A stretch of 64,000 nt of DNA from Proteocatella sphenisci DSM 23131 (lineage in GTDB: Bacteria; Bacillota; Clostridia; Peptostreptococcales; Filifactoraceae): contig NZ_AUID01000001.1 in NCBI RefSeq assembly GCF_000423525.1, positions 62,001-126,000 of the forward strand, written 5' to 3'. The notes beneath the pieces were generated by a model that saw nothing but the letters and a program-made list of their open reading frames with translations, did not search any database and had not been told where the DNA came from. The position numbers were made by a program, and so were the translations under genes. The stretch's first letter is position 1, and each line of letters begins with the position of its first letter. Below, in pieces: positions 1 through 64,000 of the stretch.

Positions 1-1277
1 ACAACCCCTGATGGTACAAACTGATTGTAGTTAAACACATCACCTTCAATTATTTCAGTTTGTATGGTTTCAGGTTCATCCTTAATAGTATCCTTTGCCG
101 ACATTTTCTCAAGTATTCTGCTAAAAGGAATTTCTATATCTTCTACATCACTTTGCTGTTTTACAACAAACTCTTCTTCTATTTTGTCACTTTGCTTATA
201 TACAAAACCTGAGCTGTTTTCGAGATTTTCTTTTAAAATCGTAATTTCAGAATCTTTAGGCTTGTACTCTGGTATTAGATTTTCGCTTGATTTGAATATA
301 TTGTCTCTTACATTATTGTTTATAAGATCATCTAATAAGACTGAATCATCAACTTTGACCTCTGTCTTGGAAGGATGTATGTTAGGATCTATAAATTCTG
401 GCAGTATTTCTATATCGAGAATAAAGACAGGATATTTCCCTATAGGTATTATCTCTTTGTATGCATTTTCAATTACATAGTTTAATTTGTTTAACTTTAT
501 ATATCTTTTGTTAATAAATATATTTTGTTTCTTTCTATTTGAAGTATAAAGTGAGGTATTGGAGATATAGCCTTTTACTTTTATATATTGATTTGAAAAT
601 CCTATTTTTATGAGATTTGAAGCAACATTTTTCCCATATACAGTTCTTGTCACATTAAGTAATGACCCATCTCCTTCAGTAGAAAGAAGTTCTTTTCCAT
701 CTGATATAAGTTTGAATCTTATACTAGAATTCACTAGAGCTAACCTATTTACAATATCTATTATAACTCCAGCTTCTCTGCTCCCTGATTTTAAAAATTT
801 CTTTCTGGCCGGGGTGTTGTAAAATAGGTCTGTAACTGATATCGTAGTTCCTTTACGCACCCCAATCTCTGATATATCGCTTACTCTTGAGTCAATTATT
901 TTTGCTTTTACTCCAAAGCTGTCATTTGAAGTATTTGTAATAATATCAATTTTTGAAACAGAAGATATGGACGAAAGCGCTTCTCCTCTAAATCCATTTG
1001 TGTTTAAGGTCTGCACATCTTCTATTTTATGGATTTTGCTTGTAGCATGCCTTGTAAATGCAAGTTCGATCTGGTCAGAGCTTATTCCATATCCATCATC
1101 GCTGATCTTTATGATTTCTTTTCCACCGTCTTTTATCTCAATTTGTATTTGCATGGCTCCTGCATCTATAGAGTTTTCAATCAGTTCTTTTACTATTGAA
1201 GCCGGCCGCTCCACAACTTCTCCCGCAGCTATTTTGTTTATGGTAATTTCATCCAAAATCGTAATATTATTTTTCAT
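1..1277 (-). CDS. mutL: DNA mismatch repair protein MutL (3' end beyond window)
   Basis: MutL is the GHKL-ATPase matchmaker that links MutS bound at a mismatch to strand incision. The reading frame is open from an ATG at 1277 to the window edge, giving about 425 residues of a protein usually near 620-680. Visible signatures are the N-terminal IAAGEVVERP box, IENSIDAGA, the DDGYGI ATP-binding motif, TNGFRGEALSSIS, and LFYNTPARKKFLK. NIHPSKTEVK lies before the linker. Residues after roughly 330 are charged and low in complexity, as expected of the MutL linker; the C-terminal dimerisation/endonuclease domain is outside the window. It starts 13 bp after the mutS stop, so the two are almost certainly cotranscribed. 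Because the end is missing, the endonuclease motif DQHA(x)2E(x)4E cannot be checked. Confidence 0.97.
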   Translation of the reverse strand, partial: MKNNITILDEITINKIAAGEVVERPASIVKELIENSIDAGAMQIQIEIKDGGKEIIKISDDGYGISSDQIELAFTRHATSKIHKIEDVQTLNTNGFRGEALSSISSVSKIDIITNTSNDSFGVKAKIIDSRVSDISEIGVRKGTTISVTDLFYNTPARKKFLKSGSREAGVIIDIVNRLALVNSSIRFKLISDGKELLSTEGDGSLLNVTRTVYGKNVASNLIKIGFSNQYIKVKGYISNTSLYTSNRKKQNIFINKRYIKLNKLNYVIENAYKEIIPIGKYPVFILDIEILPEFIDPNIHPSKTEVKVDDSVLLDDLINNNVRDNIFKSSENLIPEYKPKDSEITILKENLENSSGFVYKQSDKIEEEFVVKQQSDVEDIEIPFSRILEKMSAKDTIKDEPETIQTEIIEGDVFNYNQFVPSGV

Positions 1278-1289
1278 ATGATATACTCT

Positions 1290-3914
1290 CTATCTCAACA
1301 TATTCTTAAGTTCATTTAGAATATTCATTGCCTGTACTGGAGTTATGTTGTTAATATCTATTTCCTCTACCTTCGATTCTATTGGACTTGGATTAGCTCC
1401 CTTGTTAAATTCAAAGATAGAAATTTGACTGTTGTCTTGTGTTCTGTTTTTTTTGTTTACTATTTTATTCAATTTGCTTTCGTAGACTATTTCATTTTCC
1501 TTTACTTCCAGCTCTTCTAATTTTATATTTGCATCTAAGATAACTTCATCCGCAATACCTGCAAGCTTTGCAACATGTATTCCATAACTCTTGTCTATTT
1601 TTCCGGGAAATATTTTTCTCATAAATACAATAGTGTCGTCTCTTTCATCTACAGATACATAATAGTTTTTTATATTGGAAAACTCATTTTCGAGCTCGGT
1701 TATTTCATGGTAATGAGTTGAAAATAAAGTTATACAGTTTAGATTAGAAGCTATATGTTTTAATATAGCCCATGCTATGCTCAATCCATCAAATGTGCTT
1801 GTTCCTCTGCCAACTTCATCAAGCAGGACAAGACTCTTAGAGCTGGCGTTTTTTAGTATATATGAGACTTCATTCATCTCGACCATAAATGTACTTTGAC
1901 CCTGGCTTAAATCATCCGAAGCCCCGACTCTGGTGTATACGGCATCAAGAATCGGTATATTTGCATATGAAGCACTAACAAAACAGCCTATATGTGCCAT
2001 TATGCTTATTATTGCAACTTGCCTCATATAGGTCGATTTACCTCCCATATTGGGTCCTGTAATAATCTGTATCTTTGATTTTTCGTCAAACAATACATCA
2101 TTTGGAACAAAATTCTCTTCACCAAGAATTTTTTCAACCACTGGATGCCTTGAATCTTTTATTTCCATATGACCACAGGTGTTAAATTCTGGTCTGGTCA
2201 GATTGTTTTTAACTGCTGCTACAGCAAGTGAGCATAAAGCATCAATTTCTCCTATTATATGAGCAGTGGATTGAATCCTGTTAACCGATTTATAAAGTTC
2301 TTTTTTAAAATCATTAAATATTTCAGACTGTATTTCATATATTTTCTGTCTGGCTGTCAGAATTTTATCTTCAATTATTTTTAGTTTCTCATTTATATAT
2401 CTCTCAGCATTTGATAATGTCTGTTTTCTTATATAGTCATCTGGAGGATTAAAATCCTTTAGATACGAATTGGTAATCTCTATATAATATCCAAAAACCT
2501 TGTTGTATCCGATTTTGAGATTCTTTATCCTGGTACGCTCTCGTTCTTCAAGCTCAAGCTCTTGGAGTATTTTAGCGGCGTTGCTTTCAATATATCTGTA
2601 CTCAGCCAGTTCGCTGTTATATGAACTTTGGACAACTTCCCCATCTTTGATTCCCAGAGAAGGGTTTTCTACTATGACTGTATCTATATATTCATAAACA
2701 TCACTTAGATTATCCATCCCCGATATCAGTTTTTGCAAATTGACAGACTTTGATTGTTCTATAGCAGCAACCAGAGAAGGAAGGTTTATTATTGAGTTTT
2801 TGAGTGAAATAATCTCTTTTGTATTAATTGACTCATAACATATTTTTGAACTCAGTCTTTCTATGTCGTATATTTTATTTAATATTTCCTTACTATCTTC
2901 TCTTAGTTCAAAATCATCAATATACTCCTCTACAGAGTCTAGCCTTTTATTAATGTCTTCCATGTTGATCAATGGTTTTTCAATCCATTTTCGCAAGGTC
3001 CGCTTGCCTATATTTGTACTAGTATAGTCTATTACGTCAAAAAGTGAATTTTTCTTATTTTTTGTATTTACATTTTCGGTTAATTCTAGATTTTTTCTGG
3101 TATTGAGGTCTAGCTTCATATAGCAGTCTTTGTTTATTACAGAGATTTTATTTATATTATTAGAAAACATTTTTTGAGTGTCGAATATATAGGTTAGCGT
3201 CAATTCTATACTTGATCTGTATTTCTCAAGTTCTTTTTTATTTTCTTCAATATATGAATCCTCAAAAAAATTATTCATAATATCTGATTTTGATACATAT
3301 GTCGTTTTAACAATATCATTTAAACTTATATACTGCAAAAACTGCTTTGCTATTTCAGGTTTTTCTGATATATATGATTCTGATTCTTCGCTGATAATTA
3401 TTTCAGAGGGGGCGACTTGAGCCAGAGTATCCATAAAGACATCAAGTCCTAAGTCTCCTGTATTAAACTCTCCTGTTGACAAATCTATATAGGAGAAAGA
3501 CATTTTATAATCATCAGAGTATGCAATAGCCATCAAATAGAGATTTCTGTGAGATTCCAGATTATTTACTTCTAAATTTGTACCAGGAGTTACAACACGT
3601 ACAACTTCCCTTTTTACCAATCCTTTTGTCGTTTTTGGATCTTCAACCTGTTCACATATAGCCACTTTTTTACCAGATAGAATCAGCTTTTGTATGTATG
3701 CATCTGCACTGTGAAAAGGGACCCCGCACATGGGAGCCCTTTCTTCTAATCCACAGCTTTTGCCTGTAAGCGCTATATCAAGTATTTTCGAGGCTGTAAT
3801 TGCATCATCAAAGAACATTTCATAGAAATCTCCAAGTCTGAAAAAAAGAATTGCATCCCTATAATCTTCTTTTATTTTAAGATATTGCCTCATCATTGGA
3901 GTTAGACTTTCCAT
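1290..3914 (-). CDS. mutS: DNA mismatch repair protein MutS
   Basis: MutS binds base mismatches and small loops and recruits MutL. At 874 residues it has the normal MutS1 length. The N-terminal mismatch-reading domain has the GDFYEMF motif (Phe-x-Glu reads the mismatch), then connector, lever and clamp regions. The C-terminal ATPase has Walker A GPNMGGKST, a Walker B/signature region VLLDEVGRGTSTFDG, and the FSTHYHE switch. The start ATG at 3914 follows AAAGGA. It lies between miaB (24 bp upstream) and mutL (13 bp downstream), forming miaB-mutS-mutL, a common clostridial order. The short C-terminal tail after the ATPase is acidic and lysine-rich. Confidence 0.98.
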   Translation of the reverse strand: MESLTPMMRQYLKIKEDYRDAILFFRLGDFYEMFFDDAITASKILDIALTGKSCGLEERAPMCGVPFHSADAYIQKLILSGKKVAICEQVEDPKTTKGLVKREVVRVVTPGTNLEVNNLESHRNLYLMAIAYSDDYKMSFSYIDLSTGEFNTGDLGLDVFMDTLAQVAPSEIIISEESESYISEKPEIAKQFLQYISLNDIVKTTYVSKSDIMNNFFEDSYIEENKKELEKYRSSIELTLTYIFDTQKMFSNNINKISVINKDCYMKLDLNTRKNLELTENVNTKNKKNSLFDVIDYTSTNIGKRTLRKWIEKPLINMEDINKRLDSVEEYIDDFELREDSKEILNKIYDIERLSSKICYESINTKEIISLKNSIINLPSLVAAIEQSKSVNLQKLISGMDNLSDVYEYIDTVIVENPSLGIKDGEVVQSSYNSELAEYRYIESNAAKILQELELEERERTRIKNLKIGYNKVFGYYIEITNSYLKDFNPPDDYIRKQTLSNAERYINEKLKIIEDKILTARQKIYEIQSEIFNDFKKELYKSVNRIQSTAHIIGEIDALCSLAVAAVKNNLTRPEFNTCGHMEIKDSRHPVVEKILGEENFVPNDVLFDEKSKIQIITGPNMGGKSTYMRQVAIISIMAHIGCFVSASYANIPILDAVYTRVGASDDLSQGQSTFMVEMNEVSYILKNASSKSLVLLDEVGRGTSTFDGLSIAWAILKHIASNLNCITLFSTHYHEITELENEFSNIKNYYVSVDERDDTIVFMRKIFPGKIDKSYGIHVAKLAGIADEVILDANIKLEELEVKENEIVYESKLNKIVNKKNRTQDNSQISIFEFNKGANPSPIESKVEEIDINNITPVQAMNILNELKNMLR

Positions 3915-3937
3915 TATATTGCCATCCTTTTGTATGT

Positions 3938-5359
3938 TTAAATCATTTCTCCAATTAAAGAAAATGATCTGGGTTCAGTTATCTTTACATTTACCAATTT
4001 CCCAACAAGATCTTCTGTTCCTTTGAAATTGACAAGTTTATTTTGTCTGTTTCTTCCCATCATATATTCAGGGTTTTTTTTACTTACGCCTTCTACAAGT
4101 ACTTCTACTACTTTATCCTGATATTTATGTGCAGTCTGTATAGCTGCTTCGTTTACTACACTTAACAATCTGTCAAAACGATCTTTCTTAGTTTTCGCAT
4201 CCACATGATTTTCCATATTTTCTGCAACTGTACCCTTTCTTACAGAATACAAATACGTAAACGCGAGATCATATTGTACTTTTTCAACAACATCCATGGT
4301 ATGCACAAAATCTTCCTCAGTTTCTCCTGGAAAGCCAACCATAATATCCGTTGTGATCCCTATATCATTGACTTTGTTTTTTACTTTTTTTATTATTTCA
4401 AGATAGTCTTCTTTTGTATAATGCCTCCTCATCTCTTTCAATAATCTGCTACTGCCTGACTGTATGGGTAGATGGAGATTTTCACACAATTTATCAAGAT
4501 TAGATATTGCATCTATAACTTCATCAGATATATCTTTAGGATGCGATGTCATAAATCTTATTCTTTCTAATCCTTCAATATTATTTATGTCTTCAAGAAG
4601 CTTGTGAAATGGATATTGAGGAGTGAATGTTTTTCCATAGGAATTAACATTTTGGCCCAGCAATGTTATTTCTTTAACTCCTCCTTCTACAAGTCTTTTA
4701 GCTTCTGATATTATATCTTCTGGATTTCGGCTTCGTTCTCTCCCTCTTGTATAAGGCACTATACAGTAGGTACAAAAATTATTACAGCCGTACATAATAT
4801 TAACAAAAGCCTTGATGTCATGTTTTCTCTGTGTAGGCAGTCCTTCAACTATCTGACCATCTATGTCCCAGACATCATACATAGTCTCGTCGCTCTCCAT
4901 CACAGTTTTTAAAAGCTCTGGGAATTTATATATGTTATGAGTTCCAAAAACAAGGTTTACATGGGGGTATATATTTTTTATTTCTTCAACCACATGGGGC
5001 TGTTGCATCATGCACCCACATACTGCAATTATTAAATCTGGATTTTTCTCTTTGTATCTTCTCAAAACATGAAGATTCCCGTATACCTTAAGTTCTGCAT
5101 TTTCTCTTACAGCGCAGGTGTTATATATTATCAAATCCGCTTCGCTTTGGTCTTGTGTGATCTCATATCCTATCTTTTCCAGCATTCCAAGTATATTCTC
5201 AGAGTCATGCTCATTCATCTGACAACCCCAGGTGGTTATATTTACAAGAGGTTTTCTTGTTACGAATTTATTTTTAACCGTCTCAGCCAAGTTTTCTATA
5301 TACACTTCCTGTGATTTGATTTCTTCTGTTGTTACTATCAAACTCTCTCTTTTACTCAT
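3938..5359 (-). CDS. miaB: tRNA-2-methylthio-N6-dimethylallyladenosine synthase MiaB
   Basis: This radical-SAM methylthiotransferase adds the 2-methylthio group to i6A37 in tRNAs reading UNN codons. The N-terminal UPF0004 domain has TWGCQMNEHDSE, with further cluster Cys in YNTCAVRENA and CGCMMQQ. The radical-SAM CxxxCxxC is in YGCNNFCTYCIVPYTRGRE, and a C-terminal TRAM domain follows (about residues 410-475). The VPYTRGRERSR segment is typical of MiaB rather than MtaB or RimO. The open frame reaches 5365, but AGGAG sits only 1-2 nt from that ATG and 7 nt from the ATG at 5359, so 5359 is preferred. It is the first gene of the miaB-mutS-mutL operon, behind a good promoter at 5392-5420. Confidence 0.96.
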   Translation of the reverse strand: MSKRESLIVTTEEIKSQEVYIENLAETVKNKFVTRKPLVNITTWGCQMNEHDSENILGMLEKIGYEITQDQSEADLIIYNTCAVRENAELKVYGNLHVLRRYKEKNPDLIIAVCGCMMQQPHVVEEIKNIYPHVNLVFGTHNIYKFPELLKTVMESDETMYDVWDIDGQIVEGLPTQRKHDIKAFVNIMYGCNNFCTYCIVPYTRGRERSRNPEDIISEAKRLVEGGVKEITLLGQNVNSYGKTFTPQYPFHKLLEDINNIEGLERIRFMTSHPKDISDEVIDAISNLDKLCENLHLPIQSGSSRLLKEMRRHYTKEDYLEIIKKVKNKVNDIGITTDIMVGFPGETEEDFVHTMDVVEKVQYDLAFTYLYSVRKGTVAENMENHVDAKTKKDRFDRLLSVVNEAAIQTAHKYQDKVVEVLVEGVSKKNPEYMMGRNRQNKLVNFKGTEDLVGKLVNVKITEPRSFSLIGEMI

Positions 5360-5391
5360 TATCATTCTCCTAAATAGTATTTTCTATGTCA

Positions 5392-5420
5392 ATTATATCA
5401 AAAAAAACAATTTCTGTGAA
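5392..5420 (-). promoter_or_regulatory. sigma-A-type promoter for miaB-mutS-mutL
   Basis: On the minus strand a TTCACA -35 (5415-5420) and a perfect TATAAT -10 (5392-5397) are separated by 17 nt. This places transcription initiation about 25 nt upstream of the miaB ribosome binding site. Position and spacing are seen; function is inferred. Confidence 0.7.
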
Positions 5421-5437
5421 GAAAAACGAAATATACC

Positions 5438-5467
5438 TTGTTATATCTCTGTGAAATGTTATATACT
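5438..5467 (+). promoter_or_regulatory. candidate promoter for the EFR1 ferredoxin gene
   Basis: TTGTTA (5438-5443) and TATACT (5462-5467) are separated by 18 nt, about 40 bp ahead of the start codon at 5508. It lies back to back with the miaB promoter in a 148-bp divergent intergenic region. Confidence 0.55.
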
Positions 5468-5507
5468 TAAAATAAATATTTCAGTAAATTATCAAGGAGA
5501 ATAACAA

Positions 5508-6320
5508 ATGAATATAAACGCCTTATATTTCAGTGCAACTGATACAAGCAAAAAAACTGTACATTGTATCGCACAAGTACTACATAAAAAATTAAACATT
5601 ACTACTCCTGTAAATGTACACGACTTCACTCTTCCTGAAAACAGGAGTTTTGCTCCAAAATACTCAAGTCAGGATATAGTGGTTATCGGATTACCTGTAT
5701 ACGCAGGAAGAGTTCCCAACATATTGCTCGAATATCTTAATTCAATAGAGGGAAACGGAGCTCTTGCTGTGGCACTTGTCCTGTATGGCAACAGAAATTA
5801 CGATGATGCACTCTCAGAATTGGTACACATACTTTCTAAAGAAAACTTTACCATAGTAGGCGCGGGAGCCTTTATTGGGGAACATTCATTCTCAAAGATA
5901 TTGGCAAAAAACAGACCTGACTGTGAAGATTTTGTTATAGCTGAGAAATTAGCTGCAGATATTGCTTCAAAAATTTCAAGTTCAAGTACTTTCTCAAGTG
6001 TAGAGGTAAAGGGTACTTACCCTCCCAGAGCTTACTACAAGCCCCTTGATCCAGATGCTAATCCTGTTGATATTAGAAAAGTCAAACCCAAGACAAATTC
6101 TTCATGCATAGATTGTAAATTATGCTCCATTACCTGTCCCATGGGCTCAATTGATTTTGATGATGTAAGTAAAATTGAGGGTATCTGCATCAAATGTGGT
6201 TCCTGCATAAAAAAATGCCCTACAGGGGCGAAATATTATGATGATCAAGACTACCTGAGGCATAAAAATGAACTTGAAGCTGATTTTTCAAAAAGAAAAT
6301 CACCAGAGACATTTATTTAA
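5508..6320 (+). CDS. EFR1 family flavodoxin-ferredoxin fusion
   Basis: This is a cytoplasmic electron-transfer protein with an N-terminal flavodoxin-like domain and two C-terminal [4Fe-4S] ferredoxin motifs. The flavin-phosphate loop is seen at residues 8-16 (YFSATDTSKK, a variant of FSATGT). IGLPVYAGRVP is the second flavin-contact loop. Near the C terminus, CIDCKLCSITCP and CIKCGSCIKKCPTGA each supply CxxCxxCxxxCP ligands. The 270-residue length matches the EFR1 family, common in anaerobic Clostridia, whose partner redox enzymes are generally unknown. The start follows AAGGAG. It is monocistronic or followed by the LapA-like gene 99 bp downstream, which has its own promoter. Confidence 0.9.
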   Translation: MNINALYFSATDTSKKTVHCIAQVLHKKLNITTPVNVHDFTLPENRSFAPKYSSQDIVVIGLPVYAGRVPNILLEYLNSIEGNGALAVALVLYGNRNYDDALSELVHILSKENFTIVGAGAFIGEHSFSKILAKNRPDCEDFVIAEKLAADIASKISSSSTFSSVEVKGTYPPRAYYKPLDPDANPVDIRKVKPKTNSSCIDCKLCSITCPMGSIDFDDVSKIEGICIKCGSCIKKCPTGAKYYDDQDYLRHKNELEADFSKRKSPETFI

Positions 6321-6376
6321 TATCCGTCACCTTTATCGATACATATTTTGATTATCGGTTTAAAAATAGTGTGAAA

Positions 6377-6385
6377 TGGTATAAT
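6377..6385 (+). promoter_or_regulatory. extended -10 promoter for the LapA-like gene
   Basis: TGG followed by TATAAT (6380-6385) makes an extended -10 element. No good -35 is present at the right distance, which is usual for extended -10 promoters. The start codon is 35 bp downstream behind AGGAGG. Confidence 0.55.
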
Positions 6386-6419
6386 ATAGGTATTATTATA
6401 ATTAACAGGAGGTATTAAT

Positions 6420-6788
6420 ATGGCACAATTCAAAATAATCACCATACTTGTCGGGCTTGTCCTTGTTACTGTTTTTGCAGTTCAAAACTCAGCTAATGTA
6501 ATTATTAAATTTTTAATCTATAATTTTACAGTTTCTCAGGCACTTATAATAATTCTGTCTGTGGCTGTAGGGGTTGTAATAGGTCTTATGGTTGGACTTA
6601 GCAGAAACCTTAAAACATCAAAAAACATTAAAAAACTCAACAAAGAAAACACTGATGTTCAGACAAAGATATCTAATCTTGAAAATGAAAATCAGAATTT
6701 AATAAACAAAAATAATGAACTCATTTCCAATATAGAATTTCTAAAATCTCTGCAATCCGAAAAACCCGATGAAATCGATACTGTTTAA
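6420..6788 (+). CDS. LapA domain-containing membrane protein
   Basis: This 122-residue protein has two N-terminal hydrophobic segments (about residues 4-22 and 38-60). They are separated by the short QNSANVIIKF hairpin typical of the LapA (lipopolysaccharide assembly protein A/DUF1049) family. The C-terminal 60 residues form an Asn/Lys/Glu-rich predicted coiled coil facing the cytoplasm. In enterobacteria LapA works with LapB in controlling LPS synthesis; in Gram-positives the role is unknown, so no function is assigned. The start is fixed by AGGAGG 7 nt upstream. A bidirectional terminator follows. Confidence 0.8.
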   Translation: MAQFKIITILVGLVLVTVFAVQNSANVIIKFLIYNFTVSQALIIILSVAVGVVIGLMVGLSRNLKTSKNIKKLNKENTDVQTKISNLENENQNLINKNNELISNIEFLKSLQSEKPDEIDTV

Positions 6789-6794
6789 TTCATT

Positions 6795-6837
6795 AAAACA
6801 CCCTCAATTCATACAAATATGAAAAGAAGGGTGTTTT
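6795..6837. terminator. bidirectional hairpin terminator
   Basis: A perfect 10-bp inverted repeat (AAAACACCCT / AGGGTGTTTT) has A- and T-tracts on its two flanks, between the convergent LapA-like and UPF0316 genes. It can end transcription from both sides. Confidence 0.8.
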
Positions 6838-6859
6838 AATTTTTCATATAAATAAATCT

Positions 6860-7387
6860 TTATTTCTTTTTGTTAGATGATATCATATATCCGCCACTGT
6901 AAGATGTTATGTCGTTTACGCTTACAAAAGCATCTATATTATTCTTCTTGAGAAATCCATACAATTCATTGACCCTTTTCCTCTTAGCGGTAATAAGAAT
7001 CATCTTTCTTTCTCCGTCTCTTCCTTCTCCAGCAAAAGTTGTAACTCCAAACTTACTTTGTCTTAGTTCATCTATAATATGATAATAATTCGGATTAACT
7101 ATCATTCTTATCTGTACATCACCAAAAGCAAGTCTTCTCTCTATCTTGGTTCCAATGTAGTTACCAAAAGAAAAACCTAATGCATATGCTATCAGATAAT
7201 ACCACTGCCCAAGATTTGTGACAATATCTGTTAAAACTTTTGTATAAATAAGTATTTCAAAAAAACCCAGCACGGCTGCAGTTTTGGCTTTTCCCTTTGT
7301 TAAGAGAATTGTACGTGTAGTTGCAAGGGATACATCTACTATCCTTAGCGACATTATGATAATACAATCTATAATAATAGTAGTCAT
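6860..7387 (-). CDS. UPF0316/DUF2179 membrane protein
   Basis: This 175-residue protein has three predicted N-terminal transmembrane helices (about residues 1-20, 34-52 and 58-78). They include the conserved SLRIVDVSLATTRTI and GFFEILIYTKVL segments of UPF0316 (Bacillus YebE-like) proteins. A soluble C-terminal DUF2179 domain follows, with TTFAGEGRDGERKMILIT. The function is not known. The start overlaps the dUTPase-like stop in a TAATG arrangement, indicating translational coupling. The C terminus ends with several lysines. Confidence 0.85.
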   Translation of the reverse strand: MTTIIIDCIIIMSLRIVDVSLATTRTILLTKGKAKTAAVLGFFEILIYTKVLTDIVTNLGQWYYLIAYALGFSFGNYIGTKIERRLAFGDVQIRMIVNPNYYHIIDELRQSKFGVTTFAGEGRDGERKMILITAKRKRVNELYGFLKKNNIDAFVSVNDITSYSGGYMISSNKKK

Positions 7388-7908
7388 TAATCTCTCCCTT
7401 CCTTGTTTGTGCTGCCAAAAGCATTCATCATTCTATCGGATTTGAATTTCAAAAGTTCATCGTAGCTTATCTCCACAACATTTGTTTTTGGAACAGGTAT
7501 AAGCAGCGCCTGAGCTATAGCCTTGTTGTAATCATACTCAATTATATCATTTAATTTGATAATTTCTTTATATTCTTTTGTATTAATAAATTCTTTTTTA
7601 ATTATCAAAATCGTTTTTTTGGAGTGATTTGTAACTGGAAGTATCCACTCATTTCTATACCCACTGTCTATGACTCCAGACCGCTGTCCCAGTCCGATAG
7701 ACCCAGTGGATCCTCGTTCTTTAACTATGAAACAATGCTCCTGTGAAAAACAACTTGCTATACCTGTTGGAATTTTGATTGTTTCTCCTGGTTTTATCAT
7801 AAGATAATCCTGAGAAAAACATGAAAAAATATCATAGCCTGCATCTTCAGGTCTCTTCTGAGGTATTATTGCATCTTCATTTAATTTGGAAAAAAACACA
7901 TTAACCAT
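7387..7908 (-). CDS. dUTP diphosphatase-like protein (trimeric dUTPase fold)
   Basis: Trimeric dUTPases hydrolyse dUTP to dUMP and pyrophosphate. All five family motifs can be placed in order: PEDAGYDIF (I), ERGSTGSIGL (II), SGVIDSGYRNEW with the uracil-pocket Asp and Tyr (III), AIAQALLIPV (IV) and RMMNAFGSTN (V). At 173 residues it is longer than the usual 140-150, because about 25 residues (an NTKEYKEIIKLND-like stretch) are inserted between motifs III and IV. Motif V differs from the common RGxGGFGSTG. Activity on dUTP is likely but not certain; a dCTP or phage-type variant is possible. The start follows AAGGAGG. Confidence 0.8.
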   Translation of the reverse strand: MVNVFFSKLNEDAIIPQKRPEDAGYDIFSCFSQDYLMIKPGETIKIPTGIASCFSQEHCFIVKERGSTGSIGLGQRSGVIDSGYRNEWILPVTNHSKKTILIIKKEFINTKEYKEIIKLNDIIEYDYNKAIAQALLIPVPKTNVVEISYDELLKFKSDRMMNAFGSTNKEGRD

Positions 7909-7934
7909 AACACGACCTCCTTATCAAGTATATT

Positions 7935-7980
7935 AAAAGACTTCACTCTGATATTTATATAATACCCAGTGAAGTCTTTT
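7935..7980 (-). terminator. terminator of the transketolase operon
   Basis: A perfect 13-bp stem (AAAAGACTTCACT / AGTGAAGTCTTTT) ends in a T-run on the minus strand, 20 bp beyond the stop of the C-terminal transketolase subunit. Confidence 0.85.
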
Positions 7981-7998
7981 AATTATCAATTGTATTTT

Positions 7999-8934
7999 TT
8001 ATACAGCTGATATTAAGAGTGCTTCTGCTACTATATTTTCTTTTGTGATGCCATAGCATTTTAACAATTCTTCTGGTTTACCTGACTGTCCAAAAACATC
8101 TCTTACTCCAATTTTTCTTACAATTACAGGGAATCCCTCACAAACTGCTTCAGATACAGCAGAACCAAGACCTCCAATTATGCTGTGTTCTTCAACAGTA
8201 ATTATTTTCCCGCATTCTCTTGCCGCTTTTAAAATCAATTCCTCGTCCAGCGGTTTTATTGTAGAGATATTAATAACTCTTGCATTTATACCCTTTTCAC
8301 TAAGTTCTTCGGCTGCATCAAGTGCCATTTTTACACAAATTCCTGTAGCAACTATAGCCATTGTGTCTCCAGATTTCAAGACTTCGCCTTTACCAATTTC
8401 AAAATTACATCCTTTTTCATGAAGATCTTCAACCGCCATTCTTCCTGTTCTGATGTAGACTGGTCCATTATATTCAGCTGCTGCTTTTACGGCTGCTGCT
8501 GTTTCTGTAGCGTCACAAGGGTTTATTACTACCATATTAGGAATACTTCTCATAAGTGATATGTCTTCTATAGCCTGGTGGGTCGCTCCATCTTCTCCAA
8601 CAGTTATTCCTGAGTGGCTTCCAACTATTTTTACATTCATTTTTGGATATGCCACTGAGTTTCTTATCTGTTCAAAAGCTCTCCCTGCTGCAAACATTGC
8701 AAATGTTGATGCAAAAGGTATGAGTCCAGTTGCCGCCATTCCAGCTGCCATTCCAATCATATTTGCTTCAGCTATTCCTGCATTAAAAAATCTCTCAGGA
8801 TATTCTTTTTTAAAATCAGCACTCTTCGTAGATTTAGACAAATCTGCATCAAGCACTACTATCTTATCATTATTTTTAGCAATTTCTGCCAACGCAATAC
8901 CATAAGCTTCTCTAGTTGCTCTTTTCATATCCAT
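7999..8934 (-). CDS. transketolase, C-terminal subunit
   Basis: This is the pyrimidine-binding plus C-terminal half of a split transketolase (311 residues). The enzyme uses thiamine diphosphate to move two-carbon units in the non-oxidative pentose phosphate pathway. Visible are AEANMIGMAAGMA (the region holding the Glu that activates ThDP), GSHSGITVGEDGATHQAIEDI, and the C-terminal GQSGKPEELLKCYGI. It starts at an ATG overlapping the stop of the N-terminal subunit (TAATG); a second in-frame ATG lies two codons later. The two halves are expected to form a complex. Two-gene transketolases are common in Clostridia and archaea. A DXPS-like activity is unlikely because the N-terminal half is transketolase-like. 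Confidence 0.93.
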   Translation of the reverse strand: MDMKRATREAYGIALAEIAKNNDKIVVLDADLSKSTKSADFKKEYPERFFNAGIAEANMIGMAAGMAATGLIPFASTFAMFAAGRAFEQIRNSVAYPKMNVKIVGSHSGITVGEDGATHQAIEDISLMRSIPNMVVINPCDATETAAAVKAAAEYNGPVYIRTGRMAVEDLHEKGCNFEIGKGEVLKSGDTMAIVATGICVKMALDAAEELSEKGINARVINISTIKPLDEELILKAARECGKIITVEEHSIIGGLGSAVSEAVCEGFPVIVRKIGVRDVFGQSGKPEELLKCYGITKENIVAEALLISAV

Positions 8935-9752
8935 TACCCTCTTTCAATCTCTTCTAATGCTTTTTCAAGTTCCTCTGGCTTTGGTGCTACGCCATGCCAT
9001 CCAGCCTGATTTTCCATAAATGATACGCCTTTTCCTTTTGAAGTCTTTGCAATAATCATTGTTGGTTTATCAGTTATTTTTTTAGCTGAGTCTATAGCAT
9101 TTGAAATTTCATCAAAATCATGACCATTTATATCAATTACATTCCAGCCGAATGCCCTAAATTTTTCATCAAGAGGGTCAACGCCCATAACTTCACTGTT
9201 TTTTCCATCTATCTGAAGTCCATTGTTATCAAGAAAAGCGATTAGATTGTTCAGTTTATAATGTGATCCGGCCATTGCCGCTTCCCATATCTGCCCTTCT
9301 TGAGATTCACCATCACCTATTATAGCATACACATAATAGTTTAAATTCTGATATTTTGAAGACATTGCCATTCCTACAGCAGCGGAAAGTCCTTGTCCCA
9401 AAGAGCCCGTACTCATATCGATACCTGGTGTTCCCTTCATATCTGGATGTCCCTGAAGCATACAGTCAACTTGTCTCAGGTTTTCCATTTCAGTTGAACA
9501 AACATATCCTCTTTCACATAATGCAGCATATAGCGCCGGTGCCGCATGTCCTTTGGAAAGCACTAATCTGTCACGGTTTATCATAGTTGGATCTTCAGGG
9601 TTGATATTCATTTTTTCAAAATACAAGACTGTTAGAATATCAGCAATCGAGAGCGATCCTCCTGGATGACCTGAGTTAGCTTTTGCAATCATTTTAAGAA
9701 TGCTCTTTCTGATATTTTTAGAATGTAACTTTAAACTATTGTTATCCATCAT
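8934..9752 (-). CDS. transketolase, N-terminal subunit
   Basis: This is the thiamine-diphosphate-binding half of the split transketolase (272 residues). Seen are SGHPGGSLSIADILTVLYF, DRLVLSKGHAAPALYA, TGSLGQGLSAAVGMA, and the ThDP/Mg motif GDGESQEGQIWEA followed by NNGLQIDG. The start ATG at 9752 follows AAGGAG. It is cotranscribed with and translationally coupled to the C-terminal subunit. No other pentose phosphate genes adjoin it; upstream, also on the minus strand, lies the parE-parC operon. Confidence 0.93.
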   Translation of the reverse strand: MMDNNSLKLHSKNIRKSILKMIAKANSGHPGGSLSIADILTVLYFEKMNINPEDPTMINRDRLVLSKGHAAPALYAALCERGYVCSTEMENLRQVDCMLQGHPDMKGTPGIDMSTGSLGQGLSAAVGMAMSSKYQNLNYYVYAIIGDGESQEGQIWEAAMAGSHYKLNNLIAFLDNNGLQIDGKNSEVMGVDPLDEKFRAFGWNVIDINGHDFDEISNAIDSAKKITDKPTMIIAKTSKGKGVSFMENQAGWHGVAPKPEELEKALEEIERG

Positions 9753-9788
9753 TTTTACTCCTTAATTTATTAAAATAACACAATTATT

Positions 9789-9817
9789 ATTATATTACAT
9801 TAGAACAAATTTATCCA
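9789..9817 (-). promoter_or_regulatory. possible promoter for the transketolase genes
   Basis: On the minus strand TATAAT (9789-9794) is preceded after 17 nt by TGGATA, a weak -35. It lies in the 136-bp gap between parC and the transketolase genes. Only the -10 is convincing. Confidence 0.35.
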
Positions 9818-9888
9818 CGTTAATTTATTTTTCCACAAAGTTAAATTTCATAGATTCTCCCATGTAATTATACAATTATATTAATATC

Positions 9889-12012
9889 CTATAATTTTTT
9901 CATGGTTTTTGGAAGTTTTGGGCTTGTGTCTGATTTAATATTTTCATCTTGATTTGACAGTCTTGCTTCCACAACATTATCATTTTTTATAAGTTTAACC
10001 GCCTGAACTCCAGGACTGATCCTTGATGATACAGGAGAAAGTAAAGAAGTATTTAAGACTGAATATCTGTCAGTTGATGATTTTATATATATTTTTTTGT
10101 CATCTTCAAGTGGAATTATATCTATGAGCTTTGATTTTTCCGAATAAACTTTTTGAAGTTTCTTCCTAAATCCTTTTGTAATATATGCTTCATAGTTTAC
10201 TTTTGCTATTTTCCCATTTTCAAAAATAAGAGCAATATATTTATAGGCTATATTGGGATTTATAAGTTTTACTATTAGCTCATCTTGTTCAAAACCTAAA
10301 ATATTGGGCAAAAAATCACCCAGATTGGAGGATTTTGTATCAGCAAATTCATGAAGTTTTATTTGATACAAGTTAGCTTTATTTGTTATTCCCCATAAAG
10401 TCTCATTATTCCTCGCAGAAAAATTCTCCAAAAGAGCATCATCATCTTTGAATTTTTGTTCCGAATTTCCTCTTAGAGATATATCTGTAATTTTTTTGAA
10501 GTAATTATGCTCTGTAATATATAAATTCACTGCATAGTCTTCAATAGTATCTTCTTTGATATATACTTCAACGTCGTCTTTAACCAGTATTGTGGTCTTT
10601 CTTTCTTGAGAATATTTCTTCATGACATCTTTTAAATCTTTTTCTATATTCTTATTTTGAAGTTTTTTGCTATTTAGGAGATTGTGCCCTTGGGCTATTT
10701 CTTCTTTAAGTGTTTTTATTTCAGCCAGTCTTTTTAAAATATATTCTTTGTTAAGATTTCTCAACTTTATCTCACTTATATAATCTGCCTGTTCTTTGTT
10801 TAAATCAAAATATGACATCAAGGCTGGTATAACATCTTTTTCTAATTCTGCATTTCTTATTATTTTTATGGCTGTGTCTATATCCAGTATGATTTTTTCA
10901 AGTCCAAGCAGGAGATTAAGCTTAGATTGTCTTTTCCCTATGTCTGATTCTGTTCTCCTTAGAATACAACTTCTCCTGAAATCTACCCAGTTTGAAATTA
11001 TTTCTTTTACTCCCATTACTTTGGGACGGTTGTTTATGAGAATATTGAAATTGCACCCAAATGAATCCTCAAGAGCAGTCATTTTAAATAGTTTTGTCAT
11101 GAGTTTATCTGGGTTTGCACTTTTTTTATATTCAATTGTAATCTTAAGACCATTTAAGTCAGTTTCGTCTCTTATATCACTTATTTCCTTTATTTTTCCA
11201 GCTTTTATAAGTTCAATCACTTTTTCTATAATAACCTCTACGTTTGTAGTGTAGGGTATTTCGTACACCTCGATGAAATTATTTTTTTTATCGACTCGGT
11301 ATTTTGACCTTATTTTAAAGCTCCCTCTGCCATACTTAAATATTTCTTTCATTTCATCCGGATCGTATATAATTTCTCCACCATATGGAAAATCAGGTGC
11401 AATTACATAGTCTTCTACGAGAGTATCTTCATTTTCCATAAAAGCAATTGTATATCTGCACATTTCGCTTAGATTGAAACTTGGTATCGAGCTTGCCATT
11501 CCTACAGCAATCCCTTTGTTGGGATTTACAAGTATGTTTGGAAATCTCACTGGAAGAAGGGTAGGCTCTTTCATGGTAGAGTCATAATTATCTGCAAAAT
11601 CCACAGTGTCTTTGTCCACCTCTGAAAACAATTCCTCACATATATCCATGAGCTTTGCTTCGGTATATCTTGCAGCTGCAGCCTTCATATCTCTGGAGTA
11701 GTTTTTACCAAAATTACCCTTGGAATCAACGTAGGGATAGAGCAGTGCCTCGTTGCCCTTGGTCATTCTTACCATAGTTTCATATATAGCCTGGTCTCCA
11801 TGAGGGTTTAGCTTCATGGTCTGCCCTACAATATTTGCAGATTTTGTACGATTTCCTTTTTGTAAATTCATCTTATACATTGTGTATAGCAATTTTCTGT
11901 GAGAAGGTTTTAGACCATCAATCTGAGGAATTGCTCTGGAAACTATTACACTCATTGCATAAGGCATATAATTATCTTTTAACGTATCAACAATGTTTTT
12001 TGAAGTATTCAT
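9889..12012 (-). CDS. parC: DNA topoisomerase IV subunit A (ParC/GyrA family)
   Basis: This is the breakage-reunion subunit of a type IIA topoisomerase. The N-terminal core has IPQIDGLKPSHRKLLYTMY, the quinolone-resistance region with GNRTKSANIVGQTMKLNPHGD, and the AAARYTEAKL active-site tyrosine. IEVYEIPYTTNVE and a coiled-coil gate follow (about residues 330-470). Length is 707 residues against about 800-840 for GyrA and most ParC, so the C-terminal beta-propeller is shortened, and no clear GyrA-box (QRRGGKG) is visible; this argues for ParC. It begins 6 bp after the parE stop without a good Shine-Dalgarno sequence, suggesting translational coupling. Confidence 0.9.
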   Translation of the reverse strand: MNTSKNIVDTLKDNYMPYAMSVIVSRAIPQIDGLKPSHRKLLYTMYKMNLQKGNRTKSANIVGQTMKLNPHGDQAIYETMVRMTKGNEALLYPYVDSKGNFGKNYSRDMKAAAARYTEAKLMDICEELFSEVDKDTVDFADNYDSTMKEPTLLPVRFPNILVNPNKGIAVGMASSIPSFNLSEMCRYTIAFMENEDTLVEDYVIAPDFPYGGEIIYDPDEMKEIFKYGRGSFKIRSKYRVDKKNNFIEVYEIPYTTNVEVIIEKVIELIKAGKIKEISDIRDETDLNGLKITIEYKKSANPDKLMTKLFKMTALEDSFGCNFNILINNRPKVMGVKEIISNWVDFRRSCILRRTESDIGKRQSKLNLLLGLEKIILDIDTAIKIIRNAELEKDVIPALMSYFDLNKEQADYISEIKLRNLNKEYILKRLAEIKTLKEEIAQGHNLLNSKKLQNKNIEKDLKDVMKKYSQERKTTILVKDDVEVYIKEDTIEDYAVNLYITEHNYFKKITDISLRGNSEQKFKDDDALLENFSARNNETLWGITNKANLYQIKLHEFADTKSSNLGDFLPNILGFEQDELIVKLINPNIAYKYIALIFENGKIAKVNYEAYITKGFRKKLQKVYSEKSKLIDIIPLEDDKKIYIKSSTDRYSVLNTSLLSPVSSRISPGVQAVKLIKNDNVVEARLSNQDENIKSDTSPKLPKTMKKL

Positions 12013-12017
12013 ATTAT

Positions 12018-13997
12018 TTACAATTCATCAATTTGGCTTATATACATCTCTCCAAATTCTTCAATGTATTCCTTTCTAGTTTTTAGATCATCTCCCAAAA
12101 GAAATTCAAATGTTTCTTTAGTTTCCTGGGCATCTGACGTTGTAATCTTTATTAATCTTCTCGACTCTGGATTCATTGTGGTTTTCCACATCATTTCCGG
12201 GTCATTCTCACCAAGTCCTTTTGATCTTTGAAGTGTATAGTCGGATTTTATTTTTTCTAATATTTTGTTTTTTTCTTTATCCGAATAAGCAAAATAACTA
12301 TTTCTTTTTGTATTGATTTCATAAAGTGGAGATTCGGCTATAAAAATCCTTCCCTCTTCAATCAATGTAGGTGTTAGGATATAAAACATTGTAAGGAGAA
12401 GTGTTCTAATCTGGAAACCATCCACATCGGCATCAGTACATATTATAATTTTATCCCATTTGAGATTATTCAAATCAAATTGTACAAAGTCTTTAGCAAG
12501 TTTACTGTTTATTTCAATACCTGTGCCTATGACTTTTATTATATCGATTATGATATCACTTTTGAAAATCTTACCGTAATCAGCCTTAAGACAGTTAAGT
12601 ATCTTACCTCTTATAGGTATTATAGCCTGAAATTCAGCATCTCTTCCTAATTTACATGAACCAAGAGCGGAATCACCCTCAACAATATAAAGTTCTCTTC
12701 GATTCAAGTCTTTAGTTCTGCAATCCACAAATTTCTTTACTCTGTTTAATGCGTCCATACTCCCTGACAACTTGCCCTTTAATGCTTGCCTGGCCTTTTC
12801 TGCATTTTCCCTAGAACGCTTGTTTATCAATACCTGGTTTACAATCTTTTCAGCGTCCTCAGGATTCTCTATAAAATATATGTTGATTTTTTCTTTTAAA
12901 AATTCAGTAATAGCCTCTTGAATAAATTTATTATTAATAGCTTTTTTAGTCTGATTTTCATAAGAAGTTATTGTAGAAAATGAGTTTATAATTATAATCA
13001 AACTTTCTTGTATGTCAATGAAAGAGATTTTTTTCTCATTTTTCTGGTATTTATTATTATTTTTGATATATTGATCAATCACACTTACAAATGCTGATTT
13101 AACTGCTTTATCAGGAGACCCTCCGTGCTCAAGATAACTTGAGTTGTGATAATACTCCATTAATCTATCTGTTTTTGAAAAAGTGAATCCGACCTCAGCT
13201 TTCAGTTTATATTCAGGTTTATCTTCCCTGTCTCTGCCTCTGGTTTCGAGCTCTAAAAACTGATTTTCTATTAGATTGTCATCGCTTGTTACCTCTTTAA
13301 GATAATCTACTATTCCATTTTCATAGTAATATTCAAATTGACTGTCAGACTCTTCATCTATCAGAGTAAATTTAAGACCTTTGTTTGTAACTGCCTGTTT
13401 TTTCAAGGTATCCTTATAATAGTCGAGTGGAATATCTATATCTGTAAAAACTTCAAGATCGGGTCTGAATTTAATTTGTGTATACGTTTTTGAGTTTTTG
13501 GTTTCCTTTTTTAAAAGTCCCCCAACGTTATAGCCTTTTTCAAAGTGTATGTTATAAATATATCCATCGCGCGCAACTTCTACGTCCATATACTCAGAAG
13601 CATATTGAGTCGCGCATGCTCCCAGTCCATTTAAACCAAGCGAGTATTCATAGTTTCCATCAGTTTCATATTTTCCTCCTGCATACAGTTCTTCAAATAT
13701 CAATTCAAAATTGTATCTGTTTTCTACAGGATTATAATCTAAAGGCATTCCTCTGCCTTCGTCTCTTACCGTAATAGCCTTGTCAAGGTGTCTTATTACA
13801 AGTATTTCTTTTCCAAAACCTTCTCTAGCCTCATCAATTGAATTCGACAAGATTTCAAACATGGAGTGAGAGCATCCTTCAATTCCATCTGATCCAAATA
13901 TAACTCCTGGTCTAAGACGTACTCTGTCTGCCCCCTTTAGTGAGGTTATACTGGTATTATCATATTTTTTTACATTTTTTTTATTCAAATTTTTCAC
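12018..13997 (-). CDS. parE: DNA topoisomerase IV subunit B (ParE/GyrB family)
   Basis: This is the ATPase subunit of the type IIA topoisomerase, 659 residues. The GHKL ATPase motifs are SNSIDEAREGFG, VRDEGRGMPLDYNP and YSLGLNGLGACATQYAS. The transducer region follows. The TOPRIM domain has YIVEGDSALGSCKLGRDAEFQA and the metal-binding DADVDGFQIRTLLLTMFY. RSKGLGENDPEMMWKTTM is the C-terminal signature. Paired with parC directly downstream. The start lies behind AAAGGGTG, with a strong promoter at 14025-14053. ParE is preferred over GyrB because of the ParE-ParC pairing and the short ParC tail; the resident gyrBA would normally be near dnaA, outside this window. Confidence 0.92.
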   Translation of the reverse strand: MKNLNKKNVKKYDNTSITSLKGADRVRLRPGVIFGSDGIEGCSHSMFEILSNSIDEAREGFGKEILVIRHLDKAITVRDEGRGMPLDYNPVENRYNFELIFEELYAGGKYETDGNYEYSLGLNGLGACATQYASEYMDVEVARDGYIYNIHFEKGYNVGGLLKKETKNSKTYTQIKFRPDLEVFTDIDIPLDYYKDTLKKQAVTNKGLKFTLIDEESDSQFEYYYENGIVDYLKEVTSDDNLIENQFLELETRGRDREDKPEYKLKAEVGFTFSKTDRLMEYYHNSSYLEHGGSPDKAVKSAFVSVIDQYIKNNNKYQKNEKKISFIDIQESLIIIINSFSTITSYENQTKKAINNKFIQEAITEFLKEKINIYFIENPEDAEKIVNQVLINKRSRENAEKARQALKGKLSGSMDALNRVKKFVDCRTKDLNRRELYIVEGDSALGSCKLGRDAEFQAIIPIRGKILNCLKADYGKIFKSDIIIDIIKVIGTGIEINSKLAKDFVQFDLNNLKWDKIIICTDADVDGFQIRTLLLTMFYILTPTLIEEGRIFIAESPLYEINTKRNSYFAYSDKEKNKILEKIKSDYTLQRSKGLGENDPEMMWKTTMNPESRRLIKITTSDAQETKETFEFLLGDDLKTRKEYIEEFGEMYISQIDEL

Positions 13998-14006
13998 CCT
14001 TTTAAG

Positions 14007-14022
14007 TTATTGTTAGCAATAA
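14007..14022. repeat. small inverted repeat in the parE leader
   Basis: TTATTG-ttag-CAATAA forms a 6-bp hairpin between the parE -10 and its ribosome binding site. It may be an operator or simple AT-rich symmetry; no regulator is indicated. Confidence 0.3.
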
Positions 14023-14024
14023 TG

Positions 14025-14053
14025 ATTTTATAATAAAGAAATGAATTTATCAA
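14025..14053 (-). promoter_or_regulatory. sigma-A-type promoter for parE-parC
   Basis: On the minus strand TTGATA (14048-14053), a 17-nt spacer and TAAAAT (14025-14030) lie about 30 bp upstream of the parE start. Confidence 0.65.
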
Positions 14054-14080
14054 CAATTTTTAATTTCTTTTTTTTTACTA

Positions 14081-14109
14081 TTTACATTTTTCGATACTTA
14101 TAATAGAAT
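14081..14109 (+). promoter_or_regulatory. sigma-A-type promoter for the first HesB-like selenoprotein gene
   Basis: TTTACA (14081-14086) and TAGAAT (14104-14109) are separated by 17 nt, 47 bp ahead of the start codon. It is arranged divergently from the parE promoter. Confidence 0.6.
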
Positions 14110-14155
14110 ATTATAAAGTATATTAAATTTATTTATACAGATTAGGAGAATTTAT

Positions 14156-14482
14156 ATGAGCATAAACATAAGTGCAGAAGCTCTAAATGAGCTTAAGAGC
14201 ATTCTTAGTGATAAGCAGCTTGATGGAAATATAGTACGTGTATTCGTATCTGGTATGGGCTGAAGCGGTCCTCAATTCAACTTATCTCTGGATGAGATAA
14301 ACGATGATGATTTTTCATTAGTAGCTGATAATTTTACTTTCGTTGTTGAAAAAGAACTTGTCGATCAATTCGGCGGTTTTGAAATCAAATTTTTCGATGA
14401 GGACGGAGCATCTGGCGTTTACGTTGAAACAAGTGTTCAGCCTGAAAGCGGTTGTTCTGGATGTAGCGGAAGCTGTAGCTAA
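14156..14482 (+). CDS. IscA/HesB-like selenoprotein with Cys-rich tail (in-frame TGA = Sec36)
   Basis: A 108-codon frame runs from an ATG behind TTAGGAGAA to a TAA at 14480, with one internal TGA at 14261-14263 (codon 36). Read through as selenocysteine, the product has an IscA/HesB-type fold signature: a start INISAEALNELK, then VFVSGMG-U-SGPQFNLSLDE. This aligns with the SGCSGMAY region of IscA, so U36 replaces the first cluster-binding Cys. The tail CSGCSGSC supplies three more thiols, where IscA has CGC. The reading frame after the TGA keeps family character up to the stop, and a SECIS-like hairpin follows the TGA. HesB-like selenoproteins are known from selenium-using anaerobes; the role is unproven, with Fe-S or metal handling or redox possible. 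A gene caller would miss or split it. Confidence 0.9.
14282..14300 (+). promoter_or_regulatory. bacterial SECIS-like hairpin of the first selenoprotein gene
   Basis: TTATCTC (14282-14288) pairs perfectly with GAGATAA (14294-14300) around the 5-nt loop TGGAT. The loop begins 26 nt after the TGA and has G at its second position. These features fit the bacterial SECIS rules, in which the hairpin lies inside the coding region just 3' of UGA and is recognised by SelB. Confidence 0.75.
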
Positions 14483-14493
14483 AAAACATTTAA

Positions 14494-14523
14494 AATTCCT
14501 ATCTTATGATAGGAATTTTTTTA
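14494..14523. terminator. hairpin terminator between selenoprotein gene and unknown gene
   Basis: A 10-bp perfect stem (AATTCCTATC / GATAGGAATT) with loop ttat is followed by a T-run on the + strand, 12 bp after the selenoprotein stop. An A-run on the left flank lets it serve the convergent minus-strand gene as well. Confidence 0.8.
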
Positions 14524-14526
14524 TTT

Positions 14527-15927
14527 CTATTTATTTGTAAATTCAATGTTTAAAATTTTTCTTGGATCAAATTTTGATACTGAATCATCACGGTCTTTAT
14601 TGGATTCACTTGGAGTATAGCCTTTTAGAATCCATTTTTCCGAATTACTGTAATAGGCTCTTATGCTTTCAAGAAATGATTGATATGAAATCCCATCTGG
14701 CAGTATATAGTTCATTCCCAGCATATTTAAAATAAAGCTTGGCTCAAATTCTATTTTCGAAAATGTAAAAATCATATTTTTCAACTCTTCTTTTTGTACT
14801 TCTGAAATCTTATTGTGAGATTCTATTATCTCTAGAATTCTTGATAAAGCCAGACTTTCTTCATAATAAAAACTATCTCCTCTGTGGTACAATTCTTCAA
14901 TATCATATTCTTTATAACTGGTTATAGATTCATTTTGTATATCAATTAAATTTTGGATAACACCAACGAGTCCATGATGAACATACTCTCCAGCCATAAC
15001 AATATTAGAATAAATCTTCTTGTCTAAAATAGATTTCGGGAATGAAAATTCACAAAGTTTTTTGAGATGATTTTTGAATTGAGCTCTATCCATTATATTA
15101 GTTATTTGCTCGCTGATTAACGAGTATACTTTTTCTTCAAGTAAGTCAAATGGTATTATTCCATAAGAATTTACATATCCAATTGTCAGTTTTATTAGCT
15201 TAGTATTCAAGTCGTTATATTTATTTATATCATTAAAATTCAGTTTTTCCACAGCCACCATGACTTCTTGCGGTATTATAAGATAATTTATATTATTACT
15301 TTTAACCCTTGAAATAAGGCATCTAGATACAAAAAAATCAATTTTCAATTCTTCTGTCTCTTTTAGAATTTTATCAAATTCCATCATGCCTTCATGATAA
15401 ATAACCTGACCCAAGTAAGACAGATCTTCTTTACTTATGAGTCTTAATACCTCATTCAGATATTCAACCATATGTGGTTTTATAAAATCAATAGTTTCAT
15501 TTTTACTTAACCTCTGTGGCAAACCTAAATCTAGGAATGAAGCAATTTCTTTCAAGAATTCTATAGGGTATAAATTCTCAAATTTGTATGGTTTATGAAA
15601 ACTTATCCACTGCCCAAATGCCCTGTGAGACATCTGCTGCTGTCTATACTTCTTTTCCATTGATTTTACTTCTTTAGACAGATCCCCTATATTTTCAAGA
15701 TTTAAATTATTAAGATCAAGTTTATCTAAAAGATCTTTCATTTCTTTGCTTTCCATAGATTTACTAAGCGTTTCAATCATATCTTTATCAAGTTCCACAC
15801 CCATATTTCCTAGTATTTCTTTGAATTTATCTGTATTCTGATTATTGTTTGATTTAGGTTCTGTATTTGAATCTTTTGTTTTGTTCTTAATTTCATTAAA
15901 ATTTATTACCTTGTTCTTTTCATCCAT
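14527..15927 (-). CDS. hypothetical protein, function unknown (466 aa)
   Basis: I do not recognise this protein. Residues 1-110 are rich in Asn, Lys, Asp and Glu and look flexible or helical. They hold short hydrophobic-patterned repeats such as LDKLDLNNLNLENIGDL. From about residue 120 the chain becomes a globular, mainly alpha-helical domain with aromatic clusters (QWISFHKPYKFENLYP, EYVHHGLVGVIQNLI, YHRGDSFYYEESLAL, FEPSFILNMLGMNYILPDGISYQSF). No signal peptide, membrane segment, P-loop or metal-binding Cys cluster is seen. The start overlaps the ogt stop by 8 nt and has GGAGG 9 nt upstream, so it is cotranscribed with ogt. It sits between two selenoprotein genes on the opposite strand. Codon use resembles its neighbours. 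Confidence 0.85.
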   Translation of the reverse strand: MDEKNKVINFNEIKNKTKDSNTEPKSNNNQNTDKFKEILGNMGVELDKDMIETLSKSMESKEMKDLLDKLDLNNLNLENIGDLSKEVKSMEKKYRQQQMSHRAFGQWISFHKPYKFENLYPIEFLKEIASFLDLGLPQRLSKNETIDFIKPHMVEYLNEVLRLISKEDLSYLGQVIYHEGMMEFDKILKETEELKIDFFVSRCLISRVKSNNINYLIIPQEVMVAVEKLNFNDINKYNDLNTKLIKLTIGYVNSYGIIPFDLLEEKVYSLISEQITNIMDRAQFKNHLKKLCEFSFPKSILDKKIYSNIVMAGEYVHHGLVGVIQNLIDIQNESITSYKEYDIEELYHRGDSFYYEESLALSRILEIIESHNKISEVQKEELKNMIFTFSKIEFEPSFILNMLGMNYILPDGISYQSFLESIRAYYSNSEKWILKGYTPSESNKDRDDSVSKFDPRKILNIEFTNK

Positions 15928-16402
15928 TCAGGTTATCCTCCATTGATTTTAGAACACCTTTTTCATGTTCAATAAGAAATTTCTTTATATCTATACCACT
16001 GGCATATCCTACGAGCTTTCCATTTGAACCTATTACTCTGTGGCAGGGAACAACTATAGCATACCTGTTTTTGTTGTTTGCATTTCCCACCGCTCTATAT
16101 GCCTTGCTGGAGTCCACTCTTTGCGCTAATTCTTTATAGGTTATAGTCTGGCCAAAGGGTATTTGCATCAACTTTTGCCAAACTCTGTTCTGAAAATCCG
16201 TTCCTCCAAATTCTATATCTAGGTTAAATTCAGTTCTTTCACCTATGAAGTATTGGTGAATTTGTAGTCTTACAAATTCTGTAACAGGATTGGATTTTTT
16301 GTCAGATTCTGCTTCTTTAACAAAATTAACACCTGAAAGAATATGGTCTGAAGCGGAGATTTCTATAATTCCCACCGGGCTCTTATAATATGAATAATAC
16401 AT
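15920..16402 (-). CDS. ogt: methylated-DNA--protein-cysteine methyltransferase
   Basis: This suicide repair enzyme transfers the methyl group from O6-methylguanine to its own cysteine. The short N-terminal domain is followed by the DNA-binding/active domain. There FQNRVWQKLMQIPFGQTITYKELA is the helix-turn-helix region, with the RAVGNANNKN arginine finger. PCHRVIGSNGKLVGYASG carries the acceptor Cys. About 160 residues is the usual size. The frame can begin at a GTG at 16408, but AGGAGG lies against it, and the ATG at 16402 has correct 6-nt spacing. It is the first gene of a two-gene unit with the unknown protein and diverges from the second selenoprotein gene. Confidence 0.95.
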   Translation of the reverse strand: MYYSYYKSPVGIIEISASDHILSGVNFVKEAESDKKSNPVTEFVRLQIHQYFIGERTEFNLDIEFGGTDFQNRVWQKLMQIPFGQTITYKELAQRVDSSKAYRAVGNANNKNRYAIVVPCHRVIGSNGKLVGYASGIDIKKFLIEHEKGVLKSMEDNLNG

Positions 16403-16513
16403 CTTCACCCTCCTGTTATCAAAATTATGGATGTTAAATCTTAATACAAATCTATACTAATTATAACCTAAACTTGATGATAATTACAAATTTATATTTT
16501 TTTCTATCTTAAT

Positions 16514-16526
16514 GTGATATTATCAC
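16514..16526. repeat. 13-nt palindrome upstream of the second selenoprotein gene
   Basis: GTGATA-T-TATCAC is a perfect odd palindrome ending where the -35 for the TATACT hexamer (16549-16554) should be. It also lies in the ogt divergent region. Its shape suits a small dimeric repressor. It does not match Fur, PerR or Rex consensus sequences well, so no regulator is named. Confidence 0.45.
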
Positions 16527-16548
16527 TTATTTTTATTAAAATAAATGA

Positions 16549-16560
16549 TATACTTATAAT
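16549..16560 (+). promoter_or_regulatory. -10 region of the second selenoprotein gene
   Basis: TATACT (16549-16554) directly followed by TATAAT (16555-16560) provides two overlapping -10 choices 26-37 bp before the start codon. -35 matches are poor, which suits a regulated promoter. Confidence 0.4.
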
Positions 16561-16585
16561 TATAAAAAACAAAGGAGAGATAAAC

Positions 16586-16861
16586 ATGAAAATAAATTTA
16601 AGCGAAAGTGCAAAACTCAAGATGCAAGAGTACTTTAAAAATGAAGTTCCATTGAGGTTAATAGTTCAAGGCGTGTCCTGATGTGGTCCTACATTTGCGG
16701 TTGTTTCGGCGAAACACCTTGTTGAAGATAAGTTATATAAAGAAGACGGAATAGAGCTGGCAATAGCAGAAAATGTTATCAGTTTACTTTCAGAAGTGAA
16801 AATAGATCATTCAAACAAATTTTTCAGAAAAGGCTTTATTGTAATGCCTATCCCTAAATAA
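16586..16861 (+). CDS. short IscA/HesB-like selenoprotein (in-frame TGA = Sec32)
   Basis: A 91-codon frame starts at an ATG behind AAAGGAGAG and ends at TAA 16859-16861, interrupted only by TGA at 16679-16681 (codon 32). The product starts MKINLSESAKLKMQEYF and continues RLIVQGVS-U-CGPTFAVV. The U lies where IscA proteins have the conserved Cys of SGCSGM, giving a Sec-Cys pair. Unlike true IscA, and unlike its neighbour at 14156, it has no C-terminal Cys pair; it ends FRKGFIVMPIPK. A hairpin with a bulged U follows the TGA. HesB-like selenoproteins are a known group, but this short tail-less form is less familiar. Function is unknown; a thiol/selenol redox or metal-binding role is inferred only from the U-C pair. 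Confidence 0.9.
16699..16718 (+). promoter_or_regulatory. bacterial SECIS-like hairpin of the second selenoprotein gene
   Basis: GGT, a bulged T, then GTTTC pairs with GAAAC-ACC around loop GGC (16708-16710). The loop starts 27 nt after the TGA and opens with two Gs. The bulged U below the apical stem recalls the essential bulged U of the E. coli fdhF SECIS. Confidence 0.8.
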
Positions 16862-16869
16862 GCACTTTT

Positions 16870-16904
16870 AAAAAGAGCTTCATTTTTTAAATGAAGCTCT
16901 TTTT
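16870..16904. terminator. bidirectional hairpin terminator
   Basis: A perfect 14-bp stem (AAAAAGAGCTTCAT / ATGAAGCTCTTTTT) with a 7-nt loop lies between the convergent selenoprotein and pepV genes. Confidence 0.85.
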
Positions 16905-16919
16905 AAGCTTTTTATATTA

Positions 16920-18269
16920 TTAATTTGCAAGTTCAAGTATTGCTGCTGCAAAGATTTTAATACCACTCATAAGTGTGTCTACGCTTATTTGCTCATCAGG
17001 CTGATGAATATTGTGATCCTCTCCAGGAAAACTTGGTCCAAATGCTACCATGTTAGGGAATGACTTAGCATATGTTCCCCCACCTATACCTATAAGTTGA
17101 GTTTTCTCACCAGTTTGTGATTCATAAACCGAAGATAATTTTTGTATAAGTTCAGACTCCGCTGGCACAAACAATGGTTTTACTAAATTTACTTGTTCTA
17201 TTGTCATCCCATACTTAGAGGCTTTTCTTTCAAATCCAGCCATTACATCCTCAGCAGAATGTGTTACAGGAACTCTCGAATCAATAGTGAAAGATATTGA
17301 TTCTCCATCATATTCTACCACCCCTATGTTTACAGTCAATTCTCCTGACTCTTCATCCTTACAATAAACACCAAGTGTTTTACCGTTAGTCTCCATATTT
17401 ATCTCATTATTTATAAAATCAAGAAACACTTTAAAATCTCCTTCAAATCCCACTTCTTTGAGATCATTTGCCATTTTAAGAAGTGCGTTTTCACCTTTTT
17501 CAGGTGTGCTCCCGTGTGCTGATTTACCTTTTATGTCACAGCTGATGTCACCAGTAAGGGCTTCTCCTTGAATATTGAAATTTAATGGTGTTTCCATTTC
17601 TATTTTTAAATATGGCATTACAACATTCTTAACGCTTCCACCACTCAATTTTTTTAATTTATAATTCATATTAGTCTTAAGTTTTTTTCTCATTACACAT
17701 GAAAACATGCCTTTTTCAGCATTTATTATAGGAAAGTCCGCATCAGGGGTAAATCCTGCAACTGGCATTTCTTCTCCAGATTTTATGTAATGCGCTACAC
17801 AGCCGCTTCCACTTTCTTCATCAGTTCCAAATATAACCCTTATTCTTTTATTGAGTTCATAACCTGAATCCTTGATAGCTTTAAGTGCATAAAGTGAACC
17901 AATAGTTGGACCTTTATCATCACTTACTCCTCTTCCGTGCATTATCCCATTATGTATCTCAGCAGCTAAAGGATCGTATTTCCACCCATCTCCCAATGGA
18001 ACAACATCAAGATGACCCAATATAGCCACCATCTCACTGCCTTCTCCTATTTCTGCATACCCAATTATGTTATCGATGTTCTTTGTTATCAAACCCAACT
18101 TTTCAGCCTGTTCAAGAGCATTTATCAAAGCTTTTTTAGGTCCAGGACCATAGGGTGCATCTGATTCAGACTTGCTTTTAATACTGTAGATAGATACATT
18201 GCTTCTTATCCCTTCAATAATCTCATCCTTCATATTATCAATTTCTTGATTAAGTTTTTGGTATTTCAT
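16920..18269 (-). CDS. pepV: dipeptidase, PepV family (M20 metallopeptidase)
   Basis: PepV-type enzymes are zinc dipeptidases with broad specificity, including carnosine-like substrates. Metal and catalytic motifs are GHLDVVPLGDGW, GRGVSDDKGPT (bridging Asp) and FGTDEESGSGCVAHYI (general-base Glu pair). A PDADFPIINAEKG segment typical of the family and a C-terminal HNIHQPDEQI histidine also appear. The annotated frame can start at 18284, but those first codons contain the AGGAGG that serves the ATG at 18269 (6 nt spacing), so 18269 is taken. That start abuts the birA stop. It is the last gene of the envelope/birA run, ending at a strong terminator. Length of 449 residues is slightly under the usual 460-470. 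Confidence 0.92.
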   Translation of the reverse strand: MKYQKLNQEIDNMKDEIIEGIRSNVSIYSIKSKSESDAPYGPGPKKALINALEQAEKLGLITKNIDNIIGYAEIGEGSEMVAILGHLDVVPLGDGWKYDPLAAEIHNGIMHGRGVSDDKGPTIGSLYALKAIKDSGYELNKRIRVIFGTDEESGSGCVAHYIKSGEEMPVAGFTPDADFPIINAEKGMFSCVMRKKLKTNMNYKLKKLSGGSVKNVVMPYLKIEMETPLNFNIQGEALTGDISCDIKGKSAHGSTPEKGENALLKMANDLKEVGFEGDFKVFLDFINNEINMETNGKTLGVYCKDEESGELTVNIGVVEYDGESISFTIDSRVPVTHSAEDVMAGFERKASKYGMTIEQVNLVKPLFVPAESELIQKLSSVYESQTGEKTQLIGIGGGTYAKSFPNMVAFGPSFPGEDHNIHQPDEQISVDTLMSGIKIFAAAILELAN

Positions 18270-18270
18270 T

Positions 18271-19260
18271 TTATTCCTCCTCATTTTGTCTAATACTTAC
18301 TTCTCCTGAATTCAAAGTAAGCAATCCATTATTTGTTTCTATTATAAGGAAGCCGTTACTGTCAATATCAACGGCTTTTCCGTAAATAGGCGCTTCTTTT
18401 CCAAAATAACTTATTTCCAGTGTTTTTCCAAGTACCATAGATTTCTTTCTATAATACTTGATAATTTCCTCGTTCTCTATATTATTCATACACTCATCAA
18501 TTTCTATGATGAGTTGTGCTATTAGATGGTTTCTTGTAATTCCTGAGTTATCGTCTGCGAATATAGAAGTTGCAGTTTCACTTATTTCTTTTGGAAAAAG
18601 GCTATATGGTGTACTGAAATTAATACCTATACCAAGTATTATTTTGCCTATCATTCCGGTTTCAAAATCGGTTACAGCTTCTGTAAGAATACCGCACACT
18701 TTCCTGTGATCAATATATATATCATTTATCCATTTTATCTGTGTGTCTTTTTGGGTTACTTTTTCTATTGCTTTACTCACGGCAACAGATGCCGCAACAG
18801 TTACCAGTATAGAATTTTCAATCTTTATAAAAGGATCTAAAATGAAGCTGCAGTAGATTCCAGTATTTTCAGGTGAATAAAAAGATCTGCCCATTCTACC
18901 TCTACCATTATTTTGAGTATTAGCAATAATTATTTCTGGACAAAAAGCATTATCCATCAATGCTTTTTTTGCAAACGTATTTGTGGAATCAACACTCTCG
19001 AGATATTGAATTTTTTTATTTTTTCCGTATTTTTTAATTATTGAATTTATAATTTCCGGAGAAATAATGTCATTAGTATCTGAGAGTCTATAACCTTTAT
19101 GATGAATTGATTCAATATCAAAACCTTGTTTTTTTAACTCGCTTATTATTTTAAAAATTGCACTTCTGGTAATTCCAAGTTCTGCTATTATTTCTGAACT
19201 TGATACGCATTCACCATTTTTTTGATACAATATCTGCAATACCTTTTCTTTGTTTTTCAT
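18271..19260 (-). CDS. birA: BirA bifunctional biotin ligase/repressor
   Basis: This enzyme attaches biotin to carboxylase carrier lysines and, with its N-terminal winged helix, represses biotin genes. Residues 1-60 show the HTH pattern (ECVSSSEIIAELGITRSAIFKIISELKKQG). The ligase domain has ANTQNNGRGRMGRSFYSP (biotinyl-AMP loop), VAASVAVSKAI, and IKWINDIYIDHRKVCGILTEA. A C-terminal SH3-like domain follows. At 329 residues it is full length. The start follows AAGGAG. It lies between murE-like and pepV genes. The window has one biotin-related enzyme, the carboxyltransferase at 46150, but it lacks its own carrier domain. Confidence 0.95.
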   Translation of the reverse strand: MKNKEKVLQILYQKNGECVSSSEIIAELGITRSAIFKIISELKKQGFDIESIHHKGYRLSDTNDIISPEIINSIIKKYGKNKKIQYLESVDSTNTFAKKALMDNAFCPEIIIANTQNNGRGRMGRSFYSPENTGIYCSFILDPFIKIENSILVTVAASVAVSKAIEKVTQKDTQIKWINDIYIDHRKVCGILTEAVTDFETGMIGKIILGIGINFSTPYSLFPKEISETATSIFADDNSGITRNHLIAQLIIEIDECMNNIENEEIIKYYRKKSMVLGKTLEISYFGKEAPIYGKAVDIDSNGFLIIETNNGLLTLNSGEVSIRQNEEE

Positions 19261-19286
19261 AAATAACTCCTTAGAAAAAGATGTAT

Positions 19287-20783
19287 CTACTTATTAAGTA
19301 ATTTTTTAACTATACTTACATCTGATAATGTATCTATATAATCAGTCCCTCTTTTTTGTCTGGTTTCTCTTCCTTTTCCGGTAACGAGAACCACAAAATC
19401 AGATTTATAATAAGACAGCCCTGTTTTTATGGCTTCATTTCTATCTTTTATTATTAAACAATCTGCTTTTCTTCCGGAAGTATGACTTTTAATCTCATTA
19501 CATATTTTATCAAAATCTTCTTCTCCATAGTCTTCTTCAGTAATAATTACGAGATCTGAGAATTCTCCGGCTATCTCACCCAAATCTTTTCTTCTTGAAA
19601 ACGCCTTGCCTCCCGGACATCCGAAAATTGATATGATTTTTTTTCCGGGATATTCTTCGCTTACTGATTCAAATAGCTTTTGAAAACTAAGTTTGTTGTG
19701 AGCGTAGTCTACTATTACCGTAACATTTTTCTTTTCATCTGTAAAGAGTTCCATACGTCCACTTACTTTTGCATCTGCGAGTCCCTTATATATATTTATA
19801 TGAGGTATTCCCAGTTTTTTTGCAGCAGCTATTGCAGCAAGGGCGTTGTAAACATTGAATTTACCTCCCATGCCTATGCAGTAGTCTTTTACTTTGTCCA
19901 TATACCTGACTTGAAAATCAAACCCATCTTGCTTTTTTCTTATGTTTATAACTTGATAATCATCTTCTGGGTAACTTCCAAATTTAGATGTCTTATTTTC
20001 ATATGCTCTTGCATCTATATCAATTTCATCAAAATTAACTGAGTCTGACAATATTATATGCTTTGAAATATTAAGAATCATAGCTTTTGATGTAAAATAA
20101 TCTCTATAGTCCATGTGCTCTATATCACTTATATGATCTTCGCCAATGTTAAGGAAGCATCCAATATCAAACTCTATACCTGAAACTCTTTCATATTTCA
20201 AAGCTTGACTTGAAACTTCCATAATGCAGTACTTTATTTCATTATTTTTCATATTATTAAAATGCCAGTGGAGTTTCAGTGGCTCTGGTGTTGTCAGGTG
20301 GGATTCTTCAAGTATTTCACCATCGAAATTTTCTATTGAAGAAAGTATGCCTGCAGGTTTTTCACCTTTAGAAGCAGCATAATTATCAATTATGCTCTTT
20401 AACAAATATGCAGTGGTGGATTTACCCTTGGTTCCAGTAATTCCAATAATCTTCATGTCTTTCCAGGCATTATCATAATAATAATTTCCAAGTATGCTCA
20501 TTGTTTTTCGTATATCACTTACCAAAATATAATTTTTTTCTTTATCCACAAATGATTTTTCTTGAGTAATATAGCATATTGCACCCTTAGATAAGGCCTC
20601 TTGCAGATACGACGTTTTAAAATGGCTTCCCTTGCAGATAAATACGGCTCCAGGTTTAACCTCTTTTGAGTTGTCTGTCAAAAATTCGATTTCCTGAGAT
20701 TTTACATTTTCCTTTAGATGCGTTTCTATAATGAGATTTTTCTCTTTTAGAATATTCATGAAATCGTTAATGTTTTTTTTCAT
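19287..20783 (-). CDS. murE: MurE-like UDP-N-acetylmuramyl peptide synthetase
   Basis: Mur ligases add an amino acid to UDP-MurNAc peptide using ATP. The N-terminal UDP-binding domain has TDNSKEVKPGAVFICKGSHF. The ATPase P-loop is GITGTKGKSTTAYLLKSI, then LTTPEPLKLHWHF, the carbamylated-Lys region, and a C-terminal domain with VIVDYAHNKLSFQKLFESV and FGCPGGKAFSRRKDLGEIAGE. Length of 498 residues fits MurE. The usual specificity motif DNPR (diaminopimelate) is not present; the equivalent stretch reads ITEEDYGEEDFDKI. It may therefore use another amino acid, or be a second MurE paralogue. It is 1 bp downstream of the racemase gene and in the same run as the ATP-grasp ligase, which ties it to the peptidoglycan stem. 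Confidence 0.85.
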   Translation of the reverse strand: MKKNINDFMNILKEKNLIIETHLKENVKSQEIEFLTDNSKEVKPGAVFICKGSHFKTSYLQEALSKGAICYITQEKSFVDKEKNYILVSDIRKTMSILGNYYYDNAWKDMKIIGITGTKGKSTTAYLLKSIIDNYAASKGEKPAGILSSIENFDGEILEESHLTTPEPLKLHWHFNNMKNNEIKYCIMEVSSQALKYERVSGIEFDIGCFLNIGEDHISDIEHMDYRDYFTSKAMILNISKHIILSDSVNFDEIDIDARAYENKTSKFGSYPEDDYQVINIRKKQDGFDFQVRYMDKVKDYCIGMGGKFNVYNALAAIAAAKKLGIPHINIYKGLADAKVSGRMELFTDEKKNVTVIVDYAHNKLSFQKLFESVSEEYPGKKIISIFGCPGGKAFSRRKDLGEIAGEFSDLVIITEEDYGEEDFDKICNEIKSHTSGRKADCLIIKDRNEAIKTGLSYYKSDFVVLVTGKGRETRQKRGTDYIDTLSDVSIVKKLLNK

Positions 20784-20784
20784 A

Positions 20785-21492
20785 TTAAATCCTCTCTTGC
20801 AAAGCTCCGCACAATTCTATGCATTTTTTTACCAGAATTTCCTGAGCATCTATATAAAATTCGCTCAGATTGTATAATTTATTATAATATGACAGCTCTG
20901 TACATCCAAGAATAATGGCCTGAGCACCTTTTTCTGTAAGTTCTTCTGATATTTTTCCAAACATTTCTTTGTCAGGGTCTATCCCAGCCTTTACCTGATC
21001 ATATATTATATTCATAATATATGATTGTTTTTCTTCCGATGGAAGAATAATCTCTATACCATGTTTTTTCATTTTCGTTTCATATATCTTGCTTTTTATA
21101 GTGCCTGCTGTTGCCATAAGTCCAACCTTATTTATATTTCTCTTTTTGATTACAGCCGCAGTCTCTTCTATCATGTCAATAAATGAAATATCGTTTTCTG
21201 ATTTTAGTTTGTCAATAAAATAGTGCGAGGTATTGCAAGGCATAGCAATATAATCTACTCCAAATTTAATTAGTTTTTCAACGTCATTTTTCAATCTTGA
21301 GTAAACTGGCTCTGTAGATCCACTGAGTATTGCAGTGGTTCTGTCCGGCATACTTGCATGATTTATTATTACCATATCTATATGGTCTTGATCTTTTTGC
21401 GCAACAGTGTTATCTATTATATCTTGATAAAAGCACTGAGTAGCCTGTGGTCCCATACCGCCTATAACTCCTAAGGTTTTTCTTGGATACAT
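20785..21492 (-). CDS. aspartate/glutamate-type racemase
   Basis: These cofactor-independent racemases interconvert L- and D-aspartate (or glutamate) using two cysteines. Both are present: Cys86 in MPCNTSH and Cys197 in ILGCTELSY. The N terminus TLGVIGGMGPQATQCFYQ is typical of the aspartate racemase branch rather than of MurI, and 235 residues is the normal size. Translation starts at an ATG overlapping the ATP-grasp stop (TAATG), behind GGGAGG, and ends next to the murE-like start. This tight coupling suggests that it supplies the D-amino acid for the ATP-grasp enzyme. Substrate identity is inferred. Confidence 0.88.
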   Translation of the reverse strand: MYPRKTLGVIGGMGPQATQCFYQDIIDNTVAQKDQDHIDMVIINHASMPDRTTAILSGSTEPVYSRLKNDVEKLIKFGVDYIAMPCNTSHYFIDKLKSENDISFIDMIEETAAVIKKRNINKVGLMATAGTIKSKIYETKMKKHGIEIILPSEEKQSYIMNIIYDQVKAGIDPDKEMFGKISEELTEKGAQAIILGCTELSYYNKLYNLSEFYIDAQEILVKKCIELCGALQERI

Positions 21493-22703
21493 TATTTGCC
21501 TCCCATATATTTTTTATACTTTGCATAATGCGACAACTGGGATTTAATTAACGATAATGTTCTTTTTAATGATTTATCTTTGTCATAAAAAAGTGGATTC
21601 ACATACTCACCCTTGCTAATAAGTTTTCTCATCTCATTTTTACATTTTTCATCTGCTATATACTTAAACGCAACCTGCTTTGGTATAACCATCCAGAGTT
21701 TTTGATTTGATACAAGTATTGTATCTTCATTTGTTTTGTTAAACATATATTCATCAACAATTATCTTTGCAAGGTTATATCCTGAGTTAGTTACATAAAA
21801 GTTGCTTCGTCCCTGTCTTGGGTTTATTTCAAAGGCCTTATATTTTCCATCTCTTTCATCATATTTAATATCAAAGTTAGAAAATCCTTTATAGTCTAGT
21901 TTTTCAAGTAAAAGATTGTACTTATCATAGAGCTCTTTATTATATTCATTTAAAATAACCGCATGGTTCCCAATTCCTTTTGGAGTGTGTTCCTCAAGTA
22001 AAACATGACCTAAAGCCATAAGCTTTACCTTGGCATTTCTATCAGAGTAAGAAGTCAGTACTCTCATATTTGAATCATCTCCAGGAATGAATTCCTGAAC
22101 TACTATACTTTTTGAGTAGCCTGACTTAAATATTTTATTTAATATAGATTTTAATTCATTTTTTGTGTTTACAAGAAAAACTTTATCCTGCCCTTCAAAC
22201 GGAAACCTCCAGTAGTCAACACTGTCAGCCGGCTTTATTATATAAGGAGCTGCAAAGCCCGGATCAATATCAGTACTTGTTTCTTTTTCATATATAAAGG
22301 TTGAAGGATAATCAATGCCATATTCTTGGCACATTTCATAAAATGTTTTTTTGTCTGTAAGTGGCTCGATTTTTGAAAAATTCATGTAGGGCGCTATTAT
22401 ATTTTCTCTGAGATCATTCAGATTTCTGCTGATAACCTCCACATAACTGTCTCCACAACCAATTAAAATTATCTTTTTATCACTATTGTTTTTTGCAAAT
22501 GTATTTATTTTATTCAAAAATATTTCTTTAGTATCCATTTTGGGATGAGCGTCCAATTCTAAAATTTTACTATTTTTGCACGGACCACTTATACTTTTGC
22601 AAAAAACCATGGAATTTACATTATATTCCTGGTGAAATGCTCTTGCCATACTGTATACGTTTATGTCATTTCCCATAAACACTGGAATGAAATTGTTTTT
22701 CAT
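21492..22703 (-). CDS. ATP-grasp carboxylate-amine ligase (D-aspartate ligase-like)
   Basis: ATP-grasp enzymes join a carboxylate to an amine through an acyl-phosphate. Recognisable parts are an N-terminal Rossmann-like segment (VFMGNDINVYSMARAFHQEY), the ATP-grasp core with APYIIKPADSVDYW and VQEFIPGDDSNMRV, and the metal-binding region GFSNFDIKYDE ... AFEINPRQGRSN. The opening and general layout resemble enterococcal D-aspartate ligase (Aslfm), which caps the stem lysine, and that enzyme also sits beside an aspartate racemase. The frame can begin at a TTG at 22718, but GGAGG there serves the ATG at 22703. The open question is whether the amine is in peptidoglycan, a peptide, or a small molecule. 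Confidence 0.82.
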   Translation of the reverse strand: MKNNFIPVFMGNDINVYSMARAFHQEYNVNSMVFCKSISGPCKNSKILELDAHPKMDTKEIFLNKINTFAKNNSDKKIILIGCGDSYVEVISRNLNDLRENIIAPYMNFSKIEPLTDKKTFYEMCQEYGIDYPSTFIYEKETSTDIDPGFAAPYIIKPADSVDYWRFPFEGQDKVFLVNTKNELKSILNKIFKSGYSKSIVVQEFIPGDDSNMRVLTSYSDRNAKVKLMALGHVLLEEHTPKGIGNHAVILNEYNKELYDKYNLLLEKLDYKGFSNFDIKYDERDGKYKAFEINPRQGRSNFYVTNSGYNLAKIIVDEYMFNKTNEDTILVSNQKLWMVIPKQVAFKYIADEKCKNEMRKLISKGEYVNPLFYDKDKSLKRTLSLIKSQLSHYAKYKKYMGGK

Positions 22704-22737
22704 CTGATATTCCTCCAAATCGTTTTTAAATCTTAAC

Positions 22738-23517
22738 TTATATATTTTTTATAAAAATCAAATATATATAAAGCAATATAAATATTACAGGTTGATGCAA
22801 TATATAAATAATTAAAGAATTCCTGCCTGTAAAGTTCAATACTTGACTGTGCTTTATATATGCTCCATCCGGAATTTTTTTATTTATTTTTAATCTCACA
22901 GAAAAAACACCTGCATAAAACAAAAATATGTGCGGTATAATTGGAAAATAGTCTGCGGACCTAAAGAATGCATCCGGAAACCCCAAAATTGAAGTTAGTG
23001 TATTTTTATAAAGGTGTTCAGGTAAAGTTATTATATACAACCCGTCAATTCCAATATAACCGCTTTTTATATTATAGCAAATTATCAGTAAAAATAAACA
23101 CAATAATACCATAATGTGTGCATTTTCATTTATTCTTTTAAAATTATTTTTTAACAATCTCTTAATGATATCTAAGCTTATCATCGAAAATCCTAAAAAG
23201 TGCAAAATTCCAAATACTATAAATTCCTGAGGTATTAAAAAGTATGTAGCTATGCTTATTAAAATAGATAAAGCGAAAATTCTTGTTCCTCTTTTGAGTA
23301 TATTTTTTGATTTTGAACTTGAAATTCCAGATATGAATATAAATGAACTTGAAATAAAAATTTGAAAATATTTCATAAAATCATTATTAAACAAGTTTAC
23401 ACTTTCATTAAGGTGAAAAACATACTGATAGGAATACAAAAAATGATATATTATCATACATATGACTACAAAACCTCTAGCTTCATCCAATACAGTAATG
23501 CGTTTATGCTCTGACAT
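22738..23517 (-). CDS. membrane acyltransferase, HGSNAT/DUF1624 family
   Basis: This is a polytopic membrane protein with about seven predicted hydrophobic helices over 259 residues. It opens RITVLDEARGFVVICMIIYHF, has FIFISGISSS and VFGILHFLGFSMI, and closes with GRNSLIIYILHQPV. These are hallmarks of the heparan-alpha-glucosaminide N-acetyltransferase catalytic domain family (DUF1624), related to YeiB- and OafA-like transmembrane acyltransferases. The likely activity is transfer of an acetyl group across the membrane to a cell-surface sugar or peptide; the acceptor is unknown. The start is the ATG at 23517 with GGAG 5 nt upstream; a TTG 15 nt earlier is in frame but has no site. It begins the ligase/racemase/murE-like run, 30 bp after rsmI. 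Confidence 0.78.
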   Translation of the reverse strand: MSEHKRITVLDEARGFVVICMIIYHFLYSYQYVFHLNESVNLFNNDFMKYFQIFISSSFIFISGISSSKSKNILKRGTRIFALSILISIATYFLIPQEFIVFGILHFLGFSMISLDIIKRLLKNNFKRINENAHIMVLLCLFLLIICYNIKSGYIGIDGLYIITLPEHLYKNTLTSILGFPDAFFRSADYFPIIPHIFLFYAGVFSVRLKINKKIPDGAYIKHSQVLNFTGRNSLIIYILHQPVIFILLYIYLIFIKNI

Positions 23518-23546
23518 ACATACTCCATTCAAAAAACAAGGAGACC

Positions 23547-24380
23547 TTAGTCTCCCTGATATTTTATATTCATTGCTATTTCATAGACTCTATTTTTGGA
23601 TATTTTTAATTCTTTACTTACTAATCTTACTGCATCTTTTTTGCTATACTTTTCTTCAAGTCTTGACTTAATAAGATTTTCAATATCAAAATCTGTAAAT
23701 TCAAATTCTATTACTTCCTTATTTCCTTCGACTATAAGGACAAGTTCTCCCTTTGCTGGTTTTTCTTCAAGAAAAGTCAACAACTCTGATACGTTTTTTC
23801 TTACATATGTTTCAAACTTCTTACTTATCTCTCTGGCAAGTACTACCTTTCGATTTCCTAATACATCCAATATATCTTCAAGCAAATCTTTTATCCTGTG
23901 CGGAGATTCATAAAATATGAGCTCTCCTTTATAGGTTTTATGGGCTTCAAGTACCAATTTTCTCTCTTTGGTCTTCCTTGAAACAAATCCCACAAAAGTA
24001 AATTCTTCTTCTACTATTCCTGAACCAATTGCTGCAGTTACAAAAGCGCAAGGACCAGGCAATACGGTAAATTCCAAATTTTTCTCTATAGCCGCTTCAA
24101 TCAGTATCTTACCCGGATCTTGTATTCCAGGCATTCCCGCATCGGATACAAGTGCAATGTTTAGACCATTTTGCAAGTCTGTTATTATTGAATCAGCTTT
24201 AACAAACTCATTATGTTCATGGACGCTTACAAGCTTGTTTTTTATATCATAGTGATTCAATAGTTTTATGGTATGTCTGGTGTCTTCACAGGCAATATAG
24301 TCAACCTCTTTTAATGTATTAAGCACCCTGATTGTAATATCTTCCAAGTTTCCTATGGGTGTGGGACAAATATACAGCAT
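23547..24380 (-). CDS. rsmI: 16S rRNA (cytidine1402-2'-O)-methyltransferase RsmI
   Basis: RsmI methylates the ribose of C1402 in the 16S decoding centre. The tetrapyrrole-methylase fold is shown by YICPTPIGNLEDITIRVLNTL, IACEDTRHTIKLLNHY, ALVSDAGMPGIQDPG, LPGPCAFVTAAIGSGI, and FYESPHRIKDLLEDIL. Length of 277 residues is standard. The C-terminal helical tail with KDAVRLVSKELKISKNRVYEIA is also family-typical. The start follows AGGAGG. It lies directly after the tRNA methyltransferase gene with no gap, in the holB-ricT-methyltransferase-rsmI order seen in many Firmicutes. Confidence 0.96.
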   Translation of the reverse strand: MLYICPTPIGNLEDITIRVLNTLKEVDYIACEDTRHTIKLLNHYDIKNKLVSVHEHNEFVKADSIITDLQNGLNIALVSDAGMPGIQDPGKILIEAAIEKNLEFTVLPGPCAFVTAAIGSGIVEEEFTFVGFVSRKTKERKLVLEAHKTYKGELIFYESPHRIKDLLEDILDVLGNRKVVLAREISKKFETYVRKNVSELLTFLEEKPAKGELVLIVEGNKEVIEFEFTDFDIENLIKSRLEEKYSKKDAVRLVSKELKISKNRVYEIAMNIKYQGD

Positions 24381-25127
24381 TTAGAAACCTCCTAAAATTT
24401 TACTTTTATAAATTTCATTTATCTCATCTGTATATGTTCCATCAAGGTTATAAACGTGAAGAGGAGCTAACATTTTCACACCTTTATTCCCAGATTTTAC
24501 ATATTTTATCAATATCAGATTGGGAGCTTTTTTTATGTCCGGGTATACAAATTTAATTTCTTTTGGTTCAAGCTTGTATTTTCTTCCTGTTTCTATCAAA
24601 TCAACAAGCCTGTCTGGCCTGTGAATCATAAATAAAGGCTTATTGGGCTTAAGAAGATAAGCTGCAGTTTCTAATATATCATTGAGATTACATTTCACTT
24701 CATGTCTTGATATCATTTTTTTGATGTTTTCTGATTTTATTGTATCAGTCTTAAAATAAGGAGGGTTTGATACGACAAAATCCATTGATGAATTTTCAAA
24801 ATACTTTTTCTTATTTTTTATATCATCATTTATTATTTCAATCCTGGATTCGAGCTCGTTCATGATTACAGATCGCTTCGCCATTTCGTACACTTCTTCT
24901 TGAATCTCTACTCCATAAATTTTTGAAGCTTGTGACTTTGCTGCAAGAATTATAGGTATAATTCCAGTGCCAGTACCAAGGTCTACTCCACAATCGCCTC
25001 TTTTTATTTTACAGAAATTTGCAATAAGGACTGCATCTATACCAAATTTAAAACCCTCATTAGATTGAATAATCTTAAGTCCATTAAGTTGAAGATCTTC
25101 TATAGTCTCATTAGTTTTCAAGTTCAC
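24381..25127 (-). CDS. tRNA1(Val) A37 N6-methyltransferase family protein
   Basis: This SAM-dependent N6-adenine methyltransferase is of the TrmN6/YfiC type (Bacillus YabB). Motif I is VDLGTGTGIIPIILA, motif II holds IYGVEIQEEVYEMAKRS, and the catalytic NPPY is in FVVSNPPYFKTD. The C-terminal RPDRLVDLIETGRKYKLEPKEIKFVYP segment matches the family. At 248 residues it has the expected size. Translation begins at GTG (25127) with GAGG 6 nt upstream; no better ATG lies nearby. It is embedded between ricT and rsmI. The exact tRNA target in Firmicutes is not established by sequence. Confidence 0.9.
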   Translation of the reverse strand: MNLKTNETIEDLQLNGLKIIQSNEGFKFGIDAVLIANFCKIKRGDCGVDLGTGTGIIPIILAAKSQASKIYGVEIQEEVYEMAKRSVIMNELESRIEIINDDIKNKKKYFENSSMDFVVSNPPYFKTDTIKSENIKKMISRHEVKCNLNDILETAAYLLKPNKPLFMIHRPDRLVDLIETGRKYKLEPKEIKFVYPDIKKAPNLILIKYVKSGNKGVKMLAPLHVYNLDGTYTDEINEIYKSKILGGF

Positions 25128-25128
25128 A

Positions 25129-26013
25129 TTAAACCTCTAGTAATACTTTCAATTCTTTTTCAAGTTCTCTGTCAATTTTATCATTGGCTCTTCTTGCATA
25201 TTTTAAAACAGTAATATCTTTAAGTTTATATCTTTTTATTTCTACGGTGTCATTATTTTTATCAATCTGAACTTTAAGCTCTTCTGTAATGACATATACA
25301 TCCAAAACTTTTCCGTCTCCGTCAGCCGTCTTTACCCTGCTTCCAGGGGCCGGCATTACTGATATCATCTCTTCGTACATTTCATGTTCGTATTTCAGGC
25401 AGCAGAATAATCTACCACAAATCCCTGAAATTTTAGTTGGATTGAGTGAAAGATTCTGATCTTTTGCCATTTTAATTGACACTGACTGAAAATCTCCCAG
25501 CCATGTTGAACAGCACAGCGGCCTTCCACAACATCCAAGGCCTCCAAGATTTTTCGCTTCATCTCTGACCCCAATTTGTCTTAATTCTATTCTTGTCCTA
25601 AATATTGCAGCCAAGTCTTTTACAAGTTCTCTGAAATCGATTCTTCCCTCTGCAGTAAAATAAAAAATAAGTTTATTTCTATCCAAAGTATATTCAGTAC
25701 CCATAATAACCATATCCAGATCATGGTCTATAGACTTTTTTTGAAAAACTTTTCCTGCTTCGGTTGCCATCACTTTGTTTTCTTCGTAATGTTTTATGTC
25801 TTCCTCGTCCGCTGATCTTAAAACAGGCTTTAGCGGTGCAATTATCTCTGATTCTTCTATTTCTCTGTTTGCTATTGCAATATTTCCTAATTCTAAACCT
25901 CTTGCAGTTTCAACTATTATCTGATCTCCTGAATTATAGATACATCCATTTGGAGAAAAATAATAAATTTTACCTGCCTTTTTAAATCTGACTCCTACTA
26001 TTTCAACTTTCAT
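25129..26013 (-). CDS. ricT: PSP1 domain protein RicT/YaaT
   Basis: RicT is part of the RicAFT complex, which in Bacillus carries Fe-S clusters, promotes RNase Y-dependent mRNA maturation and affects sporulation, competence and biofilm phosphorelays. The N-terminal stretch MKVEIVGVRFKKAGKIYYF starts a PSP1 domain. The Cys-rich motifs GGLGCCGRPLCCSTWL and SGICGRLFCCLKYEH supply the cluster ligands. About 295 residues. The open frame extends 30 codons upstream, but those residues overlap holB in another frame. The ATG at 26013 has TGGAGG upstream and makes an ATGA overlap with the holB stop, so it is the true start. Confidence 0.95.
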   Translation of the reverse strand: MKVEIVGVRFKKAGKIYYFSPNGCIYNSGDQIIVETARGLELGNIAIANREIEESEIIAPLKPVLRSADEEDIKHYEENKVMATEAGKVFQKKSIDHDLDMVIMGTEYTLDRNKLIFYFTAEGRIDFRELVKDLAAIFRTRIELRQIGVRDEAKNLGGLGCCGRPLCCSTWLGDFQSVSIKMAKDQNLSLNPTKISGICGRLFCCLKYEHEMYEEMISVMPAPGSRVKTADGDGKVLDVYVITEELKVQIDKNNDTVEIKRYKLKDITVLKYARRANDKIDRELEKELKVLLEV

Positions 26014-26717
26014 TTTTCCTCCAAAATCCTGTACAACAACATGTCCATACATAAATTTTTGTTGCAGTTGGCATTTATGAATGTGTGACATTCCTGAGCC
26101 CACATTATTTTATGCATTATTCCTGTTGCGTACTTGTCGCTTAACAAAGAATCTTTCAACAAATCTTTCATAGAAGTTATAGCATTTTTAAGCAAATCAA
26201 GTATTTCTTCTTTTTCATACTTACTTTCAATTATGTTAAAAATTTCTTTCTCGCAGATACCATGCGTTGCATCTCCGTAAAGCGATTTTTCTTCATTTAC
26301 AGTAGCTACATCAGTACTATTTAAATATACATAATATGCACGCGATTTTATAGTATCAAGTATATTTACTGTATTATTACATATAGCAAAAACTCTGGTA
26401 TCTGCAGGTAATTCTTCAATGCTCTTTAATAAAGCATTTTGAGCAAGCTCCCCTATCCGATCAAAATTTTTGAATATGATAAATTTAGTATTTCCATACG
26501 GTTTAAGACCTATTTCAAATATGATCCGTTTTATATCTGCAATCTGCAATTCAGAAGATTCGTAAATACGAACATCCATGTTATTGCAAAAATCTGGAAT
26601 ACCATAATTTTCAGACAGCACTGACACCAGGCTTTCAAATACACTTCCATTGTTTTCTATCAAAAAAAATGCAGAGTTAGAATTTAGCATGCTATCTATA
26701 TTGTTTTTATATCCCAT
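26010..26717 (-). CDS. holB: DNA polymerase III delta' subunit (degenerate AAA+)
   Basis: Delta' is a clamp-loader subunit placing the sliding clamp at primer ends. The protein is short (235 residues) and has no Walker A. Features retained are DIKRIIFEIGLKPYGNTKFIIFKNFDRIG (the Walker-B-like region), AQNALLKSIEELPADTRVFAICN (the LLKxLEEP sensor helix) and ILDTIKSRAYYVYL (the SRC-like arginine motif). The usual zinc-binding Cys set is absent. Its place between tmk and ricT is the conserved holB location. An in-frame TTG at 26732 exists, but AAGGTG before the ATG at 26717 supports the latter. It overlaps tmk by 11 nt. Confidence 0.82.
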   Translation of the reverse strand: MGYKNNIDSMLNSNSAFFLIENNGSVFESLVSVLSENYGIPDFCNNMDVRIYESSELQIADIKRIIFEIGLKPYGNTKFIIFKNFDRIGELAQNALLKSIEELPADTRVFAICNNTVNILDTIKSRAYYVYLNSTDVATVNEEKSLYGDATHGICEKEIFNIIESKYEKEEILDLLKNAITSMKDLLKDSLLSDKYATGIMHKIMWAQECHTFINANCNKNLCMDMLLYRILEEK

Positions 26718-27384
26718 ACATGACACCTTCAATGGTCTTGATTATTTCAGAATTTATTTCTTCAGGTCTTTTGATATGGCCTTTTTCATTTACGCATGTA
26801 ATTCTGTTCCATAAGAGCTTATTGCAAATGTCAACAGCATTTTCATATGATTTTCTAAGATAATCTTCATTTGATTCATGTATATCTTTGATCTTTTCTC
26901 CGGTAATTTTATTGTCTCTGTTTTTCATCAATTCAATTGATTTTTCATAGGGCATATCCAAAAAAATTGTTATATCTGGCTGGGGCACAGAAAAAATCCT
27001 ATATTCCATGTCCTCTATCCAGTCAATATATTCCAGACGTTCATTATAATCTTCAATTTTTGATGCCTGATTTATAATATTAGAGGACGTATATCTGTCA
27101 CTTATTATAATATAACCTTCATCATAATATTTTTTCCAAGAAGTCCTAAATGATGCAAATCTGTCGCAGGCAAAAAATATAGAAGCTACCTCAGCGCTTA
27201 CATCTCCTGGATTTTTTCCAAAATCACCATTCAAGTACATTTTCACCAGTGCTGATGAATCGCTGTCGTAATCTGGAAAGGATATTTGTCTGGTTTTTAA
27301 TCCTTTTTTCTCAAAATACTCATAAGTCATCTTAGTTTGAGTTTGTTTCCCAGAAGAATCTGTGCCCTCTATACTTATTAACAT
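26707..27384 (-). CDS. tmk: thymidylate kinase
   Basis: This enzyme phosphorylates dTMP to dTDP. The P-loop is at residues 6-14 (EGTDSSGKQT). The DR(Y/H/F) motif appears as SDRYTSSNIINQA, and PDITIFLDMPYE is the conserved core strand. It is 225 residues, close to normal. The loop after the P-loop reads KQTQ rather than the common KTTQ, as in the TMPK branch found in many Clostridia. The start follows AAAGGA. It lies downstream of glyS and upstream of holB; tmk-holB adjacency is widely conserved. Confidence 0.9.
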   Translation of the reverse strand: MLISIEGTDSSGKQTQTKMTYEYFEKKGLKTRQISFPDYDSDSSALVKMYLNGDFGKNPGDVSAEVASIFFACDRFASFRTSWKKYYDEGYIIISDRYTSSNIINQASKIEDYNERLEYIDWIEDMEYRIFSVPQPDITIFLDMPYEKSIELMKNRDNKITGEKIKDIHESNEDYLRKSYENAVDICNKLLWNRITCVNEKGHIKRPEEINSEIIKTIEGVMYGI

Positions 27385-27404
27385 TTTATTAATCCTTTAT
27401 AATA

Positions 27405-29459
27405 TTATTTGTAGTTTATTTTCGAAACATCAATTATATTTTCAATCATTTCATTTGCAAGATTCAGCAGATTGAGTCTATTGTTTCTTACATCCATATC
27501 CTCATCCATAATCATTACAGCATCAAACATGGAATTTATATATGGAGTCAACGCTTCATAAAATTTAATTGCTGTTATATAGTTTCTGCTGTTTAGAGCA
27601 GAATTGATTTCCACTTTAATATCATTACATTTTTCATACAATTCCGATTCAGATTCATTTACAAATAAATCTGCATTTACCCCGGTATATTCTTGAGATT
27701 TAAGAATGTTCTGTACTCTAATTATTGTACTGATAGATTCAGACCGGTCTTCTTTAAGCCATAGTTCAACGTCTCTGGCAATCTTGATAAGTTCATGTAA
27801 AGATATGTTTTCATTGTCTATTACTGAATTTATTACATCATATTTTATACCCATATCGAGCATAAGGTTGTTTAATCTTTGTTTGAAAAACTCAGCCATT
27901 TCGGTCATAGTCTTGCTCTTGTCTAAAGTTTCAAACTGGGATAATGATATTTCAAAAACATCTCTAAGCCTTATATCAAAATCATTGTTCATGAGTATAT
28001 GGATGATTCCAATAGCTTGTCTTCTCAGCGCGTAAGGGTCCTGAGATCCTGTAGGCTGTATTCCTATCGAAAAGAAACCTGCTATAGAATCCATTTTATC
28101 TGCTATAGACAGCAAAGTTCCTTCTTTTGTCTGAGGCAATGAATCATTGGCATTTCTTGGCAGATAATGCTCATATATAGCTTCACTGACAATAGGATTT
28201 TCTTTATCCAGTATTGAATAATATCTTCCCATGATCCCCTGCAATTCCGGAAATTCAAATACCATTGCAGTAGTAAGGTCCGCCTTAGAAAGTAATGCTG
28301 CCCTGCTTATGTGTGTTTTATCGATTTTCAATACTTCTGCTAACATCAGTGCCGATTTTGCAATTCTGTCTACCTTGTTTCTCATAGTTCCAAGTTTTTT
28401 TTGAAATACTATGGTATCAAGACCTGAAACAAAGCTCTCCAGTGTCTTTTTAGTGTCTTCTTCATAGAAAAATTTTGCATCCATCAATCTGGCAACCAAA
28501 ACTCTCTCATTACCTTTTCTTACATTTTCGATCATGTAATCGTTACCATTTCTTACCGTAATGAAGTAGTTCATCAATTTTCCAGACTTATCTCTGACTG
28601 GAAAATATCTTTGATGAGACTCCATAGGAGTTATTATAACTTCCTCTGGGAGTTCTAAATACTCCTTTGCATAACTACCATAAAATGCAGTAGGATATTC
28701 AACTATAAAATTTACTTCTTCAAGAATTTTTTCATCTATGACCGCCACTCCATTTAAAGTTTTCGCGACAGCTTTTACCTGTTCAAGTATCATCTGTCTT
28801 CTTTCGTCCTGATCTAAAATTACAAAATTATCTCTTAATTTTTGTTTGTAATCCTCAAAATCAGTTATCACAAAATCTTCATTGCATAAGAATCTATGTC
28901 CCTTAGTTATATTAGTCGTTTTTATTCCCTCAATATCAAAAGATTGATGTTTTCCATAATAAACACACATAAACCATCTTATAGGTCTGATGAATTTTAG
29001 ATTTTTACCGCCCCATCTCATAGGCTTTGGAAAGTTAACTCCTCTGACTACATTTTCAAGAATTTCTTTGACAAATAGTATAGTCTCTTTTCCGGGTTTT
29101 TCGACATTAAGAAATATATACTCATCATCTCCTACTTTTCTCAATTCCACATTTTCAATGCTTCCTTTTTTCCCTTTTACAAATCCGGTTAATGCCTTGG
29201 TTGGATTGCCTTCAGTGTCATACGCTATCTTTTTTGCCGGTCCCTTGTATTCTTCTTTTAAGTCTCTCTGCTTTTCATCAATGTTTTTTACAAGTATTGC
29301 AAATCGTCTTGGAGTTGCCTTTATTTCTATTTCATCAAACTGAACATTAAGATCATTAAGATTTTTTGAAAGTATATCTTTCATTTCTTTAAGTGCATTA
29401 TTGATATACCTTGCCGGTATTTCTTCTGTTCCTATCTCATAAAATAAATCTCTATTCAT
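27405..29459 (-). CDS. glyS: glycyl-tRNA synthetase beta subunit
   Basis: This is the large subunit of the bacterial alpha2beta2 glycyl-tRNA synthetase. It opens [15 protein letters not shown], then [74 protein letters not shown] and [21 protein letters not shown]-terminal DALR-like anticodon-binding region is present. About 684 residues is the normal size. Two in-frame ATGs lie 6 nt apart; GGAG spacing favours 29459. It overlaps the end of glyQ, so the two are translationally coupled. Confidence 0.97.
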
Positions 29460-30336
29460 GTCCATTACTCCTTTTCAAAAGAGGATGTCCCATTTCTGCT
29501 CTCTGTTCAACATAGGTGCTGGCTATTTTTTTCGCCATGTTCCTTACTTTCGCGATGTATTCTGCCCTCTGGCTTACACCTATTGCTCCTCTTGCATCAA
29601 GCAAATTAAAAGTGTGTGAACATTTTAACACATAGTCATACGCAGGCATTACAAGGCCTTTTTCAATAAGTTTGAGTGCTTCGCCTTCAAAAACTACAAA
29701 CTGGTTGAAGAGCATTTCTTTGTCCGACTCATCAAAACTGTATACAGAGTGCTCGTATTCAGCTTTTCTGAAAACATCCCCATACTTAATATCATCTGTA
29801 TAATCAAGATCGTATACGTCATTTTTATTTTGTATATACAAAGCAAGCCTCTCCAGACCATAGGCCAATTCGGCTGACTCAAGTTCACAATCAATAGCGC
29901 CTACTTGTTGAAAATAGGTATATTGAGTTATTTCCATTCCATCAAGCCAAACCTCCCATCCAAGCCCCCAGGCTCCAAAAGTTGGGTTTTCCCAGTTATC
30001 TTCTACAAATCTAATGTCATGTTCCAAGGGGTCAATCCCTATTGCTCTGAGCGAATTTAAATATAAGTCCTGGACATTGTCAGGTGAAGGTTTTAGTATA
30101 ACTTGTAATTGATGATGCTGATAAAGTCTGTTTGGATTTTCTCCATACCTTGCATCAGCAGGTCTTCTTGATGGTTCAACATAACATACCTTCCAGGGTT
30201 CTGGTCCAAGCGATCTTAAAAAAGTCTGTGGATTAAGTGTTCCCGCGCCTTTTTCGCTATCGTATGCCTGCATAAGTATACAGCCTTGTCCTGACCAGTA
30301 TTCCTGTAATTTTAATATCATATTCTGGAAATTCAT
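29452..30336 (-). CDS. glyQ: glycyl-tRNA synthetase alpha subunit
   Basis: This is the catalytic class II subunit pairing with GlyS. It opens [18 protein letters not shown], with [81 protein letters not shown], and [12 protein letters not shown]. About 294 residues. An open frame continues to 30423, but those 29 codons overlap rsfS in another frame; the ATG at 30336 with GGGAGG is the real start. No T-box leader precedes it, because the gene directly follows rsfS within the same run. Confidence 0.97.
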
Positions 30337-30380
30337 ATGTGCCTCCCTGTGTAATTGCTTGGACGATAATGCTAAAGTTC

Positions 30381-30725
30381 TTATTTTATAAATTCTGAAG
30401 TAATGTCTGCGGCATCCTTCCATATTTTTTCAATGTTATAAAAGCCTCTTTCTTCGTCTTTAAAAACGTGAACTATAACATCTCCATAATCCAAAAGTAT
30501 CCATCTTGAAGTTCCAAACCCTTCTTTAACACGAGGCTCAGTTCCATTTTTAGCAAGTTCATCTTCAATCGCATCTGCTATCGATTTTACTTTTCTTTCA
30601 TTATCTGCACTCGCAATAACAAAATAATCTGCAATTGAAGTCAATTCTGATACATCCAGAATCTTTATATCGTCAGCTTGTTTCTCATCCATTTGTGTAT
30701 AAATAGTATTTAACATATCTCTCAT
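30381..30725 (-). CDS. rsfS: ribosomal silencing factor RsfS
   Basis: RsfS (RsfA/Iojap) binds ribosomal protein uL14 and blocks subunit joining during starvation. At 114 residues it shows [34 protein letters not shown], then [24 protein letters not shown] and [14 protein letters not shown], all hallmarks of the family. The start overlaps the LCP gene stop (TAATG). It follows nadD-yqeK-LCP, the same order as in many Clostridia. Confidence 0.95.
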
Positions 30726-32041
30726 TAGCTAAAATCCTTTCCTAATACAATAACAATGTCTGGTTCACTTGAAACTATATTTTTAGTCCCTTCTTGAACT
30801 TTCCCTGTTCTTAAAATGCCTTTTATCTTATTGGCAAAAATTAAATCATCTTTATAATAAATAATTGTATTCTCTACATTAAAATCATTTGCATTACCAG
30901 TCGCAGTGACTGTTATATCTTCTATTTTCAAAAGATCTGATGCTCTTCTTGCTATCCCACTTACACCATTCCCATTCATAACCTGAATCTTATAATTTTT
31001 TGTGTCTTTTGGGGGTGCTACTTTTTTAGTAGAAACCTCGGTTGTGTTTTTTATTCCTGTTTGATTTCCTGGAGTCTGATTTGAGTCTTCAACAATTTCA
31101 GCTTCTGGGACTGGGTAGTCACCTGATAGCAGATACGTCATATCTGCAGCCATTTCTTCTTCATTTACAGAATAGTAGGAAATTCCTCCTATCATACTTG
31201 GCTCACCAGGTATTGTTTTTTTCTCTATCCTGTTTACATCTACAGTCAGTGCCTGCTTTGCAACCACCAACATGTTCTTCATAGTCATATCTGTTTCAAC
31301 ATATTTTGACATTGTATCTAAATATTTTGGGATATTAATTATAGAAGATGGAGATTTGACTTTTTTAAACAGAGCATCTAAAAACATTTGCTGCGCCTTT
31401 ATTCTTCCAAGATCTTGATTTGCATAACCTTTTCTAAATCTTAAGAACCCCATTGCCTGTTCTCCATTTAATGTCTGAATTCCTTTTTTAAGATTTATAT
31501 TAAGAGGTGGCTTGGCTACAGAATCCACATATCTCATGTCTACGGGGACATCAACTTCTATTCCTCCCAGATCATCTACTGTTTTAAACAGTGCTCTATA
31601 GTCAACTTTAACATAATGATGTATAGGTATATCCAGGAAGTTTTTTATTGTAGAAAGCGCAAGTTCAGTCCCTCCATAGGAGTGTGCATGGTTTACCTTA
31701 TCAAAGCCTCCCCCATTAGCGATTTCAACTCTAGTATCTCTTGGAACAGAAAGTAAAAATCCAGTTTTAGTTATAGGGTCAATACTCAAAACCATTATCG
31801 TATCTGTTCTGGTTCCAATACCGGCGCCATCATTTTCTAAAGTATCTACTCCTAATAAGAGTATATTTACTCTTTCCTTATAAGTGCTTATATCTAAATC
31901 TTCAAATTCATCCGTTACGTTAGTTTCATTACTTTCGGTTGCTTCATTAACATCATTCTTAAAGTAAAAATACATTGCGGTACTTATTACCATAGAAAAA
32001 ACTACAAATAAAATTAAAAATATCTTCAAAAAACTCTTCAT
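30725..32041 (-). CDS. LytR-CpsA-Psr (LCP) family cell-wall polymer transferase
   Basis: LCP proteins attach anionic polymers such as teichoic acids or capsule to peptidoglycan outside the membrane. One N-terminal transmembrane helix (about residues 5-27) is followed by an acidic linker. The LCP domain has VNILLLGVDTLEND, RTDTIMVLSIDPITKTGFLLSVPRDTRVEI, INHAH-like VNHAHSYGG, and FLRFRKGYANQDLGRIKAQQMFL with the conserved arginines. The C terminus (about residues 350-438) has a LytR_C domain, YKIQVMNGNGVSGIARRASDLL. At 438 residues it is complete. The start behind GAGGTG overlaps the yqeK stop (ATGA). Confidence 0.93.
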   Translation of the reverse strand: MKSFLKIFLILFVVFSMVISTAMYFYFKNDVNEATESNETNVTDEFEDLDISTYKERVNILLLGVDTLENDGAGIGTRTDTIMVLSIDPITKTGFLLSVPRDTRVEIANGGGFDKVNHAHSYGGTELALSTIKNFLDIPIHHYVKVDYRALFKTVDDLGGIEVDVPVDMRYVDSVAKPPLNINLKKGIQTLNGEQAMGFLRFRKGYANQDLGRIKAQQMFLDALFKKVKSPSSIINIPKYLDTMSKYVETDMTMKNMLVVAKQALTVDVNRIEKKTIPGEPSMIGGISYYSVNEEEMAADMTYLLSGDYPVPEAEIVEDSNQTPGNQTGIKNTTEVSTKKVAPPKDTKNYKIQVMNGNGVSGIARRASDLLKIEDITVTATGNANDFNVENTIIYYKDDLIFANKIKGILRTGKVQEGTKNIVSSEPDIVIVLGKDFS

Positions 32042-32631
32042 ATATTCACCTCTTTATTTTTATCTATAAAATAGTTCCTTGCGGTCACAGAGTCAGGGTG
32101 AATCTTATGATCACTATTAAGTAGATGGGTTATAGTATGTTTATAAATCATCAAAATCGCCTTATTTATATCATGAAAAGCCAAATCTCTTACTGCCTCA
32201 ACTCCAGGATACTTTCTACCCGGTTCAATTGAGTCAGCCACAAATATTATTTTTTCAATCATTGACATATAAGCTCTGCCAGTCGTATGAAAGGATATAG
32301 CGTTTAATATGTCTTCATCGTATATTCCATATTCTTTTTTAGCTATTTCTGCTGCCAGTTTTGAATGCGATAATTGAATAGAGTCTTTTTCAAGTATATC
32401 CAATTTTACACAATACTCCAATATAGTTTGTTGTACTTGGTCTTTCGTGAACTGTTTGGCATAGTCATGAAATATTGCTGCAATCCTGCATTTTTGAACA
32501 TCTTCGCCATATATATCTGCAAGCTTTGAAGATGTGTTCACTACCCCAATGACATGTTGATACCTCTTTGAAGTCATTATTGATTTAATTTTCCTGTCTA
32601 CTTCTTTGTATATATCCTTATAATCCTTCAT
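32038..32631 (-). CDS. yqeK: YqeK-family HD hydrolase (symmetrical Ap4A hydrolase)
   Basis: YqeK-type HD proteins cleave diadenosine tetraphosphate to two ADP using di-iron. The HD core is seen at RYQHVIGVVNTSSKLA, RIAAIFHDYAKQF, QLSHSKLAAEIAKKEYG, and AISFHTTGRAYMSMIEKIIFVADSIEPGRKYPGV. Length of 197 residues is typical. It lies directly after nadD, overlapping by 14 nt, the conserved nadD-yqeK arrangement. The catalytic activity is known for Firmicute homologues and inferred here. Confidence 0.93.
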   Translation of the reverse strand: MKDYKDIYKEVDRKIKSIMTSKRYQHVIGVVNTSSKLADIYGEDVQKCRIAAIFHDYAKQFTKDQVQQTILEYCVKLDILEKDSIQLSHSKLAAEIAKKEYGIYDEDILNAISFHTTGRAYMSMIEKIIFVADSIEPGRKYPGVEAVRDLAFHDINKAILMIYKHTITHLLNSDHKIHPDSVTARNYFIDKNKEVNI

Positions 32632-33244
32632 TTTTTTCCTTATATAAATTATTGGTTTTTATATACTTTATTATTTTATTATTTAAACCGTTTATTTCTC
32701 CAAAATCTCCGTTTATCTTGTCTCTTATTTCACTTGAAGAAACATTGTCCGTAAAAGCCCCAATATAATGTATTTTTGTACTATGTTTTTTTTCAAGATA
32801 ATCTATTTTTTTAAATAGTTCTTCAGTTGTAGATACTTCAGGGCGCTCAAATACTATGAGTTCACAAAGCTTTAGTATCTCATTGGGATTGTTCCAACTT
32901 TCTACTTGAAATACACAGTCTGAACCAACTATAAAATATAATTTATCACCCGGATATATTAACTTTAAAGCTCTTAACGTATCCACAGTATATGACTTTT
33001 TATTGTTTATCTTGTTTTCTATGTTTGAAACAGAAAAACCTTCTATTCCGTCTATTGCCAGCTCCACCATGCTAAACCTGTGATGAAATGATTCTATCTC
33101 TGGGCCCGACTTATGCGGAGGATTTGCAGAAGGAATAAAGATAACTTGATTAAGTTTCAATAATTCCTTAGATTTGTCTGCCATCTTTATATGCATAGAA
33201 TGAATAGGATTAAATGTACCTCCAAGTATACCTATTTTTTTCAA
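32618..33244 (-). CDS. nadD: nicotinate-nucleotide adenylyltransferase
   Basis: NadD adenylates nicotinic acid mononucleotide in NAD synthesis. The nucleotidyltransferase motif GILGGTFNPIHSMHI carries the T/HxxH site (here HSMH instead of the frequent HxGH). FIPSANPPHKSG, YTVDTLRAL, YFIVGSDCVFQVESW, and VSSSEIRDKI follow. It has 208 residues. The start codon is TTG with GGAGGG 8 nt upstream; no ATG is available before the conserved N terminus. It lies between yhbY and yqeK in the conserved obg-yhbY-nadD-yqeK-rsfS cluster. Confidence 0.95.
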   Translation of the reverse strand: MKKIGILGGTFNPIHSMHIKMADKSKELLKLNQVIFIPSANPPHKSGPEIESFHHRFSMVELAIDGIEGFSVSNIENKINNKKSYTVDTLRALKLIYPGDKLYFIVGSDCVFQVESWNNPNEILKLCELIVFERPEVSTTEELFKKIDYLEKKHSTKIHYIGAFTDNVSSSEIRDKINGDFGEINGLNNKIIKYIKTNNLYKEKNEGL

Positions 33245-33260
33245 AGCAATATCCCTCCGA

Positions 33261-33557
33261 TTATTTTCTTGGCAAAATTATCTGAGGATCTCTTCTGAAA
33301 CCTCTATATAAAACTATTTTACTTCCAATACACTGTATGCATTCAGCATTTAATTTATCTGCTAAGACACTTCCAGCTTCTTTACTCGAAAGTCCAGAAT
33401 TGTCAAGAAGCTTGATCTTTATTAATTCTCTTGTTATCATTGTTTCCTCTATAGAATCAATTACACTATCTGTTATCCCTTCTTTTCCTACATGTGTTGT
33501 TGGTTGAATGGTATTTGATAGACCTCTTAAAAACGCTCTTTGTTTGCTTGTAATCAT
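33261..33557 (-). CDS. yhbY: YhbY-family RNA-binding protein (CRM domain)
   Basis: This 98-residue protein opens ITSKQRAFLRGLSNTIQPTTHVGKEGITDSVIDSIEE and contains LIKIKLLDNSG and CIQCIGSKIVLYRG. The GxxG-like loop and layout are those of the CRM/YhbY domain associated with pre-50S ribosomal particles. It sits between obgE and nadD, both linked to ribosome and NAD metabolism in the conserved Firmicute cluster. RNA binding is inferred from the family. Confidence 0.92.
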   Translation of the reverse strand: MITSKQRAFLRGLSNTIQPTTHVGKEGITDSVIDSIEETMITRELIKIKLLDNSGLSSKEAGSVLADKLNAECIQCIGSKIVLYRGFRRDPQIILPRK

Positions 33558-33566
33558 ATATTTCTC

Positions 33567-34847
33567 CTACTCAAAAAAATCGAATTCTAATTCATAAATT
33601 TTAACAGTGTCTCCATCTTCAATACCCATTGCTCTTAATCTATCAAATACCTTGAATTTATCAAGCATTTTCTGGAAATATCTTATAGATTCCATATCTT
33701 CAAAATGAACAGAGTATAACAGTTTTTCAAGGGCTGTTCCCTCCACTATATATGCTCCATTTTCAATCCTTATATCTATTTTGTCTATTTCGCTTTCTTC
33801 AGCTACATCTTCGATAAAATATTCTTCTTCATCAAATATTTCAGATTCTTCCGCTTCTTTTAATATCATATTAGCTTTATTGAGGACTTCCTGAACTCCT
33901 TGATTGGTTGCTGTAGACATTGGTATAACTTCATACCCTTCGCCTTCAAGAACTTCTTTGAATTTGTTTAGGACAACGTCATCTTCAAGTAAGTCTATCT
34001 TGTTGGCAGCTACTATCTGTGGCCTGTTTGCAAGTTTAGGATTATACTTTTTAATTTCATCGTTTATTTTTCTAAAATCATCAAGTGGATCTCTGCCTTC
34101 AATTCCAGATATATCAACAATATGAATAAGGACTTTAGTTCTTTCTACATGTCTCAGAAAGTCATGTCCAAGCCCAGTTCCTTCACTAGCACCTTCTATA
34201 AGCCCTGGTATGTCCGCAATTACAAAACTGTCTCCGCTCTTTAAATTTGCAACTCCAAGATTTGGATATAAAGTCGTGAAATGATAGTTTGCTATTTTCG
34301 GATTTGCCTTTGTTACTATAGATAAGAATGTTGATTTTCCTACATTTGGAAATCCCAGAAGTCCAATATCTGCAATAAGTTTAAGTTCAAGAACTATATT
34401 TCGCTCATGTCCTTCTCTGCCAGCTTGTGCAAAAGCCGGAGCCTGTCTTATGGAGTTTTTGAAGTGAGTATTTCCTTTTCCTCCAGTGCCACCTCTTACG
34501 GCTATATAGGTGTCCCCTTCTTTTGAAAGATCCGCAATCACAAGATTGGTCTTCTCGTCTCTTACTACTGTTCCAGCAGGTACTTTAAGAATTAGATTTT
34601 CACCATTCTTGCCGTGCATGTTGGCGCCTCTTCCTTTTCCACCCTCTTCTGCCACGTATTTTCTTTTGTATTTAAAATCCATCAGAGTTCTCATGTTAGT
34701 ATCAACTACGAGCATGATGTTTCCACCACGACCTCCGTCTCCACCGTTTGGGCCTCCAGCTGGTACATATATCTCTCTTCTGAAAGCAACGGCACCATCT
34801 CCTCCGTTTCCAGCTTTTAGATGTATATGTGCTTTATCAATAAACAT
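33567..34847 (-). CDS. obgE: GTPase ObgE
   Basis: Obg is an essential GTPase for 50S assembly and stress signalling. The Gly-rich Obg fold spans residues 1-160 (FIDKAHIHLKAGNGGDGAVAFRREIYVP). The G domain has G1 GFPNVGKST, the switch with NYHFTTLYPNLGV, G3 DIPGLIEGASEGTGLGHDFLRH and G4 NKID. A C-terminal OCT domain lies after an acidic linker (about residues 345-426). It is full length at 426. The rpmA/rplU genes usually upstream are not here; instead cobC-cobS-cobU lie upstream. Confidence 0.97.
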   Translation of the reverse strand: MFIDKAHIHLKAGNGGDGAVAFRREIYVPAGGPNGGDGGRGGNIMLVVDTNMRTLMDFKYKRKYVAEEGGKGRGANMHGKNGENLILKVPAGTVVRDEKTNLVIADLSKEGDTYIAVRGGTGGKGNTHFKNSIRQAPAFAQAGREGHERNIVLELKLIADIGLLGFPNVGKSTFLSIVTKANPKIANYHFTTLYPNLGVANLKSGDSFVIADIPGLIEGASEGTGLGHDFLRHVERTKVLIHIVDISGIEGRDPLDDFRKINDEIKKYNPKLANRPQIVAANKIDLLEDDVVLNKFKEVLEGEGYEVIPMSTATNQGVQEVLNKANMILKEAEESEIFDEEEYFIEDVAEESEIDKIDIRIENGAYIVEGTALEKLLYSVHFEDMESIRYFQKMLDKFKVFDRLRAMGIEDGDTVKIYELEFDFFE

Positions 34848-34870
34848 TTTTTATTCTCCTTTTTATCATG

Positions 34871-35449
34871 TTACTTAATGTATTCAATTACTGGAACCCC
34901 TCCACAATAATAGAGTTTTATTACAGTACAATTATCAATTTTAAAATTCCAATATAAGCTGTCATTTTTAAGCAAAATATGTGATATGAGAGCTTGTATC
35001 ACTCCACCGTGAGATACTATTACAATTTCATTAACATCCTTGTATTTCTCTTTTATTATTTCATATGAATGGGCCACTCTTGAAAAAAAAACCTTCTTAT
35101 CTTCGCCCCCAGGATATTTGAAATTTTCACTGTCATCGTATAGGTTTTTGAAGGATTCCGGAAATTCCATTTCAATCTCTTTATGTGTCATTCCTTCAAA
35201 ATCCCCAAAGTCAAACTCACTGATTCCATCCTCAACGACAACTTCAAAACCAAGTGACTTTGCTGTGAAAAATGCTCTCTTTCTTGGGGAGCTTATTACC
35301 ACGGGTTCTCCAAATTCGCCAATTTTGGCTAAAATTTGATTTTTTATATCATTTTGCGAGTCGATTAACTCGCTTTCCGTTTTACCACACAAAGCGCCTT
35401 TTAAATTCGCCCGTGTTCTTGCATGTCTTATTAAATAAATAGATTGCAT
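34871..35449 (-). CDS. cobC: histidine phosphatase family protein, probable alpha-ribazole phosphatase
   Basis: This is a phosphoglycerate-mutase-like enzyme whose catalytic motif LIRHARTRAN (RHG type, here RHA) appears at residues 6-15. ISSPRKRAFFTAKSL, FGDFEGMTHKEIEMEFPE and the second His in VIVSHGGVIQALI follow. Its overlap with cobS and proximity to cobU argue for CobC, which dephosphorylates alpha-ribazole phosphate or adenosylcobalamin phosphate. The RHA in place of RHG is a mild deviation. The length, 192 residues, is normal. Confidence 0.82.
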   Translation of the reverse strand: MQSIYLIRHARTRANLKGALCGKTESELIDSQNDIKNQILAKIGEFGEPVVISSPRKRAFFTAKSLGFEVVVEDGISEFDFGDFEGMTHKEIEMEFPESFKNLYDDSENFKYPGGEDKKVFFSRVAHSYEIIKEKYKDVNEIVIVSHGGVIQALISHILLKNDSLYWNFKIDNCTVIKLYYCGGVPVIEYIK

Positions 35450-36216
35450 AAAAACACTCCAGTGTAAAATACAGGTATATGCAAAGTTTCAGATATTTCA
35501 CATATAGCGCCTAAAATATCACCTGATATCCCATCAATTTTTTCGTATGAAAATTTTTTCAAATTTATAACTATGAAATGTAGAATGAAAACAGTAAATA
35601 TAAGAGATAATCCATATATTAATCCATAGCTAACATACATTATCAAAGATATAATCGCTCCATAAAATAATATTATACCATAATAATATCTTTTACTCAA
35701 TTTCCCAATAAAAGGTTCCCCCATTATAGATTTGCTTATGGTTTTTCCTTTGTAGCAAGCCATTACCAATGACATTCTGCCTATTACCGGCATTGTTAAA
35801 ATCATTATATATTTTCCGGATTCAATAACCATCTCAATAAGAGCTACTTTAAACAATATTATAAAAACCACTGCCAGGAGTCCCATGGCGCCGACTCTGG
35901 AATCTTTCATTATCAATATTATTTTTTCCTTGTCCCTGTAACTCAAAAGTCCATCAAAACTGTCCGAAAGTCCATCAAGATGCAATCCTCCGGTTATAAC
36001 TACAAGCGCAAGCACTGTGATTATAGAACTTATATTGCTTGGGAATATCAAGCTGGATAAATAGGCCACAAGTACTAAAACACTTCCAATTATTATTCCC
36101 ACAAAAGGAAAATAAAAAACATTCTCCACTTTTGCCTCATATTTAAATGGAATCTTTACTGGTATCCTTGTTAAAAATACAAGCGAACTTAAAAATCGAT
36201 TAATATATTCTGACAT
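35431..36216 (-). CDS. cobS: adenosylcobinamide-GDP ribazoletransferase CobS
   Basis: CobS joins adenosylcobinamide-GDP to alpha-ribazole in the membrane, the last lower-ligand step of cobalamin assembly. The protein of 261 residues has seven or so hydrophobic segments. It shows FLTRIPV near the start, GGLHLDGLSDSFDGLLSYRDKEKIILIMKDSRVGAMG (the Asp-rich CDP-alcohol transferase-like site) and MPVIGRMSLVMACY. DGISGDILGAICEISE lies near the C terminus. It overlaps cobC and follows cobU by 22 bp. Confidence 0.94.
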   Translation of the reverse strand: MSEYINRFLSSLVFLTRIPVKIPFKYEAKVENVFYFPFVGIIIGSVLVLVAYLSSLIFPSNISSIITVLALVVITGGLHLDGLSDSFDGLLSYRDKEKIILIMKDSRVGAMGLLAVVFIILFKVALIEMVIESGKYIMILTMPVIGRMSLVMACYKGKTISKSIMGEPFIGKLSKRYYYGIILFYGAIISLIMYVSYGLIYGLSLIFTVFILHFIVINLKKFSYEKIDGISGDILGAICEISETLHIPVFYTGVFLCNLFI

Positions 36217-36238
36217 TTCATATCCTCTGCTACATTCA

Positions 36239-36796
36239 TTATTTTATTTTTACTGGAATTGAACTTACAACCAAATATACTTCATCCGCTTGCTGTGCAC
36301 ACGTCTGATTTACCCTTCCTACATAATCTCTGTATATCCTGGACAGTCTATTGTCAGGCACTATACCCATACCAATTTCATTACTGACAATCACAAGATT
36401 TCCTTTTGCTTTTTTTGCAATTTCTAATATTTCTTCAATAGAAGTTTTTATTTCATTTTCTATAAGATTGACAATATCCATTGAAATATCTTCATAATCA
36501 TATTTCTGACTAAACATTATATTACTTATATACATAGTAATACAATCTAGTAATACATAATCGTGGTTTTCAAGGATGTCATGCACGTATTTTTCTAAAA
36601 AGATACTTCTTTCATAAGTTGTCCACTGATCTCCTCTTTGACTTCTATGTTTTTGTATCCTGTCTTTCATCTCAATATCGAGAATTTCCGATGTTGCTAT
36701 ATAAGCTAGATTTTCACCCCCGTCTTTACAGTACTTTTCTGCAAAAGTACTTTTCCCCGATCTTGCTCCACCAGTTATAAATATAATTTTTCCCAA
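36239..36796 (-). CDS. cobU: adenosylcobinamide kinase/guanylyltransferase CobU
   Basis: This bifunctional enzyme phosphorylates adenosylcobinamide and then transfers GMP from GTP. The P-loop is FITGGARSGKSTFAE at the N terminus; AYIATSEILDIEMKDRIQKHRSQRG carries the guanylated His; VLLDCITMYISN and VIVSNEIGMGIVPDNRLSRIYRDYVGRVNQ are family signatures. Length 185. With cobS and cobC it makes a lower-ligand attachment/salvage set without corrin-ring genes in the window. No cobalamin riboswitch is possible in the 25-bp gap upstream. Confidence 0.96.
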   Translation of the reverse strand: MGKIIFITGGARSGKSTFAEKYCKDGGENLAYIATSEILDIEMKDRIQKHRSQRGDQWTTYERSIFLEKYVHDILENHDYVLLDCITMYISNIMFSQKYDYEDISMDIVNLIENEIKTSIEEILEIAKKAKGNLVIVSNEIGMGIVPDNRLSRIYRDYVGRVNQTCAQQADEVYLVVSSIPVKIK

Positions 36797-36821
36797 ATCT
36801 TCACCTCTTTAATTATTGTCC

Positions 36822-38174
36822 TTACTCAGCATCAACTTCACCAGTCTTTTGTTTGACTTCCTTAGTTCCTCTCATGATAACTTTGGTCTGACTTGGATAT
36901 CTATCTTTATTAATTAATTGTTTCACTCCATTTACCATAAGGTATGTTTCAGACCTCACTTCATCTCTTCCTTTAGTTTTTACAACTTCTTTTCCTTTTT
37001 CTAGATTAGGGTCGTCAATATATTTTATTTCTCTTGCTTTCCTGGATACAACCTGAGATATTATCTCTATATCTGGAACCTTGTTTACATCACCATATAT
37101 ATTTACCGTTACGCTTGAACTTCCAACAGAGGTCTTCAGGTAAATTGGAAAACCATAGTTGTTCTTAAATTTAAAATCTATGGCATTGTCACTTACAACC
37201 GCATCTCTTCCATAATTTACATAATTCGACGGTATAGAGTGAGGGCGCCTTTGCACAATTTCCAAGCCTGAATAGAGAACGCTGTTATATAACGTAGATG
37301 AAACTTGGCAAACTCCGCCACCTAGTCCTTCTTCAATTTCTCCATTTACAATAACTGTCGCATTTTTGTAACCGTTACTTACTGTTTTTAGCTTTGTGAC
37401 TTTATTGTATGAAAAAACTTCTCCCGGCATGAGTAAATAGTCATTCATATATTGTGCTGAAAGCCTTATATTTTCATTCCTTCCAGCTATATTTGGAGAA
37501 AAGTTCGTAGTGTAACTTCCTATTATGCCATTGATATCATTGAGCTGTTCGCTGGTTACTTTTGGTGCAACACTTACAATTGGAACAGCTACCCTTACGT
37601 CTTGGTTTGGAACAATAGAATCATATAAACTCTTTTTAAATTCGCTGCGGTCTATTTTCACTCCTTCTGTTCCTTTTTTAACGTTAATTGAACCGCCTAT
37701 ATAAACAGAAGCATTAACCGGTTCTTTTTCTATGTCACTTTTGATGTCCTCATAGATTTTTTCTTCTATCCCTTGTGGTATATTTACTTTGGCATCGAAA
37801 GTTTTATTGTTCTTTAAAAATTTCAGATTTACAAAGTCAGATAAATTTTCAAAAAAATCCTCGCTTCTGCCTACTTCCAAAGCTTGATCTATAGCTTCGT
37901 CAACACCGTAATCAAATCCCAGTTCAGACAAGTTATATATATGATCGCCATTTCCATAGACAACATTGAGATTCTTAAAGCTATTATTTTGTTTTATGAG
38001 TTCTCTGGCTTCTTCTTTGTTCAAACCACCAACATTAAAATCATTAATGTAGATATTTGATAAGATTTTATCTTCAGATAAAGAATTGTTATATGAGTGT
38101 ATAACAAAACCGCCAGACATAAGCAATGCTCCTATCAAAACAACCACTATTCTAAAGAATTTATTTTTTAACAA
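36822..38174 (-). CDS. VanW family protein with G5 domain
   Basis: This 450-residue exported protein has an N-terminal membrane anchor or signal (FFRIVVVLIGALLMSGGFVI). A peptidoglycan-binding-type region covers about residues 35-200. The VanW domain has GEVFSYNKVTKLKTVSNGYKN-like residues, GGGVCQVSSTLYNSVL, RRPHSIPSNYVNYGRDA and a KFKNNYGFPIYL strand. A C-terminal G5 domain (about residues 370-440) is often found in wall-binding proteins. Function is unknown; VanW is accessory in some vancomycin-resistance clusters, but nothing here suggests resistance. The start is TTG with GGAG 9 nt upstream. It follows nth with slight overlap. Confidence 0.88.
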   Translation of the reverse strand: MLKNKFFRIVVVLIGALLMSGGFVIHSYNNSLSEDKILSNIYINDFNVGGLNKEEARELIKQNNSFKNLNVVYGNGDHIYNLSELGFDYGVDEAIDQALEVGRSEDFFENLSDFVNLKFLKNNKTFDAKVNIPQGIEEKIYEDIKSDIEKEPVNASVYIGGSINVKKGTEGVKIDRSEFKKSLYDSIVPNQDVRVAVPIVSVAPKVTSEQLNDINGIIGSYTTNFSPNIAGRNENIRLSAQYMNDYLLMPGEVFSYNKVTKLKTVSNGYKNATVIVNGEIEEGLGGGVCQVSSTLYNSVLYSGLEIVQRRPHSIPSNYVNYGRDAVVSDNAIDFKFKNNYGFPIYLKTSVGSSSVTVNIYGDVNKVPDIEIISQVVSRKAREIKYIDDPNLEKGKEVVKTKGRDEVRSETYLMVNGVKQLINKDRYPSQTKVIMRGTKEVKQKTGEVDAE

Positions 38175-38808
38175 TATTATTTACTCCTTTATTTTTAAAA
38201 TAATTACAATCTGAAGTAAGCATGCATCTGTCACACTCGGGCTTTTGTGCCTTGCACATTCTTCTTCCATGAAAAATGATTGCATGATGAGCTTTTGTGT
38301 ACATATATTTTGGAATTTTTGAGGTTATATCTTTTTCAACAATGTCTGGGTCTGTACTTTTAGTGAGCCCCAGTCTGTAGCTAACCCTCTTTACATGAGT
38401 ATCCACGGCAAATGCCGGAATCCCAAATGCATTACTCAATACCACATTTGCAGTCTTTCTTCCCACGCCCGGCAATTTAATCAACTCCTCCATTTTTTCA
38501 GGTACTGATGAGTGGTACTCTTCTATCAGTATTTTAGAAGTCTTTATTATATTTTCTGATTTAGAATTGTAAAATCCTATGCTCCTTATTATGCTCCTGA
38601 GCGTATCGGGGCTTACATTGGCCATTTTTTCAACTTCACCGTAATCTCTGAACAATTCTTTTGTCACTATATTTACCCTTATATCTGTTGTCTGAGCGCT
38701 GAGAATCGTTGCTATAAGCAATTGAAAAGGTGTCTTATAATGTAACTCGCACTCAGCGTCTGGATGCATTTCGCATATACTTTTTATCACTCTTGTGTGT
38801 CTATTCAT
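38161..38808 (-). CDS. nth: endonuclease III
   Basis: This base-excision repair glycosylase/AP lyase removes oxidised pyrimidines. The HhH motif is LPGVGRKTANVVLSNAFG with the catalytic Lys; the catalytic Asp is in FAVDTHVKRVSYRLGL. The four-Cys [4Fe-4S] loop is CKAQKPECDRCMLTSDC near the C terminus. It has 215 residues, the standard size. The start overlaps the queG stop (ATGA). It is followed by VanW. Confidence 0.97.
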   Translation of the reverse strand: MNRHTRVIKSICEMHPDAECELHYKTPFQLLIATILSAQTTDIRVNIVTKELFRDYGEVEKMANVSPDTLRSIIRSIGFYNSKSENIIKTSKILIEEYHSSVPEKMEELIKLPGVGRKTANVVLSNAFGIPAFAVDTHVKRVSYRLGLTKSTDPDIVEKDITSKIPKYMYTKAHHAIIFHGRRMCKAQKPECDRCMLTSDCNYFKNKGVNNIVKK

Positions 38809-39704
38809 TTTCCCCTGCCTATACTAATATTCCTGGCAATTATATTTTTACCTTTCCACGAAAAATTTCTGTCAGAAAATTTTCTTTTAAATTCACGATT
38901 ACTAAGATATTCTATATCCTCTAATTCTATATTATACAATAAATCCCTCTTAAAATCTTCTATATTTGAATATTTTTTATTTTTATTTTCATGACAAACT
39001 TCCTGACACACATCACATCCAAAAATTTTATTCTGTGATTTTAATAACTGCTCTTCAGTTTCACTAAGTTTTTTCTTTTGAGTTAGATAAGATATGCAGC
39101 GATTAAAATCTATACCTTCACTCGATATAGCCTTGGATGGACATTTTTTTATACATTCACCGCAGTGATTACAGTGCTTTTCTTGCGTTTTATATTCTTT
39201 TATCATAGCATCCGTTATTATAAGCCCAATAAATCCATAACTCCCATAGACATCATTAATTATGGTTGAATTTGTGCTTTTTTTTCCAAGTCCAGACTTG
39301 ATCGCAAAAAAACGTTCATTATAAGGACCGTTATCACACTGTATATAGTAATTATTTTCTGGATATTCATTTTTTAAATCCATGACTATATTACTCATCA
39401 AGTTTTTTGCTATAAGATGATAATCTATAGAGCAAGCATGAGAAGATAAATTTGATTTTTTTGAAAATTTTATCTTCTCTTCAGTCATGTAGGGTATGAA
39501 TAATACTATGGCGGTCATTGCTTGGAATCCACATTTTATTGAAATAGAGTCTATATTGTCTCCAAATACCTCGTACTCATTATTTAATCCACACTTTCTT
39601 CTGTCCTGAAGCTCTTTTGTAAATTTATCATATTCATCTTTGCAGCTCTCTATACTCAATACTCTATAGTCTACATTGTCATATTTTTCTATGATTTTAT
39701 TCAT
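38805..39704 (-). CDS. queG: epoxyqueuosine reductase-like protein QueG
   Basis: QueG reduces epoxyqueuosine to queuosine in tRNA using cobalamin and two [4Fe-4S] clusters. Diagnostic features are DYHLIAKNL, the cobalamin-region motif DNGPYNERFFAIKSGLGKKSTNSTIIND, YGSYGFIGLIITD, and the paired clusters HCNHCGECIKKCPSKAI and FGCDVCQEVC. At 299 residues it lacks the C-terminal HEAT-like domain of longer QueG proteins, and GWIGKN is altered to GLGKKST, so substrate confirmation is prudent. Cobalamin assembly genes lie a few kb away on the same strand. The start follows AAAGGTG. Confidence 0.85.
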   Translation of the reverse strand: MNKIIEKYDNVDYRVLSIESCKDEYDKFTKELQDRRKCGLNNEYEVFGDNIDSISIKCGFQAMTAIVLFIPYMTEEKIKFSKKSNLSSHACSIDYHLIAKNLMSNIVMDLKNEYPENNYYIQCDNGPYNERFFAIKSGLGKKSTNSTIINDVYGSYGFIGLIITDAMIKEYKTQEKHCNHCGECIKKCPSKAISSEGIDFNRCISYLTQKKKLSETEEQLLKSQNKIFGCDVCQEVCHENKNKKYSNIEDFKRDLLYNIELEDIEYLSNREFKRKFSDRNFSWKGKNIIARNISIGRGK

Positions 39705-39722
39705 TAATATTCACCTTTTAAA

Positions 39723-39755
39723 AAAACCTTTGAGAAATACGTTCTCAAAGGTTTT
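39723..39755 (-). terminator. terminator downstream of the SEC-C protein gene
   Basis: A 14-bp perfect stem (AAAACCTTTGAGAA / TTCTCAAAGGTTTT) separates the SEC-C gene from queG, marking the end of the MBL-rnr-fprA-smpB-SEC-C run and the beginning of the queG run. Confidence 0.85.
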
Positions 39756-39763
39756 AGTAATTG

Positions 39764-40261
39764 CTATTTACCGCAGCATTTTTTATATTTTTTTCCACTT
39801 CCGCAAGAACATAAATCATTTCTACCAATTTTGTTTTCATTAACAACAGTCCTTGTCTTGTTGTACTCTTTTTTTATCTGTTGTCTTTTTTCCGTAGTAA
39901 TTATATTGTCCCAATGACCCATTTCATACAACCAGTCAGCTTTTGCAGCCAACATATTAAAGTAAAGTTTTTCAAAATCAATTTCCAATGCTAATAGAGT
40001 TTCTTCTTCAAGCGATTCCATATCGAGTTCAGAAACTAAAGACGTATTTATTCCGTCTAAAAATCCGATTACTGTCAAAGCATCTACTTCGAATTTTTCT
40101 GCTATTTCTTTCACTGTTCCTTTTAATATTTCCTTATGGTTTTCCAGAAGATATTCATAAAACTTTGCTTCTTTTGGAAGGTATTCCCCCCAGAATGTAT
40201 CATATTCTGATTGATTATCAATTTGATAAGCCTTCTTATCCCACTTACTGTATAACGACAT
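39764..40261 (-). CDS. SEC-C metal-binding domain protein
   Basis: This 165-residue protein has a C-terminal zinc-binding SEC-C motif, [21 protein letters not shown], like that at the end of SecA. The N-terminal 140 residues are helical and acidic, with [20 protein letters not shown] and [16 protein letters not shown]. This DUF-type arrangement is common in Clostridia and its function is unknown. The start is behind AAAGGA. Its separation from smpB by 70 bp leaves room for a promoter, but none is obvious. Confidence 0.88.
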
Positions 40262-40331
40262 AATTTATGTTTCCTTTCAGTTTTATTAACTTTTGTATTA
40301 TAGCAAAAAGCAAGGCTATTGTAAATAGATA

Positions 40332-40784
40332 CTAATAATTTTTCATCTCTCTTTGCAGCCTTCTTTCAGCATCTTTTTTAGCTAAAGATTCTCTCTTGTC
40401 ATATAATTTTTTACCTTTTGCAAGCCCAATCTCTACCTTAACTTTTCCTCTTTTCAGGTATATCTTCAAGGGTACAATGGTGTATCCTTTTTGAGTAGTC
40501 TCTCCTATCAGATTAGCTATTTCCGACTTGTGCAGCAACAATTTTCTTACTCGAAGAGGGTCTACGTTAAATATATTCCCTTGTTCATAAGGGCTTATAT
40601 GGACCTGCTTGAGATAAACCTCAGCATTGTCTATAGATACATAACCATCTGAAATGTTGACTTTTGACATACGTATAGACTTGACCTCGGTACCCTTTAG
40701 CTCTATCCCAGCTTCATAGGTTTCTATAATCTCATAGTTAAATCTTGCTTTTTTATTTTTAGCAACAATTTTTATATCAGACAC
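40332..40784 (-). CDS. smpB: SsrA-binding protein SmpB
   Basis: SmpB brings tmRNA to stalled ribosomes. At 150 residues it shows [80 protein letters not shown] and a basic tail. The start codon is GTG with GAGGAG 6 nt upstream. The tmRNA gene (ssrA), often adjacent, is not detected downstream. It follows fprA by 1 bp. Confidence 0.97.
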
Positions 40785-40785
40785 A

Positions 40786-41985
40786 TTATTCTCCTCTTAA
40801 TTTCCTTGCCATTTCCTTTGCTATAACAGAAAGGCTGTCCAGATCTTCTTTATTTGGTGAACATTTTGCTTCAACCATATGGTCTATAACGTCGTATTGG
40901 CTACACTGCGCAAATTGCTTAAGCATCTTCACTCCTCCACCGCTCCAGCTGTAGGATCCGCATATTCCAAGTATATGTTTTTGAATATTGTTCATTTCAA
41001 TGACCTTTACTAAATTTGCCATAGGAGGGAAAAGACCATTATTATATGAGCAGCTCGCAAGTATAAGACCTTTATATCTCCATATGTCATTTATTATATA
41101 TGAAGCATGAGTCTTAGAAACGTCATATATCTTAATGTTTTTTATCCCTTCTTGGGCAAGTTGCCTTGCTACTGTTTCTGCCATAGTCGCAGTATTTCCA
41201 TACATAGAACCATATACTATAACCACGCCTTCTTCAGTCTCGTAGTTAGACCATTTTCTATATTCTTCAATTATTTTGGCTGGGTTGGTTCTCCATACAG
41301 GACCATGTACAGGACAAATCATGCTTATTTCAAGATCAGAAAGTTTTTTAAGCACGCCCTGAACTTGCTTTGAGTGTTTGCCTATTATATTTGAGTAATA
41401 TCTTCTTGTCTCTGATTCATAATATTTCCAATTTATTTCATCATCAAATATCGGTCCATTAAGTGCTCCAAATCCACCAAAGGCATCTTGTGAAAAAAGT
41501 ATTTTGTCACACATTTCATAACTCACCATAGATTCAGGCCAATGAACCATCGGAGTCATAAAGAACTTGAGAGTTCTTTTTCCCAGGCATAGCTCGTCGC
41601 CTTCTTTTACCTCTATCATTTTCAAATTTTCTATACCATAGAATTCTTTAAGCATTTCTTTTGTTTTTTTATTCCCGACAAGAGTAATGTCTGGATAAAG
41701 ACTTAGAATCGTCCTTATCGAACTTGAATGGTCAGGCTCCATATGATGTATTACAAGATAATCAAGACGTCTTCCACCAAGTGCTTCTTCCATTTTTTCA
41801 ACAAAAAGGTCTACCTTGTTGATTTTCACAGTATCAAGAAGTACATTTTTTTCATCCTTTATTAGATATGAATTGTAGGTAACCCCATTATCCAGTGGCC
41901 ACATATTTTCAAATAAATGTGTCTCCCTGTCATTAACTCCAATGTAATATATGTCTTCTGTAACTTTAACTGAAAGTGTATTCAT
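40786..41985 (-). CDS. fprA: FprA family A-type flavoprotein (flavodiiron protein)
   Basis: Flavodiiron proteins reduce oxygen to water (or NO to N2O), protecting anaerobes. The N-terminal metallo-beta-lactamase-like domain has the di-iron ligands in [10 protein letters not shown], and later HWPESMV and ICPVHGPVW. The C-terminal flavodoxin domain starts [20 protein letters not shown] and includes [15 protein letters not shown]. It has about 399 residues. No rubredoxin domain is fused. The open frame reaches 42000, but its GTG GAG GAT start codons are the Shine-Dalgarno of the ATG at 41985. It is inserted between rnr and smpB, which are usually neighbours. Confidence 0.94.
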
Positions 41986-42016
41986 TGTAAAATCCTCCAC
42001 ATTAATTTTTTATAAA

Positions 42017-44134
42017 TTATATTATGCTCAATCTTATCTCTTTAAATGCAAAATCCACACTATCTACCCGTACATTAACAGGATTGCCTACATGATATAC
42101 TTTCCCGCTTCGTTCTCCTCTGGCACAGTAATTAGCCTCATCAAATACAAAATAATCCGTGTTCATATCTGCGAATCTAACTAAACCTTCAACAGTGTTA
42201 TCAAGCATTATAAACATTCCAAAATTTGTAACACTTACAATTATTCCTTTAAATTCATCCCCTATATGACTTTTCATATAATGGCATTTTAAAAGATCAT
42301 CCACACTGCGCTCAACATCCATAGCCTGAATTTCCATTTCAGAAGAACGCTCAGCTACATCATCAATTATACTTTCATAGTGCTTGATTCTCTTTTCATC
42401 CAAAGCTCCAGATATGCTTTCCTTTATTATTCTGTGTATCTGCAGATCGGGATAACGTCTTATAGGTGATGTAAAGTGAGAGTAATATTTCGCTGCAAGT
42501 CCAAAGTGACCAGTACAATCAGAAGAATATCTGGCCTTTTTAAGAGATCTCAGTAGTGCATACGATATTACCGTGCTTTGTTCAAGATCTTTTGTTTCAT
42601 CAAGTATTTTTTGAATATCAGACGGATGAACTTCTCCATCTTTTCTCAATTTTACATTTATATTCATGTTCTTTATAAATTTCATTATATTAGCTATTTT
42701 TTCATCATCTGGATTCTCATGAATTCTGTAAAGGAAGGGTGCTTCTTGTACGCAGAAAACTTCAGAAACAAGCTCATTTGCAGCAATCATGAATTCTTCT
42801 ATGATTTTATTTGCAAGGCCCATTTCTCGTTTTTCAACATCTACAACCTTATTGCCCGATATGATGAATTTGGACTCGGGTAAATCAAAATCTATATACC
42901 CACGCTTTCTTTTACTTTTTTCAAGTATCTGAGAAAGCTCATAAGAGAGTCTCAGCGCCTCTTCAAGGTCCGCATCTTTATACTGAGAAATTTGTCCTTC
43001 TTTGTCACCTTCAAGGAAATCTGTAACCTGATTATATGTCAGCCTGTAAGATGATTTTATTACACTGTTTACCACCTCGTATTCAACCACTTTTCCCTTT
43101 TGGTTTATTTCCATTATACAAGATAGAGTCAGCTTGTCTTCATTGGGATTTAATGAGCACAAATCATTTGATATCTTTTCTGGCAGCATGGGTATAACCC
43201 TGTCTGCAAAATAAATAGAAGTCCCTCTTAGCAAAGCTTCTTTGTCTACAGGTGAGTTTTCTTTAACATAATTGCTCACATCAGCAATGTGTACCCCAAG
43301 GACATAATTGCCATTTTCATTTTTCACTATGGATATAGCATCATCCAAATCTTTTGCATCCTCGCCGTCTATAGTAAAAATAAGAGAATCTCTCAGATTT
43401 TTCCTTTTGCTGAGTTCTAATTTATTTACGTCACTTTCAATTGCCATTGCATAACTCATGACTTTTTTTGTAAATTCAGTTCTTATCTTTTTTTGAATAA
43501 GCTCACTGTTTATCTCAACAGACAGGTCGTTCTTTTTACCTAGAATTTCAATTATTTTCCCTTCTGGCTTTTTGTTCTTTGCAGGATAAGTTATTATTTT
43601 GCAAACAACTATATCTTTATCCTTGGCATCATTTATGTTGTTTCCGGCAATAAATATATCATATTTCTGCTTGCTGTCCATAGGAATAACAAAACCGAAA
43701 TTCTTATTGTCCACGAAAGCTCCTACTATTATGTCCGTATTTCTTTGAAGAATATTTACAACTTCACCTTCAGTACTGCTTTTTTCATCTTTTTCTTCTA
43801 CAATTTTGGCTAAAACAATGTCTCCATCCATAGCTGTCATCATATTATTGCCGGAAATATATATATCATCGCCTTCTTGTATAATAAACCCGAAGCCCTT
43901 TGGATTGATTCTTATCTTTCCCTTAACATATCCATTTTTTGTTGTAAGACCGTACTTACCTTTTTTAGTCTTTAAAATTTCTCCTGATTCTATCAAAGTA
44001 TCTAGTATTTTAAATAACTTGTCTTCATCAGATTTATCAGACGCAAATATAAGACTCAGTTCTTTGAATGTAAGATTCTTGTATGCATCTTCGCTCATTA
44101 ATTCTATAATTCTTTCAGAAATATTTTTTCTCAT
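42017..44134 (-). CDS. rnr: ribonuclease R
   Basis: RNase R is a processive 3'-5' exoribonuclease that can degrade structured RNA and works with tmRNA/SmpB. A winged-helix N terminus is followed by cold-shock domains (about residues 60-200). The RNB domain holds IFTIDGEDAKDLDDAISI with the catalytic aspartates, GVHIADVSNYV, YFADRVIPMLPEKISNDLCSLNP, and ... AAKYYSHFTSPIRRYPDLQIHR. A C-terminal S1 domain follows (about residues 625-700). The open frame starts at 44176, but the ATG at 44134 has TGGAGG directly upstream and begins the conserved N terminus. It lacks the long basic tail of E. coli RNase R. Confidence 0.96.
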   Translation of the reverse strand: MRKNISERIIELMSEDAYKNLTFKELSLIFASDKSDEDKLFKILDTLIESGEILKTKKGKYGLTTKNGYVKGKIRINPKGFGFIIQEGDDIYISGNNMMTAMDGDIVLAKIVEEKDEKSSTEGEVVNILQRNTDIIVGAFVDNKNFGFVIPMDSKQKYDIFIAGNNINDAKDKDIVVCKIITYPAKNKKPEGKIIEILGKKNDLSVEINSELIQKKIRTEFTKKVMSYAMAIESDVNKLELSKRKNLRDSLIFTIDGEDAKDLDDAISIVKNENGNYVLGVHIADVSNYVKENSPVDKEALLRGTSIYFADRVIPMLPEKISNDLCSLNPNEDKLTLSCIMEINQKGKVVEYEVVNSVIKSSYRLTYNQVTDFLEGDKEGQISQYKDADLEEALRLSYELSQILEKSKRKRGYIDFDLPESKFIISGNKVVDVEKREMGLANKIIEEFMIAANELVSEVFCVQEAPFLYRIHENPDDEKIANIMKFIKNMNINVKLRKDGEVHPSDIQKILDETKDLEQSTVISYALLRSLKKARYSSDCTGHFGLAAKYYSHFTSPIRRYPDLQIHRIIKESISGALDEKRIKHYESIIDDVAERSSEMEIQAMDVERSVDDLLKCHYMKSHIGDEFKGIIVSVTNFGMFIMLDNTVEGLVRFADMNTDYFVFDEANYCARGERSGKVYHVGNPVNVRVDSVDFAFKEIRLSII

Positions 44135-44187
44135 TTTTCCTCCATGCAGATCATGCTCATTTAAGGTTACCCGCATACTATAATTGT

Positions 44188-44907
44188 TTAAATTTCTATT
44201 GCCAGTTCCTGACCTCTTTTTTCTATTTCGATTATTTTGGTATTCTTATTTTGGCTATCCATAAGAGTCTTGAATTTTTTTGTTATATAATGACAATCCT
44301 GAAAATGCATAGGAATGAATATTTTCGGTCCTATTTCTTCTATAAAGTGCTTTCCACCAAAATAATATGCATCTTCCAGTCTTGGATCAACTGGAAAAAA
44401 AGCTATATCCACATCGTTTTTTTTCAAAATATCAATTTCTCTAAAGAATGATTGTTTGGCTGATTCCTTCTCAGTTTCGGTCTCGCCGTCCCAATGCCAC
44501 CAATTCAGGTCCCCTGCATGAAAAATAGATTTCCCATCTATTTGAATAAGATAACTTAATCCCTCATCCGTTGAACCAAATGTTTTTATCTTTATTCCTT
44601 CAACTTCAAATTCCTGATAAGGTCCACACATCACTATATTTTCATTCTTAGCTATTTTAAGATCATTAGAAATAACATACTTTGAATTTTTGTGAAGGCT
44701 GAATATTTCTTTTCCAAAATGGTCGTAATGAGCATGAGAAACAAAGAACACAACCGTCTTGTCGTCAGAAAAATCCTCAGGAGTAAGTCTGCCACATTCC
44801 GAATTATTTTTCTTTTTACAGTTATCTTCGAAATAATCGAATACAAGAGTATACTTATCTGTATTTATCAAAAAACCACTATGAAACAAATATTTAATAA
44901 CCATCAT
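44188..44907 (-). CDS. MBL fold metallo-hydrolase
   Basis: This metallo-beta-lactamase-fold hydrolase has 239 residues. Metal motifs include FVSHAHYDHFGKEIF (HxHxDH), IFHAGDLNWWHW, and a late MHFQDCHYITKKF His. FFPVDPRLEDAYYFGGKHF is typical of the UlaG/YycJ-like beta-lactamase superfamily (Lactamase_B_3). No substrate can be assigned. It is the first gene of the rnr-fprA-smpB run. The start is behind AGGAGG. Confidence 0.85.
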   Translation of the reverse strand: MMVIKYLFHSGFLINTDKYTLVFDYFEDNCKKKNNSECGRLTPEDFSDDKTVVFFVSHAHYDHFGKEIFSLHKNSKYVISNDLKIAKNENIVMCGPYQEFEVEGIKIKTFGSTDEGLSYLIQIDGKSIFHAGDLNWWHWDGETETEKESAKQSFFREIDILKKNDVDIAFFPVDPRLEDAYYFGGKHFIEEIGPKIFIPMHFQDCHYITKKFKTLMDSQNKNTKIIEIEKRGQELAIEI

Positions 44908-45009
44908 TTATATGCCTCCTATTAAACTAATTTATTTGAACAGGATTACTTAATATTACAAAATTGTCTGTTAATAAAATTTATAATTACTTATAAAGCT
45001 ACTGTATTA

Positions 45010-45015
45010 ATTATA
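45010..45015 (-). promoter_or_regulatory. -10 of the MBL-rnr-fprA-smpB run
   Basis: A perfect TATAAT on the minus strand lies about 100 bp before the MBL start codon. The -35 at 17 nt (TTTTAG) is poor. The 230-bp divergent region otherwise shows no conserved leader. Confidence 0.4.
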
Positions 45016-45083
45016 CCGTAAAAAACAATATTCTAAAAGCTAATTATGAATAATGATATTATATAGTAATACAAAACCAGTTA

Positions 45084-45092
45084 TGATATAAT
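45084..45092 (+). promoter_or_regulatory. extended -10 promoter of the pseudouridine synthase gene
   Basis: TGA followed by TATAAT (45087-45092) lies 45 bp upstream of the start codon at 45138. No strong -35 is seen. Confidence 0.55.
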
Positions 45093-45137
45093 TTTTTTGT
45101 AAAAGATAATGTAAATAAGAAGAATGAGGTAATATGT

Positions 45138-45842
45138 ATGAGACTAAATAAATATATAGCTGAAGCTGGCATAACATCAAGAAGAAAAGCCGACGAACTT
45201 ATAAAAAATGGAGAAATTGAAATTAACGGAGTAGCAGTAACAGAGCTTGGCATAGACGTTTCAGATAAAGATATCGTGAAATACAAAGGCAATATATTGG
45301 AAAACCAAGGCAAAAAAATGTATATAATGCTCAACAAGCCGGCAAAATACCTTTCCTCAGTAACTGATGACAGGAGTAGAAAAACCGTAATAGACCTTGT
45401 AAAAAACAGATATACTATGAGGCTTTACCCTATAGGAAGACTCGATTACGAAACTGAGGGTCTGCTGCTTTTGACCAATGACGGAGAAATTACAAAAAAA
45501 TTAACCCACCCCAGTCATAATATAAAAAAAACTTATTTTGTAAGGACTGACAAACCCTTTAACAAAATTCAGATAGAAAACATAATGAACGGAGTCGACA
45601 TCGGTGGATATGTTACAAGAAAATGTAAAATCAATGTTAAAGAAGGTTCTAAAAACGAGTGTCATATAACCATAGGTGAGGGTAAAAATCGTCAGGTCAG
45701 AAAAATGTTTGCTACTCAGGAACTCGAAGTAACCTATCTTCAAAGAGTTTCAATTGGAGAGATTCCTCTGGGTAATCTTGCACTTGGGAAAACGCGTGAA
45801 TTGACATCTAAGGAAATATTATATCTAAAGTCAATAAATTGA
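45138..45842 (+). CDS. rRNA pseudouridine synthase, RsuA/RluB/RluF family
   Basis: This enzyme isomerises uridine to pseudouridine in ribosomal RNA. An N-terminal S4 domain (RLNKYIAEAGITSRRKADELIKNGEIEING) precedes the catalytic domain. There YPIGRLDYETEGLLLLTNDGE carries the catalytic Asp, and GKNRQVRKMFATQELEVTYLQRVSIG is the C-terminal signature. At 234 residues it is RluB-like in size. RsuA and RluB cannot be separated safely by eye. The start follows GAGG. Two terminator-like hairpins follow it. Confidence 0.93.
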   Translation: MRLNKYIAEAGITSRRKADELIKNGEIEINGVAVTELGIDVSDKDIVKYKGNILENQGKKMYIMLNKPAKYLSSVTDDRSRKTVIDLVKNRYTMRLYPIGRLDYETEGLLLLTNDGEITKKLTHPSHNIKKTYFVRTDKPFNKIQIENIMNGVDIGGYVTRKCKINVKEGSKNECHITIGEGKNRQVRKMFATQELEVTYLQRVSIGEIPLGNLALGKTRELTSKEILYLKSIN

Positions 45843-45868
45843 AGCTTTTCCTTCTTGATATTTCGTTA

Positions 45869-45898
45869 GTTATTTCACATTAAAATAACTTTTCTCTC
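45869..45898 (+). terminator. weak terminator after the pseudouridine synthase gene
   Basis: GTTATTT (45869-45875) pairs with AAATAAC (45883-45889), followed by TTTTCTCTC. The AT-only stem makes it weak. Confidence 0.45.
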
Positions 45899-45935
45899 AA
45901 ATATTTTTACAGACACCATTTAATAAAAATGACAC

Positions 45936-45962
45936 AACTCATCATATGGTGAGTTTTTTAAT
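45936..45962 (+). terminator. hairpin terminator in the 307-bp intergenic region
   Basis: AACTCA / TGAGTT (45936-45941 and 45950-45955) is followed by six Ts. The region 45843-46149 holds this hairpin, the weak one before it, and an AT-rich promoter zone for the carboxyltransferase. I see no riboswitch, small RNA or additional ORF in it. Confidence 0.6.
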
Positions 45963-46149
45963 GATACTCATTTTTTTAATATATTTTTATACAGACGTTA
46001 TGTATTATTAAAATGCGAATAATTGTTATTTTTTTATTTATTATTGCAACCCTGAAATCTATTAATTCAAATATGCACTTTTAGATTTATTTTGTTATAT
46101 TTATATGTTATTTTATAGATATACCTAATTAAACTAAAGGAGATTCACA

Positions 46150-47535
46150 ATGAATAGAATGATAAATATAACCGAAACAGTATTGAGGGATGGCCACCAA
46201 TCCTTAATGGCAACGCGTCTCTCAACCGAAGATATGATGCCTATAATAAAGGAAATGGATGAAGCAGGATATTATTCTCTTGAAATGTGGGGAGGGGCTA
46301 CATTTGATTCATGCCTTAGGTATCTTGATGAAGATCCATGGGAACGACTTAGACTTATAAGAAAAAATGTAAAAAACACTAAACTTCAGATGCTGCTAAG
46401 AGGCCAGAATCTACTTGGTTACAAGCATTATAGCAATGATGTAGTTGATATGTTCATAAAAAAAGCTATAGAAAACGGAATAGACATAATCAGGGTTTTT
46501 GATGCCCTCAATGACTACAGCAATCTAATATCAAGCATAAATTCAATCAAAAAATACGGTGGTATAGCCCAGGCTGCCATTGTTTACACTGTAAGCCCTG
46601 TTCATACCGTAGAGTATTATGTTGACCTTGCAAAAAAACTCGAAGTTATGGGAGCCGATTCCATCTGTATAAAAGACATGTCTGGTATACTCCTTCCAAA
46701 CGATACCTACGATCTTGTAAAGGCACTTAAAGAAAACCTTACTGTCAGCGTTCATATTCACACTCACTGCACTGCAGGACTCGCAGAAATGAATTATATG
46801 AAAGCAGTGGAAGCTGGAGTCGATGGAATAGATACAGCAATATCGCCTTTTTCAAAAGGAACATCACAGCCTCCAACAGAGACTATGGCCGCTTCACTTA
46901 AAAATATGGGTTATGATACAAATCTTAATTTTGATATTTTGAATAAAATCTCTGACTACTTTACAGTAGTAAGAGAAAAATATATAGAATCAGGCTTATT
47001 CAACCTTAAAATGCTTGATACCGACATAAAAACTCTAGTATACCAGGTTCCAGGTGGCATGCTCTCAAATCTCATGTTCCAGCTCGAGCAACAAGGAATG
47101 TCAGATAAATTCAACGAGGTACTTAAAGAAGTACCAAGCATAAGAAAAGACCTTGGATACCCGCCTTTGGTAACTCCTATGAGTCAAATGGTTGGTACTC
47201 AGGCAGTATTTAATGTAATGCTCAAGGAAAGATACAAGATGGTGCCAAATGAAATAAAAGACTATGTTCTTGGCAGGTATGGAACACCGCCAGTCTCTAT
47301 TGATGAATCTGTAAAAAAAATCGTTCTTAAAAACCACGTTTATGAAGATGCTTCAGTAAAAAGTTATATGCAGTTTAAAAAAGAAATAAATGGACTTGCC
47401 CTTACAGAAGAAGATGTGCTTTCATATGCACTATTCCCTGATGTAGCAAGAAAATTCCTTGAAAACAGATGGTCCATAACCAATAAGATAGAAAATACAA
47501 TATATGAAGAAAGTAACTTAAATCATCCGATTTAG
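46150..47535 (+). CDS. carboxyltransferase subunit (oxaloacetate decarboxylase alpha/5S-like), no biotin domain
   Basis: This protein shows the HMGL-like TIM barrel of biotin-dependent carboxyltransferases: ITETVLRDGHQSLMATRLST (metal site), WGGATFDSCLRYL, LLRGQNLLGYKHYSNDVV, FDALND, SICIKDMSGILLP with the catalytic Lys, and HIHTHCTAGLAEM. The region PPLVTPMSQMVGTQAVFNVM is the conserved carboxylase domain. At 461 residues it ends before any AMKM biotin-carrier motif. It is thus either the alpha subunit of a decarboxylase with a separate carrier, or a transcarboxylase 5S/pyruvate carboxylase B-like subunit. No partner genes adjoin it. The start has AAAGGAG. Confidence 0.9.
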   Translation: MNRMINITETVLRDGHQSLMATRLSTEDMMPIIKEMDEAGYYSLEMWGGATFDSCLRYLDEDPWERLRLIRKNVKNTKLQMLLRGQNLLGYKHYSNDVVDMFIKKAIENGIDIIRVFDALNDYSNLISSINSIKKYGGIAQAAIVYTVSPVHTVEYYVDLAKKLEVMGADSICIKDMSGILLPNDTYDLVKALKENLTVSVHIHTHCTAGLAEMNYMKAVEAGVDGIDTAISPFSKGTSQPPTETMAASLKNMGYDTNLNFDILNKISDYFTVVREKYIESGLFNLKMLDTDIKTLVYQVPGGMLSNLMFQLEQQGMSDKFNEVLKEVPSIRKDLGYPPLVTPMSQMVGTQAVFNVMLKERYKMVPNEIKDYVLGRYGTPPVSIDESVKKIVLKNHVYEDASVKSYMQFKKEINGLALTEEDVLSYALFPDVARKFLENRWSITNKIENTIYEESNLNHPI

Positions 47536-47552
47536 ATATAAAACATAAACAT

Positions 47553-47606
47553 AAAAGAAATACCCCTGATGGAAAATGCGACCATCAGGGGTATTTCTTT
47601 TTATTA
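47553..47606. terminator. strong bidirectional terminator
   Basis: A perfect 20-bp stem (47553-47572 with 47582-47601) with 9-nt loop has A- and T-tracts on the two sides. It separates the convergent carboxyltransferase and SLH protein genes. Confidence 0.92.
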
Positions 47607-47607
47607 A

Positions 47608-50600
47608 TTAAGATATATTTATCTCTAAATTTATATTTGCTCCACCAACTAATCCTGAAACCGCATAGTTTCCAGAAGTAAGCACAGAAGAAATTACAAA
47701 GCCATTTGTTCCAAGACTAACCCTCGAAAGTCCCGTCTTAGCAGAAGGGGCTCCAATTACTAAAGGTACCGTCTTAATCCCATCTATTCCTTTTAAAGTA
47801 TACGTCCCCGGTTTAAGATCCCCGGCCTTGACATTTACTCCACTGAAATATACGGTTTTCGTCTTATATGGAACAGTAAATGACATATTTATATTGTTTC
47901 CATTTTTTCTATAATTTAGTTCTGTACTTTTTGATCCATATCTAACAGCATCAGAGTCCGCTCCAATAAAGCCTTCAAAACTGTTTCCAATAGGACTGGA
48001 ACCATCAAACTTGCCCGATCCAGATATAGATGCATTATCTTCAAGATATACAGAGCCTCTGTTAGTAATAGATATGCCAGAGTTTGCTCTCAGAGTCTTG
48101 CCCTGCTTTACATTAAGTCTTGCACCGTTTGCAACTACAAGGCTCTTGTCAAGAGTCATCGACTGTATAAGATCGGCATTTCCACTCAGAGTCATTATCT
48201 GACCTTCAGAGGTTCCGGATATTACTATCGCTGAATTGCCATAAGTCTTGAGCGCAGTACCTTGTTTTCCGATCAGCTTTTTGCCAGCAGTGCTCAGAGT
48301 ACCATAGACAATTACTTTTCCTCCATTTTCAATAATCATATCCCCTGTACCAATTTTATTAAGAGTTGCCTGGTCCTCAACTGTTATTGTTCCATTTTTT
48401 GTTACTCTAAATTGTCTAAGCTCTCTGTTTCTAACTTCAAAAAGTGAATCATTACGAGAATTCACAGGTGCATCCGTGTAATATGTCAACACGCTGTTGT
48501 TTATTAATACGACTTCCTTGGTAACTGTCACCGATTTTGCAAGCGTTATATTTGCCGCTACTTCTATAACAGAAACCTTTGGATTAGAAATAGCACTGTA
48601 GAACTCATCTGCTGTTTTTACCTGAACAGTAGAGCCCGTTGCTGCAGGAGGCGTCAATGACATTGACATAGGTGCAGGCGTTTGGGCAAAACTTGATGTG
48701 CCCGGTTCGGTTGATGCTGCCATATCGGAGAACAATATTCTGAATGTAACAGTATCAGCATCATCTGAAATCACAAATGAACCAGTTTCTGGAGCTTTAG
48801 CAATACCGTTAGTGTCAACTACCGTTACATCTGATTCTTTTATATCATAGAATGTATATCCACTTTTAGCTCTGAGTTTTACAAGTGCACGATACGGAGT
48901 TAATGCCTTAAACTTGCCAGCATCTAAATCTCCCATCCAGCTTATAGATTCACTTCCAAATTCAAGATACCAATCTGGAGTAGGCGCCACCGTTGTTTTT
49001 GGAACCTCTCCAACCTTAGGCGTAATTGAATAAATATTTGCTTTTAGTATTTTAGTTCTTACTTTCATAACATTAGAGTATAAAGTTCTCGTCTGATTAT
49101 CCTCGATTACCGATATCTTTATCTTGGCTCCGTCATGAATTTTCGTCAATGTTATATTTTTTGGATTTTGTTCTTCTACTCCATCTTTTCTTTGAAGTGT
49201 TATTGTTATACTTTTTAACATGTCATTAGCACTCGGGTTGGATTTAAGATCGAGAAGGTCTTGATAGCTATATTCTTTTCCCTCTTGCCCATACAATTTT
49301 ATAAGCATCGAAAGAGAATTTATATTTAACGTTACTCCTTCATAAAAAATCTTAGTTTTACCTAGATCCGTATCAAAAGTCGGATCTTTTGAAATTTGAA
49401 ATATTTCTATCCCTTTTTCTGGTTTTACTACTATTGGTATATATGCCAACTCTATATTGTCATAACTGCTAGGGATAGGGTTCCCATTAGAATCCACTCT
49501 AACTCCCGACTCCGAGTGAAGTATCTTGACTCCTACATCTTTGGGTTGCCATTTGTATTCAGGCGAAGTTGCAAGGTCTGGTCCAGCAATTACACTCCCA
49601 CTAGAAGTCTTTTGCATAACTATTATTTGCATATTCCTGTAAGTGTCTCCATCTTTGAGGTTGTATTTTTTATTGCCGTTTACATTGTATTCATATAGCA
49701 ATTTAGACTCTTTATCATAAAGCACCTTGATGCTGTCCGAAGCCTGCATATCATTTGGATTCTGATTCACCACAGAATCTCTGAATACTGTAATTGACCA
49801 TTTATCCAAATTAGACTCCTGACCTTCGTCAAACTTAACTCCCATATTCATTACAGTAGCACTTACCGCTTTTGAAGGTGGTTTTATCTTCATATTTATC
49901 TCAGTGCTCGCAGGTGTAACATCTTTTGCATGATGCGTAATCTTAAGGACTTTATTGTTATCCTGATCTCCAAGACCTACATCATCATCATGCTGAACTG
50001 ATATATCTTTTTTTGCTATAGACTGAGTTATTTTAACTTCTCTGAGAATATCTCCGTTTGAAGCAATCTGCTTAAATAAATCATCTTTCGTATATTCGCC
50101 AGAATCTTTTTTGATTACAAAATCATCAAGTTCAGGCATATACTTCAGAACCATCTGAGGTATATCCGGATTACTGTTTACAAGCCTAACTTCTAGATTT
50201 GTAAAATCAAATTTATCTCCATATATATAAGAAAATTTATACCCACTTGCAGAAACTCCACTTATTCTTGGAACTGGAATTATCTTTAGATAAAGCGGAT
50301 CAGCAGATTTTATTAACGTATTGTTTGAGTTTCTGAATGACACCGATATATCTTTTAACTCTTCCTTGTCCCCAGGGCTTTTAAGGTTTAACTTTGTCCC
50401 ATTTGGTATTCCTGTTTCAAGTCCCATATCCCTGAATGTATCTGAATCATTACCCGCCGAATTTTTTGTTTTCTCAAATGTGACAGCCTTAGTGGTCTCA
50501 TTGTCAAATCTTAAAAGCACCTTCATTCCTGTAAGGTCAAGATTTTCTCCGTTGACGTATTCTTTTTTCGGAGATTCAGTAATCATGAGCTCTTTAACCT

Positions 50601-52380
50601 TTGGAATCGGATTGACTGTCAGCGTGAGTGTTGCCGTTTTTTTACTTGGGGCATGAGTAATCTTTACGGTTTTGGTACTCGCAAGAACTTTGGTATTTCC
50701 GTCCGGATTTGGATTTATAGATATTGAGTTTGAATTAAGGTCTTTTATACCTAAATTTTTCGTTGTCCCATTATCATATTGCATCGTAACTTCAAGCCCA
50801 GAAAGATCTAGAGTGTCTCCCACTTTATAAACTAATTTTTCCGCGGATGGATATTTGGTAATTTCCATACCCGTTACCTTTAGATTTGGATTAACAGGAT
50901 TTACCCCATTGTCCAAGTTTCCTCCTGGAGTAGTGTTTCCTGTTGAGCCTCCTGGTATAATCGTTCCGTTTGAAGTCGTGCCTTGTGCATCTTTGTCTAC
51001 CTCTAGTTTTGTAGGTACAGTATCTACAATACAGTCATTACCATTTATTATGGCATTGTCTACAGTTCCTTGTCCCCTTATAGAAACTCTATCTGCTTCT
51101 GTCTTTACAGTAGTAGTCTTGCTTCCTTTTTCAGCCTTGTATTCAGAAGCCTTCGCTGATGATGTAAATAATACATTATTTATAGTTCCATATGCCTGTG
51201 TCTTTACAAAAGGAGCATATACAACTACAGATGTGATTTTTCCATCAAGTGACATGTAGGTATCTGCCGCTTTTCTGTTTACTGTAATAGTGTTTATCGT
51301 AGATTTCTTGTCTACATAAAGATTTGAACTTTCAGACTTTATTTGGATAGTCTTGATGAAAGCTTCGTCAATATTTAAATTACTCCCTTTAACGTTTTGT
51401 ATAACAGAATCAATTTCACCGGTTAGATAGTTTCTCGAACCAGCGTTTATATTCACATTTCCTACAACAGCAGGTGATTCAACCTTAAGCCTTAGATCTC
51501 CTGACTCTTTTTCCATATATACAAGAGCAACATCAGACTCTCCTTTTATAATTACCGACTTTGGTCCCCCGCCTTTTATGACAAGTTTTCCTCTTACTGT
51601 AACATTTTCAAGGGTAACATTGCCTTCTCCTACGCTTGAGGATATCCATAGGTTATCTACTATCCTGTTGCTTATTACTTCTCCTGGTTTTTCAACCAGT
51701 AAATCTCCAGGTCCTACAAATATTGGGTGCAGATCTGAACCAGATGAGCTCATCATTGCTCTATTGGCAACTGCTGAAATTATACCTCTTGTAACTGTAG
51801 TTTTTGGTCTTACTGTATTATCCGGGTAGCCTACAAACAATCCCTCACTAACTGATGCAGCAAAATAATACTGGTATCCTCCAGTTATTTTGGCATAATC
51901 CTTGAACCCTGCTATTGAATCCAGAGAATCAAGTGGAAGTCCCATGATTTGTGCAAACATTGCACCTATCTGTTCTCTTGTTGCTGGTGAGTTGGGTCTT
52001 AATTGCATTCCCGAAGCAATGGGCTGAATATATCCATTTTCTACAGCAAGGGCAATATCGTTAGAGTACCATTCGTGGGGCTTTACATCTGTATAAGGGA
52101 TGTTATATACATCTCCTGATCCATCTATCTGAAAAGCTTTGTTTATTATTTTAACCGTTTCTGCAATTGTTACGTAACGATCTGGTTTCATAGATCCATC
52201 TGGATAACCTCCCATGACTCCATTATCTTTCATTGTCAATAAGTCACTTTCAGCCCAGTGGCCTGAAATGTCATTTGTGGTTTTTCCTCTTGCCGGTGCA
52301 GAAAAAACTGGCATAGTTGAAGTAAAAACCATCATCAATGCCAGAATAACTGATAACTTTCGCTTTAAAACTATCTTCAT
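47608..52380 (-). CDS. large SLH-domain surface protein with Ig-like and beta-helix regions
   Basis: This 1590-residue exported protein has a signal peptide with likely cleavage after MPVFSA (about residue 28). Three SLH domains (about 35-85, 93-147, 158-208; GHWAESDLLTMKDNG, HEWYSNDIALAVENGY and YYFAASVSEGLFVGYPD) would bind it to secondary cell-wall polymer. Residues 220-450 look like a right-handed beta-helix or polymer-like region (repeating VxxxxIKGxxxV). A Gly/Thr/Asn linker follows at about 465-500. Next come Ig-like repeats of the VxGMEITKYPxxxYxxGDxLDLSGLEV type, at about 500, 600, 710 and near 1070. A second beta-helix-like segment (about 1270-1480) includes VIEVAANITLAKSVTVT. No catalytic motif is evident, so a structural, adhesive or S-layer role is inferred. 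The start follows AAAGGA. Confidence 0.88.
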   Translation of the reverse strand: MKIVLKRKLSVILALMMVFTSTMPVFSAPARGKTTNDISGHWAESDLLTMKDNGVMGGYPDGSMKPDRYVTIAETVKIINKAFQIDGSGDVYNIPYTDVKPHEWYSNDIALAVENGYIQPIASGMQLRPNSPATREQIGAMFAQIMGLPLDSLDSIAGFKDYAKITGGYQYYFAASVSEGLFVGYPDNTVRPKTTVTRGIISAVANRAMMSSSGSDLHPIFVGPGDLLVEKPGEVISNRIVDNLWISSSVGEGNVTLENVTVRGKLVIKGGGPKSVIIKGESDVALVYMEKESGDLRLKVESPAVVGNVNINAGSRNYLTGEIDSVIQNVKGSNLNIDEAFIKTIQIKSESSNLYVDKKSTINTITVNRKAADTYMSLDGKITSVVVYAPFVKTQAYGTINNVLFTSSAKASEYKAEKGSKTTTVKTEADRVSIRGQGTVDNAIINGNDCIVDTVPTKLEVDKDAQGTTSNGTIIPGGSTGNTTPGGNLDNGVNPVNPNLKVTGMEITKYPSAEKLVYKVGDTLDLSGLEVTMQYDNGTTKNLGIKDLNSNSISINPNPDGNTKVLASTKTVKITHAPSKKTATLTLTVNPIPKVKELMITESPKKEYVNGENLDLTGMKVLLRFDNETTKAVTFEKTKNSAGNDSDTFRDMGLETGIPNGTKLNLKSPGDKEELKDISVSFRNSNNTLIKSADPLYLKIIPVPRISGVSASGYKFSYIYGDKFDFTNLEVRLVNSNPDIPQMVLKYMPELDDFVIKKDSGEYTKDDLFKQIASNGDILREVKITQSIAKKDISVQHDDDVGLGDQDNNKVLKITHHAKDVTPASTEINMKIKPPSKAVSATVMNMGVKFDEGQESNLDKWSITVFRDSVVNQNPNDMQASDSIKVLYDKESKLLYEYNVNGNKKYNLKDGDTYRNMQIIVMQKTSSGSVIAGPDLATSPEYKWQPKDVGVKILHSESGVRVDSNGNPIPSSYDNIELAYIPIVVKPEKGIEIFQISKDPTFDTDLGKTKIFYEGVTLNINSLSMLIKLYGQEGKEYSYQDLLDLKSNPSANDMLKSITITLQRKDGVEEQNPKNITLTKIHDGAKIKISVIEDNQTRTLYSNVMKVRTKILKANIYSITPKVGEVPKTTVAPTPDWYLEFGSESISWMGDLDAGKFKALTPYRALVKLRAKSGYTFYDIKESDVTVVDTNGIAKAPETGSFVISDDADTVTFRILFSDMAASTEPGTSSFAQTPAPMSMSLTPPAATGSTVQVKTADEFYSAISNPKVSVIEVAANITLAKSVTVTKEVVLINNSVLTYYTDAPVNSRNDSLFEVRNRELRQFRVTKNGTITVEDQATLNKIGTGDMIIENGGKVIVYGTLSTAGKKLIGKQGTALKTYGNSAIVISGTSEGQIMTLSGNADLIQSMTLDKSLVVANGARLNVKQGKTLRANSGISITNRGSVYLEDNASISGSGKFDGSSPIGNSFEGFIGADSDAVRYGSKSTELNYRKNGNNINMSFTVPYKTKTVYFSGVNVKAGDLKPGTYTLKGIDGIKTVPLVIGAPSAKTGLSRVSLGTNGFVISSVLTSGNYAVSGLVGGANINLEINIS

Positions 52381-52450
52381 AGAAATATCCTTTCTTGTCT
52401 AAAATCATAAATGCTATATATCCAATATTTTATCATAATTCTTTTTAAAA

Positions 52451-52476
52451 GTCATCACATTGTGCAATTGTCATCA
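52451..52476. repeat. direct repeat GTCATCA in the SLH/XRE divergent region
   Basis: GTCATCA occurs at 52451-52457 and 52470-52476, 19 nt apart, in the 242-bp space between the SLH protein gene and the XRE regulator gene. The spacing, near two helical turns, suits a regulator binding on one DNA face; the adjacent XRE protein is a candidate. Function is inferred only. Confidence 0.35.
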
Positions 52477-52547
52477 ATTTGTATAATTTGAGCTTTGCCG
52501 GCCAAATGAAATGATACAGAATTTTCGAAATATATCATTTTTTTGTA

Positions 52548-52576
52548 TTGACATTAACTTGTTTATTATGTATGCT
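52548..52576 (+). promoter_or_regulatory. consensus sigma-A promoter of the XRE regulator
   Basis: TTGACA (52548-52553), a 17-nt spacer and TATGCT (52571-52576) lie 47 bp before the start codon. It is the closest match to the -35 consensus noticed in this window. Confidence 0.8.
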
Positions 52577-52622
52577 TTTCATGAAAGTATTTACATTAAA
52601 GTACGTTAGGGGATACATAATA

Positions 52623-52988
52623 ATGTCTTTTGGAAGAAAACTAAAACAACTTAGAAAAAATGCCAGAATAACTCAAACAGAACTGTCAGAAAAACTAAAT
52701 ATAACGACTAGAACTCTTATAAATTATGAAACTTGTAAGTGTTATCCTAAGCAGACTGAGATATATGCTGATATAGCATCTATTTTTGATGTAACAGTTG
52801 ACTTTTTAATGTCTGGGGATAAAGATTTTTATAAAAATGGAAAACATTACAAAAAAACACCTCAGAATACAGCAAAAAAACTGACGGAAGAAATTACAGA
52901 GCTATTAAAAACTGACGCGCTTACTGAACAGGAAAAAGACACTATGATGAAATCAATAACCGAAGCTTACTGGGCCTCAAAATGTTAA
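52623..52988 (+). CDS. XRE family transcriptional regulator
   Basis: This 121-residue protein has an N-terminal helix-turn-helix of the Cro/CI type: SFGRKLKQLRKNARITQTELSEKLNITTRTLINYETCKCYPKQ (about residues 2-45) and a hydrophobic closing helix IASIFDVTVDFLMSG. The C-terminal part is helical and charged, without a known sensor. The longer frame opening at 52548 starts inside the promoter; the ATG at 52623 with AGGGG is the true start. It is divergent from the SLH protein gene and may control it or itself. It is not linked to phage genes. Confidence 0.9.
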   Translation: MSFGRKLKQLRKNARITQTELSEKLNITTRTLINYETCKCYPKQTEIYADIASIFDVTVDFLMSGDKDFYKNGKHYKKTPQNTAKKLTEEITELLKTDALTEQEKDTMMKSITEAYWASKC

Positions 52989-53040
52989 AAATCAGAAACC
53001 CACGAATAAAATATTTTTATTCAAATGAGTTTCTGATTTT
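52988..53040. terminator. bidirectional terminator between XRE and cyclodeaminase genes
   Basis: A 12-bp stem (AAAATCAGAAAC / GTTTCTGATTTT) encloses a second small stem (GAATAAA / TTTATTC). A- and T-tracts flank both sides of the convergent junction. Confidence 0.8.
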
Positions 53041-53048
53041 TTAATTAA

Positions 53049-53669
53049 TTATAATTTAGATTTGCTCAGTATTTTTCCTTCAAATTCTACAGCTCTAATC
53101 TCTAATTCACGTACTTTATCAGCATATTCTCTTACAAATTGCTCATCTTTTATTGACCCTAAATTTATTTTGGTATTAAGGAGTGCTGAAAGTACTGCTG
53201 TTCTTGCCATCATAGCCGCAACAAGGCCATCTGTAACCGCATTTGTATTTCCTTTTTCTACTGCAATTTCCGCCAGTTCCATTATTCCATATGCAGTGTT
53301 TGCAACCTCAAAAGGCACTATGGCCGCAGCTTTAAGTCCTGCTTGCATAGCATTTCTTCTTGTTTCTTTCTGCTCTTCAGTTTCTTTGGGCATTCCAAGG
53401 GCATCCATGTATTTATTGAATGAATTCGTATCTCTTTGTATATCATCAATCAATTGTATCCTTATTTTTTCAGCTTTATTTGCCATTGCTTTCATTTCTT
53501 CTTGCACATCTTCATAACCTTTTTTATCTATGGTAAGTCTTGCTACCATTTCTGCAAGCGCTCCTGCAAGTGCTCCTGCTAAGGCTGCAACACTTCCTCC
53601 ACCTGGTGCCGGTTCACTTGATGCTGTCTTTGATACAAAATCTTCTATCGTCATATTTTTCATTTCCAT
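53049..53669 (-). CDS. fchA: formimidoyltetrahydrofolate cyclodeaminase/methenyl-THF cyclohydrolase
   Basis: This enzyme releases ammonia from 5-formimino-THF to give 5,10-methenyl-THF. The family signature SSEPAPGGGSVAALAGALAGALAEMVARLTI is at residues 13-43. IQRDTNSFNKYMDALGMPKET and GNTNAVTDGLVAAMMARTAVLSALLN follow. At 206 residues it matches the cyclodeaminase/cyclohydrolase family. It is the last gene of the hutU-ftcD-hutI operon, completing the tetrahydrofolate-dependent branch of histidine degradation. In some clostridia a homologue serves as a general methenyl-THF cyclohydrolase; context favours the cyclodeaminase role. Confidence 0.9.
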   Translation of the reverse strand: MEMKNMTIEDFVSKTASSEPAPGGGSVAALAGALAGALAEMVARLTIDKKGYEDVQEEMKAMANKAEKIRIQLIDDIQRDTNSFNKYMDALGMPKETEEQKETRRNAMQAGLKAAAIVPFEVANTAYGIMELAEIAVEKGNTNAVTDGLVAAMMARTAVLSALLNTKINLGSIKDEQFVREYADKVRELEIRAVEFEGKILSKSKL

Positions 53670-53696
53670 AATCAGATCTCCCCTAACAAATACAAT

Positions 53697-54935
53697 TTAT
53701 TTTACAATTACACCATCTTTTATTACCGTCTCTACTATATTAACGCCCGCGTGGTATGGCAGAAAATGTATAGACGGGAATTCGAGTATTATTATATCTG
53801 CTTTTTTTCCCACTTCTATGCTGCCAATTTTATCCTGTCTTGCAAGTGCCGCCGCCCCATTTATAGTAAGGGCCGTTATTATCTCTTCTATAGACATTTT
53901 CATTTGAATCGCAGCAAGGGCGATTACAAGTGGAACGGAATTGGTAAAACAGCTCCCTGGATTAAAATCCGTTGCAAGTGCCACAGCGCACCCACTGTCT
54001 ATAATATCTCTGGCTCTTGCATAATCTTCTTTAAGGCAGAATGCAGTGGCGGGTAAAAGTGTTGCCACTACATCTTTTTTAGCCATATTTCTTATGCCCT
54101 CATCAGATGCCTGGAGAAGATGATCTGCTGATACTGCCCCCAATTCTGCTGCGAGTTCTGCTCCTCCAAGCCTTACTATCTCATCGGCGTGAAGCTTTAG
54201 CATAAGTCCCATTTCTTTTGCACTGGAAAGAAATTTTCTTGACTGCTCTATGCTGAAGACATTCTTTTCACAGAATATATCTGCAAACTCTGCAAGGTTT
54301 TGATCTTTGGCTTTTTTCATTACCTCAATCATGTAATCTATGAATTCATCTTCTTTGCCCTTCCACTCAGGTAAAACACTGTGGGGTCCTAAAAATGTAG
54401 CTGCTATGTCCACCGAATGGGTATCGTTGAGGATTTTTACAGCTTCTAACTGCCTCATCTCTGTTTCTTCGTCCAGCCCGTATCCGCTTTTAGCCTCTAC
54501 TGTCGTCACTCCAAAATCAAGCATTTTATCGAGTCTCTTTTTCCCTGTTTCAACAAATTTTTCAAGAGAAGTGCTTCTTGTAGATCTTACAGAACTTGTG
54601 ATTCCTCCGCCTCTTTCCATTATCGACATATATGTGTCACCTCTGAGCCTCCAGGAAAACTCATCGGCTCTGTAACCTCCAAATATAAGGTGAGTATGGG
54701 AATCTATAAAACCTGGCAGTACAGCTTTTTCGGTGGCATCAACTACATGATATTCGCTCTCGTCATATTTTTTGTTTATATTTTCCGCAGTATCTACGTC
54801 GACAATAATTCCATCTTCAATCACCACCGAACCACCGTAAATAATTCCTATATCAGCCATCTCAGCGCCTTTTTTGGGAGCCTTTCCTCTGCAGGTTACA
54901 AGTTCTGAGGCATTTTTTATTATAAGCTTTTTCAT
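53697..54935 (-). CDS. hutI: imidazolonepropionase
   Basis: HutI hydrolyses 4-imidazolone-5-propionate to N-formimino-L-glutamate. It is an amidohydrolase-superfamily protein of 412 residues. It has AVLPGFIDSHTHLIFGGYRADEF (metal-binding HxH), GGGITSSVRSTR, KSGYGLDEETEMRQLEAV, the metal His in KLHADEIVR, SADHLLQASDEGI, and ALATDFNPGSCFTNS. The start has AGGAG. It is third in the operon, between glutamate formiminotransferase and cyclodeaminase. Confidence 0.97.
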   Translation of the reverse strand: MKKLIIKNASELVTCRGKAPKKGAEMADIGIIYGGSVVIEDGIIVDVDTAENINKKYDESEYHVVDATEKAVLPGFIDSHTHLIFGGYRADEFSWRLRGDTYMSIMERGGGITSSVRSTRSTSLEKFVETGKKRLDKMLDFGVTTVEAKSGYGLDEETEMRQLEAVKILNDTHSVDIAATFLGPHSVLPEWKGKEDEFIDYMIEVMKKAKDQNLAEFADIFCEKNVFSIEQSRKFLSSAKEMGLMLKLHADEIVRLGGAELAAELGAVSADHLLQASDEGIRNMAKKDVVATLLPATAFCLKEDYARARDIIDSGCAVALATDFNPGSCFTNSVPLVIALAAIQMKMSIEEIITALTINGAAALARQDKIGSIEVGKKADIIILEFPSIHFLPYHAGVNIVETVIKDGVIVK

Positions 54936-54962
54936 CTCTATCTCCTGTTCAAATTACCTAAA

Positions 54963-55862
54963 CTATATTCTGGTTTCAAGTACCTGGTCCATACTGAAGT
55001 TTTCAATTTGCAGGTAATATTCAGCCGAATCTATGAGTGCCTGCATAGGAACAAGTCCGACAATTTCGCTTCCTATAACATTTACTCCGTATCTTTTAGC
55101 TTCCATTTTTACAGTCTCAAAAACTCTGTATACCGCTGATTTTGTATAATCAGTAAGATTCATTGATACCTGAGCAACGTTTCTGTCTTCAAGCATTACT
55201 CCCATTGCTTTAACATATCTGAAGCCTCCACTTATATGTCTTACCTGTTTAGCTATCTTGTCAGCAATCTCAAGATTTGGAGTGTCCAGATTAATATTAT
55301 AAGCAACAAGTGGCATTCTTGCTCCTATAGCGGTAACCCCTCCTGTAGGATGTATTGTATCTGGGCCAAAGTCTGGTTTCCACATACTTTGATCCAGCAT
55401 TTTTTCTTTCATTCCTTCAAACTGACCTTTTCTGACATTGGCAAGATTTTCTCTGTGAGGTGCGCTCGCTGATTTTTCATAGAGGAAAAATGGCTGGCCA
55501 TATTTTTCAGAAGCTTCTTTTGCTACTTCTTTTGCTAGTTTATCTGCATCTTCAACTGTTGTGTTTTTTACCGGAATAAATGGTATTACATCTACGGCTC
55601 CCATTCTTGGATGCTGACCTTCATGTTTTGTCAGGTCTATAAGTTCTACTGCTTTACCTATTGCATTAACTATCGCCTCTTTAAGTGCTTCAGGCTCCCC
55701 TATAACAGTTACAACGCATCTGTTATGATCTTTATCCGGGCTGTAATCCAGCAATTTTACATTTTCTTTAGCTCTAAAGCAATCCATTATTTTTTCTATT
55801 TTTTCTAAATCTCGCCCCTCACTAAAGTTTGGTACACATTCAATAATCCTGTTCATGGCCAT
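54963..55862 (-). CDS. ftcD: glutamate formimidoyltransferase
   Basis: This enzyme moves the formimino group from formiminoglutamate to tetrahydrofolate, releasing glutamate. The 299-residue protein opens NRIIECVPNFSEGRDLEKI. It has LLDYSPDKDHNRCVVTVIGEP, DLTKHEGQHPRMGAVDVIPFIPV (folate/catalytic His region), YEKSASAPHRENLANVRKGQFEGM and a C-terminal VSMNLTDYTKSAVYRVFETV segment. It corresponds to the FT domain alone; the cyclodeaminase is the separate gene at 53049. It follows hutU by about 20 bp, with GGAG before the ATG. Confidence 0.96.
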   Translation of the reverse strand: MAMNRIIECVPNFSEGRDLEKIEKIMDCFRAKENVKLLDYSPDKDHNRCVVTVIGEPEALKEAIVNAIGKAVELIDLTKHEGQHPRMGAVDVIPFIPVKNTTVEDADKLAKEVAKEASEKYGQPFFLYEKSASAPHRENLANVRKGQFEGMKEKMLDQSMWKPDFGPDTIHPTGGVTAIGARMPLVAYNINLDTPNLEIADKIAKQVRHISGGFRYVKAMGVMLEDRNVAQVSMNLTDYTKSAVYRVFETVKMEAKRYGVNVIGSEIVGLVPMQALIDSAEYYLQIENFSMDQVLETRI

Positions 55863-55883
55863 TTTACTTCTCCTTGTCTATTC

Positions 55884-57911
55884 TTATTTTCTTTTATATG
55901 AATTAAATGTTTTTTCTACAAGACCGTCATCTGCTACATAAGGTATGGTTATATGATCTTCTCCCTTAAACGTTTCATTGTATTCAGCTACTGTTGATAT
56001 AGAGTTTTCACATCTTGCCCAGCTTCTTCTTGAAACTCCGACCATAGTATCCCAAGGTATTGATGTTTTGATTATCTCGTCTACTCTTTCACTTCCATCA
56101 AGCACCATTCCAAAACCGCCGTTTATAGATTTTGAAATACCTACTCCACCCCCGTTATGAAGTGCAACCAAGCTCATCCCTCTGGCTGCATTTCCTGCAA
56201 AACACTGGATTGCCATGTCGGCAGTTATATTGCTTCCGTCGTATATATTTGAAGTCTCTCTAAAGGGTGAATCCGTCCCACCTGTATCATGATGGTCTCT
56301 GCCAAGCATCACCGGACCAATCTCAGCATTTCTTACCATTTCGTTGAATTTGAGTGCTATATCTCTTCTTCCAAGTGCATCTTGATAAAGTATTCTGCAC
56401 TGAGTACCTACTACCAGATTGTTTTTTTGAGCATCTCTTATCCATATATAGTTGTCTCTGTCCTGTCCTCTTCTTTCAGGATTGATAACTGACATTGCTG
56501 CTTTGTCAGTTTTTCTAAGATCATCAGCGCTTCCACTCAGGCAGCACCATCTAAATGGCCCATACCCATAGTCAAACAATTCTGGCCCCATGATATCTTC
56601 TACATAGGATGGGAAAATAAATCCTTCACTCGTATCTATTCCGTTCTTTGCAATATCTTTTGCTCCTGCATCAAATACTGCTTTCATGAAGGCATTTCCA
56701 TAATCAAAGAAATATGTTCCTCTGGCTACAAGTTCCTTTACCAGGTGATAATGCTTTATAAGACTTTCATCAACTTTTTTTACAAAATTCAATTTATCTT
56801 TATCCAGCATTTGCGTTCTTTGTTCAAATGTCACACCCTGAGGACAGTATCCTCCGTCATAAGGTACATGACACGATGTCTGATCTGAAAGGAGCTCTAT
56901 TTTTACGTTATTATCTACAGCGTATTCAAGCAGATCTACTATATTTCCATGATATGCTATAGAAATCGCTTTTTTCTTATCCATGTTTTCAGAGGCAATT
57001 TCAAAAGCCTCTTTTGCAGACGTTGTTATGACTGACACCCATCCTTGTTTGTGTCTGGTTTCAATCCTTGAATAGTCTACTTCTGCTATAATTCCTACTC
57101 CATTTGCAATTTCTATGGCTTTTGGCTGTGCCCCGCTCATTCCCCCAAGACCCGATGTAACAAATATATGTCCCGCCAGGTCCTTATCGTCAGGAATTCC
57201 AAGAACTTTTCGTCCCGCATTTAAGATAGTATTAAATGTCCCATGTACAATTCCTTGTGGGCCTATATACATCCAGCCACCAGCTGTCATCTGTCCATAA
57301 CTCGAAACACCCATAGCTGCAGCTTTTGACCAGTCGTGTGGATTATCAAACATACCTATCATCAATCCATTTGTTATAATTACTCTTGGACTGTTTATAG
57401 AAGATTTGAATAAACCCATAGGGTGACCAGACATCATTACAAGCGTCTGCTCATCGGTAAGCTCTTCCAAATATTTTTTTAAAAGCTGATACTGCATCCA
57501 GTTTTGTACTACCTGACCGGTCTCACCATATGTAACAAGCTCATATGGATAAAGCGAAATCTCATGATCCAGGTTGTTATCTATCATTACCTGAAATGCT
57601 TTACCTTCTATGCACTTACCTTTGTATTGCTCTATTGGCTTCCCATATATTCTGTCTTTTGGCATAAATCTGTACCCATAGATCCTGCCTCTGGTCATAA
57701 GCTCTTCCAAAAACTCTGGAGCGAGTTCTTCATGGAGATTCTCTGGTATGTATCTTAAAGCGTTTTTTAGAGAAAGTTTTATTTCCCTTTCATTTAAACT
57801 TAGCTCTCTCATTGGAGCTCTTCTTACAATTTTTTTAAATTCAGGATACTCAGGCAGTGAATCATCGAGTTTAATAGTCATAGCCTTTGATATGTCGGTG
57901 TTGTTTATCAT
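55884..57911 (-). CDS. hutU: urocanate hydratase
   Basis: Urocanase converts urocanate to imidazolonepropionate using a tightly bound NAD+ as electrophile. Recognisable segments are EQYKGKCIEGKAFQVMIDN, LVMMSGHPMGLFKSS, MTAGGWMYIGPQGIVHGT, FVTSGLGGMSGAQPKAIEIA, LSDQTSCHVPYDGGYCPQG, and GPEL...YGPFRWCCLSG with the active-site Cys. At 675 residues it is of the longer urocanase type, above the ~555 of proteobacterial HutU, as known in some anaerobes. It is the first gene of the operon, with AGGAGG before the ATG and a good promoter at 57956-57985. hutH, whose product makes urocanate, is not next to it. Confidence 0.96.
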   Translation of the reverse strand: MINNTDISKAMTIKLDDSLPEYPEFKKIVRRAPMRELSLNEREIKLSLKNALRYIPENLHEELAPEFLEELMTRGRIYGYRFMPKDRIYGKPIEQYKGKCIEGKAFQVMIDNNLDHEISLYPYELVTYGETGQVVQNWMQYQLLKKYLEELTDEQTLVMMSGHPMGLFKSSINSPRVIITNGLMIGMFDNPHDWSKAAAMGVSSYGQMTAGGWMYIGPQGIVHGTFNTILNAGRKVLGIPDDKDLAGHIFVTSGLGGMSGAQPKAIEIANGVGIIAEVDYSRIETRHKQGWVSVITTSAKEAFEIASENMDKKKAISIAYHGNIVDLLEYAVDNNVKIELLSDQTSCHVPYDGGYCPQGVTFEQRTQMLDKDKLNFVKKVDESLIKHYHLVKELVARGTYFFDYGNAFMKAVFDAGAKDIAKNGIDTSEGFIFPSYVEDIMGPELFDYGYGPFRWCCLSGSADDLRKTDKAAMSVINPERRGQDRDNYIWIRDAQKNNLVVGTQCRILYQDALGRRDIALKFNEMVRNAEIGPVMLGRDHHDTGGTDSPFRETSNIYDGSNITADMAIQCFAGNAARGMSLVALHNGGGVGISKSINGGFGMVLDGSERVDEIIKTSIPWDTMVGVSRRSWARCENSISTVAEYNETFKGEDHITIPYVADDGLVEKTFNSYKRK

Positions 57912-57955
57912 AAATTACCTCCTGTATTATTATTTTTTTTAAAGAATCAAATTAC

Positions 57956-57985
57956 ATTCTATAATAAATATGATAACACTCTCAA
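57956..57985 (-). promoter_or_regulatory. sigma-A-type promoter of the hut operon
   Basis: On the minus strand TTGAGA (57980-57985), an 18-nt spacer and TAGAAT (57956-57961) lie about 45 bp upstream of hutU. No clear HutP-type leader structure is seen in the short 5' region. Confidence 0.6.
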
Positions 57986-58025
57986 AGAAATTTTACAATC
58001 AGCCAGTTAAATATTTATCCACTAA

Positions 58026-58070
58026 AAAGCAAGCAACCTTAGCTTGTTTCTTCTAAGTTTTGCTTGCTTT
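58026..58070 (-). terminator. terminator of the ybeY-era-recO-PHP run
   Basis: AAAGCAAGCA (58026-58035) pairs with TGCTTGCTTT (58061-58070) and ends in a T-run on the minus strand, just past the stop of the PHP gene. The loop can form further pairs (CTTAG / CTAAG). Confidence 0.75.
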
Positions 58071-58073
58071 ATT

Positions 58074-58880
58074 CTAATTTATCTTTTCAAATACAGGTTT
58101 CATTTTTTCAAATCTTGAGTAGTATTTGAAGCCACATTTTTTCAAAACATCATACGCTATATCAAAATCTCTCGCTAGATCTGTTTTTTTATGAGCATCC
58201 GATCCTATAGTAACTATCTCTCCACCTAAATCTTTGTACATCTGAAGAATTTCCATCTTTGGATGTACGTGGCCAAGATTGTATCTAAGCCCCGCCGTAT
58301 TAATCTCTATGCCCTTTCCCTTATCTATCAGGGTTTTGAGTATTTCTTTTATATATTCGCGGTGAACATCCATATTCAAAAATTTATTATCGTATCCGCC
58401 ATATCTAATTATATAATCTATATGACCCAGCACCGAAAAATTGAAATCTTTTTTTACGCAATTGATTCCCCATTCAAAATATTTTTTATAGTATTCATCC
58501 TGAGTAAGTCCTTTGCTAGAATCCGGTGTTGCAAAATCTTTAAACTCAAAAGCGTGAAGAGAACCAATTATAAAGTCAAAAGGGTATGTGCTTAAATAAT
58601 CATTTGTCTCTTTTTCTATTGAAGGTTCAAGATTGATCTCTGCTCCAAGCAAAATGTTTATATCTTTTCCATATTTAATCTTTAAATAACTTATTTCACC
58701 TACATATTTATCATAATCTATTACACTGTCTATCCTCTTATTTGGATGTATAACCTCGAGATGATCTGTGAAAACTATTTCTCTAAGGCCAATATCAATG
58801 GATTTTTTAACAATATCTTCCATTTTTTCATCTGAGTCAAACGAATAACATGTGTGCATATGATAGTCTGTCTTTATCAT
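58074..58880 (-). CDS. PHP-domain phosphatase, histidinol-phosphatase HisJ family
   Basis: This 268-residue metal-dependent phosphoesterase has the PHP metal motifs KTDYHMHTCYSFDSDEKM, REIVFTDHLE, ILLGAEINLEP, FIIGSLHAFEF, SVLGHIDYIIRYG, and TIGSDAHKKTDLA. HisJ-type PHP enzymes dephosphorylate histidinol phosphate, but no other his genes are nearby, and many such proteins act on other phosphates. The substrate is therefore open. It is the last gene of the run from ybeY to recO. Confidence 0.85.
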   Translation of the reverse strand: MIKTDYHMHTCYSFDSDEKMEDIVKKSIDIGLREIVFTDHLEVIHPNKRIDSVIDYDKYVGEISYLKIKYGKDINILLGAEINLEPSIEKETNDYLSTYPFDFIIGSLHAFEFKDFATPDSSKGLTQDEYYKKYFEWGINCVKKDFNFSVLGHIDYIIRYGGYDNKFLNMDVHREYIKEILKTLIDKGKGIEINTAGLRYNLGHVHPKMEILQMYKDLGGEIVTIGSDAHKKTDLARDFDIAYDVLKKCGFKYYSRFEKMKPVFEKIN

Positions 58881-58907
58881 TTATTACTCCTTGTAATTGA
58901 TCTTTTT

Positions 58908-59645
58908 CTAATCAAGTATCAGATATTCTCTTGTCTTAATTTTGACTTCTGAAAGATGGTATTTAATATAATAATCAAGCATAATGCTGAGTTCTTGAAT
59001 TATTTGATCATTTATCTTTGCTTCTAGTATTTTTGAAATGTGGTTACTTTGGATGTATTCAATAAGCCTGAATGTTGTAGTATCATACATGTATTTCAGC
59101 CGAACTTGGTTAAGACATTTTGTGCAGACTCTGCCACCTTCTCCTGGAGCGAAGTAGTTCCCAAGATTTTGATTATTTCCACACACTATACATCTGGATG
59201 CATTGGGTCTATATCCTGTATAATCAAGTATTTTTAATTCAAAAATTGTTTTCATTAGAATTATGTTATCATTGTTTTGAAGTTCACCAAGTGAGTCTGC
59301 AAGCAATTGAAATAGTCTGATATTGCTTTGACCTTCCATAGAAAGTTTTTCCACCAGTTCGATCATATAATATCCAAGATATGTTTTTTCCATTTTACTG
59401 GACAATTTATAGAAATTTGATATCAAATCAGCATTGGAAAGCCTGTATTTTCCATCTCTTGTATTAATTGTCACATTAGAATATGCAAATATCTGAGATC
59501 CGCTCATCAGGGGGCTTTTTAAGAGCCTTGCATTTTTTGAATAAACACCAAGTTTCCCCATTTTTCTTGTAAAAAGTGTTAATATGCAATCTGAATCAGA
59601 ATATTTAGTGCTTCTTATTACTATTGCTTCCGTTTGTATTATCAT
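58908..59645 (-). CDS. recO: DNA repair protein RecO
   Basis: RecO anneals single strands and loads RecA with RecR at gaps. The N-terminal OB fold opens QTEAIVIRSTKYSDSDCILTLFTRKMGKLGVYSKNAR. The C-terminal part has a zinc-finger pattern CIVCGNNQ...CTKC (about residues 153-180). It has 245 residues. Its position after era is conserved across Firmicutes. Confidence 0.94.
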   Translation of the reverse strand: MIIQTEAIVIRSTKYSDSDCILTLFTRKMGKLGVYSKNARLLKSPLMSGSQIFAYSNVTINTRDGKYRLSNADLISNFYKLSSKMEKTYLGYYMIELVEKLSMEGQSNIRLFQLLADSLGELQNNDNIILMKTIFELKILDYTGYRPNASRCIVCGNNQNLGNYFAPGEGGRVCTKCLNQVRLKYMYDTTTFRLIEYIQSNHISKILEAKINDQIIQELSIMLDYYIKYHLSEVKIKTREYLILD

Positions 59646-59675
59646 ATATCACCATTTAAACCATATTATAGAGCT

Positions 59676-60584
59676 TTAGATTTCCTTGTCGTTAAATCCA
59701 AAACCTCTGATATAATTTTCATTATCTCTCCAGTTTTCTTTAGGTTTTACCCAAAGTTCAAGGTTTACTTGTATACCCAGTCTAATTTCTAGTTCTTTCC
59801 TTGCTGCGCTTCCTATACCTTTGATTTTTCTTCCGCCTTTTCCGATTATAATACTCTTATGATTCTCTCTTTCACAGTATATTACGGCAGAGATATCCAT
59901 TATTTCTTTATCTGTTCTCTTCTTCATTGATTCGATTCTAACCATAGTTCCATGGGGAATCTCTTCATCAGTATAGTGCAGTATTTTTTCTCTTATAATC
60001 TCAGAGACAAGTACTCGCTCTGGCTGATCTGTAATCATATCTTCTGGAAAAAACTGCGGTCCATATGTCAGATAAACTTTGATTATTTCTATTACCTTTT
60101 TACTGTTAGTTCCCTTTAGTGCAGATACTGGTATTATTTCATCAAATAGATTTAAATTACTGTACATCTGAACTATTTTCATAAGTTTTTCGTTGTTTAT
60201 TTTATCAACCTTGTTGATTATAAGAAGCTTAGTCTCTTTTCTGAATTTCAGTTTTTCTATTATCTTAGAATCAGCCTTTCCTATAAAATCAGATTCATCA
60301 ACTACGTAAAGTATTATATCCATACCCTTCATAGATTCTTCAGATGATTTAAGCATGTATTTTCCAAGTTTATTCCTTGGGTCTTGCATACCAGGTGTAT
60401 CAACAAATACTATCTGAGCATCATCATCGTTAAATATAGCTTTTATCTGATTTCTTGTTGTTTGAGGTTTGTCACTCATTATAGCTATTTTTTCTCCCAC
60501 AAGCTCATTTATAAGTGTTGATTTTCCAACATTAGGCCTTCCTACTATACTTACAAAGCCCGATTTAAATTTTTTATTTATCAT
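59676..60584 (-). CDS. era: GTPase Era
   Basis: Era binds the 3' end of 16S rRNA during 30S maturation. The G domain has VGRPNVGKSTLINELVGEKIAI, the switch region KPQTTRNQIKAIF, DTPGMQDPRNKLG and INKVDK. The C-terminal KH domain has SIIIGKGGRKIKGIGSAARKELE and ends KENWRDNENYIRGFGF. At 302 residues it is complete. It follows the DgkA-PAP2 gene in the conserved ybeY-dgkA-era-recO order. Confidence 0.97.
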   Translation of the reverse strand: MINKKFKSGFVSIVGRPNVGKSTLINELVGEKIAIMSDKPQTTRNQIKAIFNDDDAQIVFVDTPGMQDPRNKLGKYMLKSSEESMKGMDIILYVVDESDFIGKADSKIIEKLKFRKETKLLIINKVDKINNEKLMKIVQMYSNLNLFDEIIPVSALKGTNSKKVIEIIKVYLTYGPQFFPEDMITDQPERVLVSEIIREKILHYTDEEIPHGTMVRIESMKKRTDKEIMDISAVIYCERENHKSIIIGKGGRKIKGIGSAARKELEIRLGIQVNLELWVKPKENWRDNENYIRGFGFNDKEI

Positions 60585-60611
60585 AATATCCTTTCAAAGT
60601 AAAATCTCAAT

Positions 60612-61415
60612 TTATATTTTAAACACTTTAAACATAAAAACTATAACCACAATACCAGTGATTGCTCCAAATACAACTTCACGCAGAGTGTGAATCTTGC
60701 CTTCTATCCTTGACTGACCAACGAGCATTGCCATCAAAAAAGACAGCGTAGCAATAAGGGGATCTTCAGAAAGCAGTGATATCGCGGTTGCCACACCAAA
60801 CCCAAGCGCCGCATGGCCACTCACTATGCCTCCTTGAAATGCAGTTCCCGATTTTGCATAAGTTTTTATCCCTATTACAAGTATCAGTATTAATATTATT
60901 CCTACAAAAGTGACATGAATTCCCTGTCTCCTCATCTTTGTTAAGACCGAAATTGTAATAGGATTTATTTTATCAAAGAAGAGCAGATAGCCCGTTGCAA
61001 TTGCATTTAGTGCAGAAATCAATACTGCTCCAGCTGCCACGTCTTTAGCAATTTTTGCCAGAGGCGAATATTCAGTGGTTGTAAGGTCTACCGCACTTTC
61101 TACTGCTGTATTTATCATTTCAGAAACCACTACAAAAACAATCGATATACATAATATAGCCATTTCTATCCTTGTAAGCTCAAAAAATAAAGAAGCAAAC
61201 AAAATTGCTATGGCAAAAACATAATGAACCCTCATGTTTCTTTCAGACTTAAGCGAGTAAATTATACCTTCAACCGCATAGTTGAAGCTTTTTATCATAC
61301 TTATTTTTCTTGGATTTTTATCATCATATTTTCTATTCAGACTCTGTTTTATTTCAATATCTTTTTCATATTCGGCTTTGAGCCTGGCTTTTAATTCATC
61401 CTTTGTCTCTTTCAT
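60612..61415 (-). CDS. diacylglycerol/undecaprenol kinase fused to PAP2-like phosphatase
   Basis: The N-terminal part (about residues 40-150) is an integral-membrane DgkA-type kinase, with FNYAVEGIIYSLKSERNMRVH and EMINTAVESAVDL (catalytic E-N-E). In Gram-positives this family phosphorylates undecaprenol. The C-terminal part (about 160-267) is a membrane PAP2-like domain with SGTAFQGGIVSGHAALGFG and GQSRIEGKIHTLREVVFGAITG, keeping the SGH and R...H phosphatase motifs. One polypeptide may thus add and remove phosphate on a lipid carrier. The open frame reaches 61448, but the ATG at 61415 starts the conserved region after the ybeY stop. It lies between ybeY and era. Confidence 0.88.
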   Translation of the reverse strand: MKETKDELKARLKAEYEKDIEIKQSLNRKYDDKNPRKISMIKSFNYAVEGIIYSLKSERNMRVHYVFAIAILFASLFFELTRIEMAILCISIVFVVVSEMINTAVESAVDLTTTEYSPLAKIAKDVAAGAVLISALNAIATGYLLFFDKINPITISVLTKMRRQGIHVTFVGIILILILVIGIKTYAKSGTAFQGGIVSGHAALGFGVATAISLLSEDPLIATLSFLMAMLVGQSRIEGKIHTLREVVFGAITGIVVIVFMFKVFKI

Positions 61416-61416
61416 C

Positions 61417-61911
61417 CTAATGATCCCTGGTGATTTCGGCTTTTTCAAGTATATGTCTTTCCATAGCCTGCATCATTTTTGTATCCCCTGGATTCTCATG
61501 ATCATATCCCAGAAGATGAAGTATAGAGTGACAGACAAGAAAGCATATTTCTCTTGTAAAAGAATGATTGTAATCTTTAGCCTGAGCTTTTGCAGTTGGT
61601 ATTGATATTATAATGTCTCCTAGTAATTCAAACATACCCGAATCATTTGAATTCTCATTTTTTCTCATAATTCCTATTTCTTCTTTTGTAAACATGGGAA
61701 AAGAAAGTACATCAGTCTTAGTATCTTTTTTCCTGTATTGCTTATTAATTATTCTTATCTCTTCATCGTCTACAAAAGTGAGCGAAATTTCATAATTGTC
61801 ATTTAATGCATGGACATTAAGCGCTTCACCAATTATTACTTTTAGATAATCTATCATTTCTTTTGTAATCTCAGCTGAATATTCTCCTAAATCATAATTC
61901 AGATCAATCAT
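61417..61911 (-). CDS. ybeY: endoribonuclease YbeY
   Basis: YbeY is a zinc RNase needed for 16S 3'-end maturation and ribosome quality control. The zinc motif is CFLVCHSILHLLGYDHENPG (HxxxHxxxxxH). INKQYRKKDTKTDVLSFPM and LGDIIISIPTAKAQAKDYNHSFTREI are also conserved. At 164 residues it is standard. The start has GGGAG. It is first in the ybeY-dgkA-era-recO run. PhoH, often just upstream, is absent. Confidence 0.97.
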   Translation of the reverse strand: MIDLNYDLGEYSAEITKEMIDYLKVIIGEALNVHALNDNYEISLTFVDDEEIRIINKQYRKKDTKTDVLSFPMFTKEEIGIMRKNENSNDSGMFELLGDIIISIPTAKAQAKDYNHSFTREICFLVCHSILHLLGYDHENPGDTKMMQAMERHILEKAEITRDH

Positions 61912-62041
61912 CTTGTGAATTCTCCCTTATATAATTTATAAATTATACCTGACAAATACTTATATCCTTATTTTACACTAAAGATACCTTTTTTTAAAGA
62001 AGTATTATTACTTGGAAAAGTGTTTGTGAATAATTTTAAAT

Positions 62042-62090
62042 AATAAATTTATTCATTTTATGTTTAATTTATCAGTTTATGGGTTATAAT
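62042..62090 (+). promoter_or_regulatory. promoter region of the superoxide reductase gene
   Basis: TATAAT (62085-62090) lies 43 bp before the start, with a weak TTTAAT 16 nt upstream. A 12-nt palindrome AATAAATTTATT at 62042-62053 lies just upstream of the -35 and could be an operator, although AT-rich symmetry by chance is possible. The 221-bp intergenic region shows nothing else. Confidence 0.45.
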
Positions 62091-62132
62091 ATCTATTAAG
62101 CATTACTAAATTTAATTATTAGGAGGATACAC

Positions 62133-62501
62133 ATGTCAATATCAAATTATTTTAAATCAGGTGACTGGAAATCAGAGAAACATGTTCCAGTTATAATTGC
62201 TCCAGAAAAAGTTAACGCAGAAGAAAGTTTTGAAGTAACTGTATCAATAGGAGATGCAATCGCTCATCCAAATACACTTGAGCATCATATTTCATGGATG
62301 AAATTATTTTTTGTTCAAGAAGGAAGCCAAGTACTTGTAGAAGTTGCGAGCATGGAATTCTCTGCTCACGGAGAGCTTGATAACCTTACTGATCCTCATT
62401 TCTCAACAAAGCTTAAAATTGCTAAACCTGGAAAATTAGTTGCTATGAGCTATTGCAACATCCATGGTCTTTGGGAAAGCGAAGTTGAAGTTAAATTCTA
62501 A
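62133..62501 (+). CDS. superoxide reductase, neelaredoxin type
   Basis: This enzyme reduces superoxide to hydrogen peroxide at a single Fe(His)4(Cys) centre without producing oxygen. All ligands are visible: Glu15 and His17 (SEKHVPV), His45 and His51 (AHPNTLEHHISW), Cys108 and His111 (YCNIHGLW). It has 122 residues and no N-terminal desulforedoxin domain, so it is the single-iron (class II) form. It has its own promoter, AGGAGG site and terminator, as expected for an independently induced oxidative-stress gene. With FprA at 40786 it shows the anaerobic oxygen defence typical of Clostridia. Confidence 0.96.
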   Translation: MSISNYFKSGDWKSEKHVPVIIAPEKVNAEESFEVTVSIGDAIAHPNTLEHHISWMKLFFVQEGSQVLVEVASMEFSAHGELDNLTDPHFSTKLKIAKPGKLVAMSYCNIHGLWESEVEVKF

Positions 62502-62534
62502 TTATTGAAAACACTTCTACAAAAACATAAACAT

Positions 62535-62577
62535 AAAAAACCAGTTCTGAGTAAAAAAATCAGAATCTGGTTTTTTT
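62535..62577. terminator. bidirectional terminator
   Basis: AAAAAACCAG-TTCTGA pairs with TCAGAA-T-CTGGTTTTTT with one bulge, followed by a T-run, between the convergent superoxide reductase and RNA methyltransferase genes. Confidence 0.8.
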
Positions 62578-62617
62578 GTAATCATTTTTAAAATCTTATT
62601 TTAAAACTATTCTTTTT

Positions 62618-63757
62618 TTAATTTTGAACTTTTGGCGGTTTTGGACCAGGAAATTGATAATAGTGTGACTTAAGCATACCATTATAAAGTTTTCTTTTTT
62701 TCATTGCCTTTTTTCCAAACAACTCTTCTACGTTTTCAAGGCTTGAAATTACGTATATTGACCATGTAGGCAGATGTTTAAATGCTTTGCCTAATTGCTT
62801 ATAGAGTTCATACACTTCTTCTTTTTCACCCATTCTTTCGCCGTATGGAGGATTTGTAATAATGAATCCATATTCATTTGAAGAATGGAATTTTGTTGCA
62901 TCAGACTTCATAAAATCAATAAGGTGATCTACTCCTGCAATCTGGGCATTTGATTTTGCAAGCTTTACCATTTCTGGATCAATATCATATGCATAAATCT
63001 TGAACTCTTTATGATTTTCTTTTTCAATCGCTTCTTTTCTGGCAATCATCCAATCTGACTTACTTATAAAAGACAGTTCTTCACCCTGGAAATTACGATT
63101 TATCCCAGGCATTATATTTGCACCTATCATTGCTGCTTCAATTGCAATGGTTCCTGAGCCACACATTGGGTCAACAAGCAACTTTGATTCATTCCAGGGA
63201 GTAAGCATTACCATAAAAGCAGCTATGGTTTCTCTTATTGGAGCTCCACCAGAAAGTTGCCTGTAACCACGTTTATGAAGTGCTGGTCCAGTTGTATCTA
63301 TAGTAACTTGAACTATGTCTTTATTAATAAAAACATGTATTGGGTGTTTTTCGCCTGTCTCACAAAACCACTCTGTTTTATAAACGCTCTTTAATCTTTC
63401 AACGGCAGCTTTTTTAGTGATTGCCTGTATGTCTGAAACCGAAAAAAGTTTACTGTTTATTGATTTTGCTTTTGCAACTGGAAAATTTGCATCAACTGGT
63501 ATATATTTTTCAAGAGGTAGTTTTTTAACGTTTTCAAAAAGTTCATCAAAAGTTCGCGCCTGAAATTCACCCAGTTTTACCAAAATTCTTTCCGCACATC
63601 TCAGCGAAATGTTAGCTGTCGCTATACCTTTTGCATCAGTTTCAAATGTCACTCTGCCATCGGAAACATTAGTAACAGTGAATCCCAGGTTTTTTAATTC
63701 GTAAGACACTGTGGACTCAACTCCAAAGAGGCATACTGCTATTGCTTCAAATTTCAT
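62618..63757 (-). CDS. THUMP-domain class I RNA methyltransferase (RlmL/YpsC family)
   Basis: This 379-residue enzyme probably makes m2G in 23S rRNA, as do RlmL N-terminal-type proteins (Bacillus YpsC). An N-terminal ferredoxin-like/THUMP domain covers residues 1-160. The methyltransferase domain shows HKRGYRQLSGGAPIRETIAAFMV, LLVDPMCGSGTIAIEAAMIGANIMPG (SAM motif), YAYDIDPEMVKLAKSNA and the catalytic NPPYGERMGE. The second methyltransferase of E. coli RlmL is absent. The start has AAGGAG. Confidence 0.9.
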   Translation of the reverse strand: MKFEAIAVCLFGVESTVSYELKNLGFTVTNVSDGRVTFETDAKGIATANISLRCAERILVKLGEFQARTFDELFENVKKLPLEKYIPVDANFPVAKAKSINSKLFSVSDIQAITKKAAVERLKSVYKTEWFCETGEKHPIHVFINKDIVQVTIDTTGPALHKRGYRQLSGGAPIRETIAAFMVMLTPWNESKLLVDPMCGSGTIAIEAAMIGANIMPGINRNFQGEELSFISKSDWMIARKEAIEKENHKEFKIYAYDIDPEMVKLAKSNAQIAGVDHLIDFMKSDATKFHSSNEYGFIITNPPYGERMGEKEEVYELYKQLGKAFKHLPTWSIYVISSLENVEELFGKKAMKKRKLYNGMLKSHYYQFPGPKPPKVQN

Positions 63758-63799
63758 TATATTTCTCCTTATTAATAACTGCTATAGGTTTTATCATTT

Positions 63800-64000
63800 T
63801 TATATAAATTCAAAAAGCAGATTTTTTATTTTGCTTTTTTCTCTTACTGATTTTAAATCATCCAATATATTTTCTATTTTTTTTGCATCACTTATTTTCA
63901 AAGTTATTACGACATACTGATTTAAGGCCTTGATATCCACAAAGTCAGTTTTGTTGTTTTTTAGTAAAGTTTTTACTTTATCGAATTCAGTTTTATTGCT
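63800..64000 (-). CDS. C-terminal end of an unidentified protein (5' part beyond window)
   Basis: A minus-strand frame is open from the window edge to a TAA at 63800-63802, giving 66 residues. It lies 42 bp upstream of the methyltransferase gene on the same strand. The fragment (NKTEFDKVKTLLKNN ... DIKALNQYVVITLKI ... KIENILDDL ... FEFI) has a beta-alpha-beta pattern like small ferredoxin-fold/ACT-like C-terminal domains such as those of MgtC or YigZ-type proteins. The match is too short to name. Confidence 0.6.
   Translation of the reverse strand, partial: SNKTEFDKVKTLLKNNKTDFVDIKALNQYVVITLKISDAKKIENILDDLKSVREKSKIKNLLFEFI

Follow-up and report, generated by a model that had tools for sequence, protein, structure and literature searches.

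HesB-like proteins have long been listed among the selenoprotein families (in the relevant parts of PMC1794560 and PMC13188914), and a passage of PMC11097638 calls the function of the HesB-like selenoproteins not clear. For the RNA signal that accompanies selenocysteine (Sec) codons, the section of PMC13188914 on the bSECIS model gives an apical loop of 3-9 nt with a G in its first two positions, an upper stem of 4-16 bp, a loop placed 16-37 nt after the UGA, and a minimum free energy (MFE) of -7.5 kcal/mol or lower.

We have analysed a HesB-like gene (the target) in a window, i.e., the whole stretch of DNA studied, of 64,000 nt from Proteocatella sphenisci DSM 23131 (contig NZ_AUID01000001.1, positions 62,001 to 126,000). 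Three HesB-like ORFs were found in this genome, and the target is the second of those in the window (Table 1). The sequence-only reading had described its frame as 91 codons with one TGA at codon 32 giving VS-U-CGPTF, and this is what the DNA encodes: MKINLSES...LIVQGVSUCGPTFAVVSAKH...FRKGFIVMPIPK, with the C-terminus FIVMPIPK and no Cys near it. The target gene is isolated: its two neighbours, which encode an O6-methylguanine-DNA methyltransferase and an M20 peptidase, lie on the opposite strand and are functionally unrelated to it. There is no second HesB-like frame directly beside it, no metal-resistance genes were seen beside it, and an Rfam search of the window gave no match. The terminator-like hairpin that follows the gene (one found, against a mean of 0.1 in shuffled sequences) suggests that the target transcript contains no further gene.

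Table 1. Features of the target gene and of the other HesB-like genes in the same genome (window coordinates unless a contig is named).
Feature	Position	Strand	Remarks
HesB-like selenoprotein CDS, tail-less	16586..16861	+	91 codons plus TAA, single in-frame TGA
TGA codon 32 (Sec32), IscA first-Cys position	16679..16681	+	Sec/Cys-only column in homologues
TGT (Cys33), sole cysteine of the protein, abuts Sec32	16682..16684	+	read from sequence; conserved in the branch
GGAG, Shine-Dalgarno-like, 8 bases 5' of ATG	16574..16577	+	read directly
SECIS-like hairpin GGTTGTTTCGGCGAAACACC, loop GGC	16699..16718	+	starts 17 nt after UGA, loop 26 nt after
Terminator-like hairpin 3' of the gene	16867..16907	+	hairpin search against shuffles
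First HesB-like selenoprotein of the window	14156..14482	+	GMGUSGPQF; TGA 14261-14263; C-terminal GCSGCSGSCS
Third HesB-like selenoprotein	G000:C3:147980-148255 (L298:5481-5807)		KSUVGPRI, no Cys

The curated models place the target in the family at scores below their cut-offs: PF01521 gives 21.4 bits (cut-off 26.3), NF038090 (IscA_HesB_Se) 41.1 bits (cut-off 85), and TIGR01911 (HesB_rel_seleno) 33.8 bits (cut-off 66.35). The curated HesB models also stay below cut-off for the orthologues L281 and L258. At E values up to 1e-3, NF038090 matches all 13 members of the branch alignment A2 (best 2.1e-13), in which the 12 other rows have UCGA or USGA in place of UxGP. An AlphaFold2 model of the target (25 sequences; mean pLDDT 91.5), in which Sec is modelled as Cys and which cannot show Sec chemistry, resembles SufA (Z 11.1, rmsd 2.5 over 87 residues; Foldseek E 2.1e-6), IscA 1r94 (Z 9.9, rmsd 3.0 over 90 residues), and DsrR (2k4z; Z 9.9, rmsd 2.8 over 90 residues), the last being among the closest folds. 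According to this model, the target is a protein of the IscA/SufA (A-type carrier) fold. Strands are predicted at residues 23-31 and 34-41, which leaves just two residues to connect them, and therefore Sec32-Cys33 would form a two-residue beta-hairpin turn. The structure prediction that the sequence-only reading had proposed for judging the site thus returns an IscA/SufA fold with the pair at a turn.

In alignments to IscA-type proteins, Sec32 occupies the place of the first cluster Cys, as the sequence-only reading had stated, and the Sec column is invariant in the 26 rows of alignment A1. The profile of A1, which consists mostly of ordinary members, aligns their terminal Cys with a tail Cys of solved IscA-type proteins, which we take to be the one that opens the C-G-C motif. 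Both tail cysteines of the IscA-type proteins are missing from the target, so the loss of the C-terminal cysteines that had been claimed for it is real. With Sec in place of the first Cys and both tail cysteines gone, the usual three-cysteine holding of an Fe-S cluster should be impossible.

The source genome encodes a complete Sec machinery. The tRNA-Sec (70 bits), SelB (387.6 bits), SelA (586.8 bits), and SelD (385.9 bits) are all over their cut-offs, and the SelD gene itself contains one TGA. To place the TGA of the target among its homologues, the target was searched against 391 genomes of its class, and a family profile against overlapping sets of genomes from the order (393), the phylum (398), and a second order (199), the class set overlapping as well. 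From a subset of the best matches listed, 264 non-redundant ORFs were tabulated, counted with frames cut at a second in-frame TGA; 263 of them have at least 70 aa. The truncated first frame of L175 (<70 aa) and a partial frame of L276 that stops short of the Sec column were dropped. The rows L208-L276 were picked partly for short-looking matches, and tail-less forms are therefore over-represented in the totals. Among the 263 ORFs, the Sec-site column contains 244 Sec, 19 Cys, and nothing else, and homology to the target is present on both sides of its TGA. A TGA standing opposite variable residues, the outcome named beforehand as speaking against Sec, is thus absent from the tabulated rows, and the comparison with Cys homologues suggested at the same time yields 19 Cys forms, three of which (L244-L246) have Cys-Cys at the site.

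The hairpin downstream of the UGA (GGT-T-GTTTC-GGC-GAAAC-ACC; 8 bp with one bulge) agrees with the bSECIS model of PMC13188914 in loop, stem, and spacing. When 45 nt from the UGA are folded, the hairpin is contained in the MFE structure, with -8.8 kcal/mol as against -4.8 kcal/mol when the hairpin is taken by itself, and windows of at least 50 nt from the target fold into another structure. The MFE of the target RNA is no better than that of shuffled sequences (z values of +0.46 and +0.32 for stretches of 62 and 39 nt, respectively), and therefore the folding of the target alone is no proof of a SECIS element; conservation is. A synonymous-shuffle test gives p 0.049 for the target hairpin, which is weak for one gene, and mean z values of 1.43 in the 244 Sec genes versus 0.06 in the 19 Cys genes, which are suggestive for the family.

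The segment TTGTTTCGGNGAARCA downstream of the UGA is conserved in every one of the 23 aligned branch genes, i.e., the target, 14 Sec-Cys orthologues, 7 tandem paralogues, and one Sec-Gly copy (L282, a near-copy of L281, and the decayed L291 were left out). Between the target and the 14 orthologues, the residues shared inside this segment use the same codon in 42 out of 42 cases, against 215 out of 380 elsewhere in the gene. Ser41 is encoded by TCG in 15/15 genes, a codon that accounts for 2 of the 73 other Ser codons in the same genes and for 13 of the 232 Ser codons in seven window genes. The hairpin is nearly invariant (five of its eight pairs never vary, one cell is changed on both sides, and its percentage of pairing was reached by 48 out of 500 shuffles), and the argument is therefore one of codon-level conservation, not of covariation. 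A 3-bp helix with compensatory changes was found upstream of the hairpin by RNAalifold. Since TTGTTTCGGNGAARCA is kept in 23/23 genes down to the codons, Sec insertion at codon 32 is, as far as sequence can tell, nearly certain. The VSxKQ motif seen in the proteins of the branch probably follows from the RNA hairpin, because the RNA bases and codons beneath it are kept. If the motif is invariant through the RNA beneath, as is probable, caution is needed when reading conservation in short selenoproteins. The sequence-only reading had pointed to the bulged U of the hairpin, a feature known to matter in E. coli fdhF. The hairpin and its bulge are there (the bulged T is 16701 or 16702), but the bulge belongs to the target only, being found in 1 of the 23 genes, and the other 22 pair bulge-free; as the telling SECIS feature it is not supported.

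A contig scan with the target alone gave no close relatives. With the branch alignment, a scan of 84,980 species, each represented by a single genome, gave 17 loci, seven from Sedimentibacter and ten from Clostridiales, Firmicutes, Tissierellia, or Bacillota bacteria. Fifteen of these loci encode Sec-Cys, one Sec-Gly (L292), and one is decayed, so that the adjacent Cys noticed in the target is a trait of a branch and not a one-off. The decayed copy (L291:3978-4175), read by eye, has TAA at the Sec site and an N-terminal part that is unrecognisable. The scan loci overlap those fetched from the numbered genomes, and the two sets are therefore not independent. Among the tabulated proteins, the Sec-Cys pair is present in 16, under three genus labels (g1, g193, g635). 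Besides the scan loci, two genomes of another family (L033, L237) have it. The Cys-Cys forms come from three f37-family genomes in which SelA is still encoded, and thus have Cys at the Sec site despite a Sec system. A match in a viral sequence (L001) was discarded as a chance CCGPTF reading, since its DNA and listed frames show no HesB-like protein.

A 140-row tree places the target among proteins of the f238 (Sedimentibacter) type with support 99/82, on a long branch (1.05), and 13 of the 14 orthologues of the f238 group on the tree have an equivalent of Cys33, the exception being L260 with Ser. The same tree gives weak support (93/43) to a larger set of 34 rows without tail Cys. A search with the target in 11 genomes of its own family found Sec-Cys in the target only, the other two matches being of the KSUVGP type. 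Because Sec-Cys is confined to the target among these 11 genomes, its gene may have been acquired from elsewhere.

The neighbourhoods of the orthologues are richer than that of the target. In 8/17 scan loci (L277, L278, L280-L283, L287, and L288; e.g., L281:5001-5559), a second Sec paralogue (PVGU followed by S, A, or N) lies about 10 nt downstream of the Sec-Cys gene. These tandem genes have the same SECIS-like hairpin, and the eight tabulated PVGU paralogues contain no Cys. As the Cys-free paralogues of the PVGU and KSUVGP types retain Sec, the Sec-Cys pair must be dispensable for some functions of the family. An ATPase Walker motif is present upstream in 13/17 loci and a TM1266-like motif in 10/17, some loci ending at contig edges; L285 and L290 have neither. 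In Sedimentibacter saalensis (L281), a family search assigned the Walker motif to an SsuA/NMT1-type ABC transporter and the other motif to a TM1266-like regulator. Membership of this cluster in the Sao system was considered and rejected, since SaoP (100.6 bits, cut-off 295) and SaoA (142.7 bits, cut-off 360) score far under their cut-offs.

The third HesB-like gene of the source genome adjoins genes for an ABC transporter that most resembles taurine systems, a PF04143 sulfur-transport protein, a CoA-disulfide-reductase-like/rhodanese protein, and a LysR regulator closest to the selenium-associated NF040786, names that, Pfam matches aside, rest on scores under the NCBIfam cut-offs. Similar frames surround KSUVGP-type genes in G1264 and G010, including a genome of the same genus, as judged by eye from the ORF list. 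The first HesB-like protein of the window scores 66.5 bits with TIGR01911, just above the cut-off of 66.35, and belongs to a separate branch with a Cys-rich tail; among its closest relatives, from the same family (f1), the site is Sec or, depending on the genome, Cys (MGCSGP, MACHGP). Between both HesB-like genes, the frame 14527-15927 on the minus strand (about 465 aa) has no Pfam or NCBIfam match at E values up to 1e-3. Sulfur or soft-metal handling is a recurrent theme of these neighbourhoods; the target itself stands alone.

The tail Cys is absent from all 16 tabulated Sec-Cys proteins and from all three Cys-Cys proteins. Among the other Sec proteins, 191/228 have a tail Cys, always within the last three residues. 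Across all 244 Sec proteins, 213 have Gly, Ser, or Ala after the Sec. In an earlier sample (the window and L002-L207), the tail Cys was missing from 2/2 Sec-Cys proteins and from 9/169 other Sec proteins (Fisher p 0.0038); the rows in all these counts are related by descent. On the tree, the Sec-Cys label requires four changes and the label of the other tail-less proteins 13. We do not claim a shift of the resolving Cys out of the tail into the position after Sec, since the rows are related and the tail was lost elsewhere without a Cys after Sec: 20 other tail-less rows outside the 34-row set have none there. The pair thus characterises a single part of the tree and does not reflect a general rule of replacement.

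Other arrangements were noticed in passing. L239 and L240 (family f37) have Cys directly before Sec (SACUSG, IGCUSG), the reverse of the order in the target, and L240 also has a TCCHGS frame. Two or three adjacent HesB-like ORFs, some without tail Cys, are found in L255 (G1203:C41), L263, L266, and L269.

We consider that the target probably carries out selenium-sulfur chemistry of a local kind and does not deliver iron-sulfur clusters in the ordinary way. The more specific proposal, that this selenoprotein works as a small local selenol-thiol switch, is the likeliest mechanism, and we regard it as evenly balanced between right and wrong. The UGA at codon 32 is almost certainly decoded as Sec by the SelA, SelB, SelD, and tRNA-Sec of the genome, aided by the hairpin 17 nt downstream. 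Sec32 would then attack an oxidised or sulfane-sulfur substrate, Cys33, replacing the tail Cys of ordinary members, would close an eight-membered Sec-Cys selenenylsulfide, and a cellular reductant would reopen it; the redox cycle, with its substrate and reductant steps, is our inference. Two vicinal residues at a turn are able to form an eight-membered ring, as in thioredoxin reductase. In the model, the placement of the pair at a two-residue turn permits a selenenylsulfide, the example of redox chemistry given in the sequence-only reading, and soft-metal or persulfide binding fits it too. The isolated position of the target gene, the Sec paralogues that have no Cys, and the other tail-less lineages with no Cys after Sec all count against the switch. 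It is also disfavoured to some extent because the SsuA/NMT1-type transporters near many orthologues suit metal or sulfur handling equally.

This last point leads to a different use of the same two residues, in which Sec32 and Cys33 clamp a soft metal or organometal such as Cu(I), Hg(II), or As(III), so that the protein would serve as chaperone or sink and not as an oxidoreductase. Several selenoproteins with adjacent Sec and Cys, i.e., the CopZ family with GxUC and CU and SaoC, SaoL, MbdU, and HgcA with CU, are listed as metal- or organometal-related in a table of the 2026 review PMC13188914, where Sao-named transporters are also said to carry Sec in some cases, and the upstream Walker motif and the transporter of S. 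saalensis would suit such a role. However, that transporter is far from the Sao models, no metal-resistance gene was seen beside the target, and the context of the target is unlike that of its orthologues, so that we hold metal binding, the main rival of the switch, to be possible but unlikely.

A broader and rather doubtful idea is that the Sec-Cys subunit and the Cys-free Sec paralogue form a two-protein selenium-sulfur relay of IscA fold beside the SsuA/NMT1-type transporter, of which the target and the third HesB-like protein would be a dispersed form. If true, the two proteins would jointly handle some compound of sulfur, selenium, or a soft metal that the cell imports.

A role as iron or Fe-S carrier, in which Sec and Cys from the two subunits of a homodimer or of a heterodimer, for instance one with the tandem PVGU paralogue, ligate iron or a [2Fe-2S] cluster, appears improbable to us. 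The IscA/SufA fold, the Sec at the first cluster-Cys position, and the second Sec gene about 10 nt downstream in 8/17 loci are what such a carrier would lead one to expect. However, both tail cysteines, essential for Fe-S cluster binding according to a passage of PMC7144353, are absent, the target has no HesB-like frame directly adjoining, and a Methanococcus maripaludis disruption mutant of the HesB-like selenoprotein fixes nitrogen unimpaired (unpublished, quoted in a passage of PMC11097638). It is still less credible that the target is a non-catalytic regulator or adaptor of IscA fold like DsrR, with Sec merely as a sensor residue: DsrR is among the closest folds (Z 9.9) and a terminator-like hairpin ends the transcript after the target, but Sec and its RNA signal are kept in 23/23 branch genes, pointing to a chemical role at Sec. 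Finally, the view that no selenoprotein exists here and that the TGA is simply a normal stop codon or a nonsense mutation, as might be argued from a downstream RNA no more stable than its shuffles and from family models all scoring under cut-off, is practically discounted by the Sec/Cys-only column in 263 tabulated ORFs, the codon-level conservation of the hairpin, the complete Sec machinery, and the homology on either side of the TGA.

Thus, HesB-like selenoproteins are known, and what is new here is the tail-less Sec-Cys branch, its tandem partner, and the RNA-imposed motif, none of which is mentioned in the literature searched. A branch that lacks the cluster cysteines yet has Sec, its RNA signal, and an adjacent Cys separates Sec chemistry from Fe-S scaffolding, and therefore the function of the family becomes directly testable on one 91-residue protein.

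Regarding known systems, mammalian thioredoxin reductase has adjacent Cys and Sec in its C-terminal GCUG that form a selenenylsulfide. Compared with the target, the order there is reversed, the pair is C-terminal, and the fold is unrelated. DsrR (2k4z) shares with the target the match to the IscA fold. It is cysteine-poor, lacks the usual cluster cysteines, and has no Sec, and its context is unlike that of the target. IscA, SufA, and ErpA (PF01521) share the fold and the order of its elements, whereas the target has Sec for the first Cys, no tail Cys pair, and an extra Cys beside Sec. Adjacent Sec and Cys as in the target are found in form 1 (GxUC) of the CopZ-family (2Fe-2S)-binding proteins and in the CU of Sao, Hgc, and MbdU proteins, as listed in that table of PMC13188914, but these are other families, mostly with the order Cys-Sec. 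Closest are the HesB-like selenoproteins themselves, with the same domain, the same place of Sec, and a SECIS-type hairpin after it, the UCGP of the target fitting the UxGP given for them in PMC13188914 in the part concerned; the target differs from them in scoring about half of the curated cut-offs, in having no C-terminal Cys, and in having a Cys right after Sec.
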